From Rubrobacter tropicus (GTDB taxonomy: Bacteria > Actinomycetota > Rubrobacteria > Rubrobacterales > Rubrobacteraceae): a DNA stretch of 64,000 nucleotides. Below, piece after piece: positions 1 to 64,000 of this stretch. The DNA lies in contig NZ_CP045119.1 in NCBI RefSeq assembly GCF_011492945.1, positions 62,001 through 126,000 of the forward strand, read 5' to 3'. Within the stretch, counting starts at the first letter, position 1. Every line of letters starts with the position of its first letter. Under the pieces are notes generated by a model. It did no database searches. It was not told the origin of the DNA and was given only the letters and a program-made list of their open reading frames with translations. Made by a program: the position numbers and the translations under genes.

Positions 1-1437
1 GACCTGACCTCGCGCAAGCTCGTGCCCGCTTTGTACGAGCTCGCCTCGCAGCGGCGGTTGCCGATGGAGATCGCGGTGGTCGGCCTCTCCCGGACGGAGA
101 TGAGCCACGAGGAGTTCCGCAAGAAGCTGCGCGAGACGCTGGAGGAGCACGTCTCGGGCGGGGTCAGCGACGACGTGTGGGATTCCTTCGCCGGCGGCAT
201 CTTCTACCTGCCGGGCGACTCGAAGAAGCCGGAGACCTACGAGGAGTTGAAGGGCTTCCTGAAGAAGCTGGACGAGGAGCGGGGGACGCAGGGGAACCGG
301 GCCTTCTACCTCTCCACCTCTCCTTCGCTCGTCCCAACCATCGTGGAGCGGCTCGGCGAGGCCGGGATGAACGAGGGGGAGAACGGCGGGTGGTCGCGGC
401 TCGTGATCGAGAAGCCTTTTGGGCGGGACCTCGGGAGCGCAAAAGAGTTGAACGAGGAGATCCGGCGCCACTTCGACGAGGGCCAGATCTACCGCATAGA
501 CCACTACCTCGGCAAGGAGACGGTCCAGAACATCCTTGCCCTGCGCTTCGCTAACGGGATCTTCGAGCCGATCTGGAACCAGCACTACGTGGACCACGTC
601 CAGATCACGGTCGCCGAGGACATAGGCGTCGGGACCCGCGGCGCCTTCTACGAGGAGGCCGGCGCCCTGCGCGACATCGTCCAGAACCACGTGATGCAGG
701 TCCTCTGCCTCACCGCGATGGAGCCGCCGGTGTCCTTCGACGCCGAATCGCTGCGCGAGGAGAAGGTGAAGGTCCTGAAAGCGGTCCGTCCCATCCCCGA
801 TGAGGAGGCTGACGACTACGCCGTGCGCGGCCAGTACACCCGCGGCTGGGTCTTCGGCGAGGAGGTGATCGGCTACCGCGAGGAAGAGAACGTGGACCCC
901 GACTCCGTCACCGAGACCTTCGTGGGCTTGAGGCTCTTCGTGGACAACTGGCGGTGGGCCGGGGTCCCGTTCTTTCTGCGGGCAGGGAAGAGGATGCCGA
1001 AGAAGGCGACGGAGGTCGCCATCCAGTTCCACTCCTCGCCCCACACGCCTTTCGCCCACGACGACACCGAGGGCCTGGAGCCGAACGTCCTCGTCGTCCG
1101 CGTCCAGCCGGAGGAGGGGTTGTCGCTGAAGATAGGCGCCAAGGTCCCCGGCTCCGGCTTCGAGGTGAGCTCCGTGAACATGGACCTCTTATACGGGACG
1201 GCGTTCCTAGAGGAGGCGCCCGACGCCTACCAGCGCCTGTTGCTCGACCTGATGCTAGGCGACCCCACGCTCTTTATCCGGGCCGACGAGGCGGAGGGGG
1301 CGTGGCGCATCCTCGACCCCGTGATGCGACACTGGGCGCGGAAGAAGGAGGTCTCTCCCTACCCGGCGGGGACCTGGGGGCCGGAGGACGCCGACGCGCT
1401 GCTCGAGCGGGACGGGCGGGAGTGGAGGAGGCCGTGA
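1..1437 (+). CDS. zwf: Glucose-6-phosphate 1-dehydrogenase (5' end outside window)
   Basis: Oxidises glucose 6-phosphate to 6-phosphogluconolactone with NADP+, the first step of the oxidative pentose phosphate pathway, in the cytosol. The frame is open from base 1 and already reads DLTSRKLVPALYELA, which is the N-terminal Rossmann region just after the usual GASGDL motif. Only about 20-30 residues are therefore missing, and the GTG at 22 is not the true start. The active-site motif RIDHYLGKE lies near bases 493-519 and the EKPFG motif near 409-423. The C-terminal domain is complete and ends at TGA 1435. It is followed by opcA and pgl in the usual actinobacterial order, although a short heptad repeat array sits in the zwf-opcA gap. 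Confidence 0.96.
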   Translation, partial: DLTSRKLVPALYELASQRRLPMEIAVVGLSRTEMSHEEFRKKLRETLEEHVSGGVSDDVWDSFAGGIFYLPGDSKKPETYEELKGFLKKLDEERGTQGNRAFYLSTSPSLVPTIVERLGEAGMNEGENGGWSRLVIEKPFGRDLGSAKELNEEIRRHFDEGQIYRIDHYLGKETVQNILALRFANGIFEPIWNQHYVDHVQITVAEDIGVGTRGAFYEEAGALRDIVQNHVMQVLCLTAMEPPVSFDAESLREEKVKVLKAVRPIPDEEADDYAVRGQYTRGWVFGEEVIGYREEENVDPDSVTETFVGLRLFVDNWRWAGVPFFLRAGKRMPKKATEVAIQFHSSPHTPFAHDDTEGLEPNVLVVRVQPEEGLSLKIGAKVPGSGFEVSSVNMDLLYGTAFLEEAPDAYQRLLLDLMLGDPTLFIRADEAEGAWRILDPVMRHWARKKEVSPYPAGTWGPEDADALLERDGREWRRP

Positions 1438-1442
1438 AGAAA

Positions 1443-1477
1443 GCTTTCAGCCTTCAGCTTTCGGCTTTCGGCGATGT
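1443..1477. repeat. Heptad repeat array between zwf and opcA
   Basis: Imperfect 7-bp units in tandem (GCTTTCA, GCCTTCA, GCTTTCG, GCTTTCG, GCGATGT). Same family as the arrays listed elsewhere in this window, but single-armed and inside an operon rather than at its end. Confidence 0.8.
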
Positions 1478-1531
1478 AGGGCGGAGCGGCCCGTGATCGG
1501 GGAGGCCAGGCAGTCGCCGGGCGGCGGGGCC

Positions 1532-2563
1532 ATGAGCGTCGCGGAGATAGAGCACGAGCTGGGAAAGCTGCGGGCCAACGACGACGGCACGCTCGCGCTC
1601 CGGTCCAGCGTCTTGAACCTGATCGTGGTGACCGACGAGGACTCGGCCCCGGACGTGACCCGCGCCGTCTCGAACCTGGCCGGCCGCCACCCGGCCCGTG
1701 CCATCGTCCTGATCTCCGACCCGGACGGCGAGAGGAACGTGGACGTCCGGATCTCCGCCTTCTGCAACGTTAGGGGCGGGGGCGCCCAGGTCTGCGCCGA
1801 GCAGATAACCGTCCACGCCGAAGGACCGCCAGCCAACCACCTCGAAAGCCTGGCCGGGCCGTTGCTCCTCCCCGACTTGCCCGTCTTTCTCTGGTATCCG
1901 GGCGCCTTCTCGCCCCTCTCCCCCGAGTTCGCCGCGATGGCGGACCTGGCCGACCGCGTGGTCGTGGACTCCGCGGCCCGCGAAGACCGAGAGGAGACCC
2001 TGCGCGAGATGGCGGCCATGGTGGGCGAGAAGGAGATGCCGGCCGTGGGCGACCTGCAGTGGGTGGGCCTCTCCCCCTGGCGCTCCCTGCTGGCCGACGC
2101 CTTCGGCTCTCCGGAGCGCTCGGACGAGTTGGAGAAGATAGAGAGCGTCGAGATCCTATACGCCCCCGGCGGCGAGTGCCGCGCCCTGCTCCTGCTTGGC
2201 TGGCTCGCCTCGACCCTCGGATGGAGCCCCGAGAACGCGACCCGCGACGGGAGCCACCGCCGGGTGGAGTTCTCCGGCCCGTCCGGGAAAGTCTCCGCAG
2301 AGCTCTCTCCCGATTCTCCCGACGCCAGGCTCAGGCGCGTCCGGCTCCGCTCGCCCGGCTACAGCTTCCAGGTCTCGCGCCACCGCGAACGCGCCGAAGT
2401 CCGCACCACCGTCCTGCGCGGCGAGGATCTTGCCGCGGAGCGGACCGTCCGCCTCGGCTCGTTCGACCTCGGCGTCCTGGTCGGGGAAGAGCTCCGCTAC
2501 CGCGGTTGCGACGAGGCCTACGAAGCCGCCCTCCGCACGGCCGTCGAGGTACTGGACCTGTGA
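1532..2563 (+). CDS. opcA: Glucose-6-phosphate dehydrogenase assembly protein OpcA
   Basis: OpcA supports assembly or activity of glucose-6-phosphate dehydrogenase in cyanobacteria and actinobacteria. The product (about 343 residues) has the family's length and sits directly behind zwf. It includes the conserved central part reading LPDLPVFLWYPG, which I recognise from the family. The frame is also open from a GTG at 1493; I prefer the ATG at 1532 (MSVAEIEHELGKL) because the family begins near this point. Neither start has a strong ribosome binding site. The stop overlaps the pgl start (GTGA at 2560), indicating translational coupling. Confidence 0.9.
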   Translation: MSVAEIEHELGKLRANDDGTLALRSSVLNLIVVTDEDSAPDVTRAVSNLAGRHPARAIVLISDPDGERNVDVRISAFCNVRGGGAQVCAEQITVHAEGPPANHLESLAGPLLLPDLPVFLWYPGAFSPLSPEFAAMADLADRVVVDSAAREDREETLREMAAMVGEKEMPAVGDLQWVGLSPWRSLLADAFGSPERSDELEKIESVEILYAPGGECRALLLLGWLASTLGWSPENATRDGSHRRVEFSGPSGKVSAELSPDSPDARLRRVRLRSPGYSFQVSRHRERAEVRTTVLRGEDLAAERTVRLGSFDLGVLVGEELRYRGCDEAYEAALRTAVEVLDL

Positions 2564-3276
2564 GCGTCAAGGTCTTTGATACCCCAGAAGACCTCGCCGC
2601 CGCCGCCGCCGGCGCCTTCGCGGAGAAGGCGGCCGAAGCGATAGCGCGGCGCGGGCGCTTCGCCGTCGCCCTCGCCGGCGGCTCGACCCCGAGGAGCACG
2701 TACGAGATCCTGGCCCGCGATTACGCGGGCGCCGTGGATTGGCCCCGCGTCCACGTCTTTTTCGGCGACGAGCGGACCGTGCCCCCTGACCACGAGGACT
2801 CCAACTACCGGACGGCCAGGGAGGCGCTCCTCGACCACGTCCCCGTGGGCTCCGTCCACCCCATGCGCGGAGAGCTGCCCCCGGAAGAAGCAGCCGCCCT
2901 CTACGTGCGGGACCTGCGAACTTTCTTCGAAGAAGAACTGCCGGCCTTCGACCTCATCATGCTCGGCATAGGGGGCGACGGCCACACGGCCAGCCTCTTC
3001 CCGGAGACCTCCGCGCTCGGAGTGACCGACCGCATGGTCGTCGCCAATCCCGTGCCCAAGCTCGACACCACCCGCATCACGCTGACGGCGCCGGTCCTGA
3101 ACGCGGCGCGGGAGGTCTTATTCCTCGTCGCCGGGGAGGGCAAGGCAGAGGCCCTGAAGGAGATCCTGGAAGGCGACGCCGACCCGCGCGAGTACCCGGC
3201 GAAACTCGTCCAACCCCCCGGCGGACCAGGGTGGATGGCAGACCGCGCGGCGGCGAGCCGTATTAAAGAATCTTAA
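2560..3276 (+). CDS. pgl: 6-phosphogluconolactonase
   Basis: Hydrolyses 6-phosphogluconolactone to 6-phosphogluconate, the second step of the oxidative pentose phosphate pathway. The 238-residue length is typical. Family motifs are visible: ALAGGSTPRSTYE near residues 38-50, the FFGDER strand-loop near 66-72, and MLGIGGDGHTASLFP in the middle. The frame is open far upstream (to 2059), but that part is a shadow of opcA. The GTG at 2560 overlaps the opcA stop and begins with the expected short N-terminus. It completes a zwf-opcA-pgl operon. Confidence 0.94.
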   Translation: MSVKVFDTPEDLAAAAAGAFAEKAAEAIARRGRFAVALAGGSTPRSTYEILARDYAGAVDWPRVHVFFGDERTVPPDHEDSNYRTAREALLDHVPVGSVHPMRGELPPEEAAALYVRDLRTFFEEELPAFDLIMLGIGGDGHTASLFPETSALGVTDRMVVANPVPKLDTTRITLTAPVLNAAREVLFLVAGEGKAEALKEILEGDADPREYPAKLVQPPGGPGWMADRAAASRIKES

Positions 3277-3358
3277 AAATCGTAACAAAAGGTTTACATC
3301 CGTGTAGGACCGGGTAGCCTTTCGGGGACGTGAAAGCGACCTCTCAGGAGGTACACAA
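3277..3358 (+). promoter_or_regulatory. AT-rich promoter and leader of the secreted protein gene, with strong RBS
   Basis: After pgl the sequence turns AT-rich (3266-3297), a likely promoter region. A possible -35/-10 pair is GGTTTAC near 3291 and TAGCCT near 3315. A perfect AGGAGGT at 3346-3352 lies 6 bases before the GTG at 3359 and fixes that start. Confidence 0.45.
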
Positions 3359-3910
3359 GTGAAGAGCGAAGCTAGCTTCGCGCTGCCCGCGCGTGCCCTG
3401 GCGTTTCTGCTGGCGGCCGTGCTGATGGCGGTGACCCTGTTCGCGAGCGCGACGAGCGCCCAGGCCGCGAAGCCGGGTAGTGGTACGGGCTCCCTGCCTG
3501 TCAGCGGCACGCTGGCCGACGGCGGCACGTTCGAGGGTACGATCTCGAACCTGGATGCCTCGACCAACGGCGCGGGCGACCTGGTCGTCAGCGGTGTCCT
3601 CAACGGCACGGCCACCGACGCGGCCGGGGATGCCACCCGGATCACCGACCAGGCGTTCACGACCACCGCGGCCCTGCAGCCGGGCGGCGCGTGCGACATA
3701 CTGTTCCTGGACATCGGGCCGATCTTCCTCGACCTGCTGGGTCTGCAGGTGGATCTCTCGCAAATCACGCTCGACATCAACGCCGTTCCGGGCGCCGGTA
3801 ACCTGCTCGGCAACCTGCTCTGCGCGATCACCGGCCTGCTCGACAACCCGGGCAACCCGACAAACGCCATCGCCGGCCTGCTGGATAGGGTCTTCGCCCT
3901 TCTCGGCTAG
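3359..3910 (+). CDS. Secreted protein of unknown function
   Basis: I do not recognise the family. The 183-residue product has a clear Sec signal peptide: a hydrophobic run at about residues 12-32 followed by an SAQA-type cleavage site near 36. The mature part is Gly/Thr/Asp-rich and looks beta-structured in its first half (repeated SGTL-, SGVLNGTATDAAG-like strands). The second half is rich in Leu/Ile with GNLLGNLLCAITGLLDNPG. Two cysteines (near 117 and 160) could form a disulfide after export. It has its own promoter region, a near-perfect RBS and a strong terminator, so it is a monocistronic and probably well-expressed gene. Confidence 0.8.
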   Translation: MKSEASFALPARALAFLLAAVLMAVTLFASATSAQAAKPGSGTGSLPVSGTLADGGTFEGTISNLDASTNGAGDLVVSGVLNGTATDAAGDATRITDQAFTTTAALQPGGACDILFLDIGPIFLDLLGLQVDLSQITLDINAVPGAGNLLGNLLCAITGLLDNPGNPTNAIAGLLDRVFALLG

Positions 3911-3934
3911 GACGGCCTCGTAAGGCTCAAAGAC

Positions 3935-3966
3935 AGAGGCGGGGGATTCTTTCCCCGCCTCTTTTC
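3935..3966 (+). terminator. Intrinsic terminator after the secreted protein gene
   Basis: Perfect 10-bp stem AGAGGCGGGG / CCCCGCCTCT (3935-3944 with 3953-3962) with an 8-base loop, followed by a TTTT run at 3962-3965. This is the most classical rho-independent terminator in the window. Confidence 0.88.
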
Positions 3967-4274
3967 GTACGCCGCCATCCGGGAGGGGACCGTAACGAAC
4001 CGGCATGGTGCCGGGTCATAAGGTGGCGGGCCGGTTGACGTGAAAGCAGCTGAAGAACGAAAAGTCGCAGCTCTGCCGGCCCGCCTTGCACATTTTACGC
4101 ATATAACGTCTGGTGTGGATCACCCGTTTGGGCTAGATATGGGCAAAATTTGCTTCCTCGTGGGCACGGGGTGGTCTACGGGGGATCAGCGCCCCGCGAA
4201 CCGCAAGTTCGACTATCGGGCTTCGGTCGCTAATCGGGACGGTGAGCCGATAGCCGAACGCGGAGAGGGTGTTC
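3967..4274. other. Intergenic region between convergent genes
   Basis: About 310 bases between the terminator at 3966 and the end of the minus-strand epimerase. It is somewhat more AT-rich than its surroundings around 4090-4150. A frame is open on the plus strand from 4040 to 4291, but it overlaps the epimerase end, has no RBS and no recognisable protein character. No RNA gene or repeat seen. Confidence 0.5.
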
Positions 4275-5321
4275 CTAGAAGAACCGTTTGAGCAGGCCGA
4301 TGGCGCCCTGCTTCCACGGCACCCGGTGGGAGACGCCCGAGGCGTTCTCGAACTGCTTGAGGTTCGCCAGGTACCAGCGGAAGTTGCGGAGCAGGGCCTC
4401 CTTGTTGGAGAACTTGGGGGCGTAGCCGAGCTGCGCTTGCGCCTTCTCGATCGAGACGAAGGAGTCCTTGGAGGCGGTCTCGTAGACCCACTTGTAGAGG
4501 GGGGAAACGCCCAGCTTGTCGAGGACGCGGAGGCCGACGATGGCGGGGGCTGCGGGGAAGCCCCGGATCTTCTTTCCGTGTCCGGCCTCGTCGAGGACCG
4601 CCTGGTAGTCCTCCTTCATGGTGGTGAACTCGGCGGCACCGATGTTGAAGGTGTCGTCCACCTGCTCTTCCGGGAGGGTGAGGGTGAGGGCTATGGCGTC
4701 GCAGAGGTCCTCGACGTCAAGGAGCTGGTAGCGGTTGTTGCCCGAGCCGATCATCGGGAAGTCGTGCCCCGTGTGCGCCCAGTCGTAGAAGAGGGCGAAG
4801 ACCCCGAGCCGCTCCGGTCCGACAAAGGACTTGGGGCGGATGATCGGGACCGTCAGGCCCCTGGCGCGGTACTCCAGGCAGACCATCTCGGCCTGGATCT
4901 TGGCCTGCCCGTAAGGACCCACGCCCTCCAGCTTGTCCGTCTCGTAGAGGGGATGGTGGTCCGGTATCCCGTAGACGGCCGTCGAGGAGACGTGGACGAA
5001 GCGCTTCACGCCGTGGCGTAAAGCGGCGTCCAGCATGTTGCGGGTGCCTTCGACGTCCGTCGTGTAGATGTCCTCTGCCGAGTAGAGGGGGAGGGCGGCG
5101 GCCGTGTGGACCACGAAGTCCGCGCCCTCGACGGCGCGGTCCACGAACGCCCTGTCCCTGATGTCGCCGGTTAGCTCCTCGACCTGGCCGCGTTCCGGGT
5201 AGTCGAAAGGTTCGAGGTCGAGGGAGGCCACCTCGTAGCCGCGGGAGAGCAAGTGTCTCGCGAGGTTGATACCGAGAAACCCGGCCCCGCCGGTGATAAG
5301 CACTTTCCCCTGTCGTTCCAT
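4275..5321 (-). CDS. NAD-dependent epimerase/dehydratase (extended SDR)
   Basis: An extended short-chain dehydrogenase of the UDP-sugar epimerase type, about 348 residues. The N-terminus has the Rossmann motif GGAGFLGINLARHLL. Next come DLTGD-type cofactor contacts, then the catalytic YxxxK as PYGQAKIQAE near residue 145. The C-terminal substrate domain includes the RYQLLDVEDL segment. The frame opens at 5390, but the ATG at 5321 is preceded on the minus strand by AAGGAG at 8 bases and begins exactly at the Rossmann fold, so it is chosen. The substrate cannot be read from sequence; a nucleotide sugar is likely. It stands alone, convergent with the secreted protein gene. Confidence 0.85.
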   Translation of the reverse strand: MERQGKVLITGGAGFLGINLARHLLSRGYEVASLDLEPFDYPERGQVEELTGDIRDRAFVDRAVEGADFVVHTAAALPLYSAEDIYTTDVEGTRNMLDAALRHGVKRFVHVSSTAVYGIPDHHPLYETDKLEGVGPYGQAKIQAEMVCLEYRARGLTVPIIRPKSFVGPERLGVFALFYDWAHTGHDFPMIGSGNNRYQLLDVEDLCDAIALTLTLPEEQVDDTFNIGAAEFTTMKEDYQAVLDEAGHGKKIRGFPAAPAIVGLRVLDKLGVSPLYKWVYETASKDSFVSIEKAQAQLGYAPKFSNKEALLRNFRWYLANLKQFENASGVSHRVPWKQGAIGLLKRFF

Positions 5322-5480
5322 AAGAATAGCTCCTTCGGATAAAAGGCGGAGTGGGCCGCGCCGGCCCCTAAACGGCGCGCATTGTAGCACGCGACGCCCC
5401 CGGCTTCGGCCCGGGAGACGGACCGGTCACGACATCCCCTTGCGGATTGTTGTAAAACACGATCCGGAAAGCAGAGACGC

Positions 5481-6257
5481 GTGGGCTTTTGCGGGTTGGC
5501 CGCACGCCCCGGAGGGAGGCATCCACTGTCCGGTACAGGCGGAGGTAACGAGCAGGGACGGGGGGCCGGGCGGCTGTGGCCGCTCTTCGTGGGGCTGCCC
5601 CTGATCGCGCTTCTGGCAGTCGGCGCTATCGTGCTGTCGGGAGGCGGTGGGGAGGACCCTCAGGCGGCATCGGACGACCGGCGACAGGCCCAGAAGGAGC
5701 CCGCCGGCGAAGGCCGGACCGCAAAGCTCGGGACCCCCACGCTCGGGTCCGCGGACGCGCCTGTGGTCCTTACCGAGTACTCGGACTATCAGTGACCGTT
5801 CTGCGGCAAGTTCGCCCGTGAGGTGGAACCGGAACTGTACGAAAAGTACGTGAAGAGCGGGACGTTGAGGCTGGAGTGGAAAGACTTTCCCTACCAGGGT
5901 CGGGAGTCCGTGGACGCGGCCATCGCCGCCAGGGCCGCCCAGGCCCAGGGAAAGTTCTGGGAGTACCACGACCTCGTGTACGAGAACCAGTCCTCGGGCA
6001 ACAGCGGCGGCTACAACGACGAGAGCCTCACCGCGCTCGCCGAGGAAGCCGGCCTCGACACGCGGAGGTTCGAGGAAGACTTGAAGAGCGCCCGCTACGA
6101 GGGCGTGGTCCAGGCCGACTTCGAGGAGGGACAGGGGCTCGGCATCAGCGGCACGCCCACGTTCTTTATAAACGGCAAGGTGCTAGTCGGCCTGCAGCCG
6201 CTGGAGACTTTCGAGCGGGCTATAGAAGAGGCCGAGAGGGAGGCCGAGGGTGGTTGA
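5481..6257 (+). CDS. DsbA-like thiol-disulfide oxidoreductase with in-frame TGA (probable selenocysteine) at the active site
   Basis: The frame runs from 5481 to 6257 with one interruption, TGA at 5793-5795. Upstream it encodes an N-terminal membrane anchor (WPLFVGLPLIALLAVGAIVL), a hydrophilic linker, and the family sequence VVLTEYSDYQ. Immediately after the TGA it continues PFCGKFAREVEPEL. In DsbA-family thioredoxin proteins this position is the first Cys of C-P-F-C, so reading TGA as selenocysteine restores a U-P-F-C active site. The rest of the domain is intact, with a helical insertion and the cis-Pro region GISGTPTFFINGK near 6142-6180. The total is about 258 residues. The start is uncertain: GTG 5481 has a weak RBS and TTG 5496 is an alternative. 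The next gene, a CcdA-like carrier, overlaps its end. A nonsense mutation or sequencing error is the alternative. Confidence 0.8.
5796..5832 (+). promoter_or_regulatory. Candidate bacterial SECIS hairpin directly after the TGA
   Basis: Two overlapping stem-loops can be drawn just downstream of TGA 5793. (a) CCGTTC (5796-5801) pairs with GAAC-C-GG (5826-5832), enclosing GGC/GCC (5805-5807 with 5814-5816) and the loop AAGTTC with a central GT. (b) TTCGCC (5811-5816) pairs with GGT-G-GAA (5822-5828) around the loop CGTGA. Both put GU in the apical loop, as in known bacterial SECIS elements. Drawn by eye; not folded. Confidence 0.45.
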
Positions 6258-7113
6258 GGTCTCCCTCCTCGCCTCTTTCCTTGGGGGACTTCTCTCGCTC
6301 TTGAGTCCTTGCAGCGCCTTGCTGTTGCCGGCGTTCTTCGCCTACGCCTTCCAGTCGCGCTTCGAGCTGGTGTGGAGGACCGGGGTCTTCTTCTGGGGGC
6401 TCGTGGTTACGCTCGTCCCTTTGGGTATGGGACTCGCGGCCGTAAGCCGGCTCGTCTACGGTTACAGGGGGACCCTGATCCTGGTCTCGGGGCTTATCAT
6501 CATCGCCCTCGGCATACTCCAGATAGCGGGCCGCGGCTTCTCGTTCGTGCCTTCCCGGTTCGGAGGGGCCCACGGCGACTCCGTCATCTCCACCTTCGCC
6601 CTCGGGGCGGTCTACGGCTTCGCCGGCTTCTGCTCCGGGCCCATCCTTGGCGCGGTCCTTACCGTCGCCGCCTCATCCGGCTCGCCCATCTACGGCGCCG
6701 GGCTGCTCGCCACCTACGCGGCCGGCATGGCCGCCCCTCTGTTCGGGATAGCGCTTCTCTGGGACCGCTTCGACCTCGGGCGTCGCCGCTGGCTGCGGGG
6801 ACGCGAGATAACGCTGCCGGGCGGGGTGGGCGTACACTCCACCAACCTCGTCTCCGGCGTCATGTTCATCCTGCTGGGGACCCTCTTTATAGCGTTTCAG
6901 GGGACTTCGGCGCTCGAAGGCTTCTACGCCGCCAACGGCGCCACCGACCTCGCCTTCGCCGCGGAGCGCTGGGTGAACGGCCTCGCCGAGAGCATACCCC
7001 TCGCGGTGATGCTGGCCCTCGCCGCCATACTCTTTGCCGCGGTCGTGCTCTACAAGGCCTTGCGCCGCCTGCCCCGCCGGGGCAAGAAGCGCCCCGCTGA
7101 TCACAAAGGGTAG
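6250..7113 (+). CDS. CcdA/DsbD-family membrane thiol electron carrier
   Basis: A polytopic membrane protein of 287 residues that carries reducing equivalents across the membrane to extracytoplasmic thiol proteins. The N-terminal segment has the family's Pro-Cys signature (LLSLLSPCSALLLPAFFAYA). The second functional Cys lies in the repeat half (YGFAGFCSGPILGAVLT near residues 117-133), the two positions expected of the CcdA redox pair. Six or more hydrophobic segments are visible, and the C-terminus is Arg/Lys-rich. The GTG start at 6250 overlaps the stop of the DsbA-like gene, so the two are translationally coupled. This predicts that the carrier keeps the U-x-x-C protein reduced. Confidence 0.85.
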   Translation: MVEVSLLASFLGGLLSLLSPCSALLLPAFFAYAFQSRFELVWRTGVFFWGLVVTLVPLGMGLAAVSRLVYGYRGTLILVSGLIIIALGILQIAGRGFSFVPSRFGGAHGDSVISTFALGAVYGFAGFCSGPILGAVLTVAASSGSPIYGAGLLATYAAGMAAPLFGIALLWDRFDLGRRRWLRGREITLPGGVGVHSTNLVSGVMFILLGTLFIAFQGTSALEGFYAANGATDLAFAAERWVNGLAESIPLAVMLALAAILFAAVVLYKALRRLPRRGKKRPADHKG

Positions 7114-7117
7114 GGAT

Positions 7118-7870
7118 TTGGACCTCCTGTTGCCTGGGCGCTTCCGGGACCCGGTGACGGCCTCGGGCTACTTTCGGACCGTCTTCGAGCAAGTCGCAGC
7201 CGGAGAGAGGCCCGCAACCGTCTCGATCACGCCCTCCACCCGCCACGTCGGCGTCACCCGCCGCGACACGTTCAGGCCCGGCTTCGAGAGCGCCGTGAAG
7301 GCGGCCAACGACGACGGGTACCCAGTCCTGGTAAGGTCCTCCGGCGGCGGCGCCACGGCCGCGGACGCGGGAACGTTCGGATTCTCCATAATCCGCCCGG
7401 CGCAAGAAGAGGTGGGCCGCGGCATCGGAGAACGTTACGACGAGGCGGCGGCGCTGGTCCTCGGCGCGTTCTCGCGCGTGGGGCTGCGAGACGCCGAGGT
7501 CGGCGAAGTGCGAGACGAGTTCTGCCCCGGCGACCACAGCATCCGCGTCGGCGGGTGGGAGGGCGGCATGAAGCTCTGCGGCATCGCCCAGCGGGTGACG
7601 CGCAGGGCGACGAGCGTCGGCGGCATCGTGCTGGTAGAGGGAGAAGAAGAGCTCGCCCGGGTCCTCGCGAAGTTCTACGGCGCCCTCGGTCTACCCTTCC
7701 GTCCAGAGAGCGTCGGCAGCGCCCGCCGCGCCGGAAACGGGGCCCCCGTCGAAGACTTCCTCGAAGCCTTCGCCGCCGAAGCCGAGGCCCGCTACGGGGC
7801 CGAGCGCGTTCCCCTCGACGACGAGACGCTCGCGTTGGCCCGGCAAAACGGGGCCGCGCACCTGGCCTGA
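7118..7870 (+). CDS. Lipoate-protein ligase A / octanoyltransferase family protein
   Basis: A biotin/lipoate A/B ligase-fold protein of about 250 residues, which would attach lipoate or octanoate to lipoyl domains. It shows the family's RSSGGGAT motif near residues 72-79 and the later KLCGIAQRVTR segment, which carries the lysine that contacts lipoyl-AMP. The frame extends upstream to 7034 inside the previous gene. TTG 7118, four bases after that gene's stop, gives a sensible N-terminus (LDLLLPGRFRDPV). Ligase and octanoyltransferase (LipM-type) activities cannot be told apart here. Co-transcription with the redox pair is likely from the spacing. Confidence 0.78.
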   Translation: MDLLLPGRFRDPVTASGYFRTVFEQVAAGERPATVSITPSTRHVGVTRRDTFRPGFESAVKAANDDGYPVLVRSSGGGATAADAGTFGFSIIRPAQEEVGRGIGERYDEAAALVLGAFSRVGLRDAEVGEVRDEFCPGDHSIRVGGWEGGMKLCGIAQRVTRRATSVGGIVLVEGEEELARVLAKFYGALGLPFRPESVGSARRAGNGAPVEDFLEAFAAEAEARYGAERVPLDDETLALARQNGAAHLA

Positions 7871-8072
7871 GCCAGGGTACCAGCGGTGCGATCCTGGCCC
7901 CGGTGGCTAACAATCTTTAGCCGTTTCCCTATAGATTCCGCCCCGCCGGTTGGCGACAATGCGGGTGGCCTACGCCCTGGAGCAGATACCCGAAAGCGCA
8001 GCCGGAAACCGTGTTTGCGGGCCCGGTAGGGTCCGAGAGGGGTGTAGTCATGGGCAGAGGAGGGGGCAAGTA

Positions 8073-16515: not shown

Positions 16516-17043
16516 CTATCGGAAGAGATCCGAGACGGCGCAACGGAAGCCGGGCAGGGCCTCGAACCCTTCCAGCACGCCCTCCTCTTCGTGCGTCCTC
16601 GCCAGGCCGTCCGGGGTGTGGGCGACCACCTCCCGCGTGCGCGGGTAGACGACCCACACGAGCGGGGTGCCCGCGGCCAGGTAGTCGCGAACCTTCTCGC
16701 GCACGTCGCCGGCCTTCTCTCCGGGCGAAACCACCTCGACCGCGAGGTCGGGCGCCACGTTCCAGAACGCTTCGGGAACGCCTGCGTCCGGCACATGGTC
16801 TGGTCTAACGTAGAAGATATCGGGTCCGCGCACCGTGGCCGGGTCCCGGCTGAGCACGAACCCCGATTCGACACCGACGGATCCCCCGGGACCTCTCTCG
16901 GACCATCGCTCCAGCCTGGAGCCCAACCTCAACGCCACTATCCCGTGCAGGCCTCCGGGCGGCATCTCCTCGACCACCTCACCCCGCACCAGGGAACGCC
17001 ACTTGCCGTCGCCCGGCAAGTTCCAGAATTCCTCTACGGTCAT
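16516..17043 (-). CDS. Uma2 family (DUF820) putative restriction endonuclease-like protein
   Basis: A 175-residue PD-(D/E)XK-fold protein of the Uma2 family, common in cyanobacteria and Rubrobacter-type actinobacteria. Family features: MTVEEFWNLP at the start, RGEVVEEMPPGGLHG near residue 20-35, RGPDIFYVRPD (catalytic Asp), and APDLAVEVVSPGEKAGDVREK (the E-V-V-S-P motif with trailing Lys). The function of the family is poorly defined; many are thought to be inactive or transposon-derived nucleases. The frame opens at 17091, but ATG 17043 matches the family start. Confidence 0.85.
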   Translation of the reverse strand: MTVEEFWNLPGDGKWRSLVRGEVVEEMPPGGLHGIVALRLGSRLERWSERGPGGSVGVESGFVLSRDPATVRGPDIFYVRPDHVPDAGVPEAFWNVAPDLAVEVVSPGEKAGDVREKVRDYLAAGTPLVWVVYPRTREVVAHTPDGLARTHEEEGVLEGFEALPGFRCAVSDLFR

Positions 17044-17149
17044 CGGCCTCGACCTTAGAGCACCCAAAGCGCCTTCTCCTCGAAGAGACAATCGCCCGAT
17101 AAAACCATGCTAGCACACCGCATATGCCCGGCAGAACGCGGAGTTTGCT

Positions 17150-18358
17150 TTAGACGGGGAGCTTCTCCCACCGCCCTATGGCACCCTTGCACTCTTCGAG
17201 TCCCGGCACGAGCGCGACCCTGACGTAGCCCTCGCCGCCGGCCCCGAACGAGCGGCCAGGGGCAACGACTATGCCCTCGTCGAGCAGGCGCATGGCGTAG
17301 GCTTCGTCGTCACCGGCGAACGCCTGGGGCACGGTCACCCAGAGGTAGAAGCTCGCGTCCGTGGGGAGGTACTGGAGACCGATCCTGTCGAAGAAGTCTT
17401 CGAAGAGCGCCCGCTTCTCGCCGAAGATTCTACGTCGCTTCTCCACGTGTTCATCGTCTCTCCACGCTGTGGTGGCGGCGTCTTGCACGAAAGACTGGGT
17501 GGCGACGCCGACGGAGGGACGGAGCTTCTTGAGGGCGGAGATCAACTCAGGGTCGCCGGCCATCATCGCAGAGCGGTAGCCGGTCATGCCGCTGCGTTTG
17601 GAGAGGGAGCAGAACGCCAGGGTTCGCTCCTTCGTGATCTCCAGAATAGAGGGCGGCGGTTCGCCCGAGTAGAGGTCGTTGTAGCACTCGTCCGAGAAGA
17701 GGAGGATGTCGTGCTCGCGGCAGAAGGCGGATACCTCTTCGAGGTAATCGTATGACGCTTTGGCTCCGGTCGGGTTGTGGGGGTGGTTGATCCAGATTAT
17801 CCGGACCTTTTCCGGGTCCACGGATCTCGTCGGTAGCCGGAAGCCTTCTTCCCGCGTCAACTCCACGGGCGAAGCCTCGCCGCCGGCGAAGAGCGTCCCC
17901 CTCTCGTAGACCGGATAGCCCGGCGTGCCGTAGGCGACGCCGCGCCTCTCGTGCGAGGGGTGCAGGAAGGCGAGCGGGGCGTGGAAGATGGCCTCCTTGG
18001 AACCCGTGGCCGGCAGGACTTCCGTCTCGGGGTCGAGCGCTACGCCGTGGCGTCGTCCCATCCAGCCTGTGAAAGCCTCTCGCAGCTCCTTTTTTCCGGC
18101 CGTGGTCGGGTAGCGGCTGTTCTCGGTGACGCCGTCTTTCAGGGCCTGCCTTATAGGCGTGTCCGTCGGTTCGCGGGGGTCGCCGGTGCCGAAATCGAAG
18201 GTCTCCCGTCCGTTCTCTTCGAGCTCCTTGCGGCGTTCGTCGAGGCGCAGGAGGGGGTAGGCGCCCTGGCCCTCCAGGACGGGGTTCAGGAGCAGGGGGC
18301 GTGGTCTCCCGGTGGTCGAGGTATCTTCGGTCGGTGGTGTCGCGCGGGGTGTCGGCAC
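17150..18358 (-). CDS. dapC: Succinyldiaminopimelate aminotransferase (class I/II, PLP)
   Basis: Fold-type I aminotransferase of about 402 residues. In this setting it probably converts N-succinyl-2-amino-6-ketopimelate to N-succinyl-LL-DAP between DapD and DapE. Signatures: PATGSKEAIFHAPLAFL, the NHPHNPTGA motif, the SDECYNDLY Asp/Tyr PLP contacts, and the SLSKRSGMTGYR segment with the Schiff-base lysine. The first about 30 residues are Pro/Thr-rich and may not be translated; GTG 18358 is the longest start. It is divergent from lysA across an intergenic region of 78 bases. The specific substrate is inferred from the neighbouring dapD, dapE and lysA. Confidence 0.82.
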   Translation of the reverse strand: MPTPRATPPTEDTSTTGRPRPLLLNPVLEGQGAYPLLRLDERRKELEENGRETFDFGTGDPREPTDTPIRQALKDGVTENSRYPTTAGKKELREAFTGWMGRRHGVALDPETEVLPATGSKEAIFHAPLAFLHPSHERRGVAYGTPGYPVYERGTLFAGGEASPVELTREEGFRLPTRSVDPEKVRIIWINHPHNPTGAKASYDYLEEVSAFCREHDILLFSDECYNDLYSGEPPPSILEITKERTLAFCSLSKRSGMTGYRSAMMAGDPELISALKKLRPSVGVATQSFVQDAATTAWRDDEHVEKRRRIFGEKRALFEDFFDRIGLQYLPTDASFYLWVTVPQAFAGDDEAYAMRLLDEGIVVAPGRSFGAGGEGYVRVALVPGLEECKGAIGRWEKLPV

Positions 18359-18436
18359 GGGGTATATTCTCCCCTACGGCTCCGGTAACAGGAGCGAAGA
18401 ATATAGCACTTCCACTGCGGAGCGAGGAGGAGGGTC
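18359..18436. promoter_or_regulatory. Divergent promoter region between dapC and lysA
   Basis: A 78-base spacer separating the two divergent starts, with locally AT-richer tracts (GGTATATTCT at 18360-18369; AATATAGC near 18398). A GAGGAGGAGGG ribosome binding site precedes TTG 18437. No operator palindrome was recognised. Confidence 0.45.
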
Positions 18437-19687
18437 TTGGACGACTTCTACTACGAGGGGGACGGCCTCCGCTGCGAGGGGGTCGCGCTCGAGGAGATCG
18501 CGCACGCGGTCGGAACACCTACCTACGTCTACAGCCACGCCGCCATCGAGAAAGCCTACAACGAACTCGACGAGGCCTTCTCGGGCCTCGACCACCTGGT
18601 CTGCTACGCGGTCAAGGCGAACGGGAACCTCGCGGTGCTGCGGGCTCTCGCCTCTCTCGGGGCCGGGGCGGACATAGTCTCTGGGGGGGAGCTCTACCGG
18701 GCGATGCGGGCCGGGTTCGACCCCAAGAAGGTGGTCTTCGCGGGCGTGGGCAAGACCGAGCAGGAGCTCATGGCCGGTCTCGGGGAGCGCATCCTGCTCT
18801 TCAACGTCGAGTCGGCCTCCGAGTTGGAGCGACTGGAGCAGATCGCGGCCCGCTTCGGCAAGCGCGCCCGCGTCTCGTTGCGGGTCAACCCCGACGTGGA
18901 CGCCGGCAGCCACGACCACATCACGACAGGGAGGGAGCGAGACAAGTTCGGCATCCCGGTGGACCAGGCGCTGGCGCTCGCCGAGAGGGCCAAAGAGTAC
19001 GGTTGCGTGGACATCATCGGGGTGCACCAGCACATAGGGTCCCAGATCACCAAGCTGGACCCCTTCAAGGACTCCGTCGAGAGGTCGGCCGGCCTGGTCG
19101 ACGAGCTGAAAGCCCGTCACTTCGACATCCGGTACTTCAACATCGGGGGCGGCCTCGGCATCCGGTACAAGGACGAGGAGACGCCGACGCCCGGGGAGTT
19201 GGTCGAAGCCATCCGCCCGACGCTGGAGGCCTCGGGGACGAAGATCCTATGCGAGATGGGCCGCTTTATCTCGGGCGCCGCCGGCGTGTTGCTGACGGGC
19301 GTCGTCTACCGCAAGAAGAGCGGCGAGAAGGACTTCATAGTCGCCGACGCCGGGATGAACGACCTGTTGCGACCGAGCCTCTACGACGCCCACCACGAGA
19401 TCCGGGCCGTAAAACAGAACGGCTCCGTGACGGGCGCCGACCTCGTGGGCCCCGTCTGCGAGTCCGGCGACTACCTGGCCCGCGACCGCGAGCTTCCCGA
19501 TGCCCAAGAAGGCGACCTCCTCGCCGTCATGGGCGCCGGCGCCTACGGCTTCTCGATGGCCTCGAACTACAACTCCCGTCCCCGGCCGGCGGAGGTCATG
19601 GTAAGCGGCGACCGCTGGGCCGTGGTGAGGGAGCGCGAGCACTACGCGGACCTGGTAAAGGGCGAGCTGGTGCCGGCGTTTTTGTAG
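18437..19687 (+). CDS. lysA: Diaminopimelate decarboxylase
   Basis: Decarboxylates meso-DAP to L-lysine, the final step of the pathway. A fold-type III PLP enzyme of 416 residues. The Schiff-base lysine is in CYAVKANGN near residue 60. The substrate and PLP loops read VGVHQHIGSQI-like (IIGVHQHIGSQI) and FNIGGGLGI. Both C-terminal active-site motifs are present (EMGRFISGAAGVLLT and GPVCESGDYLARDRELP). Start TTG 18437 has a strong GA-rich RBS. Its TAG stop is followed by an octad repeat array. Confidence 0.95.
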   Translation: MDDFYYEGDGLRCEGVALEEIAHAVGTPTYVYSHAAIEKAYNELDEAFSGLDHLVCYAVKANGNLAVLRALASLGAGADIVSGGELYRAMRAGFDPKKVVFAGVGKTEQELMAGLGERILLFNVESASELERLEQIAARFGKRARVSLRVNPDVDAGSHDHITTGRERDKFGIPVDQALALAERAKEYGCVDIIGVHQHIGSQITKLDPFKDSVERSAGLVDELKARHFDIRYFNIGGGLGIRYKDEETPTPGELVEAIRPTLEASGTKILCEMGRFISGAAGVLLTGVVYRKKSGEKDFIVADAGMNDLLRPSLYDAHHEIRAVKQNGSVTGADLVGPVCESGDYLARDRELPDAQEGDLLAVMGAGAYGFSMASNYNSRPRPAEVMVSGDRWAVVREREHYADLVKGELVPAFL

Positions 19688-19735
19688 TTGTAGCTTGCCA
19701 GCCGGTCAGCATTTCAGCCTGTCGGCTTTGAGTTG
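19685..19735. repeat. Octad repeat array after lysA
   Basis: After the TAG stop of lysA the sequence shows 8-bp units: AGCTTGCC, AGCCGGTC, AGCATTTC, AGCCTGTC, GGCTTTGA (19692-19731). This is the 8-bp version of the repeat family seen elsewhere in the window. Confidence 0.7.
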
Positions 19736-20480
19736 GCGCGTCTATACGCTGGGGGAGAGGTCCGATCTCGAGGCGGCCGTCCGGTCTATGAGCTCGGCCG
19801 TGTTGCCCGAGTTCATGCACCACGACGCGGCGGTGAACCGTTGTTGGGGCAGGCTCTTCGCTGACTTCGCCGGGTTTCAGGTTGCGGTCTGCGATGACGA
19901 TGACCACGTCGTCGCGGCCGGGAACTCTATTCCTTTTGTCTGGAATGGGCGCCTCTATGGGTTGCCTGGCGGGGTGGGGGAGACCGTTGGGCGGGGTGTG
20001 GGAGACCTCGAAGCGGGGCGGGGTCCGACGGTGGCTTCGACGCTGCTGGCCATGGTTACGCCCGGTCATCAGGGGCGGGGGTTGAGCGCGGTAGTCCTGC
20101 GCGCGATGAAGGAGGAGGCCGCCGGGCGGGGGCTCGCGGCGATGATCGCGCCGGTAAGGCCGACGTTGAAGGACCGTTACCCGCTCACCCCCATGGAGCG
20201 CTACGCCCGCTGGAAGCGGGACGATGGGTTGCCGTTCGACCCGTGGCTGCGGGTGCATCGGAGGCTCGGTGCTGAGATCCTGCGCGTCGCGCCCCGGGCC
20301 ATGAGGATCTCGGGCACGGTGGGGGAGTGGGAAGCCTGGACGGGGATGCGGTTCCCTGAGAGCGGCCCCTATGTGGTGCCGGGTGCCCTCTGCCCCGTCC
20401 GGATGGACCTCGAACTGGACCTCGGCACCTACGAGGAGCCGAACGTCTGGATGCGACACCCGATCGGGACCAAAAGATAG
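19728..20480 (+). CDS. GNAT-like acyltransferase
   Basis: A 250-residue protein resembling GCN5-related N-acetyltransferases. The segment TVASTLLAMVTPGHQGRGLS followed by AVVLRAMKEEAAGRGLAAMI matches the acetyl-CoA binding motif A and the following helix. The later part (ERYARWKRDDGLPFDPWLR) is of a type found in larger, poorly described GNAT proteins. The substrate is unknown. The start is uncertain: TTG 19728 lies in the repeat array, and ATG 19788 would remove the first strand. The stop overlaps the start of the next acetyltransferase gene, so the two are co-translated. Confidence 0.6.
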   Translation: MSWRVYTLGERSDLEAAVRSMSSAVLPEFMHHDAAVNRCWGRLFADFAGFQVAVCDDDDHVVAAGNSIPFVWNGRLYGLPGGVGETVGRGVGDLEAGRGPTVASTLLAMVTPGHQGRGLSAVVLRAMKEEAAGRGLAAMIAPVRPTLKDRYPLTPMERYARWKRDDGLPFDPWLRVHRRLGAEILRVAPRAMRISGTVGEWEAWTGMRFPESGPYVVPGALCPVRMDLELDLGTYEEPNVWMRHPIGTKR

Positions 20481-21007
20481 TGCTGCGGGGAGAGAAGGTG
20501 ACGCTCAGGGCCGTTACGCGGGACGACTTGCCCCGCCTGCTAGGGTTCGCGAACGACCTGGAGGTCGAGCTCGCGGGCGGCGACCCGCCGGTCCCGCGGA
20601 CGCTCGAGGGTTTGCAGAAGGACTTCGAGAGGGAGGCCTCGGACCCGCCGCGCGACAGGACCAACTTCGTCATCGAGGCCGACGGTGGGTGCATCGGCAC
20701 CTGCGGCCTCTTCAACATCGACGCGAACGCCAGGCACGCCGAGCTCGGCATCGGTATTGGAGATAAAGAGTACTGGGGGCGGGGTTACGGGCGGGAGGCC
20801 GTGGGCCTGCTGCTTGGCTACGCTTTTCGGTTGAGGAACTTGAGGCGGGTCTGGCTCGAGGTCCATGCCGCGAACGGGCGCGCGATCCGCTCCTATCGCT
20901 CCTGTGGTTTCGTGGAGGAGGGCAGGATGAGGGAGCACGTCTGGCTCGGCGGGCGGTACGTGGACAACGTCATCATGGGCGTGCTGCGCGAGGAGTGGGA
21001 AGGGTAG
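20480..21007 (+). CDS. GNAT family N-acetyltransferase (RimJ/RimL type)
   Basis: A 175-residue acetyltransferase. N-terminal LRGEKVTLRAVTRDDLPRLL is the usual RimJ-like beginning. The acetyl-CoA loop reads IGDKEYWGRGYGREAVGLLL near residues 93-112. C-terminal motif B reads LEVHAANGRAIRSYRSCGF followed by EEGRMREHVW. Members modify protein N-termini or small amines, and the substrate is not predictable. GTG 20480 overlaps the stop of the gene before it. Confidence 0.85.
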   Translation: MLRGEKVTLRAVTRDDLPRLLGFANDLEVELAGGDPPVPRTLEGLQKDFEREASDPPRDRTNFVIEADGGCIGTCGLFNIDANARHAELGIGIGDKEYWGRGYGREAVGLLLGYAFRLRNLRRVWLEVHAANGRAIRSYRSCGFVEEGRMREHVWLGGRYVDNVIMGVLREEWEG

Positions 21008-21079
21008 TAGTTAAAGAAGGCCGCACGCCCGCATCGTCTTATCCCGGAGGGAGAACCCCGCTCTCTGGCATACTCCGGG

Positions 21080-21802
21080 CTAGAGCTTTGCCAGGGAGTC
21101 GAGGTGCCCGGCCAGTTCCCCTGGTGCGGCGAAGAACGGCAGGTGGCCCGTCGCCATCGAGACTACCTTCTCGCAGGGCAACTCGGTGTACATCTTCTCC
21201 TGGGCGGCGGGGCTGACGGCCCTATCCTGGGTGGTGCGTACGTAGGTTCTCCGCACGCTCCCGAAGCTACCCTCCGTCACTTCCACAGGTGTTGCCAACG
21301 GGGCGAGTGGTTGGGGGGTGATCAGACGCCGGGCCCGCTCGAAGTCTTCCTCCGGACAGTCGTGGTAGAGGGCCTTTCTCATCCCCTCTTCGGACAGGAT
21401 GATCCGGCCCCGGTCCTCGTCCACCTCGGCGCTCTGCAGCACCACCGAATCGCCATCTTCCTGCGACGCCTCTATGGCGCTCTTTCCACCGGGCAGCAGC
21501 AACGCGCACAGGTAGACGAGCTTCCCTATCTTCTCGGGGCGCCGCTCGGCGGCCTGGCTGATGACGGTGCCGCTCAAGCTGTGCCCCACGAGCACCCCGG
21601 GCCCGGACAGGGCATCGAGCGCCTCGACGACGCGATCCGTGTAGCCCTCCAACGTGACCTCCGCGGCCGGGGTCCGGTCCTCGCCGTGTCCCGGCAGATC
21701 GAACCTCACGACCTCGTGACCGGACCGCTCCAGAAGGGGGGCGACCCCATCCCAGCACCACGCGCCGTGCCACGCGCCGTGGATCAATACGAATGTACTC
21801 AT
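21080..21802 (-). CDS. Alpha/beta hydrolase (methylesterase-like)
   Basis: A 240-residue alpha/beta hydrolase of the group that includes plant methyl-salicylate esterases and hydroxynitrile lyases. The oxyanion region is FVLIHGAWHGAWCW, the nucleophile elbow GHSLSG holds the serine, an acid is placed in YVRTTQDRAVS, and the catalytic histidine lies in MATGHLPFFAAP. The substrate is unknown. ATG start at 21802. It stands alone, and the gene to its right is divergent. Confidence 0.85.
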   Translation of the reverse strand: MSTFVLIHGAWHGAWCWDGVAPLLERSGHEVVRFDLPGHGEDRTPAAEVTLEGYTDRVVEALDALSGPGVLVGHSLSGTVISQAAERRPEKIGKLVYLCALLLPGGKSAIEASQEDGDSVVLQSAEVDEDRGRIILSEEGMRKALYHDCPEEDFERARRLITPQPLAPLATPVEVTEGSFGSVRRTYVRTTQDRAVSPAAQEKMYTELPCEKVVSMATGHLPFFAAPGELAGHLDSLAKL

Positions 21803-21934
21803 TCCTGAACCTTTCCTGGCTTGCCCTCGTCAGAGTTCCCCCGGGATCATACGTGCTCCTCGTTCGTCTTATCGTAAAGCCTTTCGCCCGTGCCCCCGGC
21901 CTGCCCGGGCGCCGTGATGGACACCAGGCCGGGG

Positions 21935-22064
21935 TCGGTTTACGAAACGGGGAGGGACGGCCCGGCAACCTTTGGGACCGTTTTTCGTAACGTCTGGATA
22001 GCCGCTCCGTAAACCGCTCTGTAAAACGACCACCCCGCACGGCGTGGGTTAGAATCGGCGGGAG
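21935..22064 (+). promoter_or_regulatory. Promoter region of the AAA ATPase gene with TAGAAT -10 box
   Basis: TAGAAT at 22050-22055 lies 9 bases before ATG 22065, so transcription would start within a few bases of the start codon (leaderless or nearly so). Upstream are several related GTTTACGAAACGG / CCGTTTTTCGTAAC / CCGTAAAC / CTGTAAAAC motifs (21938-22027), two of them in inverted orientation, possibly regulator sites. Confidence 0.5.
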
Positions 22065-23618
22065 ATGAAGGTCAGGGTCCATTTTCCTCTAGCCTCAGAA
22101 GGCCACCTCGGGCGGGCAGCCGCCGCGGCGGCCGGCCACGCCTCGTACGGGGTCTCGGGGACGAACGGCCGGGCGCGGGTCTCCGTCGAGCTCGACCTGC
22201 CGGCCGATTGGCGGCTGCTAGACGACTTCGCCGGCCTCCTGCGCGGCGAGAGAGAGGCCGGGTACGCGGCGGACGGCGCCCCGATCTCGGGCGAGGAGCT
22301 CTTCGCGGGGATGCGGTGTTTCTTGCGCAAGCAGCGATCCGGGGCGGCGGCCAGGGAGTGGTGCACGCCCAGGCACCTTGAGGACAAGCAGCTCTTCCCT
22401 TGCCGTCAGATCCACCTCTACGACAACGACCACCTGACGAACAACTCCTGGTACGCCTACGGGCGGATGGAAGAGGACGCCGTCTTCCGGGTGGACAAGG
22501 AAGCCATAACGGACCGAGTCCTCTCCGACCTCGGCCCGTGCGTCCACTGCCCCATCCTCGACCTCGACGCGACGGCCGAGCTCGTCGCCCGCCTCCCCGA
22601 GAAGATCGAACCCGGCAAAGATAGCGCCTGGTCTTACCGCGAGAAGGGCCCCCTATCAGAATGGAAGGTCGCGAAGACGCGCGAAGGCCGCGACCCGGCC
22701 AGGGCGCCCATTTCAGAGGATAGGGAGGGCATCTTCGAGCGGCTGGCGCGGAGCGTGAGGAGCGGCGGGGCGAACGTGGCGGCGGCGAGCGGGGCGGCGC
22801 CCGGTAGCCGCAACGTGCCGCCCACCCGCTACGAGGACGTCGGCGGGATGCGCGAGACCATAGAGATGGTCAGGGAGGCCGTCGAGCTCCCCATAACGCA
22901 CCCCGAGATCTTCAAGAAGATGGGCATCAGGCCGCACAAGGGCATCCTGTTTTATGGTCCTCCGGGGACGGGGAAGACGTTGCTCGCCCGGGCCGTCGCG
23001 CACGAGAGCGGGGCGCACTTCATAGCGGTCTCGGGGCCCGAGATCCTCAACAAGTTCTGGGGCCAGAGCGAGGCGAAGCTCCGCTCCATCTTCGGCGAGG
23101 CCCGCGCCAAGGCGCCGGCGATAGTCCTCTTCGACGAGATCGACTCCTTCGCCTCGTCCCGCGACGCGATGAGCGAGAGCTTCGAGGCCACCCTCGTCTC
23201 CCAACTCCTCTCGCTGATGGACGGCCTCAACGACCTCGGGAGGGTCTGCGTCATAGCGACCACCAACCGCCCGTCCGCCCTCGACTCGGCCCTCAGGCGC
23301 CCCGGCCGCTTCGACCACGAGATAGAGGTCGGCCTGCCAGACGCTGAAGCGCGATTGCACATCCTCAAGATCCATGCCAGAGGAATGCCCACGGACCCGG
23401 ATCTCGACCTGGAGCAGATCGCCCGGGCGACGGGCGGCTACTCGGGCGCCGACCTCGAAGCCCTCTGTCGGGAGGCCGCCCTCGTCTGCATGAGGCGCAC
23501 CATAAACCTCCGCGACTTCGAGAAGCGCATAGCCCCGCACCAGCTCTCCGCCCTCTCCGTTACCACCTACGACTTCCGCACCGCCACCAAACGCGTCGGC
23601 GCCTCCATCCGGCGCTAG
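22065..23618 (+). CDS. CDC48/FtsH-like AAA ATPase with a novel cysteine-containing N-terminal region
   Basis: A 517-residue protein with one AAA module. The ATPase part starts near residue 250 (PTRYEDVGGMRETI). It has Walker A GPPGTGKT, Walker B IVLFDEID, an NRPSALDSALRRPGRFD sensor/arginine-finger region and a GYSGADLEALCREAALVC lid, all close to proteasome-associated and CDC48-type AAA proteins. The first 240 residues match nothing I recognise. They include MRCFLRK, REWCTPRHLEDKQLFPCRQ and a CVHC pair, a possible metal- or substrate-binding domain. No protease domain follows, so it should act as an unfoldase or remodelling factor. ATG start with a short or absent leader. Confidence 0.82.
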   Translation: MKVRVHFPLASEGHLGRAAAAAAGHASYGVSGTNGRARVSVELDLPADWRLLDDFAGLLRGEREAGYAADGAPISGEELFAGMRCFLRKQRSGAAAREWCTPRHLEDKQLFPCRQIHLYDNDHLTNNSWYAYGRMEEDAVFRVDKEAITDRVLSDLGPCVHCPILDLDATAELVARLPEKIEPGKDSAWSYREKGPLSEWKVAKTREGRDPARAPISEDREGIFERLARSVRSGGANVAAASGAAPGSRNVPPTRYEDVGGMRETIEMVREAVELPITHPEIFKKMGIRPHKGILFYGPPGTGKTLLARAVAHESGAHFIAVSGPEILNKFWGQSEAKLRSIFGEARAKAPAIVLFDEIDSFASSRDAMSESFEATLVSQLLSLMDGLNDLGRVCVIATTNRPSALDSALRRPGRFDHEIEVGLPDAEARLHILKIHARGMPTDPDLDLEQIARATGGYSGADLEALCREAALVCMRRTINLRDFEKRIAPHQLSALSVTTYDFRTATKRVGASIRR

Positions 23619-23745
23619 GCCGGAACTTCTAGCCCATTTGGGTGAGCCTTTTCGGGCTACCCAAAGATCCCCCATGCAAGCGAAGTAACGATTCAGGCGA
23701 TGGTCGATCATGCCCTCATTGCGAAAGACGACCGAGGAGATCGCG

Positions 23746-24600
23746 ATGGAGCAACACGTTTTTGGCAGGATCGTCACGCTTAGGGCGTCGGTCATGGTGG
23801 TTGTAGGACTGTTGTTGGCTTTAATGGCCGTGGCCCCGCAGGTTGGGGCGCAGACGGCTCCCCCGGATCAGAGGGCCGTCTCGGCCGAGGAAGAGGCCAA
23901 CGGCTTCCCGGTCTCCTACACGGACGCCAAGGGCAAGAACGCGTTCCAGTGCCTCGGGGACCAGGAGCTGTGCGCCATAGAGGACCCGGCCAACATACAA
24001 GAGGTGGTCTACTGGTCCGCCGAGGCGAACATGCCGGTGGGCCGGCCCGACGCCCAGGGACGGCGGGGTCAGGCCAGCCTTCTTATGTCCGTCGAGGGCG
24101 CTTTTGATCCCGACGCCGGGAACGCCCCGACCACCGCGGGCCTCATCCTGATCCAGGCCGACGGCCTCAGGCCCAACACGGCATACACGGTGATCTTCCC
24201 GTACGGTAAGTTCCGGGTCACCACCGACGACAGGGGACAGTTCCCGAGGAACGCCCAGACGCTCCGCGAGGCCGGTTGCGACCTCGAGCCGGGCGAGACT
24301 TGCGACTTCTCGCTCGCCCTCAGGAGCCAGGTCTTCAACAACTTCCTGAGGTGGGACCCCGCGGTCGCCCCCGCGGCACCGGCCGGCTACCACGGCAACC
24401 CCGACGTGCTCCACACGGTCGTGGGAAGCCTGATCCGGGACTCCAGGGGTAACTTCCAGAACTACTTCAGGATAGAGGGTCCGAACGCCGGCAACACGAG
24501 GCCCGCCGCGCAGGCGAACAGGTTCTCCGTCATCGGCCAGAGGACCAGGGACACCCAGACCGACCCCGCCCCCCCGGAGCTGGCAGGCCTCGCCCGCTAA
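23746..24600 (+). CDS. Secreted protein of unknown function
   Basis: About 284 residues with a clear signal peptide (RASVMVVVGLLLALMAVAPQ then VGAQ, cleavage near residue 35). The mature part is about 250 residues with four cysteines (QCLGDQELC; REAGCDLEPGETC) that could form two disulfides. It includes a beta-rich segment on ligand-like phrasing (AGLILIQADGLRPNTAYTVI). I do not recognise the family. ATG 23746 is preceded by GAGGAG at suitable distance; an ATG at 23710 is also in frame. The TAA stop is followed by two strong hairpins. Confidence 0.75.
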   Translation: MEQHVFGRIVTLRASVMVVVGLLLALMAVAPQVGAQTAPPDQRAVSAEEEANGFPVSYTDAKGKNAFQCLGDQELCAIEDPANIQEVVYWSAEANMPVGRPDAQGRRGQASLLMSVEGAFDPDAGNAPTTAGLILIQADGLRPNTAYTVIFPYGKFRVTTDDRGQFPRNAQTLREAGCDLEPGETCDFSLALRSQVFNNFLRWDPAVAPAAPAGYHGNPDVLHTVVGSLIRDSRGNFQNYFRIEGPNAGNTRPAAQANRFSVIGQRTRDTQTDPAPPELAGLAR

Positions 24601-24610
24601 ACCAAAAAAC

Positions 24611-24626
24611 GGGGAGAAGACTCCCC
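24611..24626 (+). terminator. Short hairpin after the secreted protein gene
   Basis: GGGGAG / CTCCCC stem (24611-24616 with 24621-24626), 4-base loop, directly after an A-rich tract. No T run. Confidence 0.45.
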
Positions 24627-24637
24627 AAACCACCGTT

Positions 24638-24672
24638 CACCTGCCCCCTTCCGCCATGGAAGGGGGCAGGTG
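24638..24672 (+). terminator. Perfect 15-bp hairpin
   Basis: CACCTGCCCCCTTCC (24638-24652) pairs without mismatch with GGAAGGGGGCAGGTG (24658-24672) around a 5-base loop. It lies 38 bases after the stop of the secreted protein gene and 69 bases before the next start. Probably a terminator or RNA 3'-end stabiliser, without a T run. Confidence 0.55.
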
Positions 24673-24740
24673 CCGTTACGTGCCCCGACGGTCTCGTATG
24701 CTGGCGGATCGAACGCCCGTCGAGTACGCTGCGCCCCAGG

Positions 24741-25301
24741 ATGCGAAAGACTCTGCCGTGGATCGCCGTCGTCGCGGTGCTGGCCGGCACCACGTACCTG
24801 CTCCGCAGCCAGGGGCGCCTGTGGGTGTGCTCCTGCGACTACGTCCTCCTGTGGTCTGGCGACGCGTGGAGCTCGGACAACTCGCAGCACCTGCTTGACC
24901 CTTACAGCTTCACGCACGTGCTGCACGGCTTCGTCTTGTGCGGTCTGCTGGCGCTCGTCGTCCCGCGTGTGCCGGCGGTCTGGCGGCTCTGGCTCGCGGT
25001 CTCGGTCGAGGCCTTGTGGGAGGTGGTGGAGAACTCGGAGTTCGTCATCAGGCGCTACCGCGAGGAGACGGCCGCGCTTGGATACACCGGCGATACCGTA
25101 CTGAACTCGCTCGCCGACATCGTCCTTTGCGGGATCGGGTTCGCGCTTGCCGATCGCCTGGGGTTTCGTCTCACGGCCGCGCTCTTCGTGTTGACGGAGG
25201 CCGTTTTGGCGGTCTGGATCAGGGACGGCCTGATCCTCAATATCATCATGCTGATTCACCCGATAGAAGCCGTTAGAGAGTGGCAGGCCGCGGGCCACTA
25301 G
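24741..25301 (+). CDS. DUF2585 (UPF0314) membrane protein
   Basis: A 186-residue membrane protein of the UPF0314/DUF2585 family, function unknown. Family features: the N-terminal helix followed by LWVCSCDYVLLWSGDAWSSD, the SQHLLDPYSFTHVLHGF segment, EALWEVVENSEFVI and the GYTGDTVLNSLADIV region, with about five hydrophobic helices in total. ATG 24741 starts the first helix. Its TAG stop forms the first bases of a repeat element with hairpin. Confidence 0.82.
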   Translation: MRKTLPWIAVVAVLAGTTYLLRSQGRLWVCSCDYVLLWSGDAWSSDNSQHLLDPYSFTHVLHGFVLCGLLALVVPRVPAVWRLWLAVSVEALWEVVENSEFVIRRYREETAALGYTGDTVLNSLADIVLCGIGFALADRLGFRLTAALFVLTEAVLAVWIRDGLILNIIMLIHPIEAVREWQAAGH

Positions 25302-25310
25302 GGCGGTTTG

Positions 25311-25331
25311 CAAAGAGGTTGGGCCTCTTTG
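25311..25331 (+). terminator. Hairpin after DUF2585 gene
   Basis: CAAAGAGG / CCTCTTTG stem (25311-25318 with 25324-25331), 5-base loop, 9 bases after the stop. Followed by heptad repeats rather than a T run. Confidence 0.5.
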
Positions 25332-25421
25332 GAGGGCTTTCAGCTATCAGCTTTCAGCAAGAACAAAAAAGCCGACCGCTGAAAGCGTAGGCGAAGCCGG
25401 AGCGGGCTGACTGCCGACCGC

Positions 25422-25456
25422 GCGGATTGCGGTGGCTCAATGCTGCCGCAATCCGC
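25422..25456 (-). terminator. Hairpin after the MerR gene
   Basis: GCGGATTGCGG (25422-25432) pairs perfectly with CCGCAATCCGC (25446-25456), 13-base loop, 15 bases beyond the minus-strand stop at 25472. Confidence 0.5.
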
Positions 25457-25471
25457 TTCAGGGCGGTCGGA

Positions 25472-26455
25472 TCACTTCGCGCGCGGGGCCGTTTGGGAGA
25501 CCCGCCAGCGCAGGCCTTCGACGAGCCAGCGGTGGGCCTCGGCGAGGGACGGATCGTACTCGATGTCCTTCAGGGTGGAGATCAGGTGCCAGTAGCGCTC
25601 CATGCGCGGGTCCGACGTTTCGTCGTAGTGGCGCAGGAGCCAGCCCTCGAAGTCCGGGTCACCGGCCCTGTTCAGGGCGCGCGCGTTCGCGTCGATCAGG
25701 CCTTGCACCACGCGCTGCCCGCGTTCGCCTGTCGGCGGATGGCCCTCTCGCACGGCCTCGGCCGCTTCGCGAAAGGTCTCGTTCGTCGCCCGGCCGAACT
25801 CGGCCCGATCCAGGCGTCCTCCCGCCGCTTCCCAGAAGGGACCCGTCTGCTCCCGCAGCTTCCGGATAAAGCCGTCGTCGGAGGCCAGCTCCGAGAGCTC
25901 GACCCAGGACGCGAGTTGCTCGTCCGTGAGGTCTTCCGGAAGGTCCTCGACCATCATCCGCCTGAACCACTCCTTCGTTTCCGGGTCCACGGGAATGCCT
26001 TCGAGCCCGCGCTCGAAATGTTCTTCGAGGAACGCCCTTCTCTCCCGGGCCGTCAGCACGGCCAGGGCGCGTGCCCGATCCGGGTACCTCAGGGCCGCGC
26101 CCTCACCTTTTTCCCGGGTCGCCCGCAGCAGAGCTCGCTGGCGTTCGAGCGTCCGTAGTTGGAGGTTCACCGCCTCCAACTGGAGTTCGACGGCCTCCGA
26201 GGGACGCACCTCGCGCGAGAAGAGGCGCTTTATCGTCGGGAGCCCGAAACCGGCGGCCCGGAAGGTCCGGATCATCTCCAGCCGCGAGCGGTCGGCCTCG
26301 GAGTACATTCGGTAGCCCGCGTCGCTGAACGCGGAAGGCGGCAGCACGCCGAAGTCGGAGTAGTGCCGGATCGTCTTTACCGGCACCCCGCTCCGTCGCG
26401 CCATCTCCCCGATGGTGAGTAGCTTATCCCCCAAAACCCCTTGACCCTCCAGCAA
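25472..26455 (-). CDS. MerR family transcriptional regulator with large C-terminal domain
   Basis: About 327 residues (start uncertain: TTG 26455 or TTG 26434). The N-terminal winged helix is typical MerR: LLTIGEMARRSGVPVKTIRH, YSDFGVLPPSAFSDAGYR, then a dimerisation helix (about 80-115). The remaining about 200 residues are helical and acidic (DPETKEWFRRMMVEDLPEDL; YDETSDPRMERYWHLI) and would be the effector-binding part. Its ligand is unknown; the domain is not obviously the thiopeptide-binding TipAS fold. It is divergent from an extra L11 gene with about 50 bases between the starts, a geometry in which MerR proteins commonly control the neighbour. Confidence 0.85.
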   Translation of the reverse strand: MLEGQGVLGDKLLTIGEMARRSGVPVKTIRHYSDFGVLPPSAFSDAGYRMYSEADRSRLEMIRTFRAAGFGLPTIKRLFSREVRPSEAVELQLEAVNLQLRTLERQRALLRATREKGEGAALRYPDRARALAVLTARERRAFLEEHFERGLEGIPVDPETKEWFRRMMVEDLPEDLTDEQLASWVELSELASDDGFIRKLREQTGPFWEAAGGRLDRAEFGRATNETFREAAEAVREGHPPTGERGQRVVQGLIDANARALNRAGDPDFEGWLLRHYDETSDPRMERYWHLISTLKDIEYDPSLAEAHRWLVEGLRWRVSQTAPRAK

Positions 26456-26506
26456 CAGGAGACATTACCGTATCCCGGCAGTGGTCTTCGATCAAGGAGT
26501 TTCGAG

Positions 26507-26941
26507 ATGGGAAGAGGCAGGAAGAGGGAGATCCGGACGGTCAAGCTGGAGCTCGAAGCGGGCCGGGCGACGCCGGCGCCGCCGGTTGGCCGGGATCTCG
26601 GGCCGCACGGGGTCAACCTCGCGGAGTTTTGCGGGAGGTACAACGAAGCGACGGCGGGACAGGCGGGCAGGGTCGTGCCGGTCCTGGTGAGGATCTTCGA
26701 GGACCGCTCGTTCTCCATAGTACTCAAGACGCCCCTGACCTCGGCCCTTCTGCGAGAGGCTGCCGGCATCGAGAAGGGCTCCGGCTCGCCAAACGGACGG
26801 CCGGTTGGGACCGTCTCCCGAGAGCAGTTGCGTCAGATAGCCGAGACCAAGATGCCCGACCTGAACGCCGCTTGCGTGGAAGGGGCCATGAAGATCGTCG
26901 AGGGCACGGCGAGGAGCATGGGCGTGAAGGTGGTCGGTTAG
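26507..26941 (+). CDS. Ribosomal protein L11-like protein (probable second copy)
   Basis: A 144-residue protein collinear with bacterial L11 over its whole length: KLELEAGRATPAPPVGRDLG at the N-terminal domain, HGVNLAEFCGRYNEATAGQA, EDRSFSIVLKTPLTSALL, then the rRNA-binding domain with MPDLNAACVEGAMKIVEGTA and RSMGVKVV. AAGGAG lies 7 bases before ATG 26507. The usual neighbours of rplK (secE, nusG, rplA) are absent and the sequence departs from consensus at several normally fixed positions (e.g. NLAEFCGRYN). This is therefore probably a paralogue rather than the housekeeping gene. It is divergent from a MerR regulator. Confidence 0.85.
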   Translation: MGRGRKREIRTVKLELEAGRATPAPPVGRDLGPHGVNLAEFCGRYNEATAGQAGRVVPVLVRIFEDRSFSIVLKTPLTSALLREAAGIEKGSGSPNGRPVGTVSREQLRQIAETKMPDLNAACVEGAMKIVEGTARSMGVKVVG

Positions 26942-27154
26942 GTCGGCCCGGCCCGTCGCACGGAGGTATCCTCACAAACCGGAGAGAACCGAAAGGATCG
27001 CGTCGCGGCCGGCCGTTCGTGTCCCGTTCCGGGAGCCGCAAACGCCGCCGCCATCCTTGCCCGTAAAAATGGGTACAATCGTACAGGCGGAATTGCCCAA
27101 ATGGGCTGTCCCCAATGGTCGTGCCGGTCGAACAGCGTAGAAGAGGAGCGTAAC

Positions 27155-28354
27155 TTGGGCGTGAGAAGATCGCTCTACGTATGGTTATCCGTCTTGATTG
27201 CCGTGTCGCCGTTGCTGCTCGCCTTGCCTCCCCGGGAGGCCGAGGCCGCCGTGGGGGCCCAGATCGTCGGCCCGACCTACGCCTCCGGGGTGCGCTACTC
27301 AGGACAGGCCGCAGCCTCGACCCTGCAGGTCAAGAACTCCGGCACCGCGGCCGACACCCTCTGGGTGAGGTATACGGTGACCGACAAGGCCGGGAAGGAG
27401 CGCAACCTGCCGGCGGTCTCGGTCTCGTTGGGCGCGGGGCAGCTCTCGGGGACTATCACGAGGACGTGGACGGTGCCCGATCCCGTAGACCCCTCGGTGC
27501 TCACGACCGGCTTCTACGCGGCCGGTTTCTCCGTCTACGACGCGAACCCGGACACCAACGCCGCCGCCAGGCTGCTCGACAGCGACGAGCAGCCGAACGC
27601 CTTCCGGGCCTTCAATTTTCTCGACCAGTTCTCCACCTTCGACACGACCAGATGGTTCAGGGGCGACCACGGCCTGGGCTTTATACGGGAGCAGGGGCCG
27701 GATGAGCCGGGCTGCGGCACCATAGGACCGGCCACGAACGTCCTTTACGCCAGCTACCTCAACCCCGCCAACGTCGCCCTGAGCGGCACCGGGCAGCTGC
27801 AAATGAGGCTCCCGGCCGGGCCGTCGAGCAACCCGTGCGCGAACGTTGAGGGCGCCGAGATCGAGTCTGCCGACTACTACAGGTACGGGACGTACGAGAT
27901 CCGGATGCAACTGCCGGACGCCCCCTCCTCCATAACGGGCTTCTTCCTCTACGGGGGCGACGGCGTCGCCGAGATAGACATAGAGGCGTTCAACGAGAAG
28001 ACCACCGACCCCGACACGGGCGCCCAGAAGGGCAAGGTCATGTTCACCACCTACTCCAAGAACCCCGACGGCTCGCCCAACTACACTCCGACCCACACGA
28101 CCAACGGCGAGCCGGGCAACGAGCCGCCCCTGTCGCTCCCCTTCGACCCGACGGCGGGGATGCACATCTACCGCTTCGACCTCTACCCGGGGAGCGTCAG
28201 GTTCTACGTCGACGGGGTGATGATGAAGGAGTGGACCGACGGCCTGCCCTCGGACAAGATGAAGCTGCTCCTCAACTCCTGGTACCCGCGCTGGATGTCC
28301 CAGACCGCCCCGCCCGAGGACCGCTTCCTGAACGTGGAGTGGATCAGGCACTAG
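27155..28354 (+). CDS. Secreted glycoside hydrolase family 16 (beta-glucanase-like)
   Basis: About 399 residues. A signal peptide covers residues 1-32 (SLYVWLSVLIAVSPLLLALP, then REAEA). A beta-sandwich domain of CARDB/DUF type follows at about 40-150 (TLQVKNSGTAADTLWVRYTV). The catalytic domain at about 160-399 has the GH16 active-site motif EIDIEAF (two glutamates flanking an aspartate). Supporting motifs are YYRYGTYEIRMQLP upstream and MHIYRFDLYPGSVRFYVDG downstream. It should cut beta-1,3/1,4-linked glucans or related polysaccharides outside the cell. TTG 27155 is chosen because AGGAG precedes it by 6 bases; frames open upstream lack signals. The TAG stop begins a hairpin and repeat element. 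Confidence 0.88.
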   Translation: MGVRRSLYVWLSVLIAVSPLLLALPPREAEAAVGAQIVGPTYASGVRYSGQAAASTLQVKNSGTAADTLWVRYTVTDKAGKERNLPAVSVSLGAGQLSGTITRTWTVPDPVDPSVLTTGFYAAGFSVYDANPDTNAAARLLDSDEQPNAFRAFNFLDQFSTFDTTRWFRGDHGLGFIREQGPDEPGCGTIGPATNVLYASYLNPANVALSGTGQLQMRLPAGPSSNPCANVEGAEIESADYYRYGTYEIRMQLPDAPSSITGFFLYGGDGVAEIDIEAFNEKTTDPDTGAQKGKVMFTTYSKNPDGSPNYTPTHTTNGEPGNEPPLSLPFDPTAGMHIYRFDLYPGSVRFYVDGVMMKEWTDGLPSDKMKLLLNSWYPRWMSQTAPPEDRFLNVEWIRH

Positions 28355-28486
28355 AGCGGGTTTCGGAAGCTGATTGCTTCCGAAACCCGCGCCGTCAGCG
28401 ATCAGCCCGCTTGGCCTTCGGCCATCGCTTTCAGCTGTCAGCTCTTTGTCTTTGGCCGAGGGCTGACGGCCGATGGCCTTACGAAC
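28352..28486. repeat. Heptad repeat element after the GH16 gene
   Basis: TAG stop then AGCGG and a 15-bp hairpin, followed by GCCGTCA, GCGATCA (28391 onward) and GCTTTCA, GCTGTCA, GCTCTTT units (28428-28448). GGGCTGACGGCCGATGGCC forms the opposite-sense end (28462-28480). Confidence 0.7.
28356..28390 (+). terminator. Perfect 15-bp hairpin directly after the GH16 stop
   Basis: GCGGGTTTCGGAAGC (28356-28370) pairs perfectly with GCTTCCGAAACCCGC (28376-28390) around TGATT. It starts one base after the stop codon. No T run follows. Confidence 0.65.
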
Positions 28487-28626
28487 GGGTTCACCCTCTT
28501 TGTGAATCGCCTTGGCCCCGCCGTCGGCGGAGCGTCGATCGCGTACCCGGGCGTTTTTTCCGGGCGGCACGGGTACAGGGTTACGGGAGAGGCACGATAC
28601 TCGGCGAAGGGAGATCGATAACGTAT

Positions 28627-28893
28627 ATGGCATACTTGTACGCGATCGCGGCGGCGCATTCCGAGGTGGTCCTCTACGCCCTATCGGTCCTTACCGGCGC
28701 CCTGCCGAGGGTGCTCGCGCTGCTTCAGAGGAGGGGCTTCGGCAGGGGATTCAGTGGCAGGAGGCGCAGGCGGGGCGGCATCTTCGGGGCGCTCGGCACG
28801 CTGCTCTTCCTCCTCGTGCTCGGCCCCATAGTCCTCCTGGCCCTGGTCGCCTACTTCGTCTACGGGATGCTCGCGGGGCGGCGCCGGCGGTAA
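28627..28893 (+). CDS. Small membrane protein of unknown function
   Basis: An 88-residue product with two hydrophobic stretches (about 5-32 and about 50-78) joined by a very basic linker (GRGFSGRRRRRGG) and a basic C-terminus (GRRRR). The charge pattern suggests the loop and the tail are cytoplasmic. ATG 28627 has only a distant purine-rich site (GGGAGA), so the start is moderately secure. No family recognised. Confidence 0.55.
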   Translation: MAYLYAIAAAHSEVVLYALSVLTGALPRVLALLQRRGFGRGFSGRRRRRGGIFGALGTLLFLLVLGPIVLLALVAYFVYGMLAGRRRR

Positions 28894-28934
28894 TTCGGTG
28901 CTTCCCGCCGTCTTGGTTGATCGGGGCCCCCTGG

Positions 28935-29423
28935 TTACGTCTGGCCCCGATCCTCCCTCATGAGGCGCCGGCGGGCCGTCTCCCTCCCTCCGATGGCGGG
29001 GACGCGCTCGGTGGCCTTTGCCAGCCCGAACTCGGGCATGTTGGCGTAGATCGCCTCGTACGCCCCCGGCTCCACGAGGTAGGTCTCGTGCCAGATGCCG
29101 ACGGCCCCGCTGCTCCTGGCCTCCCGGTTGAACCTCTGCCACGCCGGCATGTGAGGATCGTCGGGATTCCGGGCGAACCTCTCCAGGTCCTCGAACGATC
29201 GCCAGTACTGGACCAGCGCCGGTCCCCGACCGTAGAAGAAGAACTCGCCGCCCAAGAACCCCTTCTCCGGGTGCTTGTATAGTTCTCTTAGCATCGGCCC
29301 CATGGCGCGTGCCGTCGGGAGCCACTTCCCGATGGCCAGGGGCCGGTTTATGCGCATCCCTATAAGGAAGACGACGAAGGGGTCGTCCATCTTGGCGGTG
29401 AACCTGCCGTTGATCACGCCCAT
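28935..29423 (-). CDS. DUF4188 domain protein (haem oxidoreductase-like)
   Basis: A 162-residue protein of the DUF4188 family, which is annotated as related to aldoxime-dehydratase or monooxygenase-like ferredoxin-fold proteins; its activity is unproven. Characteristic segments: FVVFLIGMRINRPLAIGKWL, FYGRGPALVQYWRSFEDLER, AWQRFNREARSSGAVGIWHE and TYLVEPGAYEAIYANMP. The ATG start is 4 bases after the stop of the upstream PPOX-like gene, so the two are an operon. Confidence 0.8.
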   Translation of the reverse strand: MGVINGRFTAKMDDPFVVFLIGMRINRPLAIGKWLPTARAMGPMLRELYKHPEKGFLGGEFFFYGRGPALVQYWRSFEDLERFARNPDDPHMPAWQRFNREARSSGAVGIWHETYLVEPGAYEAIYANMPEFGLAKATERVPAIGGRETARRRLMREDRGQT

Positions 29424-29427
29424 AGGT

Positions 29428-30060
29428 TCAGGCTCCTTCCGTCTCTACCGGGCTTACTTCCAGGGTCACCTGTCCGACGTTTCTGGGGCCGAAGATCCGG
29501 AACAGCGTGAGCCCCAGCCCGTACTTTTCGCGCAGGGCCGTCTCCGCCCCCTCTGGCGCCGCGCCGTCGATGACGCGGGCCTTGCCCCCGACGCCCGCGC
29601 CAAGCGTTCTGCCCCGGGCGTTGGACGGGGCCAGCACGACCCGAGGGTCGTTACGGATTCGCTTCATCTTGCCCGAGTCCGGAGGGGTCGTGGCGTAGAT
29701 GTTGTCGCCGACCCGGACGAACCAGATGGTCGTCGTCACAGCCTCGCCGCCCCGGCGGAAGGTCGTCAGGTTGACGTATCTGTGGCCGTCCAGGACCTCG
29801 AAGGGACGCGGGGCGCTCCGTTGCTCCTCGACGACGAGCTCGCGGACCCGCAGGCGGCCTACCTCCAGATCTTCTATGGAGAGGTGGCCGATCTTGCCGC
29901 GCCTTATGGCGAGGCGGCGTATCGCCAGCGCCCCGATCGCGACGGCCCCGAACGCCCCGGCCCCCACCGCCGCCGCCCCCAGGCTCGCGCTTCCGAGGGC
30001 CGTAGCCCCCCGCGCTGATGCCGCCCGCGCCTCGAAGGGCGTCTTTATAGTCTTCCTCAT
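29428..30060 (-). CDS. PPOX-class F420/flavin-binding protein with an N-terminal repeat domain
   Basis: About 210 residues. Residues about 75-205 form a pyridoxamine-phosphate-oxidase-like split barrel (DGHRYVNLTTFRRGGEAVTT; GKMKRIRNDPRVVLAPSNAR), typical of F420- or FMN-dependent reductases that act on small molecules. The first 70 residues are unusual. A Gly/Ala-rich stretch (GAAAVGAGAFGAVAIGALAI) is followed by short repeats (AIRRLAIRRGKIGHLSIEDL, EVGRLRVREL) that look like a small beta-helix or a membrane-associating segment. The RBS GGGAGG lies 6 bases before the ATG. Co-transcribed with the DUF4188 gene. Confidence 0.78.
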   Translation of the reverse strand: MRKTIKTPFEARAASARGATALGSASLGAAAVGAGAFGAVAIGALAIRRLAIRRGKIGHLSIEDLEVGRLRVRELVVEEQRSAPRPFEVLDGHRYVNLTTFRRGGEAVTTTIWFVRVGDNIYATTPPDSGKMKRIRNDPRVVLAPSNARGRTLGAGVGGKARVIDGAAPEGAETALREKYGLGLTLFRIFGPRNVGQVTLEVSPVETEGA

Positions 30061-30222
30061 CGATTACCTCCCGTCGTCGTGCCGGAGACCAGGGCCGCGA
30101 AGCACGAGGCGACTATCCTGGCCGGCTTGATCGCGCCGGGCCCGCAAGCGCTCCGATGGCCTCGTCCTCTCCGGCGCCGGATGCACCGCCGCCCGCGTCC
30201 CGATCTTCCCATACACCACGGC
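30061..30222. other. Short spacer between same-strand genes
   Basis: A 37-codon minus-strand frame (30113-30226) starts in an ATGA overlap with the preceding membrane gene's stop, but its AGGAGG lies directly against the ATG. I see no family and leave it unannotated. Confidence 0.3.
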
Positions 30223-30696
30223 TCATCCTCCTTCCGCGGCCCGGTACTTCGCCCTGACCGTCGCCAGGGCGACGGCCGCGAGCGCCGCCACGTTTGCTAT
30301 CAACCCGACCAGTATGCCGAGCGCGAGCAGCCCGGCCGACGTGCTGCCGTAAGCCGCGTAGATGTCCCCGATCGGCGCCTCGTGGCCTCCCACCGGCACG
30401 AAATGGACGAAGCCTATGAGCGCCAATCCCCCGACCGCGACGAACAGGTGGTAGCCGGCCACGTCATGCCCGCGGGCCGTCAGGTAGATCGCCGGCAGGA
30501 TGAGCGCGTAGATCAGCAAACTGTACGTGAACGGCGTGACCTCCGCCTCGAACGGCCATCCCGAGTGGCTCCCCCGTATGACGTGGTCCGCGTGGTGCAG
30601 AATGCTGAAAACTAACGCGGCCGACGCAAAGATCAGCAAAAGCCGCCGCCCGTCCCGAACGGCCAGGCCCATCGCGCCTCCGGTCCCCGCGCTCAT
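30223..30696 (-). CDS. Membrane protein of unknown function
   Basis: A 157-residue protein with four hydrophobic helices: LLLIFASAALVFSILHHADH, FTYSLLIYALILPAIYL, LFVAVGGLALIGFVHFVPVG and LLALGILVGLIANVAALAAV. Several histidines (ILHHADHVIRG; GFVHFVPVGGHE) lie at helix ends and could bind metal or haem. ATG 30696 overlaps the stop of the upstream winged-helix gene (ATGA), so both are translated together. Confidence 0.7.
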   Translation of the reverse strand: MSAGTGGAMGLAVRDGRRLLLIFASAALVFSILHHADHVIRGSHSGWPFEAEVTPFTYSLLIYALILPAIYLTARGHDVAGYHLFVAVGGLALIGFVHFVPVGGHEAPIGDIYAAYGSTSAGLLALGILVGLIANVAALAAVALATVRAKYRAAEGG

Positions 30697-31205
30697 CGCA
30701 CGCCCTCGATCTGTCGCCCTTCGGCCTCCCAAAGCGCGTAAAAGAGGCCGCCGCCCCGCACCCGCATCTCCAGGTGCCCGGCCTCAGCAAGCCCCCTGAG
30801 CCTCCGGTCGGCCTCGTCAACGGAGAGCGAGGTCTCCGCCGCGACCCCGGCGGCCGTCATCTCGCCGTGGGAGAGAAGCGCCACGAGCAGATCCCTCTCA
30901 GGATCACCGGCCGCGGCTTGCCCCACCCGTTCGACCCGCTCACCACCCATCCCCGCAAGGCCGCTACCGAGCAGCCCGAGGGCGGGGAAGGCGACCCAGA
31001 AGTACGTGGTGAAGATCCACCACAGACCCGGAACGAACAGCACCAGAAAGACCCCGGACAGGGCCACGGGCGACAACACGGCCAGCGCCACCCCGACCTT
31101 CGCCCTCGGCCCGAGCCCCTCCGCGTCGATCCCAAAAAACTCCGCGTGATGATGCCGCCTCTTGTGAAACCCAGCCCCCCGTACCATAACCGACCTTCCG
31201 CACAT
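30693..31205 (-). CDS. Membrane protein with C-terminal winged-helix-like domain
   Basis: About 170 residues. Two hydrophobic helices (VALAVLSPVALSGVFLVLFV and WWIFTTYFWVAFPALGLLG) follow an N-terminal His-rich stretch (HKRRHHHAEFFG). The last about 70 residues look like a winged helix (LVALLSHGEMTAAGVAAETS; LSVDEADRRLRGLAEAGHLE). ATG 31205 has AAGGGG at 7 bases; longer starts at 31289 would run across the divergent operator. It is divergent from a padR-type gene, and a half-site of that operator (GACATA near 31240) lies in its own leader, so PadR control is likely. Confidence 0.65.
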   Translation of the reverse strand: MCGRSVMVRGAGFHKRRHHHAEFFGIDAEGLGPRAKVGVALAVLSPVALSGVFLVLFVPGLWWIFTTYFWVAFPALGLLGSGLAGMGGERVERVGQAAAGDPERDLLVALLSHGEMTAAGVAAETSLSVDEADRRLRGLAEAGHLEMRVRGGGLFYALWEAEGRQIEGVR

Positions 31206-31272
31206 CTCCAGCCCCTTCCGTCGTTCCTTTATGTAAATCACGACATATGGCACTCTACGATCTGCTAACCTA

Positions 31273-31290
31273 TATGTCAAGAGTGACATA
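31273..31290. promoter_or_regulatory. Perfect palindromic operator upstream of padR-like gene
   Basis: TATGTCA-AGAG-TGACATA: 7-bp inverted arms with a 4-base spacer (31273-31290), 17 bases before the PadR start. A further GACATATG half-site lies at about 31240. This is the kind of site expected for autoregulation and control of the divergent gene. Confidence 0.7.
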
Positions 31291-31306
31291 AAAAAATTGG
31301 AGGAAG

Positions 31307-31933
31307 ATGACGACGTTGGGGTTTGCGATCCTGGGTTTGTTGGCGCGGGAGTCGCTGAGTGGGTACGACGTGACGCAGAGGATGAAGGGGAGGGTCGGGT
31401 TTTTCTGGGGGGCCGGGCACAGCCAGGTCTATCCGGAGCTCGCGCGGCTCGAAGGGGGCGGCTTCGTGGCGCACAGCGTCGTCGAGCAGCGCGAGCGTCC
31501 GGACAAGAAGGTGTACGAGATCACGGCCGCGGGCCTCGATGCTTTGAAGGAGTGGGTGACGCAGCCGCCGCCGCGGAAGCCGCCCAAGGACGAGTTGACC
31601 TTGAAGGCGTACTCCGTCTGGCTCGCGGACGGGGAGGATGCGGCGCGGCTCTTCCGGGAGGAGGGGCGCCGATACGAAGAACAGCTTGCCCGGTACGAGG
31701 AGATAAGGGCCTGGATGGAAGAAGAGTGGGCCGAGCATCTCGGCCGGCCGGAGACGCCGCAGTTTGCCTCCTACGCGACGCTGCGCCGCGGCATCCTGTA
31801 CGAGCAGGGAAACGCGGAGTGGTGCCGCTGGCTGGCCGGGGCCGTCGAAGGAAAGCCCGAGGGCGCGGGCAAGCCCAAGAGAGCCAAAAAGAAAGGGAAG
31901 GAGAAAAAGGGCAAGAAAAAGAAGGGGGCCTGA
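31307..31933 (+). CDS. PadR family transcriptional regulator
   Basis: A 208-residue PadR regulator of the longer, AphA-like subfamily. The N-terminal winged helix reads LGFAILGLLARESLSGYDVT, YPELARLEGGGFVAHSVVEQ, KKVYEITAAGLDALKEWV. The C-terminal dimerisation helices follow (LFREEGRRYEEQLARYEEI). The tail is very lysine-rich (KPKRAKKKGKEKKGKKKK), unusual for the family. GGAGG precedes ATG 31307. A perfect palindrome overlaps its promoter. Confidence 0.9.
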   Translation: MTTLGFAILGLLARESLSGYDVTQRMKGRVGFFWGAGHSQVYPELARLEGGGFVAHSVVEQRERPDKKVYEITAAGLDALKEWVTQPPPRKPPKDELTLKAYSVWLADGEDAARLFREEGRRYEEQLARYEEIRAWMEEEWAEHLGRPETPQFASYATLRRGILYEQGNAEWCRWLAGAVEGKPEGAGKPKRAKKKGKEKKGKKKKGA

Positions 31934-31988
31934 TTCCGCCGGGTCACTTCCGTTAGAATCCTGGTCGGAGGCGAGGGTTCGGAGGTCC

Positions 31989-33164
31989 ATGAAGCTACGC
32001 GCTTACCAGGACGGAGACGGCGGGACGCTCAGGCGGCTCCTTTGGATGGCATTCGGGGACGACATGTCGGGGACCTGGGACTATTACGATCCGCGGCAGA
32101 ACCCGCGGCTGGACCCGGAGCAGGTGCACGTGATCGAGGAGGACGGCGAAGCCCGCGCGAGCGCCACCGTGCTGCCGATGGAGGTCTTCGTGGACGGGAA
32201 GCCGGCGGCGATGGGGGGTGTTGCCGCCGTCATGGTCCACCCGGCTTACAGAAGGAGGCGCTACGCCGGGGAGTTGATGAAGGCCGCCCTGTACGATCTG
32301 CGCGACCGCGGCGTCGGCCTGTCCATGCTCTCGCCCTTCGCGCACGCCTTCTACCGGTCCTTCGGCTACGAGCTCGCCAGCGAGGCCGTCGAGTACACGC
32401 TAAAGCCGACTGACCTTCCCACGGATCCCGGTCAGGCCAACCTGCGGGCGTACCGCGAAGGGGACCTGCCCCGGATGATGGAGTTGCATGAGGCGGAGGC
32501 GCGGGAGCACCAGCTCTGCGCGCTCAGGAGCGAGGCGTTCTGGCGCAGAGTACTCGGCCGCAAGGACTTCGAGGCCGCCGTCCACGACGCGGGGGACGGG
32601 GTGGACGGGTACATGATCTACAAGATGACCGGATACAGGGAGGGTCGCGAGCCCGAACGCCGCCTCGAAGTGCAGGAACTCGTGGTCGCCACGCCCGAGG
32701 CGCGGCGGGCCCTCCTCTCCTTCCTCGGCGCCCTCGACCCCGACGCCTTCGACATCAGGCACTGGACCAGCCGCGAAGACCCGCTCCACCCGTACCTGCG
32801 AAGCTCCTACGTCGAAGCCAAAGTAGAGCCCGACCAGATGCTGCGCCTGGTGGACGTCGAAGGCTCTTTAGGCCACCTGAACAGAGAGGCGGGCCCCCTC
32901 GTCCTCGAAGTCTCCGACGACGCGATCCCCGAGAACGCGGGCGAGTACACCATCGTGGGCGGCGAGGTCGTGCGGGGGGCCGAGGCCGAAGATCGGGTGG
33001 CGTTGGACGTGCGCCAGTTGGCGCAGCTCTACGCTGGATACCTTCCCGTCCGCCGGCTGGCCCGGCACGGTCTCGTCAAAGCCAGTTCGTCCGCGGCCCT
33101 AGATCTCCTCGAACAATCCTTCCCGACAGGAGATCCCATGCTCTTCGCGCCGGATCATTTTTAG
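31989..33164 (+). CDS. Eis-type GNAT N-acetyltransferase
   Basis: About 391 residues with the enhanced-intracellular-survival (Eis) layout: an N-terminal GNAT domain with the acetyl-CoA loop VHPAYRRRRYAGELM, the conserved FAHAFYRSFGYE with the candidate general-acid tyrosine, a second divergent GNAT domain, and an SCP-like C-terminal domain (VALDVRQLAQLYAGYLPV). The chain ends in Asp-His-Phe; in Eis proteins the terminal carboxylate acts in catalysis. Members acetylate multiple amines of aminoglycosides or lysines. The frame opens earlier, but GGAGG lies just before ATG 31989 and a TAGAAT box at 31954-31959. The TAG stop starts a heptad element. Confidence 0.88.
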   Translation: MKLRAYQDGDGGTLRRLLWMAFGDDMSGTWDYYDPRQNPRLDPEQVHVIEEDGEARASATVLPMEVFVDGKPAAMGGVAAVMVHPAYRRRRYAGELMKAALYDLRDRGVGLSMLSPFAHAFYRSFGYELASEAVEYTLKPTDLPTDPGQANLRAYREGDLPRMMELHEAEAREHQLCALRSEAFWRRVLGRKDFEAAVHDAGDGVDGYMIYKMTGYREGREPERRLEVQELVVATPEARRALLSFLGALDPDAFDIRHWTSREDPLHPYLRSSYVEAKVEPDQMLRLVDVEGSLGHLNREAGPLVLEVSDDAIPENAGEYTIVGGEVVRGAEAEDRVALDVRQLAQLYAGYLPVRRLARHGLVKASSSAALDLLEQSFPTGDPMLFAPDHF

Positions 33165-33340
33165 CTTTCAGCGGTCGGCTATCAGCCTTCAGCTTCCGGG
33201 TCTTGGGCCAAACTCCTTCGCGGACTCGAACCTTCAACCGATGCGCGGCTGTAAACTACGAACGACTTGGCGCAAAGCACTCGATCCGAGGAAAAAAGCT
33301 GACCGCTGAAAGCTGACCGCTGAAAGCGGCCGACCAAAGG
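33162..33340. repeat. Inverted heptad repeat element between Eis-like and LLM genes
   Basis: Left arm: TAG stop, then GCTTTCA, GCGGTCG, GCTATCA, GCCTTCA, GCTTCCG (33164-33198). Right arm: GCTGACC, GCTGAAA, GCTGACC, GCTGAAA, GCGGCCG (33299-33333). The arms are near-complementary, so the transcript could fold into a long hairpin with a core of about 100 bases. Confidence 0.82.
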
Positions 33341-33348
33341 GAGGCCAC

Positions 33349-34347
33349 ATGAAAACCACGGGCACCGTAGGCTACGCGGCGATGTTCGAGCAGTTCCATC
33401 CGACGGACCTGTTGAAGTGGTGCAAGACGGCGGAGGATTCGGGTTTCTCGTCCGTGATGGCCTCGGACCACTTCCACCCGTGGACGCCCGAGCAGGGCGA
33501 GAGCGCCTTCGTGTGGAGCTGGATGGGCGCCCTGGGTGCTACGACGAACCTGCGCTTCGGGACGGGCGTTACGCCACCGGGCTTCCGCTACCACCCGGCC
33601 ATCATCGCCCAGGGCGCGGCGACGCTCGAGGCGATGTACCCGGGGCGTTTCTGGCTCGGGCTCGGGGCCGGCGAGGCGCTCAACGAGCACGTCGTCGGCG
33701 AGTACTGGCCCGAGGCGCCTACAAGGCTGCGCATCCTCATGGAGTCGATCGAGGTCATAAGAAGGCTGTTCACGGGCAAGGTCGTTAAGTACCGGGGGGA
33801 TCACATCCGGCTGGAGAGCGCGAGGCTCTACACCATGCCCCAGACGCCGCCCCCGATCTACGTCGCAACCGCGGGCCCCTTGCAGAGCCGCAGGACGGGC
33901 GAGTTCTGCGACGGGATCATCACCGTGGGCGCCGCGGACGAGAAGATAAAGATGCTCATGGAGAAGTTCGAGGAGGGTGCCCGCCGGGCGGACAAGGATC
34001 CGTCCACGATGCCGCGCATGATCCAACTCCACGTCTCCTGGGCCGACAGCCAGCGGGAGGCCGAAGACCAGGCCGTGAAGGAATGGCCCAACGGCGGGAT
34101 GCCCTTCCCCAAAGGCGACATCCGCAACCCCGAGGACTTCGCCGCGATGGCCAAGCAGGTCTCCATCGAGAACTTCAAGAACCGCGTCTTGACATCGGCC
34201 GACCTCGACGAGCACCTCGACCACGTCCAGCACTACGTGGACCTGGGCTTCGACGAGGTCTACGTCCACAACGTCGGGCGCAACCAGGACGAGTTCATCC
34301 GGGCCTACGGCGAGCGCGTCATCCCCAAGCTGCGCTGGCCTGAATAG
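33349..34347 (+). CDS. F420-dependent LLM-class oxidoreductase (F420-glucose-6-phosphate dehydrogenase-like)
   Basis: A 332-residue luciferase-like TIM-barrel enzyme of the group close to F420-dependent glucose-6-phosphate dehydrogenase (TIGR03557-like). Signatures: GYAAMFEQFHPTDLLKW, SVMASDHFHPWTPEQGE (conserved acidic and His residues at the F420 site), FGTGVTPPGFRYHPAIIAQG, MYPGRFWLGLGAGEALNEHV. It differs from true Fgd, so its substrate is unknown. GGGAGG lies shortly before ATG 33349. Confidence 0.87.
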   Translation: MKTTGTVGYAAMFEQFHPTDLLKWCKTAEDSGFSSVMASDHFHPWTPEQGESAFVWSWMGALGATTNLRFGTGVTPPGFRYHPAIIAQGAATLEAMYPGRFWLGLGAGEALNEHVVGEYWPEAPTRLRILMESIEVIRRLFTGKVVKYRGDHIRLESARLYTMPQTPPPIYVATAGPLQSRRTGEFCDGIITVGAADEKIKMLMEKFEEGARRADKDPSTMPRMIQLHVSWADSQREAEDQAVKEWPNGGMPFPKGDIRNPEDFAAMAKQVSIENFKNRVLTSADLDEHLDHVQHYVDLGFDEVYVHNVGRNQDEFIRAYGERVIPKLRWPE

Positions 34348-34364
34348 GAGTCCAGCCCCACGAG

Positions 34365-34415
34365 CCGTTGCTTTTTGGCTTGCTGACAGCTGACAGCTGA
34401 AAGCTGACCGCTCTA
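34365..34415. repeat. Heptad repeat array at the formamidase stop
   Basis: GCTGACA, GCTGACA, GCTGAAA, GCTGACC, GCTCTAA (34382-34416), where CTA 34413-34415 is the minus-strand stop. Single-armed on the side of the plus-strand gene. Confidence 0.75.
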
Positions 34416-35330
34416 ATCAGGCAGGTGACGCTTGGGGCATCGGGCCACGAGGGAGTAGACGGTGTCGACCATGTTGCCCACGTAGAGTTCGCCGACCTGG
34501 GTGAGCAGCTGGTAGGCGTCGAACTTCTCGAAACCGTGGTCTTCTGTGAGCCACCCGACCAGCTCCGCGTAGGCTATGCGGGCGGCGTCCTCCATGGGGC
34601 GGGCGCTGCCCACGGTCATTATGTGCTCGTCGGACTCGATGCGCGGCCAGAGGATGTCCCTTCCTTTTATGATCCGGAAGGTGACCGTGACCTTCGCCGA
34701 GACTTCGAGGGCGACGCCGCAGAGCTCGCCCTGGCCCTGGGCCACGTGGCAGTCGCCGGTGTAGAACAGGGCGCCGTCGGCCCGCACCGGCAGGTAGACC
34801 GTGTTGCCTGGCCTGGTGTCCGGCACGTCCATGTTGCCACCGTGGTCGCCGGGGGAGAGGGCCGAGCGCGCCTCGATGGCCGGCGCGGTGCCGATGGTCC
34901 CTACGAAGGGGCGGACCGGTATCTCCCAGTCGCCCTTGCGGGCCACGTCGCCGTCTATCTGGTACTTCCACACCCTCTCCGGCAGCGGCTCCTGCAGGGT
35001 GGCGGTGAGGTTCGTGGAGGTGAGGCCGCCGAAGAAGGGCACGAGGCAGCTCGCCGCCCAGTCGCGGGTGAATTCTATGTCCTCTATCTTGACGGCCAAA
35101 GTGTCGCCGGGCTCGGCGCCCTCGACGAAGATCGGGCCCGTCTGCGGGTTGAGGTAAGGCCCGAGAGATTCGCTCGGAACGTCGTCCTCTGAGGTGATGG
35201 AGCCGCCGAAGGCGTCCTCGGTATATATGGTTACCGTCTCCCCGTCCGCGACCCTCGCCACGGGCTCGGCGTAAGGGCCCATCGTGAACTGGTGGTCGCC
35301 CTCCTGGACTATCTCCCGAATCTCCGCCAT
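34413..35330 (-). CDS. Acetamidase/formamidase family protein
   Basis: A 305-residue FmdA_AmdA family amidase, hydrolysing formamide, acetamide or similar small amides to ammonia and the acid. Typical segments: GDTLAVKIEDIEF, RPFVGTIGTAPA, SPGDHGGNMDVPDTRPGNTV, LFYTGDCHVAQGQGELCGVA (metal and substrate residues Asp/His/Glu) and the C-terminal YQLLTQVGELYVGNMVD. ATG 35330 has GAGGGGAG 6-7 bases upstream. It is divergent from the nucleobase-salvage cluster and fits with it as a nitrogen-releasing enzyme. Confidence 0.88.
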   Translation of the reverse strand: MAEIREIVQEGDHQFTMGPYAEPVARVADGETVTIYTEDAFGGSITSEDDVPSESLGPYLNPQTGPIFVEGAEPGDTLAVKIEDIEFTRDWAASCLVPFFGGLTSTNLTATLQEPLPERVWKYQIDGDVARKGDWEIPVRPFVGTIGTAPAIEARSALSPGDHGGNMDVPDTRPGNTVYLPVRADGALFYTGDCHVAQGQGELCGVALEVSAKVTVTFRIIKGRDILWPRIESDEHIMTVGSARPMEDAARIAYAELVGWLTEDHGFEKFDAYQLLTQVGELYVGNMVDTVYSLVARCPKRHLPD

Positions 35331-35571
35331 GAGTTCTCCCCTCTCGCAGGCCAGCCCCGGGACTCTAGCAAGACGAAACCCCACGCTCAACGGGGGAGAC
35401 GAGGTCGCCCCGCGGGGCTTCGTGGGCGAGGGTGGGAAGGGGCCCTCGCCCGCGCAGAAGGCAACGGGGAGAAATTCTGGAAATTTATGCGTTTTTGCTA
35501 TGGCTTAACGCGCCACCGTCTGCCAATATGTGGCACTTTTTGTGGAGATCCGAGACGAAGGGAGAACGGGC
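35331..35571. promoter_or_regulatory. Divergent intergenic region ahead of the nucleobase cluster
   Basis: About 240 bases. A GC-rich part is followed by an AT-rich promoter-like part (35470-35515: TTCTGGAAATTTATGCGTTT, TTGCTATGGCTTAA) just before the permease gene. No riboswitch fold was recognised. Confidence 0.4.
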
Positions 35572-37068
35572 TTGGAGGGTAGTAACGAGGGAGGGTTGAG
35601 GGGCGGGGCCCTCTCCACGCTGGAGGCGATGGTCGTCTCGATGGGTTTCATGGCGCCTTCGGTGGCGATGTTCTTCAACACGCCGTTCATAGCCGGGTTC
35701 GCGGGTGCCGCGATGCCGCTTGCCATGCTGTTCTCGTTCGCGGCGGTCTTTCTCGTCGCCCTGGGGTTCTCGCAGCTCGCCAGCAGGACGGCGTCCGCGG
35801 GGAGCGTCTACGCGTTCGTCTCCAACGCCATAAACCCGAAGACGGGCTTCATGGGGATGTGGTTCTTCATAATCGGGTACGGCATCTTCGAGGCGGCGAC
35901 GTACTCTATCTTCGCCTCCTTCACCAGCGAGCTCATGGAGCGCACCTTCGGCCTCGCGGTGCCCTGGATCATCCCCTTCCTCGTCATCGCCGGGCTGGTC
36001 TACACGCTCTCGGTGCTCGGCGTCACGCAGTCCGTGCGGGGGGGACTCGTCTTTCTGGTGTACGAGATCGTCATCGTCACTATCTTGCTGCTCGCGGTGA
36101 TCTTCCAGGGCGGAGCCGAGGGGAACACGCTCGCGGTCTTCAACCCGGCGACGGGCAGCGGGATCGGCGGCGTCTTTCTTGGCATGATCTTCGGGATAAT
36201 GTCCTTTGTCGGGTGGAAGGCCGCGGCCTCTCTGGGCGAGGAGACGCGCGACCCGCACACGAGCATCCCGCGGGCCCTTCTCGGGGCGGTGGCCGTGATC
36301 GGGCTCTACTACGTCTTCGTTACCTACGCGGCTACCATCGGCTTCGGCCCCACCAACATGGACCGCTTCGCCGGGGACACCGCCTGGTTCGACACCCTGA
36401 CCCGCGAGTACCTGGGGGCCGGTTGGGCGCCTTTCGTCGGCATCGCCGCCCTCACCGGCGCGATAGCCTCGGCTATAGGCATCCACAACTCCACGGTCAG
36501 GCTCATCTACTCCCTCGGGCGCGACGGGGTGCTGCCGCGGGCGCTCGCGAAGGTGCACCCGACCCGCCAGTCGCCCTACGTGGCCGCTTCGGTCCAGGCC
36601 GGTTTCTCCGTGGTGCTCGGCATAGTCTTCAGCGCCTTCATCTTTCCGGATCCGGCGACCACCTACGGGTACTTCGGGGGGCTGGGGACGCTGGCCGTGC
36701 TCTTCGTCTATATCTTCATAAACGCCTCGGTCTTCCTGTACTTCTTCAGGAAGGAGCGCGAGAACTTCTCGGTGTTGCGTCACGCGGTCATACCGCTCGT
36801 CGCGACGGCGGCGGTGTGCTTGCCGATCTACGGGCTCATCTATCCCGTGCCCGACCCGCCGTTCAACCTGTGGCCGTACCTGATCGCGCTCTGGGCCCTG
36901 ATCGGCCTACTCTTCCTGTTCGTCATCTCCCGCCGCCGCCCCCAGCTGGTCGAGGTCATGGGCCGCGCCTTCTCGGAGTCCGGCGACGAGCCGGATACGG
37001 CGCAGGAGGACGTACTCGGGGCCAGGGAACGCCGGGAGCGGCCCGCCGCGGACCCCGCGGACAGGTGA
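35572..37068 (+). CDS. APC-superfamily amino acid/amine permease
   Basis: About 498 residues, twelve hydrophobic helices. The first helix has the APC unwound-region motif AMVVSMGFMAPSVAMFF, followed by FAAVFLVALGFSQLASRTAS and AGSVYAFVSNAI. The middle has FGIMSFVGWKAAASLGEE with the conserved Glu. The C-terminus is a hydrophilic tail. Substrate could be an amino acid or amine; context suggests a nitrogen compound. The start is uncertain: GTG 35530 and GTG 35542 are in frame; TTG 35572 is favoured because GAAGGGAG precedes it. It lies 15 bases before codA. Confidence 0.85.
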   Translation: MEGSNEGGLRGGALSTLEAMVVSMGFMAPSVAMFFNTPFIAGFAGAAMPLAMLFSFAAVFLVALGFSQLASRTASAGSVYAFVSNAINPKTGFMGMWFFIIGYGIFEAATYSIFASFTSELMERTFGLAVPWIIPFLVIAGLVYTLSVLGVTQSVRGGLVFLVYEIVIVTILLLAVIFQGGAEGNTLAVFNPATGSGIGGVFLGMIFGIMSFVGWKAAASLGEETRDPHTSIPRALLGAVAVIGLYYVFVTYAATIGFGPTNMDRFAGDTAWFDTLTREYLGAGWAPFVGIAALTGAIASAIGIHNSTVRLIYSLGRDGVLPRALAKVHPTRQSPYVAASVQAGFSVVLGIVFSAFIFPDPATTYGYFGGLGTLAVLFVYIFINASVFLYFFRKERENFSVLRHAVIPLVATAAVCLPIYGLIYPVPDPPFNLWPYLIALWALIGLLFLFVISRRRPQLVEVMGRAFSESGDEPDTAQEDVLGARERRERPAADPADR

Positions 37069-37083
37069 GGGAGGCTCGGGCGT

Positions 37084-38352
37084 ATGTATGACCTGATCTT
37101 GCGCGGGGCCCGGCTCGACGGCGACCTCGTGGACGTCGCTGTTACCGGGGGACGGATCGAGCGCGTGGCGCCAGGCATCGGCGGGACCGCGGCGCGCGAA
37201 ATAGACGCAGGGGGCCGGCTCCTCTCGCCGCCGTTCGTCGAGTCGCACGTGCATCTGGACACCACGCTCACGGCCGGGCAGCCGCGGTGGAACGGTTCGG
37301 GGACGCTCTTCGAGGGGATCCAGATCTGGTCCGAGCGCAAGAAGGAGATCTCGCGCGAGGACGTGATCGGGCGCGCCACCCAACTTCTCCGCTGGCAGGC
37401 GGCCCAGGGCGTCCTCCACGTCCGCACCCACGCCGACGTAACCGACCCGGAGCTCACAGGCCTGAAGGCGCTTCTGGAGCTGCGCGAGCAGGTCAGATCC
37501 TGGATCGAGGTCCAGGTCGTCGCCTTTCCGCAGGAGGGACTCCTCTCCTACCCGAAGGGGGCGGAGCTCATGGAGGAGGCGATGAAGCTCGGGGCCGACG
37601 CCGTCGGGGGCATCCCGCATTTCGAGCACACCCGCGAGATGGGCGCCGAGTCCGTCAAGGAGACCTTCCGCCTCGCCGAAAAATACGACAGGCCCGTGGA
37701 CGTCCACTGCGACGAGACCGACGACCCCGAGTCCCGCTTTCTCGAAGTGATGGCGGCGGAGGCCATAAGGACCGGGATGGGTGACCGCGTCACCGCGAGC
37801 CACACGACGGCGTTCGGCTCATACGACAACGCCTACGCCTTCAAGCTGATGGGTTTCCTGGTGAAGGGCGGGATTAACTTCGTCGCGAACCCGCTCATCA
37901 ACATAACCCTGCAGGGGCGCTACGACGCCTACCCGAAGCGGCGCGGCATCACCCGCGTCAAGGAACTCTGGCAGAACGGCCTGAACGTCTCTTTGGGCTA
38001 CGACGACGTGATGGACCCGTGGTACCCGCTCGGCACCGGCGGGATGCTGCAGCCGGCCCACATGGCCGTCCACGCCTGCCACATGACGGCCCGCGAGGAG
38101 GTCGTCGCCTGCTTCGACATGGTGACCGAAGGCGGCGCGAGGACGCTGGGCCTGGAAGGGTACGGGCTCGCGGAGGGAAGCCCGGCCGACTTCGTCCTCG
38201 TGGACGCGCCCGGGAAGTGGGAGGCGGTGAGGCGGCTCGCCGCGACGACGCTGGTGGTCAGGGGGGGAGAAGTAATCTCCGAGACCCGACCGGCCGAGAC
38301 GCGGCTCATGGGCGAGGTCGTGGACTTCGAGCGAAGGGGAGGACAGGGATGA
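37084..38352 (+). CDS. codA: Cytosine deaminase
   Basis: Deaminates cytosine to uracil and ammonia. The 422-residue protein aligns throughout with E. coli CodA: HVHLDTTLTAGQPRWN (metal ligands), RTHADVTDPELTGLKA, QVVAFPQEGLLSYP, HCDETDDPESRF (catalytic Glu), SHTTAFGSYDNAYAFKLM, and GYDDVMDPWYPLGTGGMLQ. All metal and catalytic residues seem in place. The ATG start is followed 4 bases later by another ATG out of frame. Its stop overlaps the start of the NCS1 permease (ATGA), giving a codA-codB-like pair. Confidence 0.93.
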   Translation: MYDLILRGARLDGDLVDVAVTGGRIERVAPGIGGTAAREIDAGGRLLSPPFVESHVHLDTTLTAGQPRWNGSGTLFEGIQIWSERKKEISREDVIGRATQLLRWQAAQGVLHVRTHADVTDPELTGLKALLELREQVRSWIEVQVVAFPQEGLLSYPKGAELMEEAMKLGADAVGGIPHFEHTREMGAESVKETFRLAEKYDRPVDVHCDETDDPESRFLEVMAAEAIRTGMGDRVTASHTTAFGSYDNAYAFKLMGFLVKGGINFVANPLINITLQGRYDAYPKRRGITRVKELWQNGLNVSLGYDDVMDPWYPLGTGGMLQPAHMAVHACHMTAREEVVACFDMVTEGGARTLGLEGYGLAEGSPADFVLVDAPGKWEAVRRLAATTLVVRGGEVISETRPAETRLMGEVVDFERRGGQG

Positions 38353-39806
38353 GCGGCGGACCGATGGACGGGCGCGGGGAGCTGGCGGAGGCGACGCACC
38401 TTGAGCGGCACAACGCCGTAACGCCCGTCCCTGAGGGGCAGAAGGACGCGACGGCGCTCGACCAGTTCTGGATCTGGGCCGGGGCGAACATAGCCCCGAT
38501 CAACTGGGTCCTCGGGGCGCTCGGGATCGTGCTGGGGCTCGGGTTCCGGGACACCGTGATCGTGCTCGCCGTCGGTAACGCCATCGGCGTGACCATCTTC
38601 GGCCTCTTCGTCCTCATGGGCCAGCGGACGGGCGTAACACAGATGGTCCTGAGCCGGAGCGCGTTCGGACGCCGGGGGGCTTACCTGCCTACCGTCTTCC
38701 AGATGGTCATAGCGACCGGCTGGATCGCCATAAACACCTGGATCATCCTCGACCTCACCGCCGCCCTGCTCGAAAGACTCGGCATCCCCGGCACGCCGGT
38801 AACAAAGGTGGTTCTGGTCCTCCTGATCATGGCCGTCCAGGTCGGCCTCGCCACCCTCGGCTTCTATGCGATCCGCACGTTCGAGAAGTTCACGGTGCCC
38901 GTTACGCTCGTCATCCTGGTCGTGATGTCCATAGTCGCGTGGACGGGCGGCGACATCCGGTGGGGCTACGCCGGGGAGGTCACCGGCGCCGAGCGCTGGA
39001 CCGCGATGAGCCAGGTAATGACGGCCATCGGTATCGGCTGGGGCATCACCTGGCTTGCCTACGCCTCCGACTACTCTCGCTTCGTACCGCGCTCGGTGCC
39101 CCGGGGCCGCCTCTTCTGGGCCGGCGCTCTGGGGCAGTTCGTGCCCGTGCTGTGGCTCGGTATCCTCGGGGCCTCTATCGCGACGACGGGTACCGGGGCC
39201 GACCCGGCCGTCATCATCGTGCAGACTTTCGGGGCGCTGGCGGTGCCGGTCTTGTTGCTCGTTATCCACGGGCCCATCGCCACGAACATCCTGAACGTCT
39301 ACTCGATGTCGGTCTCGGCGCTTGCGCTGGACATCAAGATCCCGCGCCACGTGTTGACGGTCATCGTCGGTGTTCTCGCGACGGCGTTTACCATCTATTT
39401 GGTCTTCGCCGGCAGCGTCGCCGAGCAGCTCGACGCGTGGCTGGTGGGCGTCGTGGCGTGGGTGAGCCCGTGGGCGGCGATCATGCTGGTCCACTTCTAC
39501 GCGATCCGGCGCGAGAACATAGACATAGAGGCCCTCTACCAAAACCCAAACGAGTCCCGCGTGGGCGACGTGAACTGGGCGGCGATGGGCTCGCTGCTCG
39601 TCGGGCTGGTGATGACGTGGCTCTTTCTGTACGGGCTGATCCCGCCCCTGCAAGGGGCCGCCGCCCGGGCCCTGAACGGCCTCGACCTCTCCTGGCTGGC
39701 CGGGATGCTCTCGGCGGGCCTACTCTACTACGCCCTCTACAAACTCGGATTCGTGACCCGCGGAAGCACCGCCGGGCCGTCGCGGGCCGGGGGCACAGGA
39801 GCTTAG
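38349..39806 (+). CDS. NCS1 family cytosine/purine permease
   Basis: A 485-residue permease with about twelve helices. N-terminal WIWAGANIAPINWVLGALGI, then AVGNAIGVTIFGLFVLMGQR and GVTQMVLSRSAFGRRGAYLP, and ATGWIAINTWI with the substrate-site Trp/Asn, are NCS1 signatures. Translationally coupled to codA, so cytosine is the likely substrate. The frame opens at 38019, but ATG 38349 in the codA stop overlap is the start. A 257-base gap follows before the next gene. Confidence 0.9.
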   Translation: MSGGPMDGRGELAEATHLERHNAVTPVPEGQKDATALDQFWIWAGANIAPINWVLGALGIVLGLGFRDTVIVLAVGNAIGVTIFGLFVLMGQRTGVTQMVLSRSAFGRRGAYLPTVFQMVIATGWIAINTWIILDLTAALLERLGIPGTPVTKVVLVLLIMAVQVGLATLGFYAIRTFEKFTVPVTLVILVVMSIVAWTGGDIRWGYAGEVTGAERWTAMSQVMTAIGIGWGITWLAYASDYSRFVPRSVPRGRLFWAGALGQFVPVLWLGILGASIATTGTGADPAVIIVQTFGALAVPVLLLVIHGPIATNILNVYSMSVSALALDIKIPRHVLTVIVGVLATAFTIYLVFAGSVAEQLDAWLVGVVAWVSPWAAIMLVHFYAIRRENIDIEALYQNPNESRVGDVNWAAMGSLLVGLVMTWLFLYGLIPPLQGAAARALNGLDLSWLAGMLSAGLLYYALYKLGFVTRGSTAGPSRAGGTGA

Positions 39807-40063
39807 GAGGCCGGCGACCTCTTCTTCCGCCACAGGCACAGCCCGTACCTGGGGCTATTCGTAAGGGGTCGGGTCGTCCGCACGCTGGTCCGGGGATCAC
39901 GGTCCTCGGAAGATAGCGTCCGCGCCGGTCGGAAGGCCCTTGCGGCCTGCCGGGTAGGGGAACGTCGGGGCCCGTTCGTCGCCGCGGATCTTTCGATTGA
40001 CGGGGAGCCGCGGGGTGTGCGAGAGTAGGCGTACACGCGGTCGCTTAGGGAGAGGAGAGCACT
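39807..40063. promoter_or_regulatory. Intergenic region upstream of dihydropyrimidinase
   Basis: 257 bases without a supported gene. A possible -35 TTGACG (39996-40001) lies shortly before the gene. GGAGAGGAGAG precedes ATG 40064. A second promoter here would separate the dihydropyrimidinase operon from codA. Confidence 0.35.
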
Positions 40064-41470
40064 ATGGGCGAGCTGCTTTTTACCGGGGGAACGGTCGTCA
40101 CGGCCGAGGGCAGCTACCGCGCCGACGTGCTCGTCGAGAACGGCAGCATCTCGGCGGTCGGCGCGAGCATCGGCTCCGACGGGATCGAAACGGTGGACGC
40201 CTCGGGGTTGATGATCATGCCCGGCTTCATCGACGCCCACACCCACATGGACATGCCCTTCGGCGGCACCATGACCGCCGATGACTGGGCCACGGGCACC
40301 GAGGCCGCAGCAGCGGGCGGAACGACGACGATCATTGACTTCGCCCTCCAGGAAGAGGGCGGCACCCTGGCCGGCGCCTTCGACGCCTGGACGGAGAAGG
40401 CCAGGGATAGGGCCGTAATAGACTACGGCTTCCACGTCGCCATCACGGACCTGCGGGACGACATAAAGGCGGAGCTTCCGAGCCTGGCCGCGAAGGGCGT
40501 GGCCTCCGTCAAGATCTTCATGGCCTACAAGGGAACCCCGCTCTACACCGAGGACGACGACCTCTTCGAGACTTTGCAGCTCTCTAAAGACGCCGGCGTC
40601 CTCGTCCTGGTCCACGCCGAGAACGGCGACGCCATAGCCAAGTTGCAACAGCAGGCGCTCGCCCGTGGGGACACGGCGCCGAAGTTCCACGCGCTCACCC
40701 GGCCCGAGGCCGTCGAGGCGGAGGCGACCAACAGGGCTATCCGGCTCGCCGAGGTCGCCGGAGCACCGATACTGGTGGTCCACGTCTCATGCGCCCCGGC
40801 GCTCGAGGCCATCCACCTGGCCCACGAGCGCGGCCAGACCGTCTACGCCGAGACCTGCCCCCAGTACTTCGCCTTCGAGTACGAGGACCTCGCCAGGGAA
40901 GGCTTCGAGGGCGCCAAGTACGTGTGCTCCCCGCCCCTGCGCGACCCGTCCAACCGGCCGGCGCTCTGGAACGGGCTCAAGACGGGCGACCTGCAAATAT
41001 TCGGCTCCGACCACTGCGCGTTCAACTACGAGGGCCAGAAGGAGCTGGGCAAGGACGACTTCACCCTGATCCCAAACGGCATCCCCGGCGCCGAGGAGCG
41101 CGCCATGACCCTCTGGACGCTCGGCGTGCGTGAAGGGAAGCTCTCTGAGAACCAGTTCGTCGCCGCTCTCTCGACCAACCAGGCCCGCATCTACGGCGCC
41201 TACCCCAGGAAGGGGACCCTCGCCCCCGGCGCGGACGCGGACATCGTCCTGTGGGACCCCGAGCTCTCGACGACGGCGACCGTGGACAACCGGCACGGCA
41301 ACGTGGACTACACGCCCTACGAGGGCAGGTCGTTCACCGGGGGGCCGGCGGCGGTGTACGTGCGCGGGAACCTGGTCTACAAGGACGGCGAGGTGGTCGG
41401 CGAGCGTGGTTCGGGCCGGTTTGTGGAGCGGAAGTTCACCGCTACAAAGGGATTGGAGGTTCGAGTATGA
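40064..41470 (+). CDS. Dihydropyrimidinase / hydantoinase
   Basis: Opens the ring of dihydrouracil (or hydantoins) to N-carbamoyl-beta-alanine. The 468-residue amidohydrolase shows the first metal motif DAHTHMDMPFGG, the carboxylated lysine in ASVKIFMAYKGTPLY, the HAENGD motif, HVSCAPALEAIHLAHERGQT and FGSDHCAFNYEGQKE. It is followed, with overlapping stop/start, by an aminotransferase and a carbamoyl amidohydrolase, the next enzymes of reductive pyrimidine degradation. That order favours dihydropyrimidinase over other hydantoinases. Confidence 0.92.
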   Translation: MGELLFTGGTVVTAEGSYRADVLVENGSISAVGASIGSDGIETVDASGLMIMPGFIDAHTHMDMPFGGTMTADDWATGTEAAAAGGTTTIIDFALQEEGGTLAGAFDAWTEKARDRAVIDYGFHVAITDLRDDIKAELPSLAAKGVASVKIFMAYKGTPLYTEDDDLFETLQLSKDAGVLVLVHAENGDAIAKLQQQALARGDTAPKFHALTRPEAVEAEATNRAIRLAEVAGAPILVVHVSCAPALEAIHLAHERGQTVYAETCPQYFAFEYEDLAREGFEGAKYVCSPPLRDPSNRPALWNGLKTGDLQIFGSDHCAFNYEGQKELGKDDFTLIPNGIPGAEERAMTLWTLGVREGKLSENQFVAALSTNQARIYGAYPRKGTLAPGADADIVLWDPELSTTATVDNRHGNVDYTPYEGRSFTGGPAAVYVRGNLVYKDGEVVGERGSGRFVERKFTATKGLEVRV

Positions 41471-42786
41471 CGAGCCCTGAGGAGTTGCTCAAGAGGCACA
41501 AGGCCGTGATGCCTGGTTGGATCTCGCTCTACTACGACGAGCCAATGGAGATCTCCCACGGCGAAGGCTTCAAGGTCTGGGACTCGGAAGGCAACGAGTA
41601 CCTGGACTTTTTCGGCGGGATCGTCACGACCATAAGCGGCCACAACATCCCCGAGATCGTCGAGGCCGTGCGCGAGCAGGCCGGCAAGGTCATGCACTCC
41701 TCGACGCTCTACCTCATAGAGAACCAGGTGAAGCTGGCCGAGAAGCTGATCGAGCTTTCACCCATCTCCGGCGACCAGAAGGTCTTCTTCGTGAGCAGCG
41801 GCTCGGAGGCGAACGAGGCGGCGCTCCTCTTCGCGACCCAGCACCGCCGCTCCAGCGAGGTCCTCGCGATGCGCGGCTCCTACCACGGCGGCTCCTTCGG
41901 AACGATGGGCATCACGGGCCAGAGCACCTGGCGCCCGACGAGCCGCTCCGCCCTGGACGTGACCTACGCGATGCCCCCCCACCACTCCTACTCCTCGCTC
42001 TACGGCCGCTACGAGAAGGACGATCCGGAATTTGCAAAAGCGTGCGCCGACGACCTGCGCAACCTCATCCGAACCGCGACGACGGGCCACGTCGCGGCCC
42101 TCATAGCCGAGCCCGTGCAGGGAGTAGGTGGCTTCATAGAGCTGCCGCCGGAGTACATAAGGGGGGTAAAGGAAGTCCTCGACGAGACGGGCATCCTGTA
42201 CATCTCCGATGAGGTCCAGACGGCGTTTGGCAGGACGGGATCCCACTTCTGGGGCATAGAGGAGTCCGGGATAGAGCCCGACATGATCACGCTGGCAAAG
42301 GGCCTCGGCAACGGCCTCGCCATCGGCGCCGTGGTGGGCCGGGCCGAGATCGTAGACTCCATGTCCGGCAAGCTCCATCTCGCCACCTTCGGCGGCAACC
42401 ACATAAGTACCGCCGGCGCCCTGGCGAACCTGAACTACATCCTGGACAACGACCTCCAGAAGAACGCGGACGAGGTCGGCGGCTACCTGAAAGACCGTCT
42501 CGTAAACATGGCGAAGGAGAGCCCCCTCGTCGGCGAGGTCCGGGGCCGCGGCCTGATGCTGGCCCTGGAGATGGTCGGCCCCGACGGCGAACCGAACCCG
42601 GCCGCCGCCGTCCGCTTCCTGCAGGCCTGCCGCGAACGGGGCGTCCTCGTCGGCAAGGGCGGCATCGGCGCGAACGCCGTCCGCATCTCGCCGCCCCTCA
42701 CCATCACGCGCGAGGCCGCCGAAGAGGCCGCACGCGCCTTCGAGGAAGCCCTGGCCGTCACCGGCGAAGCCGCAAAGGTCGGCTAG
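41467..42786 (+). CDS. Class III aminotransferase (probable beta-alanine:2-oxo acid)
   Basis: About 439 residues, PLP-dependent fold type I, class III. Signatures: FFGGIVTTISGHNIPEIVEA, VSSGSEANEAALLFATQHRR, RGSYHGGSFGTMGITG, IAEPVQGVGGFIELP, ISDEVQTAFGRTGSHFWG, and MITLAKGLGNGLAIGAV with the Schiff-base lysine. It resembles AGXT2-type enzymes that use glyoxylate or pyruvate. Within this operon it should convert beta-alanine to malonate semialdehyde. ATG 41467 overlaps the dihydropyrimidinase stop (ATGA). Confidence 0.87.
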   Translation: MTSPEELLKRHKAVMPGWISLYYDEPMEISHGEGFKVWDSEGNEYLDFFGGIVTTISGHNIPEIVEAVREQAGKVMHSSTLYLIENQVKLAEKLIELSPISGDQKVFFVSSGSEANEAALLFATQHRRSSEVLAMRGSYHGGSFGTMGITGQSTWRPTSRSALDVTYAMPPHHSYSSLYGRYEKDDPEFAKACADDLRNLIRTATTGHVAALIAEPVQGVGGFIELPPEYIRGVKEVLDETGILYISDEVQTAFGRTGSHFWGIEESGIEPDMITLAKGLGNGLAIGAVVGRAEIVDSMSGKLHLATFGGNHISTAGALANLNYILDNDLQKNADEVGGYLKDRLVNMAKESPLVGEVRGRGLMLALEMVGPDGEPNPAAAVRFLQACRERGVLVGKGGIGANAVRISPPLTITREAAEEAARAFEEALAVTGEAAKVG

Positions 42787-44027
42787 TGCGAACCGGAGGC
42801 GTGGACGCCCGCCGCGCCGTCGAGGGGCTAAAAGAACTGGCCGAGCTGACGGGCGGCCCCGAAGGCGCCCGCCGCGTAGCCTGGACGGACGAGTGGACGA
42901 AGGCCCGCGAGTGGTTCCGGGGCAAGCTCGAAGAGGTAGACGGCATAACCGAGATAGAGACCGACGAGGCCGGCAACGTCTGGGCGACCGCCCCCGGCGA
43001 CTCCGAGAGGGCCGTCGTCCTCGGCGGCCACATAGACTCCGTCCCGAACGGCGGCTGGCTCGACGGCGCCCTCAACGTCGTCGGCGCCCTCGAAGTCATG
43101 CGCGCCCTCGCCCCGCAAAAACGCCCCGTGACTTTACGCCTCGTCGATTGGGCCGACGAAGAAGGGGCCCGCTTCGGCCGGAGCCTCTTCGGCTCGGGCT
43201 CCGCCGCCGGCGCCCTCAAACCCGACGACGTCCGAAACCTCAAGGACAAGGACGGCGTGGCCCTCCCCGACGCCCTGCGCGAGCACGGCGTCGACCTCGA
43301 CCGGGCAAACGAAGCAGGAAAGCAGCTAGAGAACGCCGTGGCTTACCTCGAGCTCCACATAGAGCAAGGCCCCGTCCTCGAAAGGATGGATCTGCCTTTG
43401 GGCGTCGTGCTCGGCACGTTCGGCGTGGAGCGCCACGCCGTCCGCTTCACGGGCCAGCACGCCCACTCCGGCTCGACCCCGATGGACGTGAGGCGCGACG
43501 CCTTTATCGCCGCGGCCCGGTCTGCGATAGCCTTCAGGGACGACGCCGCGGCGCGCGACGACGTGCGGGCCACCACCGGGTTCGTAAACGTCAGCCCCGC
43601 CATAGTCACGGCGTTCAACGGCTGGTGCGAGACGTCCCTCGACCAGCGCGCCCTCGACCCCGACGTGCTCGCCGACATGCTCCGGAAGGCGAAGGAGGCG
43701 AGCGAGAACGTCGCGCAGGAAGAAGGCGTCTCGGTCGAGTGGGAGAGGCTGTGGCAGATAGAGCCCATCCCCTTCGACGACCACCTGATAGAGCTCGCCG
43801 ACGAGGCCGTAAACGAGGTCGCAGGCGTCTCCCACCGCTTGCCGAGCGGGCCGCTCCACGACGCCGCCGAGATGGCCCGCCTCATGCCGACGGTCATGAT
43901 CTTCGTGAAAAGCTTGCGGGGCCTGAGCCACACCAAAGACGAGGACACGCCGGAAGAGGACATCGAACTGTCGGTGCGGGCGCTGCACCGGCTGACGGAG
44001 AAGACGATGGAGAAGCTGGTCAGCTAG
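42786..44027 (+). CDS. N-carbamoyl-beta-alanine / N-carbamoyl amino acid amidohydrolase (M20 family)
   Basis: A 413-residue zinc-dependent amidase of the allantoate amidohydrolase/beta-ureidopropionase group. Motifs: LGGHIDSVPNGGWLDGALNV (metal His/Asp), DWADEEGARFGRSLFGSGSA (catalytic Glu pair), YLELHIEQGPVLE, GQHAHSGSTPMDVRRD (dimer-domain His) and a C-terminal LPSGPLHDAAEMARL. In this operon it would release beta-alanine, CO2 and ammonia from N-carbamoyl-beta-alanine. GTG 42786 overlaps the preceding stop (TAGTG). The TAG stop is the first part of a repeat array. Confidence 0.88.
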   Translation: MRTGGVDARRAVEGLKELAELTGGPEGARRVAWTDEWTKAREWFRGKLEEVDGITEIETDEAGNVWATAPGDSERAVVLGGHIDSVPNGGWLDGALNVVGALEVMRALAPQKRPVTLRLVDWADEEGARFGRSLFGSGSAAGALKPDDVRNLKDKDGVALPDALREHGVDLDRANEAGKQLENAVAYLELHIEQGPVLERMDLPLGVVLGTFGVERHAVRFTGQHAHSGSTPMDVRRDAFIAAARSAIAFRDDAAARDDVRATTGFVNVSPAIVTAFNGWCETSLDQRALDPDVLADMLRKAKEASENVAQEEGVSVEWERLWQIEPIPFDDHLIELADEAVNEVAGVSHRLPSGPLHDAAEMARLMPTVMIFVKSLRGLSHTKDEDTPEEDIELSVRALHRLTEKTMEKLVS

Positions 44028-44120
44028 TCAGCACGCTTCGCCCTGCTCCGCAGGCCTCGCTCTCAGCTTGTCAGCCAAAAAGCTGAGGTGCTGGCAAGCT
44101 GAAATGCTGACAGGCTGGCG
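44025..44120. repeat. Octad repeat element between amidohydrolase and permease
   Basis: TAGTCAGC at the stop, then CTCTCAGCTTGTCAGCC (44059-44075). The opposite arm has 8-bp units GCTGAGGT, GCTGGCAA, GCTGAAAT, GCTGACAG, GCTGGCGA (44083-44122). It lies within what should be one transcription unit. Confidence 0.72.
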
Positions 44121-44143
44121 ACGACCGAAGGAAGGAGCGGCAC

Positions 44144-45667
44144 GTGGAACGCGAGCGCTACGGGGATTTCGGCTTTCACGACCCGGCAGAGCTGTCCAGG
44201 ATCAAGGCCGAGGTCATGTCGTCCAGCCTTTACAACGAGGACCTCGCGCCGACGGGACCCGAAGACCGGACGTGGACCACGTACAACATAGCGGCGCTCT
44301 GGATCGGGATGGCCATAGTCATCACCACGTACACTCTCGCCTCGGGCCTGATGGCCGCCGGGATGCTCTGGTGGCAGGCGCTGCTGACGATCTCGCTCGG
44401 GAACGTCCTCGTGCTCATACCGATGCTCCTGAACGCCCACGCGGGGACGAAGTGGGGGGTGCCTTTCCCGGTCTTCGTGCGGGCGTCTTTCGGGGTGCGG
44501 GGGGCCAACTTCGCGGCGATAGCCAGGGCGCTGGTCGCCTGCGGGTGGTTCGGGATACAGACCTGGATCGGGGGGTTGGCCTTGAGCTCCTTGATGGGGG
44601 CCATCTGGGGCGGGTGGGGCGACGTGCCGGGGAACACGGCGATAACCTTCATGGTGTTCTGGGCGATACAGGTCGTGATCATCTGGTTCGGCGTCGAGGG
44701 CGTGAAGTGGTTCGAGGCCTTCTCCGCGCCGCTCCTGATCGCCGGCAGCCTGGCGCTCCTGGCCTGGGGCATCTCGGCGGGCGGCGGGTTCGGGAACGTG
44801 CTCTCGTCCTCCACGGAGCTCCGGACCGGCAGCACCCCGTTCTGGACGCTTTTCTGGCCCTCGCTGGCGGCGAACGTGGGGTACTGGATCACGGTTTCCC
44901 TCAACATCCCGGACTTTACCCGCTACTCCCAGAGCCAGCGCTCGCAGGTCGTCGGCCAGGCCATAGGCCTCCCGCTCACGATGACGGCGTTCTCGTTTAT
45001 AGGGATAGCGGTCACGGCGGCCACCATCGTCGTGTTCGACGAGGCGATCTGGGACCCCGTCCAGCTAATCACCCGCCTTCTGACCGACCTTCCCGTAGTC
45101 CTCATAATCGCCATGGTCATCATCGCCATAGCCCAGATCTCGACCAACATGGCGGCGAACGTCGTCTCGCCCTCGTTCGACTTCTCCAACCTGGCGCCGA
45201 AGTACATCTCGTTCAGGATGGGCGGGCTCATCACGGCGCTGCTCGGCATAGTCTCTTTCCCGTGGGTGCTCTTCAACAACGTCGGGGCCTACATCTTCAC
45301 GTGGCTCGTCGGCTACGGGAGCCTGCTCGGGGCGATAGGGGCCGTGATGATCGTGGACTACTGGATACTTCGCAAGAGGCACCTCGACCTCGCCGACCTC
45401 TACAAGCACGAAGGCCGCTACGCCTACTCCGGCGGCTGGAACTGGCGCGCGATCCTCGCCGTCCTCGTCGGCGTCGTCCCGGTGGTCCCCGGCTTCCTGA
45501 AGGCGGCGTCCACCCCCGGCGGCATCGTCGAGAACCCGACCTTCATAGACAGCCTCTACACCTACGGCCTCTTCTTCACCTTCCTGGTCGCCGGGATCGT
45601 GTACCTGGTCCTCTCCCTCGCCACCGGCGGCGCCACCGAACCGGCCCGGGAGCCCGAGACGGCGTAA
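44144..45667 (+). CDS. NCS1 family uracil/hydantoin/allantoin permease
   Basis: A 507-residue permease with about twelve helices, of the Mhp1/PucI branch. N-terminal EDRTWTTYNIAALWIGMAIV, GLMAAGMLWWQALLTISLGN, NAHAGTKWGVPFPVFVRASF and CGWFGIQTWIGG are characteristic. FTRYSQSQRSQVVGQAIGLP holds the middle NCS1 motif. It differs clearly from the NCS1 gene at 38349, suggesting different substrates (for example cytosine versus uracil, dihydrouracil or hydantoin). GTG 44144 has GGAAGGAG upstream. Confidence 0.9.
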   Translation: MERERYGDFGFHDPAELSRIKAEVMSSSLYNEDLAPTGPEDRTWTTYNIAALWIGMAIVITTYTLASGLMAAGMLWWQALLTISLGNVLVLIPMLLNAHAGTKWGVPFPVFVRASFGVRGANFAAIARALVACGWFGIQTWIGGLALSSLMGAIWGGWGDVPGNTAITFMVFWAIQVVIIWFGVEGVKWFEAFSAPLLIAGSLALLAWGISAGGGFGNVLSSSTELRTGSTPFWTLFWPSLAANVGYWITVSLNIPDFTRYSQSQRSQVVGQAIGLPLTMTAFSFIGIAVTAATIVVFDEAIWDPVQLITRLLTDLPVVLIIAMVIIAIAQISTNMAANVVSPSFDFSNLAPKYISFRMGGLITALLGIVSFPWVLFNNVGAYIFTWLVGYGSLLGAIGAVMIVDYWILRKRHLDLADLYKHEGRYAYSGGWNWRAILAVLVGVVPVVPGFLKAASTPGGIVENPTFIDSLYTYGLFFTFLVAGIVYLVLSLATGGATEPAREPETA

Positions 45668-45677
45668 GGAGCAACGG

Positions 45678-46334
45678 ATGCCAGACGCGACCACCTACGG
45701 CCTCTTCGTCCTCGCCTCGCTGGCGCTGACGCTCGTGCCGGGCCCCGCGGTCCTCTACATCGTCGCCCGCAGCGTCGAGGGAGGACGGCCCGCCGGCCTG
45801 GTCTCCGTCCTCGGAATAACTACGGGGGGTTTGCTGCACACCGCCTTCGCCGCCGTCGGGCTCTCGGCGATCCTGGCCTCCTCAGCTACCGCTTTCGCGG
45901 TCGTGAAATGGGTGGGCGTGGCGTACCTCGTCTACCTCGGCTTGCGGCGCATCCTCACCCCCGACGCCACCACCCACGAGAACGCGCCCCGTGCGGCCGA
46001 GCCGGAGCCGCCTCTACGTATCTTCTGGCAGGCCGTGCTCGTGGACCTCTTGAATCCGAAAGTCGCGCTGTTCTTCCTCGCCTTCCTGCCGCAGTTCGTG
46101 GACCCTTCACAAGGGGCGGCGTGGGCCCAGATCCTGGCCCTCGGCCTGACGTTCGCGGCGGTCGGCCTCTGCACCGACGGCCTCTACGCCTTGCTCTCCG
46201 GCACCGCCGCCGACTGGCTGAAGCGGAGAATGAGCGGCAACGCGGGCTTCCGGCGGTTGCAACGCTACCTTTCCGGCAGCGTCTACCTCGCGCTCGGTGC
46301 GGGCGCAGCCATCTCCGGCTCGGGAAAGGATTGA
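45678..46334 (+). CDS. LysE/RhtB family exporter
   Basis: A 218-residue inner-membrane exporter. The N-terminal helix carries the LysE motif LALTLVPGPAVLYIVARSVE, followed by GRPAGLVSVLGITTGGLLHT, VVKWVGVAYLVYLGLRRI and a second half with DLLNPKVALFFLAFLPQFV, the family's NPK motif. It may export an amino acid such as beta-alanine or homoserine; the substrate is inferred only from the operon. ATG start 10 bases after the permease stop. Confidence 0.88.
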   Translation: MPDATTYGLFVLASLALTLVPGPAVLYIVARSVEGGRPAGLVSVLGITTGGLLHTAFAAVGLSAILASSATAFAVVKWVGVAYLVYLGLRRILTPDATTHENAPRAAEPEPPLRIFWQAVLVDLLNPKVALFFLAFLPQFVDPSQGAAWAQILALGLTFAAVGLCTDGLYALLSGTAADWLKRRMSGNAGFRRLQRYLSGSVYLALGAGAAISGSGKD

Positions 46335-46338
46335 CGGT

Positions 46339-47349
46339 ATGGACTTCGCCGTAACCCTCCAGACGAACCCGCCCGCCTCGCGTGTCATTGAGTTAACACA
46401 AAGAGCCGAACGGCACGGCTTCACCCACGCCTGGACCTTCGACTCGCACATCCTCTGGCAGGAGCCCTACGTCATCCACTCCCAGATGCTCTCGGCCACC
46501 GAGCGTATAGTCGTCGGCCCCTTCGTAACCAACCCGGTAAGCCGCGACCCTTCGGTGACGGCCTCCACTTTCGCCACCCTCAACGACATGTTCGGCAATC
46601 GCACCATCTGCGGCATCGGCCGCGGCGACTCCGTGGTCCGCGTCCTCGGCCGCAAGCCGACCACGCTGCGCCAGCTAGAAGAGGCGATGCGAGTCATAAA
46701 AGACCTCGCCGAGGGCCGGGAGACGGAGTACTCCGGCGTGAACGTCAAGATCCCGTGGGTCGAGGACGGCAAGCTCGACGTGTGGATGGCCGGCTACGGC
46801 CCCAGGGCCCTGAGCCTCGTCGGTCGCAAGGCCGACGGCTTCATCCTCCAGCTCGCCGACCCCGTCATCCTGGAGTGGACCATGAAGCACGTCCACGACG
46901 CCGCCAGAGAAGCGGGCCGGGATCCTGAGGAAGTCAAGATCTGCGTGGCGGCCCCGGCCTACGTCGGAGAAGACCTCGCCCACCAGCGCGACCAGTGCCG
47001 CTGGTTCGGGGGCATGGTCGGAAACCACGTGGCGGATCTCGTGTCACGGTACGGCGAGGACGGCGACGTCCCGCACGCCCTGACCGACTACATAAAGGCC
47101 CGCCAGGGCTACGACTACAGCCACCACGGCCAGGCCGGCAATCCCACCACCGACTTCGTCCCGGACAATATCGTGGACCGTTTCTGCGTCCTCGGCACCG
47201 TCGAAGACCACCTGCAAAAGCTGGCCGAGCTAAAAGACCTCGGCGTCGACCAGTTCAACGTCTACCTCATGCACGACGCGATGGACGAGACGCTGGATGT
47301 TTACGGGCGGGAGATCATGCCGTCGGTGGGCGCAAAGCGGGCGGTCTGA
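46339..47349 (+). CDS. F420-dependent LLM-class oxidoreductase (TIGR03842-like)
   Basis: A 336-residue luciferase-like TIM-barrel protein: VIELTQRAERHGFTHAWTFD, VGPFVTNPVSRDPSVTASTF, RTICGIGRGDSVVRVLGRKP and VWMAGYGPRALSLVGRKADG. These fit the LLM F420-dependent oxidoreductase group I associate with pyrimidine catabolic clusters. ATG 46339 follows the LysE stop by 4 bases with AAAGGA upstream, so it is part of this operon. No other enzyme able to reduce or oxidise a pyrimidine ring is encoded nearby. Confidence 0.85.
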   Translation: MDFAVTLQTNPPASRVIELTQRAERHGFTHAWTFDSHILWQEPYVIHSQMLSATERIVVGPFVTNPVSRDPSVTASTFATLNDMFGNRTICGIGRGDSVVRVLGRKPTTLRQLEEAMRVIKDLAEGRETEYSGVNVKIPWVEDGKLDVWMAGYGPRALSLVGRKADGFILQLADPVILEWTMKHVHDAAREAGRDPEEVKICVAAPAYVGEDLAHQRDQCRWFGGMVGNHVADLVSRYGEDGDVPHALTDYIKARQGYDYSHHGQAGNPTTDFVPDNIVDRFCVLGTVEDHLQKLAELKDLGVDQFNVYLMHDAMDETLDVYGREIMPSVGAKRAV

Positions 47350-48612
47350 TTGGGGTCGGATTCTATCGTCCGAGACCCGTCCCTCGCCCCTGACGGGCAT
47401 CGAAAGATCGACTGGGCCGCCGAACATTCGCCCGTCCTGAACCGGGTGCGCGACGAGTACCTGAAGGACGGCACCTTCGAGGGCCTCGGCGTCGGCGTCG
47501 CCCTCCCCATCGAGGCAAAGACGGCCTACCTGACGATCGTGCTGGCCGAGGCCGGCGCCGACGTCTCCGTGGCGAGCCCTGGCCCGTTCTTCGTGCAGGA
47601 CGACGTGGCGGCGGCCCTCGCCGAACGCGGCGTGACGGTCTACGCCTCTTCGGAGGCAGATCCCCTCGAAGCCGACCGCGAGTTGGAGCGGGTCCTCGAC
47701 CGGGTGGCAGGCGGCCGGGACGCCGTCCTCATAGACGACCGGGCCGGCCTGACCCGCCTCGCGCACACGACGCGTAAAGGGTTGCTCCCGCGCATCCGGG
47801 GGTCGTCCGAGGAGACGACGAGCGGGGTCGCGAAGTTCAGGGCGATGGAGCGGGAGGGTGTCCTGGAGTTCCCGACGCTCGCGGCGAACGACGCCCGCTG
47901 CAAGTACCTCTTCGACAACCGCTACGGCACGGGCCAGTCGGCCATCACCGCCATCATGCAGAACACGAACCTCATGATGGGCGGCAAGCGCCTCGTCGTG
48001 CTCGGGTACGGCTGGTGCGGCAAGGGCATAGCCCGCTATGCGGCCGGGCTCGGCGCCCGCGTCTCCGTCTGCGAGGTCGACCCCGTGCGTGGCCTCGAAG
48101 CCTACGCCGACGGCTTCGACGTGCTGCCGGCGTTAGACGCGTGCGAGCGGGGCGAGATCTTCGTAACCGCCACCGGCAGCACGGACGTATTGACGCGCGA
48201 GCACTTCGAGAGGATGCGGGATGGCGCCATTCTGGCGAACGCCGGCGGGGTGGACGTCGAGATAGACGTGGATGGCTTGAGAGAAGCCTCCTCCGGCTCG
48301 CGCGAGGTGCGGCGCAACGTCGAGGAGTTCGACCTCGAGGGACGCAAGATCTACCTGGTCGGAAGGGGCCTGGTCGTCAATTTGACGGCCGGGGACGGGC
48401 ACCCGGTCGAGATCATGGACCTCACCTTCGCCATCCAGGCCCTCTGCGCCCACCATTTGGCGAACAACGGCCACGCGCTCGAAAACCGGGTCCACCTGCT
48501 ACCCAAGGAGATAGACGATGAGGTGGCCCGCATAAAGCTCGACGCCGTCGGCATGGGCGTAGACTCCCTGACCTCCGAACAGGAGGAGTTCCTGGCCGGC
48601 TGGCGGGAGTAA
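47350..48612 (+). CDS. Adenosylhomocysteinase-like protein (short form)
   Basis: A 420-residue SAH hydrolase family protein. Seen: EETTSGVAKFRAMEREGVLE; NDARCKYLFDNRYGTGQS with the catalytic Lys and Asp; NAD fold VVLGYGWCGKGIARYAAGLG; FVTATGSTDVLTREHFERM; NAGGVDVEIDVD. The C-terminus ends LTSEQEEFLAGWRE and lacks the KPDHYRY tail of the long form, as in Thermotoga and archaeal enzymes. The usual DDGGDL motif reads DDRAGLT. It may act on a related nucleoside (e.g. inosylhomocysteine) rather than SAH. TTG 47350 directly follows the preceding stop. Confidence 0.83.
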   Translation: MGSDSIVRDPSLAPDGHRKIDWAAEHSPVLNRVRDEYLKDGTFEGLGVGVALPIEAKTAYLTIVLAEAGADVSVASPGPFFVQDDVAAALAERGVTVYASSEADPLEADRELERVLDRVAGGRDAVLIDDRAGLTRLAHTTRKGLLPRIRGSSEETTSGVAKFRAMEREGVLEFPTLAANDARCKYLFDNRYGTGQSAITAIMQNTNLMMGGKRLVVLGYGWCGKGIARYAAGLGARVSVCEVDPVRGLEAYADGFDVLPALDACERGEIFVTATGSTDVLTREHFERMRDGAILANAGGVDVEIDVDGLREASSGSREVRRNVEEFDLEGRKIYLVGRGLVVNLTAGDGHPVEIMDLTFAIQALCAHHLANNGHALENRVHLLPKEIDDEVARIKLDAVGMGVDSLTSEQEEFLAGWRE

Positions 48613-48721
48613 GGGGGGCTTCGCGCGGCTTTCAGCCGTCAGCTTTAAGCTGCAGCACGACCAAAGGGCTGACGGCTGATCGCACGGTAATCGGAAGCAT
48701 CGGCTTCCGATTACCGCCTTA
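48610..48721. repeat. Inverted heptad repeat element between convergent genes, TAA...TTA ended
   Basis: Left: TAA stop, GCTTTCA, GCCGTCA, GCTTTAA (48629-48649). Right: GGCTGACGGCTGATCGC (48668-48684), a 14-bp hairpin, then the TTA stop of the minus-strand gene. Confidence 0.72.
48685..48716 (-). terminator. 14-bp perfect hairpin after the ATP-grasp gene
   Basis: CGGTAATCGGAAGC (48685-48698) pairs with GCTTCCGATTACCG (48703-48716), loop ATCG, two bases beyond the minus-strand stop at 48719. No T run. Confidence 0.6.
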
Positions 48722-50269
48722 CCGCCGCGACTCCCGGTCCAGGACCTTGACGGTATCTTTGTAGAATTGTAGGGCTTTCTCGTGGCTGTCGCCGATGCAG
48801 ACGGTGCCGAGCTTGCCGTACTGGGAGAGGGCGCCTATGAGGTGGAAGATGACGCCCTGCTGGCTGGCGGAATCGAAGTGGAGGCCGTTGTTGACCGCGA
48901 TGTCTATGAGGTCGTCTGGGGTCAGGCCCTTGTAGTGCGGGCTCTGGAGGTTGTCCGAGGCGTAGTAGTAGCAGGGCCGGGCGCTTGGGGTGCAGTAGGT
49001 GCCGCTCTCGGGGTCGTAGACGCCGTCCGTGAGGAAGCGCAGGATCAAGTACGGGTGCGTGGTCCCGCCTTTTCTAAGGTTGATCTCGATGGCCGCGTGC
49101 TCCCACCCGTCCCCCCGCCTCATCGAGATGAAGTCGATGGCGAAACGCCCCATGGCCCCGCGCTTCTTGAGCACCTCCCCGACTTTCTCCCCGGCCTCCT
49201 TGAGGTCCCTGCAGTAGGCCTCGTCGGCGGGGAAGGTGCTTCCGAGGAAGATCTGGCCGGAAGGCCCGCCGAGCACCTGGTCGTGGGTCGACACGACCGA
49301 GGCTTCCCCGATGGGGTTTATGCGGCACTGCACCGAGGGCGAACGTACCTCGTCCCCCTCCATCCAGCACTCGACGATCCCACCCATCTCCCGGAACTTT
49401 CCCTCGTAATGCTCCCAGCTCTCCCCGTTGGCCTCGAACCTCGTGCGCCTTGGCAACTCCTTTCCCACCCACCCCGCGAGGTCTTTGCCACCCGGCGCGC
49501 CATCGTAGGAGAAGACGGCGTTCCCCTCGCCGGAGAAGCCCTCGTCCAGCTTTATGGCGACGCGGCCTAAAGTCGGGTCCCTGCGCTTGAGCTCGACGAC
49601 GGCCTCGTGGATGTCGTCCCCGTCGCGCAGGTTCTCGAAGCCGTCCGGCAGTGGGACGCCGGCCTCCCTGAAGAGCTGGCGGCTGCCGCTCTTGGTGCCG
49701 AGGGAGTTGAGGGCGGGGTCGTTGCCGTAGAGGGGGATGCCTAGCTGGACGGCCAGAGTCCTCTCCAGGCCCGTGCTGTTGAAGCAGGTGACGTGGGCCG
49801 AGTGGGGGTCCGGGATGGCCTCGCGGATGCGGTCCATCAGGCGCGGCCTGTCCAGGATCTTCTGCGTCAGCGGCACGTCCGAGGCGTCGTGGCAGGAGAG
49901 GAGGGTGAGCCGGCTGCGGGCGTGGCGCAGGGGCACGCCCGGCAAGAGGTGCAGGTAGTAGTCGATAACGGCGGTCGCCACGTGCTGGCTGGTGACGAAG
50001 ATCACGTTGGTGCGCGGCCTGCGCAGCAGCATCAGCATGCACAAGAGCCGCTCCTCGTAGTGGTGGACGCCCGAGATCTTGGCGAGCTCCTCGGAATCTA
50101 GCGAGAGGCTCGGCACCACGACGACGGTCTGGGGCGCCCGCGGGTCGGCGGCGAGCTTCCGGGCCAGCGGTTCGAGCCTCTCCTGCAACCGGGCAAAACG
50201 CCTGAGCTCTTCCCCCGAGCCCGGCTCAGTCGCCTGTTCTATCGTCGCGCGCTCCTCCGTCAGGCTCAC
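48719..50269 (-). CDS. PGM1-like ATP-grasp carboxylate-amine (peptide) ligase
   Basis: About 516 residues. The C-terminal two thirds is an ATP-grasp module: [58 protein letters not shown] (ATP loop), [20 protein letters not shown], and metal-binding [18 protein letters not shown]. The first about 150 residues form a pre-ATP-grasp domain ([20 protein letters not shown]). It resembles the peptide ligase PGM1-related group. Substrates are unknown; ligation of an amino acid or small peptide to a carboxylate is expected. The frame opens at 50338; GTG 50269 with GGAGG at 7 bases is preferred. No partner biosynthetic genes are adjacent. Confidence 0.8.
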
Positions 50270-50416
50270 TGTGTAACCTCCGGTAAGGCCCGGCGCAAAA
50301 GCCGCCGGGAACTCTCTAGCTGCTCTCCTGACCCCCATTCTGCCATGTTACGTCTTTCCGGGCGGAAGAGGTCCATGGGGACGATGCGTATACTGGCCCA
50401 AAAAGCTGGGAGGGCT

Positions 50417-50926
50417 ATGAGCGAGAGAGGACCGTCCGGGCCACTGGTCGGCGTGGTGATGGGCAGCGCGTCGGACTGGGAGACGATGCGGCACGCGGCC
50501 GAGACGCTGGAGCGCTTCGGGATACCGCACGAACGTCGCGTGGTCTCGGCCCACAGGACGCCCGACCTGATGGCGGCCTACGCAAAGGAGGCCGAAGGGC
50601 GCGGCCTGGAGGCGATCGTGGCCGGCGCGGGCGGCGCGGCGCACCTGCCCGGCATGATCGCCGCCCACACCACCGTCCCCGTGCTGGGCGTCCCGGTCGA
50701 GAGCCGGGCCCTCAAGGGCCTGGACTCCCTCCTCTCCATAGCCCAGATGCCCGCCGGCGTCCCCGTCGGCACCCTCGCCATAGGCCGCGCCGGCGCCACG
50801 AACGCCGCCCTCCTCGCCGCCGCCATCCTCGCCAACGCCCGCCCGCCTTTGCGCGAAGCCCTCCGCCGCTTCCGCGAGGAGCAGGCCGAGAAGGCGGAAG
50901 GCTCCGAATTGCCGGGTCCGGCTTGA
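50417..50926 (+). CDS. purE: N5-carboxyaminoimidazole ribonucleotide mutase
   Basis: Converts N5-CAIR to CAIR in purine synthesis. The 169-residue product has the PurE signatures [26 protein letters not shown] (active-site His), [20 protein letters not shown] and [20 protein letters not shown]. Frame opens at 50345, but GGGAGGG precedes ATG 50417. Overlaps purK (TTGA). Confidence 0.95.
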
Positions 50927-52059
50927 GCGGCCCGCTACTGCCGGGCGCCACCATCGGCGTGCTCGGGAGCGGCCAGCTAGGGCGGATGCTCGCGCTCGCG
51001 GCCCGCAGGATGGGCTACAAGGTCCACGTCCTCTCCCCCGACACGGACAGCCCGGCGGGCCGGATCTCCAACCGCGAGTGGGCCTCCCCCTACGAAGACC
51101 TCGAGACTGCACGAAACTTCGCCCGCTCCGTGGACGCCGTTACTTTTGAGTTCGAGAACATCCCCCCCGAGACGGTCGAGGAACTGTCCTCCATCGTGCC
51201 GGTGAGACCGGGCCTGCGGGCGCTCACGACCACGCAGAACCGGCTCAGGGAGAAGGAGTTCCTGCGGGGCGCGGGCTTCCCCGTGGCCCCGTTCCGGGCC
51301 GTACCCGACCGGGCCTCCCTCGACACCGCTATAGAAGCTGTGGGCGTCCCGGCCGTGCTCAAGACGGCGGGCTTCGGCTACGACGGCAAGGGGCAGACGA
51401 GGATCTCCACGCCGGAAGACGCCGACGCCGCCTGGAACGGCCTCGCGGGCGAGGCCGTGCTGGAGGCGTGGGTGGACTTCGAAGCGGAACTCTCCGTCGT
51501 CGCCACCCGCGGCCTCGACGGCTCCTTCGCCCACTACGGGGCCGTGCGCAACACCCACGACCGTCACATCCTCGACCTCACCGTCGCGCCCGCCGGCATC
51601 CCGGCCGAGGTCGAAGACGAGGCGGTAAGCACGACCTTGGGCATCTTCGAAGAGCTCGAGATAGTCGGCACGTCGTGCGTCGAGTTCTTCCTGACGGGCG
51701 GGGGCAAGCTGCTCGTCAACGAAGTCGCGCCCAGGCCCCACAACTCGGGCCACTGGACCATCGAGGGCGCGGCAACCTCCCAGTTCGAGCAGCAACTCCG
51801 CGCCGTCTGCGGCCTCCCGCTCGGCGACACCCACCGCCCCGAACCGGCCGCCATGGCGAACCTCCTCGGCGACCTCTGGGCGCGCGGCGAACCAGACTGG
51901 CCCGCCGCCCTCGCCGTCCCCGGCGCCTCCCTCCACCTCTACGGCAAAAAAGAGCCCCGCCCCGGCCGCAAAATGGGTCACATAACTACCCGAGCACGAA
52001 CACCCGAAGAGGCAACCCGAAGGGCCACAGAAGCAAGAGAATCGCTGACCGGGAGCTGA
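50923..52059 (+). CDS. purK: N5-carboxyaminoimidazole ribonucleotide synthase
   Basis: ATP-dependent carboxylation of AIR with bicarbonate, giving N5-CAIR for PurE. A 378-residue ATP-grasp protein: N-terminal [53 protein letters not shown] (ATP loop), [20 protein letters not shown] (metal site) and the C-terminal [21 protein letters not shown] 50923 overlaps the purE stop. The end is followed by a weak heptad-like stretch. Confidence 0.95.
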
Positions 52060-52093
52060 AACCTGATGCCCGAAGCCTCCCAATTGTGAACGT

Positions 52094-52165
52094 TTGACGC
52101 TTACGGTTTGCGGGATGTATTAGAATCAGGAGCGTTGTAACTTTCATACAAAGGGAGCGTGCAGG
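52094..52165 (+). promoter_or_regulatory. Promoter of trxB
   Basis: TTGACG (52094-52099), 18-base spacer and TATTAG (52118-52123), overlapping a TAGAAT box (52121-52126) like those before other genes here. GGGAGCG precedes ATG 52166 by about 8 bases. Confidence 0.55.
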
Positions 52166-53170
52166 ATGCCGGAGAAGTCATACGACGTCGTCATAATCGG
52201 TTCGGGGCCGGCCGGGTACACGGCGGCCCTCTACGCCGCGCGGGCGAACCTCGGGACTCTCGTCTTCCAGGGCTTCGAGAGCGGTGGGCAGCTCATGCTC
52301 ACCTCCGACGTGGAGAACTACCCCGGCTACAAGGACGGCGTGCAGGGGCCCGAGATGATGGACGAGTTCGAGGAGCAGGCCGCCCGCTTCGGCGCCGAGA
52401 TGCGCCCGGACAACGTCGAGAAGGTCGACTTCTCGGAGCGCCCGTTCAAGCTGTGGGCCGAGGGCGAAGAGGAGCCCGTCCTGGCGAACACCGTGGTCAT
52501 CGCGACGGGCGCCCAGGCGAAGTGGCTCGGTCTCGAGAGCGAGGAGCGGCTCTTCGGCAAGGGCGTGAGCGGGTGCGCGACGTGCGACGCGTTCTTCTTC
52601 AGGGGCAAGAAGGTGGCCGTCGTCGGCGGGGGGGACACGGCGATGGAAGAGGCCGGCGTCTTGGCCAAGTTCGCCGACGAGGTGTTCCTCATACATCGGC
52701 GCGACGAGTTCAGGGCGTCCAAGATCATGCTAGAGAGGGCCGAGAAGAACGAGAAGATCACCTTCATCACCGACACGACGGTCGAGGAGATCCTGGGCGA
52801 CACCACCGTCGAGGGCGTCCGCCTCAAGAACACCAAGACCGGCGAGGAGACCACCCTGGCCGTGAACGGCTTCTTCGCGGCCATCGGCCACTCGCCGGCG
52901 ACCTCGCTCTTCGTGGGCCAGTTGGAGATGGACGACTCGGGCTACCTGCTCCAGAAGGAGCACACCATGACCAGCGTCCCGGGCGTCTTCGCCGCCGGCG
53001 ACGTCTCCGACACCCGCTACCGGCAGGCCGTGACGGCCGCCGCCGACGGCTGCCGGGCCGCCATCGACGCCGAGCGCTGGCTCGAGGAGCAGAACGAGGC
53101 CCCCGAAGGCGCCGAAGACCCGGGCGTATGGACGGCCGAGAAGGACGTCGAGGAGAGCGTGGCCCGCTAA
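52166..53170 (+). CDS. trxB: Thioredoxin-disulfide reductase
   Basis: NADPH-dependent flavoenzyme reducing thioredoxin. The 334-residue product has the FAD fold GSGPAGYTAALYAARANL, ESGGQLMLTSDVENYPGY, the redox-active pair in SGCATCDAFFF, the NADPH fold VVGGGDTAMEEAGVLAKF and the final FAD contact AAGDVSDTRYRQAVTAAADG. A C-terminal tail of about 25 acidic residues is longer than usual. It has its own promoter and a strong terminator; no thioredoxin gene is adjacent. It is a plausible reductant source for the redox pair at 5481-7113. Confidence 0.94.
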   Translation: MPEKSYDVVIIGSGPAGYTAALYAARANLGTLVFQGFESGGQLMLTSDVENYPGYKDGVQGPEMMDEFEEQAARFGAEMRPDNVEKVDFSERPFKLWAEGEEEPVLANTVVIATGAQAKWLGLESEERLFGKGVSGCATCDAFFFRGKKVAVVGGGDTAMEEAGVLAKFADEVFLIHRRDEFRASKIMLERAEKNEKITFITDTTVEEILGDTTVEGVRLKNTKTGEETTLAVNGFFAAIGHSPATSLFVGQLEMDDSGYLLQKEHTMTSVPGVFAAGDVSDTRYRQAVTAAADGCRAAIDAERWLEEQNEAPEGAEDPGVWTAEKDVEESVAR

Positions 53171-53195
53171 GATCGGCGCCGGCCAGACGAGTTAC

Positions 53196-53233
53196 CGAGA
53201 GGGCCCCCGACGTTTTCGCCGGGGGCCCTCTCG
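53196..53233 (+). terminator. Terminator after trxB
   Basis: CGAGAGGGCCCCC (53196-53208) pairs perfectly with GGGGGCCCTCTCG (53221-53233); 12-base loop containing TTTT. No T run on the 3' side. Confidence 0.7.
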
Positions 53234-53300
53234 CGGCTGGCGAAAGCCCTCCCTTGACCGCTATAATTTGCCGCTGGTTGAAGGAGCGGGAGGGCAAGGC

Positions 53301-53741
53301 GTGGGCGAGAAGAACATACTGCTCGTTGAGGACGACGAGGACCAGGTGATCCTGGCGATGCGCGCCCTCCGCAAGCATGGCATCGTCGCCGAGGTGGACG
53401 AGGTGGTCGTCTCGGAGACCGGCGAAGACGCCCTCGACTACATGTTCGGCACCGGTCCCTACGACGGCCGCGACGCGAACACCACCCCCGAGTTCGTACT
53501 GCTCGACGTGCACCTGCCGAAGCTGAACGGCTTGCAGGTCCTCGAACGTCTCCGGGACGACGCACGCACGCAACTCGTCCCCGTCATCCTCTTCTCCTCC
53601 TCAAACGAGCACCGGGACGTCGTCAAGGGCTACGAGCTCGGCGCCAACTCCTACGTCACCAAACCCGCAAACTTCGAGAAGTTCTCGGAGGCCATGCAGT
53701 ACCTCGGCTGGTACTGGCTCAACTTCAACGAAACTCCATAG
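53301..53741 (+). CDS. Single-domain response regulator (Rcp1-like)
   Basis: A 146-residue receiver domain: NILLVEDDEDQVILAMRALR (acidic pair), FVLLDVHLPKLNGLQVLERL (phospho-acceptor Asp), VILFSSSNEHRDVVKGYELG, and ANSYVTKPANFEKF (conserved Lys). The longer loop after the first helix is typical of Rcp1-type regulators that work with phytochrome or hybrid kinases. No output domain and no kinase gene nearby. GTG 53301 follows GGGAGGGC; an upstream TATAAT (53262-53267) is a likely -10. Confidence 0.88.
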   Translation: MGEKNILLVEDDEDQVILAMRALRKHGIVAEVDEVVVSETGEDALDYMFGTGPYDGRDANTTPEFVLLDVHLPKLNGLQVLERLRDDARTQLVPVILFSSSNEHRDVVKGYELGANSYVTKPANFEKFSEAMQYLGWYWLNFNETP

Positions 53742-53967
53742 GAGTTTCGGCACGCTGCTCCCTTCGGTCGCGCTTGTCAGCCCGGCGCTTCGCGCCTTTC
53801 AGCACGCTTCGGGCCTTCGGCCCTCGCTCTCAGCCCGTCAGCTTCTTGCCGCTCAGAGCCCGACCGGGCAGCGCGCGGCGTTTCGGGTGTCGGGAGGCGT
53901 ACCGCATACAGACGACCGGCTGACAGGCTGAAAGCGGAGCCCGAAGGGCGCAGCGTGCCGACTGCTA
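53739..53967. repeat. Long mosaic of octad units and mini-hairpins between convergent genes
   Basis: Begins with the TAG stop of the receiver gene and ends with CTA, the stop of the minus-strand SugE gene. Contains CTTGTCAGCCCGG, TTTCAGCACGCTTCG, CTCTCAGCCCGTCAGC and GACCGGCTGACAGGCTGAAAG, plus small inverted repeats such as GGCGCTTCGCGCC and GGGCCTTCGGCCCT. The largest element of the family here. Confidence 0.7.
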
Positions 53968-54282
53968 CGACGAAGTTAGTCTCAAGCCCACGACGCCGGC
54001 CACGATCAGGGCAAGCGAGAGTACCTGGAGCACGTTCGCGGACTCGCCGAGGAGAAGGATGCCTATTATCGCGGTGCCGGCGGCGCCGATGCCGGTCCAG
54101 ACGGCGTAGGCGGTGCCTGCCGGGAGGGATTTCATGGCGGTCGAGAGGAGGTAGAAGCTGAGGGCTCCGGCCGCCAGCATCCCGAGGGTGGGCCACAGGC
54201 GCGAGAAGCCTTCGGAGTACTTGAGGCCGAGCGCGAAGCCGATCTCGAAGACGCCGGCGATGAACAGGAGGACCCAGGTCAT
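53965..54282 (-). CDS. sugE: Small multidrug resistance family exporter (SugE/Gdx type)
   Basis: A 105-residue four-helix SMR protein. The membrane Glu is in [20 protein letters not shown], and [20 protein letters not shown] and [18 protein letters not shown] follow. The combination [12 protein letters not shown] and [17 protein letters not shown] is the SugE/Gdx subtype, whose studied members export guanidinium, rather than EmrE-type multidrug pumps. ATG 54282 overlaps the polX stop (ATGA), so it is translated from the polX message and has no leader of its own for a guanidine riboswitch. Confidence 0.85.
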
Positions 54283-55994
54283 TGGGGCCCTTTCCCGGCT
54301 TTGAGGTACTTCTCGAATTCGTTCCACGGCATGCAGTTTATGACCCTGTCTTTCTCCACCCACGCGCGCCGGGCCTGGGAGACGCCGTATTTTATGAGGG
54401 AGAGGGCGCCCTCGTCGTGGGCGTCGGTGTCTATGGAGATCTTTACTCCGGCCTCTATCGCCTGCCTCACGTACGGGACGGAGAGGTCGAGGCGGTCGGG
54501 GTAGGAGTTGAGCTCAAGGACCGTGTCCGTGGCGGCGGCCTCCGTGATGAGGCGCGAGACGTCGACCGCGTACGGGTCGCGGCGCTCCAGGATGCGGCCC
54601 GTGGGGTGTCCTATGACCCTGACGTGGGGGTTGTTCATGGCGCGCACGATGCGCCGGGTCATCGCCTCCTCGCCGACGCCGAAGGAGGTGTGGACGGAGG
54701 CGACCACGAAGTCCAACTCCGCGAGGAGGTCGTCCTCGTAATCCAGGGTGCCGTCTTTCAGGATATCCACCTCGGAGCCGCAGAGGAGGTGGATCTCACC
54801 GTACTTCTCGTCCGCCTCCCTTACGGCCCGCATCTTTTTCTTTAGCCGATCCGGGGAGAGGCCGTTCGCCACGCGGAGGCTCTGGGAGTGGTCGCAGAAG
54901 ATCAGGTACTCGTAACCCAGGGCGATGGCCGCCTCGGCCATGCTCTCTATGGTGCCCTTGCCGTCCGAGTAGTTGGTGTGGACGTGAAGGTCGCCCCGGA
55001 TGTCTCCGGTCTCGATCAGGTCTGGGAGCCCGCCCTTCTCGCCAGCTTCGATCTCGCCGGCGTCCTCCCGAAGCTCGGGCGGGATGTAAGGAAGGCCGAG
55101 CCGCGAGTAGAGGTCCTCTTCCGTCGCCACGGGCTCGTACTCGCCGGTGCCGGCCGCGGCCAGGCCGTACTCGGAGATGTTTATGCCCATCTTCACGGCC
55201 CGCTCGCGCAGCACGATGTTGTGCGCCTGGCCGCCGGTGAAGTGGTGCAGCAGGGAGCCGTAGGCCTCAGGCTCCACGATGCGGAGGTCTACCTCGATCC
55301 CGTTCGTGACTATGTAGACTTTCTTCGGGCCGTGCGCGAGGACCTCGTCGGCGAACGGGGCGTCCGCGAAGGCGTCCGCGAGCGAGTCCGGGTCCGTGCT
55401 CGCGGCCACGATGTCGAGGTCGCCGATGGTCTCCTTCATGCGGCGCAGGGAGCCGGCGAGCTCCGCCTTCTCCGTGGCCGGATGAGAGCGGACGAAGTCG
55501 AGGATTCGGTTCCCGAGGGCGGTCGCCTCGTCGAGGAGCATGCGCCGCTCGTGCGAGTCGTACTTTTTGGCGGCCGAGAGGATTCGTTCCTCGCTCTTCT
55601 TGCCGAAGCCCTTCAGGGAGGAGAGACGGCCGGGCTCCAGGCTTGCAATCTCCTCCACGCTCGTCACGTCGAGCTCCCGCCAGAGGCGGCCGGCCGTGCG
55701 CGGGCCGACGCCGGGCAGGCGGGTCACTTCGACCAGGCCCGTCGGGATCTCCCCGGAGAGTTCGGCCAGGATCTCGGGCGTGCGGTCCTCGGCGAGGTCC
55801 CGGATCACCTCCGCCGTCGTACCGCCGACGTGGGGGAGCGTCGTCAGGTCCTCGACTTCCCGTACGGGACGGCCCAAAGCCCCCACCGACTCGGCGGCCC
55901 GCTGGTAGGCGAGGACCCTGTAGTACGACTCGTCCTTGATCTCCATGAGCGCGACGATGGTTTCGAGCGCCCGTACCACCTCGTTGTTCTGCAA
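54279..55994 (-). CDS. polX: DNA polymerase/3'-5' exonuclease PolX
   Basis: A 571-residue bacterial family X polymerase for repair. N-terminal 8-kDa-type and helix-hairpin-helix parts ([28 protein letters not shown]). The nucleotidyl-transferase palm contains [17 protein letters not shown] with the metal Asp pair. The C-terminal PHP exonuclease domain shows [38 protein letters not shown] and SIDTDAHDE metal ligands. TTG 55994 with AGGAGGG 8 bases upstream is preferred over longer frames. Co-translated with sugE. Confidence 0.93.
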
Positions 55995-56136
55995 CCCGCG
56001 GACCCTCCTAGTAAGGCGTGTGTGGGGATTATACGTCGGGGAGGCGCTCCAACCGCTACGAATATCGTCCTTTTGTATGATGCCGGGGGCGGTCCGCGCT
56101 GCGAGAATAGTACCGTCGAGAGAAGGAGAGGCGGGA

Positions 56137-56490
56137 ATGAAGCGTATCTTTTTGGCGGAAGACCACGCGGCTTTTCGCAAGGCGCTCGCCTTCATGCTGG
56201 AGCGGGAACCGCATTACGAGGTGACGGCGCAGGCCGGGACCGTGGCCGAGGCGCGCGCCTCCGACGCCGCCGCCTGTGACGTCGCCGTGATCGACCTGCT
56301 GCTCCCCGACGGGGATGGGACGGAGGTCATACGCGAGCTGCGGGCCACGAACCCCGATGCCCGGATCCTCTCCCTGAGCGTGTCGCGGGACCCTGGCCGG
56401 GCGCTCGACGCCGGGGCCGACGAGGTGCTCGGAAAGGACGCCAGCCTCTCGAGCGTCGTCGCCACCGTGCGGCGGCTCGCGGAGAACTGA
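56137..56490 (+). CDS. Stand-alone receiver-domain protein
   Basis: A 117-residue receiver: RIFLAEDHAAFRKALAFMLE, VAVIDLLLPDGDGTEVIREL (phospho-acceptor Asp) and DAGADEVLGKDASLSSVVAT (Lys). It has no DNA-binding domain, although the sequence is closest to NarL/FixJ-type receivers, which usually have one. ATG 56137 is preceded by AAGGAG. The next gene encodes a smaller, degenerate protein. Confidence 0.85.
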   Translation: MKRIFLAEDHAAFRKALAFMLEREPHYEVTAQAGTVAEARASDAAACDVAVIDLLLPDGDGTEVIRELRATNPDARILSLSVSRDPGRALDAGADEVLGKDASLSSVVATVRRLAEN

Positions 56491-56564
56491 ACCGTACATA
56501 GCTTAAATAGACTAGGAAAAGATCGCCCGTACCCGGGACGCAGCTAGCGCCAGCCGACGATAAT

Positions 56565-56581
56565 CTTCTCGTCATGAGAAG
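56565..56581. promoter_or_regulatory. Small palindrome upstream of 56597 gene
   Basis: CTTCTC-GTCAT-GAGAAG (56565-56570 with 56576-56581) just upstream of the ATG and overlapping the probable promoter (GATAATCT at 56559). It could be an operator or a leader hairpin. Confidence 0.35.
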
Positions 56582-56596
56582 AAGGCACGGCACACG

Positions 56597-56965
56597 ATGA
56601 GGCCCCGGGTCCTGCTGGCCAACGAGCCACGCTCCTACCGTCAGGCCATCGCGGGCGCCCTGCAGGCGCTGAGGCCCGACGTCGAGTTCGAGGAGATCGA
56701 ACCCGAGACCCTCGACGCAGAGGTGGTCCGCCGCGGCCCCCAGCTCGTCATCTGCAGCCGCGCGACCCGCGCCGTGCAGGCCGCCGCGCCGTCCTGGGTC
56801 GAGCTCTACGCGGATTACGGGACCATCTCCTCGGTGAGCATACATCTGGAGAGAACCACGGTCGAAGGGATGGAGATCTCCGACCTGTTGCAGATCGTGG
56901 ACCGCGCCGTGGCTTCCGTGATGGTGGAGGCCTCGGAGAACGGGTTTCGGGCGGCGGGAGGGTAG
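56597..56965 (+). CDS. Conserved hypothetical protein, receiver-like
   Basis: A 122-residue cytosolic protein. The N-terminus RPRVLLANEPRSYRQAIAGA resembles a receiver domain in which the acidic pair is replaced by Asn-Glu. The sequence continues VVRRGPQLVICSRATRAVQA where a phospho-acceptor Asp would be expected, so it is not phosphorylatable. The family's role is unknown to me. It follows a true receiver gene, which suggests signalling. Confidence 0.65.
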   Translation: MRPRVLLANEPRSYRQAIAGALQALRPDVEFEEIEPETLDAEVVRRGPQLVICSRATRAVQAAAPSWVELYADYGTISSVSIHLERTTVEGMEISDLLQIVDRAVASVMVEASENGFRAAGG

Positions 56966-57011
56966 GAACTCTTCGAGGCGCTTCGCCCCGTCCCAGATCC
57001 CCGGGTGGTAC

Positions 57012-57023
57012 TAGAATCCTCTA
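57012..57023 (+). promoter_or_regulatory. TAGAAT box for a leaderless transcript
   Basis: TAGAAT (57012-57017) is followed by exactly 6 bases and then GTG 57024, so transcription should begin at or next to the start codon. No ribosome binding site is possible. Confidence 0.6.
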
Positions 57024-57752
57024 GTGCTCGGAGCTTCGACAAGGGCTTTCAGAGAGTTGCGGCGGGTGGCGGCCGACCGGCTGACGGTTGCCGCGGCCGT
57101 CTGGCTGGTCGTGGGGCTCTCGGTCTCGGCGTTCGTGGTGTGGGGCTTCGCGGAGATCACGGAAGAGGTCATAGAGGGGGAGAGCCGCGCCTTCGACCGG
57201 GCGGTCCTTCTCTGGATCGAGGCGAACGTCCCGGCCTGGCTGGACGGCCCGATGCGCGCCGTAACGACCCTGGGCTACTACCGGATCGTGCTCCCCCTCC
57301 TCGCCGTTACGGCCGCGCTGTTTTACTTCGTCAGGTGGAGGCTCTCGGCCGTGCTGCTCCTCGTCTCGACCGCCGGCGGCATCTTTCTGACCACCGTGCT
57401 CAAGGGCGTCTTCAGGCGGGCGCGGCCCGAGATCATAGACTCGGGTTACACGGCCGGCTTCTACTCGTTCCCGAGCGGCCACGCGACGGTCGCCGTCGGT
57501 TTCTACGGGGCGCTTACCCTGATCCTGGCCTACAGGTCGCGCGGCCTGGCCCGCTGGGCCGTGGTCTCCCTCGGGATCGTGCTCGTTCTGTCTATCGGGT
57601 TCTCCAGGCTCTACCTCGGCGTCCACTACCCGACGGACGTGATCGCGGGCTTCCTCGCGGCCCCCCTCTGGCTCGTCAGCGTCGGCACGGTCTACGTCTT
57701 GTGGCTCTCGGCGCGCAGGCTCCGGGCCGCGGAATGGCGGAGGGAGGGTTAG
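57024..57752 (+). CDS. PAP2 family phosphatase
   Basis: A 242-residue membrane phosphatase of the PAP2/undecaprenyl-diphosphatase group. Three phosphatase motifs: KGVFRRARP near residue 128, FPSGHATVAVGFY near 150, and SRLYLGVHYPTDVIAGF near 195, with six hydrophobic helices around them. The likely role is dephosphorylation of lipid phosphates such as undecaprenyl diphosphate at the outer face of the membrane. The GTG start lies 6 bases after a TAGAAT box. The dedA-type gene follows after 42 bases. Confidence 0.9.
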   Translation: MLGASTRAFRELRRVAADRLTVAAAVWLVVGLSVSAFVVWGFAEITEEVIEGESRAFDRAVLLWIEANVPAWLDGPMRAVTTLGYYRIVLPLLAVTAALFYFVRWRLSAVLLLVSTAGGIFLTTVLKGVFRRARPEIIDSGYTAGFYSFPSGHATVAVGFYGALTLILAYRSRGLARWAVVSLGIVLVLSIGFSRLYLGVHYPTDVIAGFLAAPLWLVSVGTVYVLWLSARRLRAAEWRREG

Positions 57753-57794
57753 CCGGCGGTGGAAATCGGGCCGATGAGGTGTTAGCGTCCCCCC

Positions 57795-58409
57795 GTGCTC
57801 GAAGCGATCCTCGCACCGCTCATACACTTCGTAACGGAGACCATCGGCGGCTACGGCGTGCCGGCGGTCTTCGTTCTGATGCTGCTGGAGAGCATGGGGA
57901 TCCTGATCCCCTCAGAGGCCATCTCACCCTTCGCCGGCTACCTGGTCTCCGAGGGCCGCATGACGCTCTTCGCCGCCGTCACGGCCGGGGTGCTCGGGAA
58001 CCTGGTCGGCTCGTGGGTCGCGTACTTTATAGGGCTGTGGGGCGGTCGCGAGCTGTGGTTCCGCTACGGCAGGTACGTCGGCGTGCGGGCGCACCACCTG
58101 GACGTAGCCGAGAAGTGGTTCGACCGCTACGGCGAGCTCACGGTCTTCGTCTCCCGCTGCCTGCCCGTCGTGCGCACGTTCATCTCCTTCCCGGCCGGGA
58201 CCGCGAAGATGAACCTCACGAAGTTCTCCGTCTACACGCTGCTCGGCTGTATCCCGTGGGTCTTCGCGCTGACGTACCTCGGGTACGTGCTCGGGGAGAA
58301 CTGGGAGAGGATCGGGGACTTCCTCCACTACCTGGACTACGCGGTCGCCGTCGCGTTCATCGTCGGCGTGGTCTACGTCATCTGGCGCTGGCGCTCCTCG
58401 CGGAAATAG
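57795..58409 (+). CDS. DedA family membrane protein
   Basis: A 204-residue DedA/SNARE-associated family protein, a group now linked to recycling of undecaprenyl phosphate or to membrane potential. Seen: VLMLLESMGILIPSEAISPF with the conserved Glu, LGNLVGSWVAYFIGLWGG, and SRCLPVVRTFISFPAGTAKM with the essential Arg. A co-transcribed PAP2 phosphatase upstream fits a lipid-carrier role. The TAG stop begins a heptad element. Confidence 0.9.
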   Translation: MLEAILAPLIHFVTETIGGYGVPAVFVLMLLESMGILIPSEAISPFAGYLVSEGRMTLFAAVTAGVLGNLVGSWVAYFIGLWGGRELWFRYGRYVGVRAHHLDVAEKWFDRYGELTVFVSRCLPVVRTFISFPAGTAKMNLTKFSVYTLLGCIPWVFALTYLGYVLGENWERIGDFLHYLDYAVAVAFIVGVVYVIWRWRSSRK

Positions 58410-58562
58410 CTGTCAGCTGTCAGCCTTCAGCTATCAGCTGGTGCAAAGGCCTGACGCCGGGGACGATCCCTCCGCGAGACGTATGAGCAATCGGCCCGCC
58501 CTTTCGTGGCGCTCCGCGATCCCTGCAAAAGCCGAAAGCTGACAGCTAAAGGCTGACAGCTA
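58407..58562. repeat. Inverted heptad repeat element with TAG/CTA termini (type example)
   Basis: Left end TAG then CTGTCAG, CTGTCAG, CCTTCAG, CTATCAG units (58407-58438). Right end GCCGAAA, GCTGACA, GCTAAAG, GCTGACA, GCTA (58530-58562). The two ends are inverted copies, both terminating TAGCTGTCAGC when read inwards. The left TAG is the dedA-type stop; the right end lies 29 bases before the TauE start. Confidence 0.82.
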
Positions 58563-58578
58563 TTTCTTCAACCTCCGC

Positions 58579-58590
58579 TAGAATGTGGCG
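58579..58590 (+). promoter_or_regulatory. TAGAAT box for a leaderless transcript
   Basis: TAGAAT (58579-58584) followed by 6 bases and GTG 58591, the same arrangement as at 57012. Confidence 0.55.
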
Positions 58591-59388
58591 GTGGACTCTC
58601 TCCAGCAAATCCTCGCCGACCTCGATTACGTGGAGTACGCGGCCCTCGGCGTCATAGGCGTCGTCGGCGGCATCCTCTCCGGGCTGGTAGGGGTGGGTGG
58701 CGGGATCGTGTTCGTGCCTGGGCTCGTGTACGCGGCGGGGTGGGAGATCCAGGAGGCCGTCGCCGCGAGCCTGGTCATAATCGTCTTCAGCTCCCTCTCG
58801 GGCACCATCCGCAACGCCAAAAGCGACGACCCCGTCGACTGGAGGACCGCCGGTATCCTGTCTTTGACCGTGGCGCCCTCGTCCCTGATCGGGGTGGCGA
58901 TAAGCCGCGTCTCGCCGGAGACGGTAGTCCAGATCTCCTTCGCAGTCCTCCTGATAGCGCTCGCGTACCCCACGGCCAAAGGCAGGGGAGACCTGAATCC
59001 CGGCAAGAGGGTGGCGCTTCCCCTGGTCTTTCTCGCGGGGATCTTTATAGGGGCCCTGTCCGGGCTGGTGGGGGTCGGGGGCGGGGTCATGATGGTACCC
59101 CTCATGGTGCTCGGGATGGGGCTCGGCACGAAGAGGGCGGTCTCGACGAGCCTCGCGGTCGTGATGACCACGGGCATCATCGGGGCGGCGGGGTACATCG
59201 CGACGGGTTTCAGGGACCCTGAGCAACTTTTGAGCCTGCCGCCGCTCATCGTCGGGTCGATGATCGGGGCGCCCCTGGGCGTGCGTCTTCGGGACTGGAT
59301 GCCCGAGGCCAAGCTGCGGGCCGGGTTCGGGGTCTTCATGGTGATCGTGGCCCTTCGACTCTTTTCCGAGGCGTTCGGCCTGTTCTAG
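58591..59388 (+). CDS. TauE/SafE family sulfite/anion exporter
   Basis: A 265-residue membrane protein with eight hydrophobic segments in two repeats, each starting with the family glycine motif: SGLVGVGGGIVFVPGLVYA near residue 30 and SGLVGVGGGVMMVPLMVLG near 160. Family members move sulfite, sulfoacetate or related organic anions; the substrate is not predictable. Two in-frame GTGs exist (58585, 58591); the second is 6 bases from the TAGAAT box and is preferred. The TAG stop begins a repeat region. Confidence 0.87.
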   Translation: MDSLQQILADLDYVEYAALGVIGVVGGILSGLVGVGGGIVFVPGLVYAAGWEIQEAVAASLVIIVFSSLSGTIRNAKSDDPVDWRTAGILSLTVAPSSLIGVAISRVSPETVVQISFAVLLIALAYPTAKGRGDLNPGKRVALPLVFLAGIFIGALSGLVGVGGGVMMVPLMVLGMGLGTKRAVSTSLAVVMTTGIIGAAGYIATGFRDPEQLLSLPPLIVGSMIGAPLGVRLRDWMPEAKLRAGFGVFMVIVALRLFSEAFGLF

Positions 59389-59741
59389 AGCGGCTTGCAG
59401 AACGATCGAACCCATCGCGAGTATATAGGGTTCTCAGGCTTTCAGGTTCTTAGGCTCTTAGGGATGGAGGGTCGAGGCTTGCCCGGGGTTTCGTGACGCA
59501 CCCCTTACAGCGGCTTGCGTGAAGGCTTCAGGCTACAGGAAAACCCGGAAGCCTAGCAGCGGTTTGCATTAGGACTGGGCCTTGAGGTTTTTGGGTTCTT
59601 GGGGATGGGTCTTGCCTTGGGTTTCGTGGCGCGCCCCTTTAAACCTAGGTGCCTCGAAGCCTTACGAACATCGAGGTTCTTTCCTTCTGCGAGCCGCTGT
59701 AGTTCGACGGTTTACGCCGGCGTGCGTTATTCTTAGTTCTC
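59386..59741. repeat. Intergenic region with repeat units and an imperfect tandem duplication
   Basis: About 350 bases without a gene. AGCGGCTTGC-like units occur three times (59389, 59510, 59558), the first joined to the TAG stop. Octad units AGGCTTTC, AGGTTCTT, AGGCTCTT lie at 59436-59460. A block of about 80 bases (around 59440-59520: TTCTTAGGGATGGAGGGTC and later GGGGTTTCGTGACGCACCCC) recurs imperfectly at about 59580-59645 (TTCTTGGGGATGGGTC, GGGTTTCGTGGCGCGCCCC). The AT-richer end (59705-59741) probably holds the lepB promoter. Confidence 0.6.
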
Positions 59742-60326
59742 ATGCCCGAAACGCCTTACTACGAAGACGATCATTTCCGGACCTCGGAAGGCGAACGCCC
59801 GAGCCGCAAGAAAAAGGGCGGCGGCGTCATCGAGTACCTGGTCATCCTGCTCGTCTCCTTCGCGCTCGTCTTCGGTTTCGTGCGGCCTTTCGTGGTCGAG
59901 GCGTTCTGGATACCTTCGGGGAGCATGATCCCGACGCTCGAGATCAACGACAGGGTCCTCGTAAACAAGTTCATCTACCGCTTCACCGAACCGAAACCGG
60001 GAGACATCGTCGTCTTCCAGAGCGTCGACGACAAGGACACGGACCTGATAAAGCGCGTGGTCGCCGTCGCCGGCGACAGGGTGTCGGTTCGAAACGGCCG
60101 CCTCTTCGTCGACGGCAAACCCCGGGAAGAACCCTTCACGAACAAGAAGTTCCCCGACAGGAGCTTCTTCGCCCCGGTAACGGTACCCAAAGGCCACGTC
60201 TTCGTGATGGGGGACAACAGGGCCAACTCGTCCGACTCCCGCGTCTTCGGGCCGCTCCCGAAAAAGAACATAGAGGGCGAGGCCTTCCTACGCTTCTGGC
60301 CGCTGGACAGGATCGGGCCGCTCTAG
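59742..60326 (+). CDS. lepB: Signal peptidase I (first of two)
   Basis: Cleaves signal peptides from exported proteins at the outer membrane face. A 194-residue type I signal peptidase with a cytosolic basic tail (RKKKGGG), one transmembrane helix (YLVILLVSFALVFGFVRPF), the nucleophile Ser in WIPSGSMIPTL, the general-base Lys in DLIKRVVAVAGD, and the C-terminal GDNRANSSDSRVFGPL box. ATG start; a second signal peptidase gene begins immediately after its stop. Confidence 0.95.
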   Translation: MPETPYYEDDHFRTSEGERPSRKKKGGGVIEYLVILLVSFALVFGFVRPFVVEAFWIPSGSMIPTLEINDRVLVNKFIYRFTEPKPGDIVVFQSVDDKDTDLIKRVVAVAGDRVSVRNGRLFVDGKPREEPFTNKKFPDRSFFAPVTVPKGHVFVMGDNRANSSDSRVFGPLPKKNIEGEAFLRFWPLDRIGPL

Positions 60327-60327
60327 C

Positions 60328-60918
60328 TTGAACGGGGAGCGAGAGGCCCGAACCCGCCGGATCAACCCGACGCTAAAAGCCCTCCTCGAGATCCCGGCAA
60401 TAGCCCTGATCTCCTTCGCGCTCGTCTTCGGCTTCGTCCGCCCCGTCGTCGCCGCCCCCTTCTACGTGGGCTCCGCGAGCATGGAGCCCACGCTGCACGG
60501 TTGCAAGGGATGCGCCAACGACCGGCTGCTCATAAACAAGCTCGCCTACGACGTAAGGGCCCCGAAACGGGGCGACATAGCCCTCTTCGAGGACCAGCAG
60601 GGAGGCGAAGACCCCCTGATAAAACGTGTAGTCGGCCTCCCCGGAGACAGACTGCGACTGCGAGAAGGAGAGCTCTACATAAACGGCGACCCCCTCGAAG
60701 AACCGTACGTAAAGAACGACCCCTGCAAGCCCGGCTACCCGAAGACCTGCTCCTTCGGCCCCGTAACCGTCCCCGAGAACCACTACTTCATGATGGGCGA
60801 CAACCGGACGAACTCGATCGACTCCCGCTTCTTCGGCCCCGTCCCAGAAGAAGACGTCATCGGCGAAGCCCTCGTCCGCTTCTGGCCGCCCGCCAGGGCC
60901 GGGGGCCCTGGCAGCTAG
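60328..60918 (+). CDS. Signal peptidase I (second, with extra cysteines)
   Basis: A 196-residue paralogue of the preceding gene with the same helix (ISFALVFGFVRPVVA), Ser in SASMEPTL, Lys in PLIKRVVGLPGD and GDNRTNSIDSRFFGP. It differs by two cysteine pairs in the exported catalytic domain: GCKGCANDR just after the nucleophile and DPCKPGYPKTC before the last box. These may form disulfides or bind metal. TTG 60328 is one base after the previous stop. The TAG stop begins an octad element. Confidence 0.9.
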   Translation: MNGEREARTRRINPTLKALLEIPAIALISFALVFGFVRPVVAAPFYVGSASMEPTLHGCKGCANDRLLINKLAYDVRAPKRGDIALFEDQQGGEDPLIKRVVGLPGDRLRLREGELYINGDPLEEPYVKNDPCKPGYPKTCSFGPVTVPENHYFMMGDNRTNSIDSRFFGPVPEEDVIGEALVRFWPPARAGGPGS

Positions 60919-61131
60919 TCAGCCGGTCAGCACTTCAGCCTGTCAGCCAGGTCGTCTGTGAGCGATACGTCTTCCGACAACCCAAACGCTGCGTCAAGCG
61001 CGGCCCGGTAGGACCGTGAGCGGCAAGAAGCTGACGGGCTGAAAGCGAGGGCCGCGGAGCGGGCCGATGCGTGCTGAGAGCGGAAGCCGAAGGCTGAAGC
61101 GTGCTGAAAGCCCGCGAAGCGGGCGTGCTTA
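60916..61131. repeat. Octad repeat element with mini-hairpins between convergent genes
   Basis: Left: TAGTCAGC, CGGTCAGC, ACTTCAGC, CTGTCAGC units (60916-60947). Right: GCTGACGGGCTGAAAGC (61031-61047), GTGCTGAGAGC, GGCTGAAGCGTGCTGAAAGC and a CCCGCGAAGCGGG hairpin (61110-61122). It ends in TTA 61129-61131, the stop of the minus-strand gene. Confidence 0.75.
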
Positions 61132-61512
61132 ACGAACCACCTGGTTCGTTACGGTGCGGGGGTCGAAGTAGGCGCGGAAGCGGCTTACCTTGCCGTCCTC
61201 TATCTCCAGGAGGCTGACGCCGTCGTAGGAGACGTCCCTGCCGTTGGCGTCGCCCGAGGTGGTCCATTCGAGGGCGGCGTGACCGTCTTCGTCGGCGAAG
61301 ACGTTGCGGAACTCGCTCTTCATGCTGCCGAAGGTGTCGCGGTAGCTCGTCCAGAACTCGCGCAGGCCGTCGTGGCCCGAGAAGGTCTTGGGGACCGCCA
61401 CGTTGCCGACGTCGCAGTCCTCGGTGTGGACCTCGACGAGGGCTCCGACGTCCCTGTCTTCTTCGAGCTTCCACAGGGCTTCCACGAATTTATCCGCGAC
61501 TTCCTTGGACAT
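61129..61512 (-). CDS. NTF2/SnoaL-like domain protein
   Basis: A 127-residue cone-shaped alpha+beta fold protein of the NTF2-like superfamily: FVEALWKLEEDRDVGALVEV, HTEDCDVGNVAVPKTFSGHD, LREFWTSYRDTFGSMKSEF and a final strand VSLLEIEDGKVSRFRAYFDP. The group includes isomerases, cyclases and non-enzymatic binding proteins, so the role is open. ATG 61512 has GGGGAG 5 bases upstream. Confidence 0.82.
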   Translation of the reverse strand: MSKEVADKFVEALWKLEEDRDVGALVEVHTEDCDVGNVAVPKTFSGHDGLREFWTSYRDTFGSMKSEFRNVFADEDGHAALEWTTSGDANGRDVSYDGVSLLEIEDGKVSRFRAYFDPRTVTNQVVR

Positions 61513-61649
61513 GCGACTCCCCTCGTGCGGGTTACGGTCTGCGACGAGGGTAGCGCTTACCCGTGGGCGCGGGCTGTAAATCCGCACCCACAGGCAAAGC
61601 TACAAAACGGCTGCAAAGAGTCGAGCCCACTGAACGGGACACCGACGAG

Positions 61650-61712
61650 GCCAAAAAGCTGAAAGCCGATCGCTGAAAGCCGCCGGCGCGGTTCGTCGCG
61701 CGAACCGCCCTA
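61650..61712. repeat. Heptad array and hairpin at the cyclophilin stop
   Basis: GCTGAAA, GCCGATC, GCTGAAA, GCCGCCG (61658-61685), then hairpin GCGGTTCG / CGAACCGC (61688-61695 with 61701-61708) and CTA 61710-61712, the minus-strand stop. The same layout as at 11183-11238. Confidence 0.72.
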
Positions 61713-62231
61713 GCCCTTCGGCACTTCTTCGATCTCGACGCGCTCGACGGTCTCGCCCGGCTCCCGGTCGCGCTGGGGGTCGCGCTCCTTTATGGAGTTC
61801 ACGACTTCCATCCCTTCGACGACCTCGCCGAAGACGGCGTGCCGACCGTCTAGCCAGGGCGTCGCCACGTGCGTTATGAAGAACTGCGAGCCGCCCGTGT
61901 TCGGGCCGGCGTTCGCCATCGAGAGGACGCCGGGCTTGTCGTGACGAAGCTCGGGGTGGAACTCGTCCGGGATCCTGTACCCCGGACCGCCGGTGCCAGT
62001 CCCCGTCGGGTCCCCGCCCTGGACCATGAAGTCCTTTATGACCCGGTGGAACGTCGTCCCGTCGAAGTACCCGTCTTGGGCCAGGAAGACGAAGTTGTTG
62101 ACCGTCTCGGGGGCCTCCTCGGCGAAGAGGCGTACCCTCACGGTTCCGTTGCCCGTGGCGAAGATCGCGTGGTAGTCGTAGCCCGGCTTGAGCGCCATCT
62201 CGGGCGGCCGGTCGTAGCTCTTCTCGGTCAT
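61710..62231 (-). CDS. Cyclophilin-type peptidyl-prolyl isomerase
   Basis: A 173-residue cytosolic isomerase with the cyclophilin core: [37 protein letters not shown] (catalytic Arg), [20 protein letters not shown] and [17 protein letters not shown]. Helps proline-limited folding. GAGGAGG lies before ATG 62231. Confidence 0.94.
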
Positions 62232-62363
62232 CCTGCCTCCTCGGTCAGTTGGAACCACACATGCTACCCGAAGTCCGCCCGATAACCAGCCGGGCCGCCG
62301 ATTGACGGGTTCTGGCGAGGATGCCATACTGCGCGCCGGATCGTTGGGAGAAGGAGGGGAGCG

Positions 62364-62660
62364 GTGGATCGGCTAACCATTATCGCCAAGCTGAAGGCCA
62401 AAAGCGGCGCCGAGGACCGGCTCTTCGAGGAGTGCCGCAAGCTCGTCGGGCCTACCCTGGCCGAGGAGGGATGCATGAACTATGACATGCACCGCTCCGT
62501 CGAGGACCCGGGACTGATCATGTTCTACGAGAACTGGACGAACCGGCCCCTGTGGGAGAAGCACATGGAGTCCCCGCACCTGCAGGAGTTCTCGGCCAAC
62601 ACCGACGGCATAGTCGAGGTGTGGGAGCTCTTCCAGGGCGAGAAGGTGGAGGGCGCCTGA
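62364..62660 (+). CDS. Antibiotic biosynthesis monooxygenase (ABM) domain protein
   Basis: A 98-residue ferredoxin-like ABM/YgiN-type monooxygenase: [60 protein letters not shown], and the final strand IVEVWELF. Members oxidise quinols or aromatic polyketides without cofactor. GTG 62364 has AAGGAGG upstream. Confidence 0.88.
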
Positions 62661-62713
62661 TCTCCGTCTTCGGGCCCCCGTAACGCCGCGATGATCCCAA
62701 CGGAAGGACGCCA

Positions 62714-63391
62714 GTGAAGATCACGTTCTACGCCCACGCCAGCTTCCGCCTGGAGGCCGACGGGCTCTCCGTCGTAACAGACCCCTACACGCCGGGTCCC
62801 GGGGGCTCGAATTTCGACCCGATAGACGAGCCGGCGGACCTCGTGATCATGTCCTCGGCCACCGACTCCTTCCACTCCGACCCGGGCCACGTGCGCGGCG
62901 ACCCCACGGTCGTGAACGCGCTGGAGTTGCCCCCGGAAGGAAAAGAAGTGCTTGGCCTCCATATCCGCCCGTTCCCCGCCATGGAGAGCATGACCTTCGA
63001 CTTCGGGCGCGACCCCGACGCGAACGCCCTGTACCTGTTCACGCTAGGGGGCCTGCGCGTGCTTCACATGGGCGACATCGGGAACCCCGTCCCGGAGGCG
63101 CACCTCGACGCGCTGGCCGGGAACGTGGACGTGCTCTTCGCGCTCACCGGCGCCCACGCGACGATCTCGCTCGAAGACCTCGACGCGGCCATAGCCGCCA
63201 TCGGCCCGCGCGTGGTGATCCCGATGCACTACTTCAGCCCACGGGGCGTGCTCGAGATCGAGCCCGTCGAGACCTTCCTCGAACGCTGCCCGGCCGACGC
63301 CGTGACCAGGGTCGGCGGACCCGAGCTCGAACTGACGCCCGAGACCCTGCCCGACTCGCTCCACGTCTACGTGCTTGAGCAATCGCGCTGA
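62714..63391 (+). CDS. Metallo-beta-lactamase-fold hydrolase (UlaG-like)
   Basis: A 225-residue MBL-fold protein: FYAHASFRLEADGLSVVTDP, NVLFALTGAHATISLEDLDA-type ending (VDVLFALTGAHATISLEDLD), and MHYFSPRGVLEIE. The classical HxHxDH zinc motif is not obvious (SSATDSFHSDPGHVRGDP stands in its place), as in UlaG/YtkL-like branches. Substrate unknown. GTG 62714; the upstream ABM gene ends 53 bases earlier. Confidence 0.8.
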   Translation: MKITFYAHASFRLEADGLSVVTDPYTPGPGGSNFDPIDEPADLVIMSSATDSFHSDPGHVRGDPTVVNALELPPEGKEVLGLHIRPFPAMESMTFDFGRDPDANALYLFTLGGLRVLHMGDIGNPVPEAHLDALAGNVDVLFALTGAHATISLEDLDAAIAAIGPRVVIPMHYFSPRGVLEIEPVETFLERCPADAVTRVGGPELELTPETLPDSLHVYVLEQSR

Positions 63392-63463
63392 TCTAGCCGT
63401 AGCTCCCCCTGTTGGCGTCTCAGGCGGTGGTCAAAACTCCCCCGACTCCCGCCCGCCGGTCTT

Positions 63464-64000
63464 CTACAGCGCGTAGTCTCCCGTGTGGGCCTCTTCGAGG
63501 TAGCGGGCGAGGAGCGTTATGGCGGCCTGGACGTCTTCGGCGTTGACCATCTCGTTCGGGGTGTGGACGTAGCGACAGGGGATGGAGAGGGTGATGGCCG
63601 GGATGCCGCCGTGCAGGCGCTGGACGCCGCCCGCGTCGGTGCCGCCGAAGGGGAGTATCTCCATCTGGTGCGGGATGTTCTCGCGCTCCGCTATGGCGCG
63701 GAAGTGCTCGACGAGCTTCGGGTGGCTTATGGAGTAGCCGTCCATGATCTTGAGCGCCACGCCCTTGCCTAGAGCGCTGATCTCGTTCTCGTTCCCCCCG
63801 CCCGGTATGTCCATCGCGAGCGTCACGTCGAGCGCCACGACGACCGTGGGCCGGAGCGCCGACCCGCTGGCCGCGGCCCCGCGCAGTCCCACCTCCTCCT
63901 GGGAAGTCGCTGCGGCGTACACGGTCGCCTCGTGGTCGCCGAGCGCCCTCATCGCCTCGTACATGACGAAGACGCCGATCCGGTCGTCCATCGCCTTGCC
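63464..64000 (-). CDS. M42 family metallopeptidase (5' end outside window)
   Basis: The C-terminal part of a tetrahedral M42 aminopeptidase. The frame is open to base 64000 and reads GKAMDDRIGVFVMYEAM, so the ATG at 63991 is internal. Visible motifs: the bridging metal Asp in AMDDRIG, catalytic Glu pair in TSQEEVGLRGA, VVALDVTLAMDIPG, and the final FGGTDAGGVQRLHGG and PCRYVHTPNEMV with the last metal histidine. About 150-180 N-terminal residues lie beyond the window. Confidence 0.92.
   Translation of the reverse strand, partial: GKAMDDRIGVFVMYEAMRALGDHEATVYAAATSQEEVGLRGAAASGSALRPTVVVALDVTLAMDIPGGGNENEISALGKGVALKIMDGYSISHPKLVEHFRAIAERENIPHQMEILPFGGTDAGGVQRLHGGIPAITLSIPCRYVHTPNEMVNAEDVQAAITLLARYLEEAHTGDYAL

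Follow-up and report, generated by a model that had tools for sequence, protein, structure and literature searches.

The window, a 64,000-nt stretch of Rubrobacter tropicus DNA (contig NZ_CP045119.1, positions 62,001 to 126,000), carries on its forward strand a gene for a thioredoxin-like protein with an in-frame UGA in its predicted active site, directly followed by a ccdA-like gene. The features of the locus are as follows, in window coordinates.

5515..5519, plus strand: GGAGG, Shine-Dalgarno-like sequence, inferred from the orthologue alignment; a second GGAGG is at 5511-5515
5526..6257, plus strand: Sec-DsbA coding sequence, 243 residues and a TGA stop, with a probable CTG start and the UGA as predicted Sec at residue 90; Thioredoxin_4/DSBA domain, orthologues family-wide
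5574..5636, plus strand: N-terminal hydrophobic signal-anchor (LWPLFVGLPLIALLAVGAIVL), read from the sequence
5793..5795, plus strand: UGA in frame, predicted to encode selenocysteine at the first CXXC position of the UPFC active site; 19 orthologous genes share the TGA, and TGC/TGT stands in 7 orthologues and almost all distant homologues
5802..5804, plus strand: TGC, resolving Cys of UPFC, invariant in the orthologue alignment
5811..5827, plus strand: SECIS-like hairpin, UUCGCC - loop CGUGA (5817-5821) - GGUGGA; an outer helix of 3 bp may form (5804-5806/5829-5831)
6156..6158, plus strand: Pro in a GTP loop, at the cis-Pro site of the thioredoxin fold; G209 T210 P211 are invariant in the orthologue alignment
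6250..7113, plus strand: ccdA-like gene (DsbD transmembrane domain), sharing 8 nt with the end of dsbA; likewise adjacent in all 27 orthologous loci, two Cys invariant in 27/27

The TGA at 5793-5795 separates EYSDYQ from PFCGKFA in a single frame, which is otherwise open up to the TGA at 6255-6257. When read through, the frame matches Pfam profiles as a single domain, Thioredoxin_4 with 128.5 bits and, as the second-best match, DSBA with 79.4 bits; the part after the TGA scores 96 bits by itself, in a match that begins at profile position 26 and misses the start of the domain. The first-pass annotation had described one continuous DsbA-family protein without further disruption, in which the TGA takes exactly the place of the first Cys of CXXC, and this description is borne out, as is its expectation that a standard gene caller would drop the N-terminal anchor and start the protein at 5823: the mechanical ORF list gives 5481-5795 and 5823-6257. 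These two ORFs could in principle yield two products, a short N-terminal peptide ending at a regulatory UGA and a truncated DsbA starting from GTG 5823, which is usable as a start codon. However, the product from 5823 could not be an exported redox protein because it would begin past the signal-anchor, past the first strand and past all of CXXC, and the seven orthologues with Cys at the site are single proteins across it; we regard an arrangement of this kind as very improbable. Further open frames joined by a TGA and of good codon composition were listed for the window; the two long ones, at 37066 and 47347, each turned out to be the normal end of one gene with another gene behind it.

The start first proposed, GTG 5481, is probably wrong. 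Alignment of the orthologues favours CTG 5526-5528 behind the GGAGG at 5515-5519 as the probable start of translation, and in many orthologues a CTG, TTG or ATG at the aligned position is preceded, at a distance of about 4-7 nt, by a GGAGG-type motif. The signal peptide of the window protein does not end in a lipobox Cys, its hydrophobic segment being followed by VLSGGGG; in several orthologues a lipobox-like Cys takes the place of a plain anchor (LASC, LAGC, VAGC or TTSC; L012, L013, L041, L045). The thioredoxin domain was predicted by AlphaFold2 with a pLDDT >90 over most of its length, and the best PDB matches of the predicted domain are DsbA and TsdA of Corynebacterium diphtheriae, at about 36% identity. 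Profile match, alignment and predicted structure together place a thioredoxin fold with a helical insertion, the UXXC motif and the cis-Pro loop in the window protein. The gene product would be a membrane-anchored, extracytoplasmic DsbA/DsbG-like thiol-disulfide oxidoreductase with the active site U-P-F-C, in which, by comparison with the family, the selenol would be the attacking residue and Cys93 the resolving one.

The codon at the active site was compared among homologues. In the 39 family genomes examined, TGA is present at exactly this codon in 19 orthologous genes, spread over 18 genomes and five genera, and the protein beyond it is conserved. TGC or TGT is found at the same codon in seven orthologues; the orthologues carry either Cys or TGA, the alternatives that the first-pass annotation had suggested looking for. 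An apparent second UGA paralogue in genome G006 (L028) was left out of the count, its residue at the site being a normal Cys (ECPYT). Distant homologous sites from many phyla carry TGC/TGT in 104 of 108 cases and TGA in two, in a scan that is biased toward Cys because a Cys-containing peptide pattern was among the search patterns used; the two TGA sites belong to L062, from the same family, and to L076, from a Thermoflexales MAG (Chloroflexota). In the latter homologue (L076:2988-3581) the UGA likewise occupies the first CXXC position, and a ResA/TlpA-like thioredoxin adjoins the gene. No internal stop was found in matching homologues outside the family in 198 genomes of the phylum. When the Sec/Cys state was placed on a tree of 42 proteins, five unpolarised changes were needed, of which at least two are forced by well-supported branches. 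The XX dipeptide also varies: six UGA genes of one genus (L051, L052, L054, L056, L057, L060) have USGC, UGYC, UGFC or USQC where UPFC or UPYC would otherwise stand, variants never seen in the Cys orthologues, all of which have CPFC or CPYC.

These comparisons bear on the simplest alternative, that a nonsense mutation or a sequencing error interrupts a decaying Cys-DsbA gene. TGA is a single substitution away from TGC and TGT, and one of the seven Cys orthologues, in a draft assembly (G013:C44:6933-7625, L040), has a TAG in place of the Gln just before CXXC, so that such events do occur in draft assemblies; the catalytic codon of that gene is TGC, and a second copy in the same genome has UGA. 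Against decay stand the recurrence of the same TGA across five genera (19 genes, 18 genomes) with a conserved downstream protein, the complete selenocysteine machinery of the genome and the constraint on synonymous sites past the TGA (both below). Scattered disruptions in relatives, named beforehand as a sign of decay, were looked for among the orthologues and none were found, and the argument that a chance mutation would rarely strike this codon is upheld by its being TGA in 19 orthologous genes. Decay or error is therefore extremely improbable.

Downstream of the UGA, a candidate SECIS element was recognized. In the UGA genes, a 6-bp hairpin of the form UUCRCC-CGUGA-GGURRA starts 15 nt past the UGA, with its loop 21 nt past it; the loop and inner stem are invariant, nine bases (CCCGTGAGG) being unvarying. 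Bacterial SECIS elements have been described (PMC1088965) as hairpins shortly after the UGA whose small apical loop contains G, and the hairpin here fits this description. All six pairs are formed in 89% of the UGA genes, 57% of the Cys orthologues and 16% of synonymous recodings, and CGT encodes the loop Arg in 18/18 UGA genes compared with 4/158 Arg codons elsewhere in the same genes, figures that are descriptive only as the related sequences are not independent. The CGT bias is nevertheless what would be expected of a SECIS. The mean excess of synonymous identity reaches 0.64 over the 15 codons past the UGA, against 0.19-0.20 up- and downstream. The free energy of the hairpin is slightly better than that of synonymous recodings (mean z -0.7), and no excess of stability over dinucleotide shuffles was seen for the window sequence alone; the signal came only from the comparison between genes and not from the folding of a single sequence. 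Since no compensatory base change was counted in any pair among 18 sequences, covariation is not claimed, and the case for a SECIS is built on synonymous constraint, position and loop.

The genes required for selenocysteine insertion, a search for which the first-pass annotation had proposed, were all four found in the 4.58-Mb genome of the window. selA is located at C1:2570612-2571682 on the minus strand, selB adjoins it (L010:8706-10565; profile match of 314.5 bits, cut-off 242.25), and a tRNA-Sec with anticodon TCA (UCA) lies in the same cluster at C1:2568590-2568679. selD is present at C1:2796833-2797756 (L035) and itself contains a UGA at KAGUGSK, where SelD proteins usually have their Cys or Sec. 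An FdhA-like gene (C1:4196412-4197164, L173) has a UGA at ARIUHSS, the Sec site of formate dehydrogenase, and downstream of it a hairpin whose loop is GGUCU. In the family, selA was found in 22/22 genomes of good completeness, and selD with an internal TGA is widespread. For Rubrobacter xylanophilus, the part of PMC1794560 available to us reports five selenoproteins and names SelD among them.

The UGA might also be read as another residue, by codon reassignment or by readthrough with a near-cognate tRNA. UGA reassignment is known from other lineages, but the gene itself and many orthologues terminate at TGA, the genome encodes SelA, SelB and a dedicated tRNA-Sec, and the other two internal UGA codons found, in SelD and the FdhA-like gene, lie at textbook Sec sites, which leaves only a slight chance for this explanation. 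Retention of the UGA in 19 related genes, together with a complete selenocysteine machinery in the genome, shows that the gene is real; these findings, with Cys or TGA at exactly this codon in homologues, support the original selenoprotein reading. From sequence comparison, UGA 5793-5795 is very likely read as selenocysteine. SelB and Sec-tRNA(UCA) would decode it with the help of the hairpin beginning 15 nt past it.

The direction in which the protein works was considered from its gene neighbourhood. The ccdA-like gene follows Sec and Cys orthologues alike (27/27 loci), and its product scores 24.1 bits against PF02683 (DsbD_TM), just under the gathering cut-off of 27.1. It is followed in the window by a lipoate ligase-like gene (PF21948, 7034-7870), which was not found near the orthologue in L062. 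CcdA proteins carry electrons outward from cytoplasmic thioredoxin, and VKOR is the usual oxidant of actinobacterial DsbA, VKOR beside DsbA being the usual oxidative arrangement. The same genome has two VKOR genes, each directly beside a Cys-DsbA paralogue (C1:3933809-3934168 beside 3934198-3934713, and C1:2154958-2155311 beside 2155359-2155918). The paralogue at C1:2155359-2155918 (L188, minus strand) is split over two frames near AALAAGS/EQDLYW, which suggests a small frameshift, by mutation or sequencing error.

Because the CcdA-like gene adjoins the Sec gene and VKOR adjoins the Cys-DsbA paralogues, the Sec protein is more likely a CcdA-fed reductase or isomerase; a reductive or isomerase role with CcdA as electron donor is, on the evidence of gene neighbourhood, probable. 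Of the initial label of DsbA-like oxidoreductase, the fold and the selenoprotein assignment hold, but the CcdA-like operon partner points to a reductive role rather than to that of a classical DsbA oxidase. An oxidase, with the CcdA neighbour serving another partner, would agree with the resemblance of the fold and the UPFC motif to the oxidative DsbA/TsdA of C. diphtheriae; however, CcdA-type proteins carry electrons outward, the gene adjoins in all orthologous loci and VKOR stands beside the other, Cys-type paralogues, so that we consider an oxidase unlikely, though with a chance well above that of the alternatives discussed earlier. In the reductive reading, the CcdA-like membrane protein would hand cytoplasmic electrons to the Sec-S bond and the Sec-DsbA/CcdA pair would act outside the cytoplasm as reductase or isomerase, oxidative work being left to the Cys-DsbA paralogues next to VKOR. 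Taken as a whole, a Sec-DsbA decoded by SelB and linked to CcdA is the best explanation of the locus, to which we give a probability of about 90%. A broader and tentative proposal, which we hold at somewhat less than even odds, is that the family has two extracytoplasmic thiol systems, an oxidising one of Cys-DsbA and VKOR and a dedicated Sec-DsbA reduced by CcdA, and that Sec freed the XX dipeptide to vary.

Gene callers will truncate the Sec-DsbA and lose its active site throughout a bacterial family. The 19 Sec and seven Cys orthologues, which share the same operon partner, form a natural experiment on keeping or dropping selenocysteine in a thiol oxidoreductase, in a family where the Sec machinery has generally been retained, and thanks to the pairing with CcdA one can test directly which way electrons flow through a Sec-DsbA.

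That DsbA-like selenoproteins are known in other bacteria, as had been stated, agrees with the literature: UxxC DsbA-like and DsbG-like members were reported earlier in PMC1088965, PMC1794560, PMC9312934 and PMC13188914. A Sec-DsbA in the Rubrobacteraceae clade was not found in the literature search, and a plasmid search gave no match. The Rcas_1661 family of thioredoxin-like (seleno)lipoproteins (NCBIfam NF041057) is what the reviews PMC9312934 and PMC13188914 list as a DsbG-like UxxC selenoprotein; the window protein shares with it the Thioredoxin_4 domain, a UxxC with Sec first and a signal for export at the N terminus. The NF041057 model is matched by each of the 23 aligned orthologues, but the window protein scores 138.8 bits, below the curated cut-off of 190, and therefore belongs to a related group outside this equivalog; the neighbour also differs, CcdA-like here and a ResA/TlpA-like thioredoxin at the Chloroflexota UGA homologue L076. 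The DsbA-like selenoproteins of PF01323 (Sargasso Sea set, Desulfovibrio, Anaeromyxobacter) share the DSBA domain, Sec in UxxC and a SECIS downstream, but come from other lineages, and DSBA is only the second-best Pfam match here; this comparison is one of published descriptions (PMC1088965, PMC1794560). C. diphtheriae DsbA/TsdA (PDB 4pwo, 7unn) is closest in solved fold and sequence (36% identity, 153 bits), with Cys where the window protein has Sec. The Cys-DsbA and VKOR pairs of the same genome belong to the same fold family (about 40% identity) but have a Cys active site and a VKOR neighbour in place of CcdA. The Sec-DsbA is a family-wide addition to a kind of selenoprotein known elsewhere, rather than a new category, and the distinctive points of the group are its CcdA partner and its variable active-site dipeptide.
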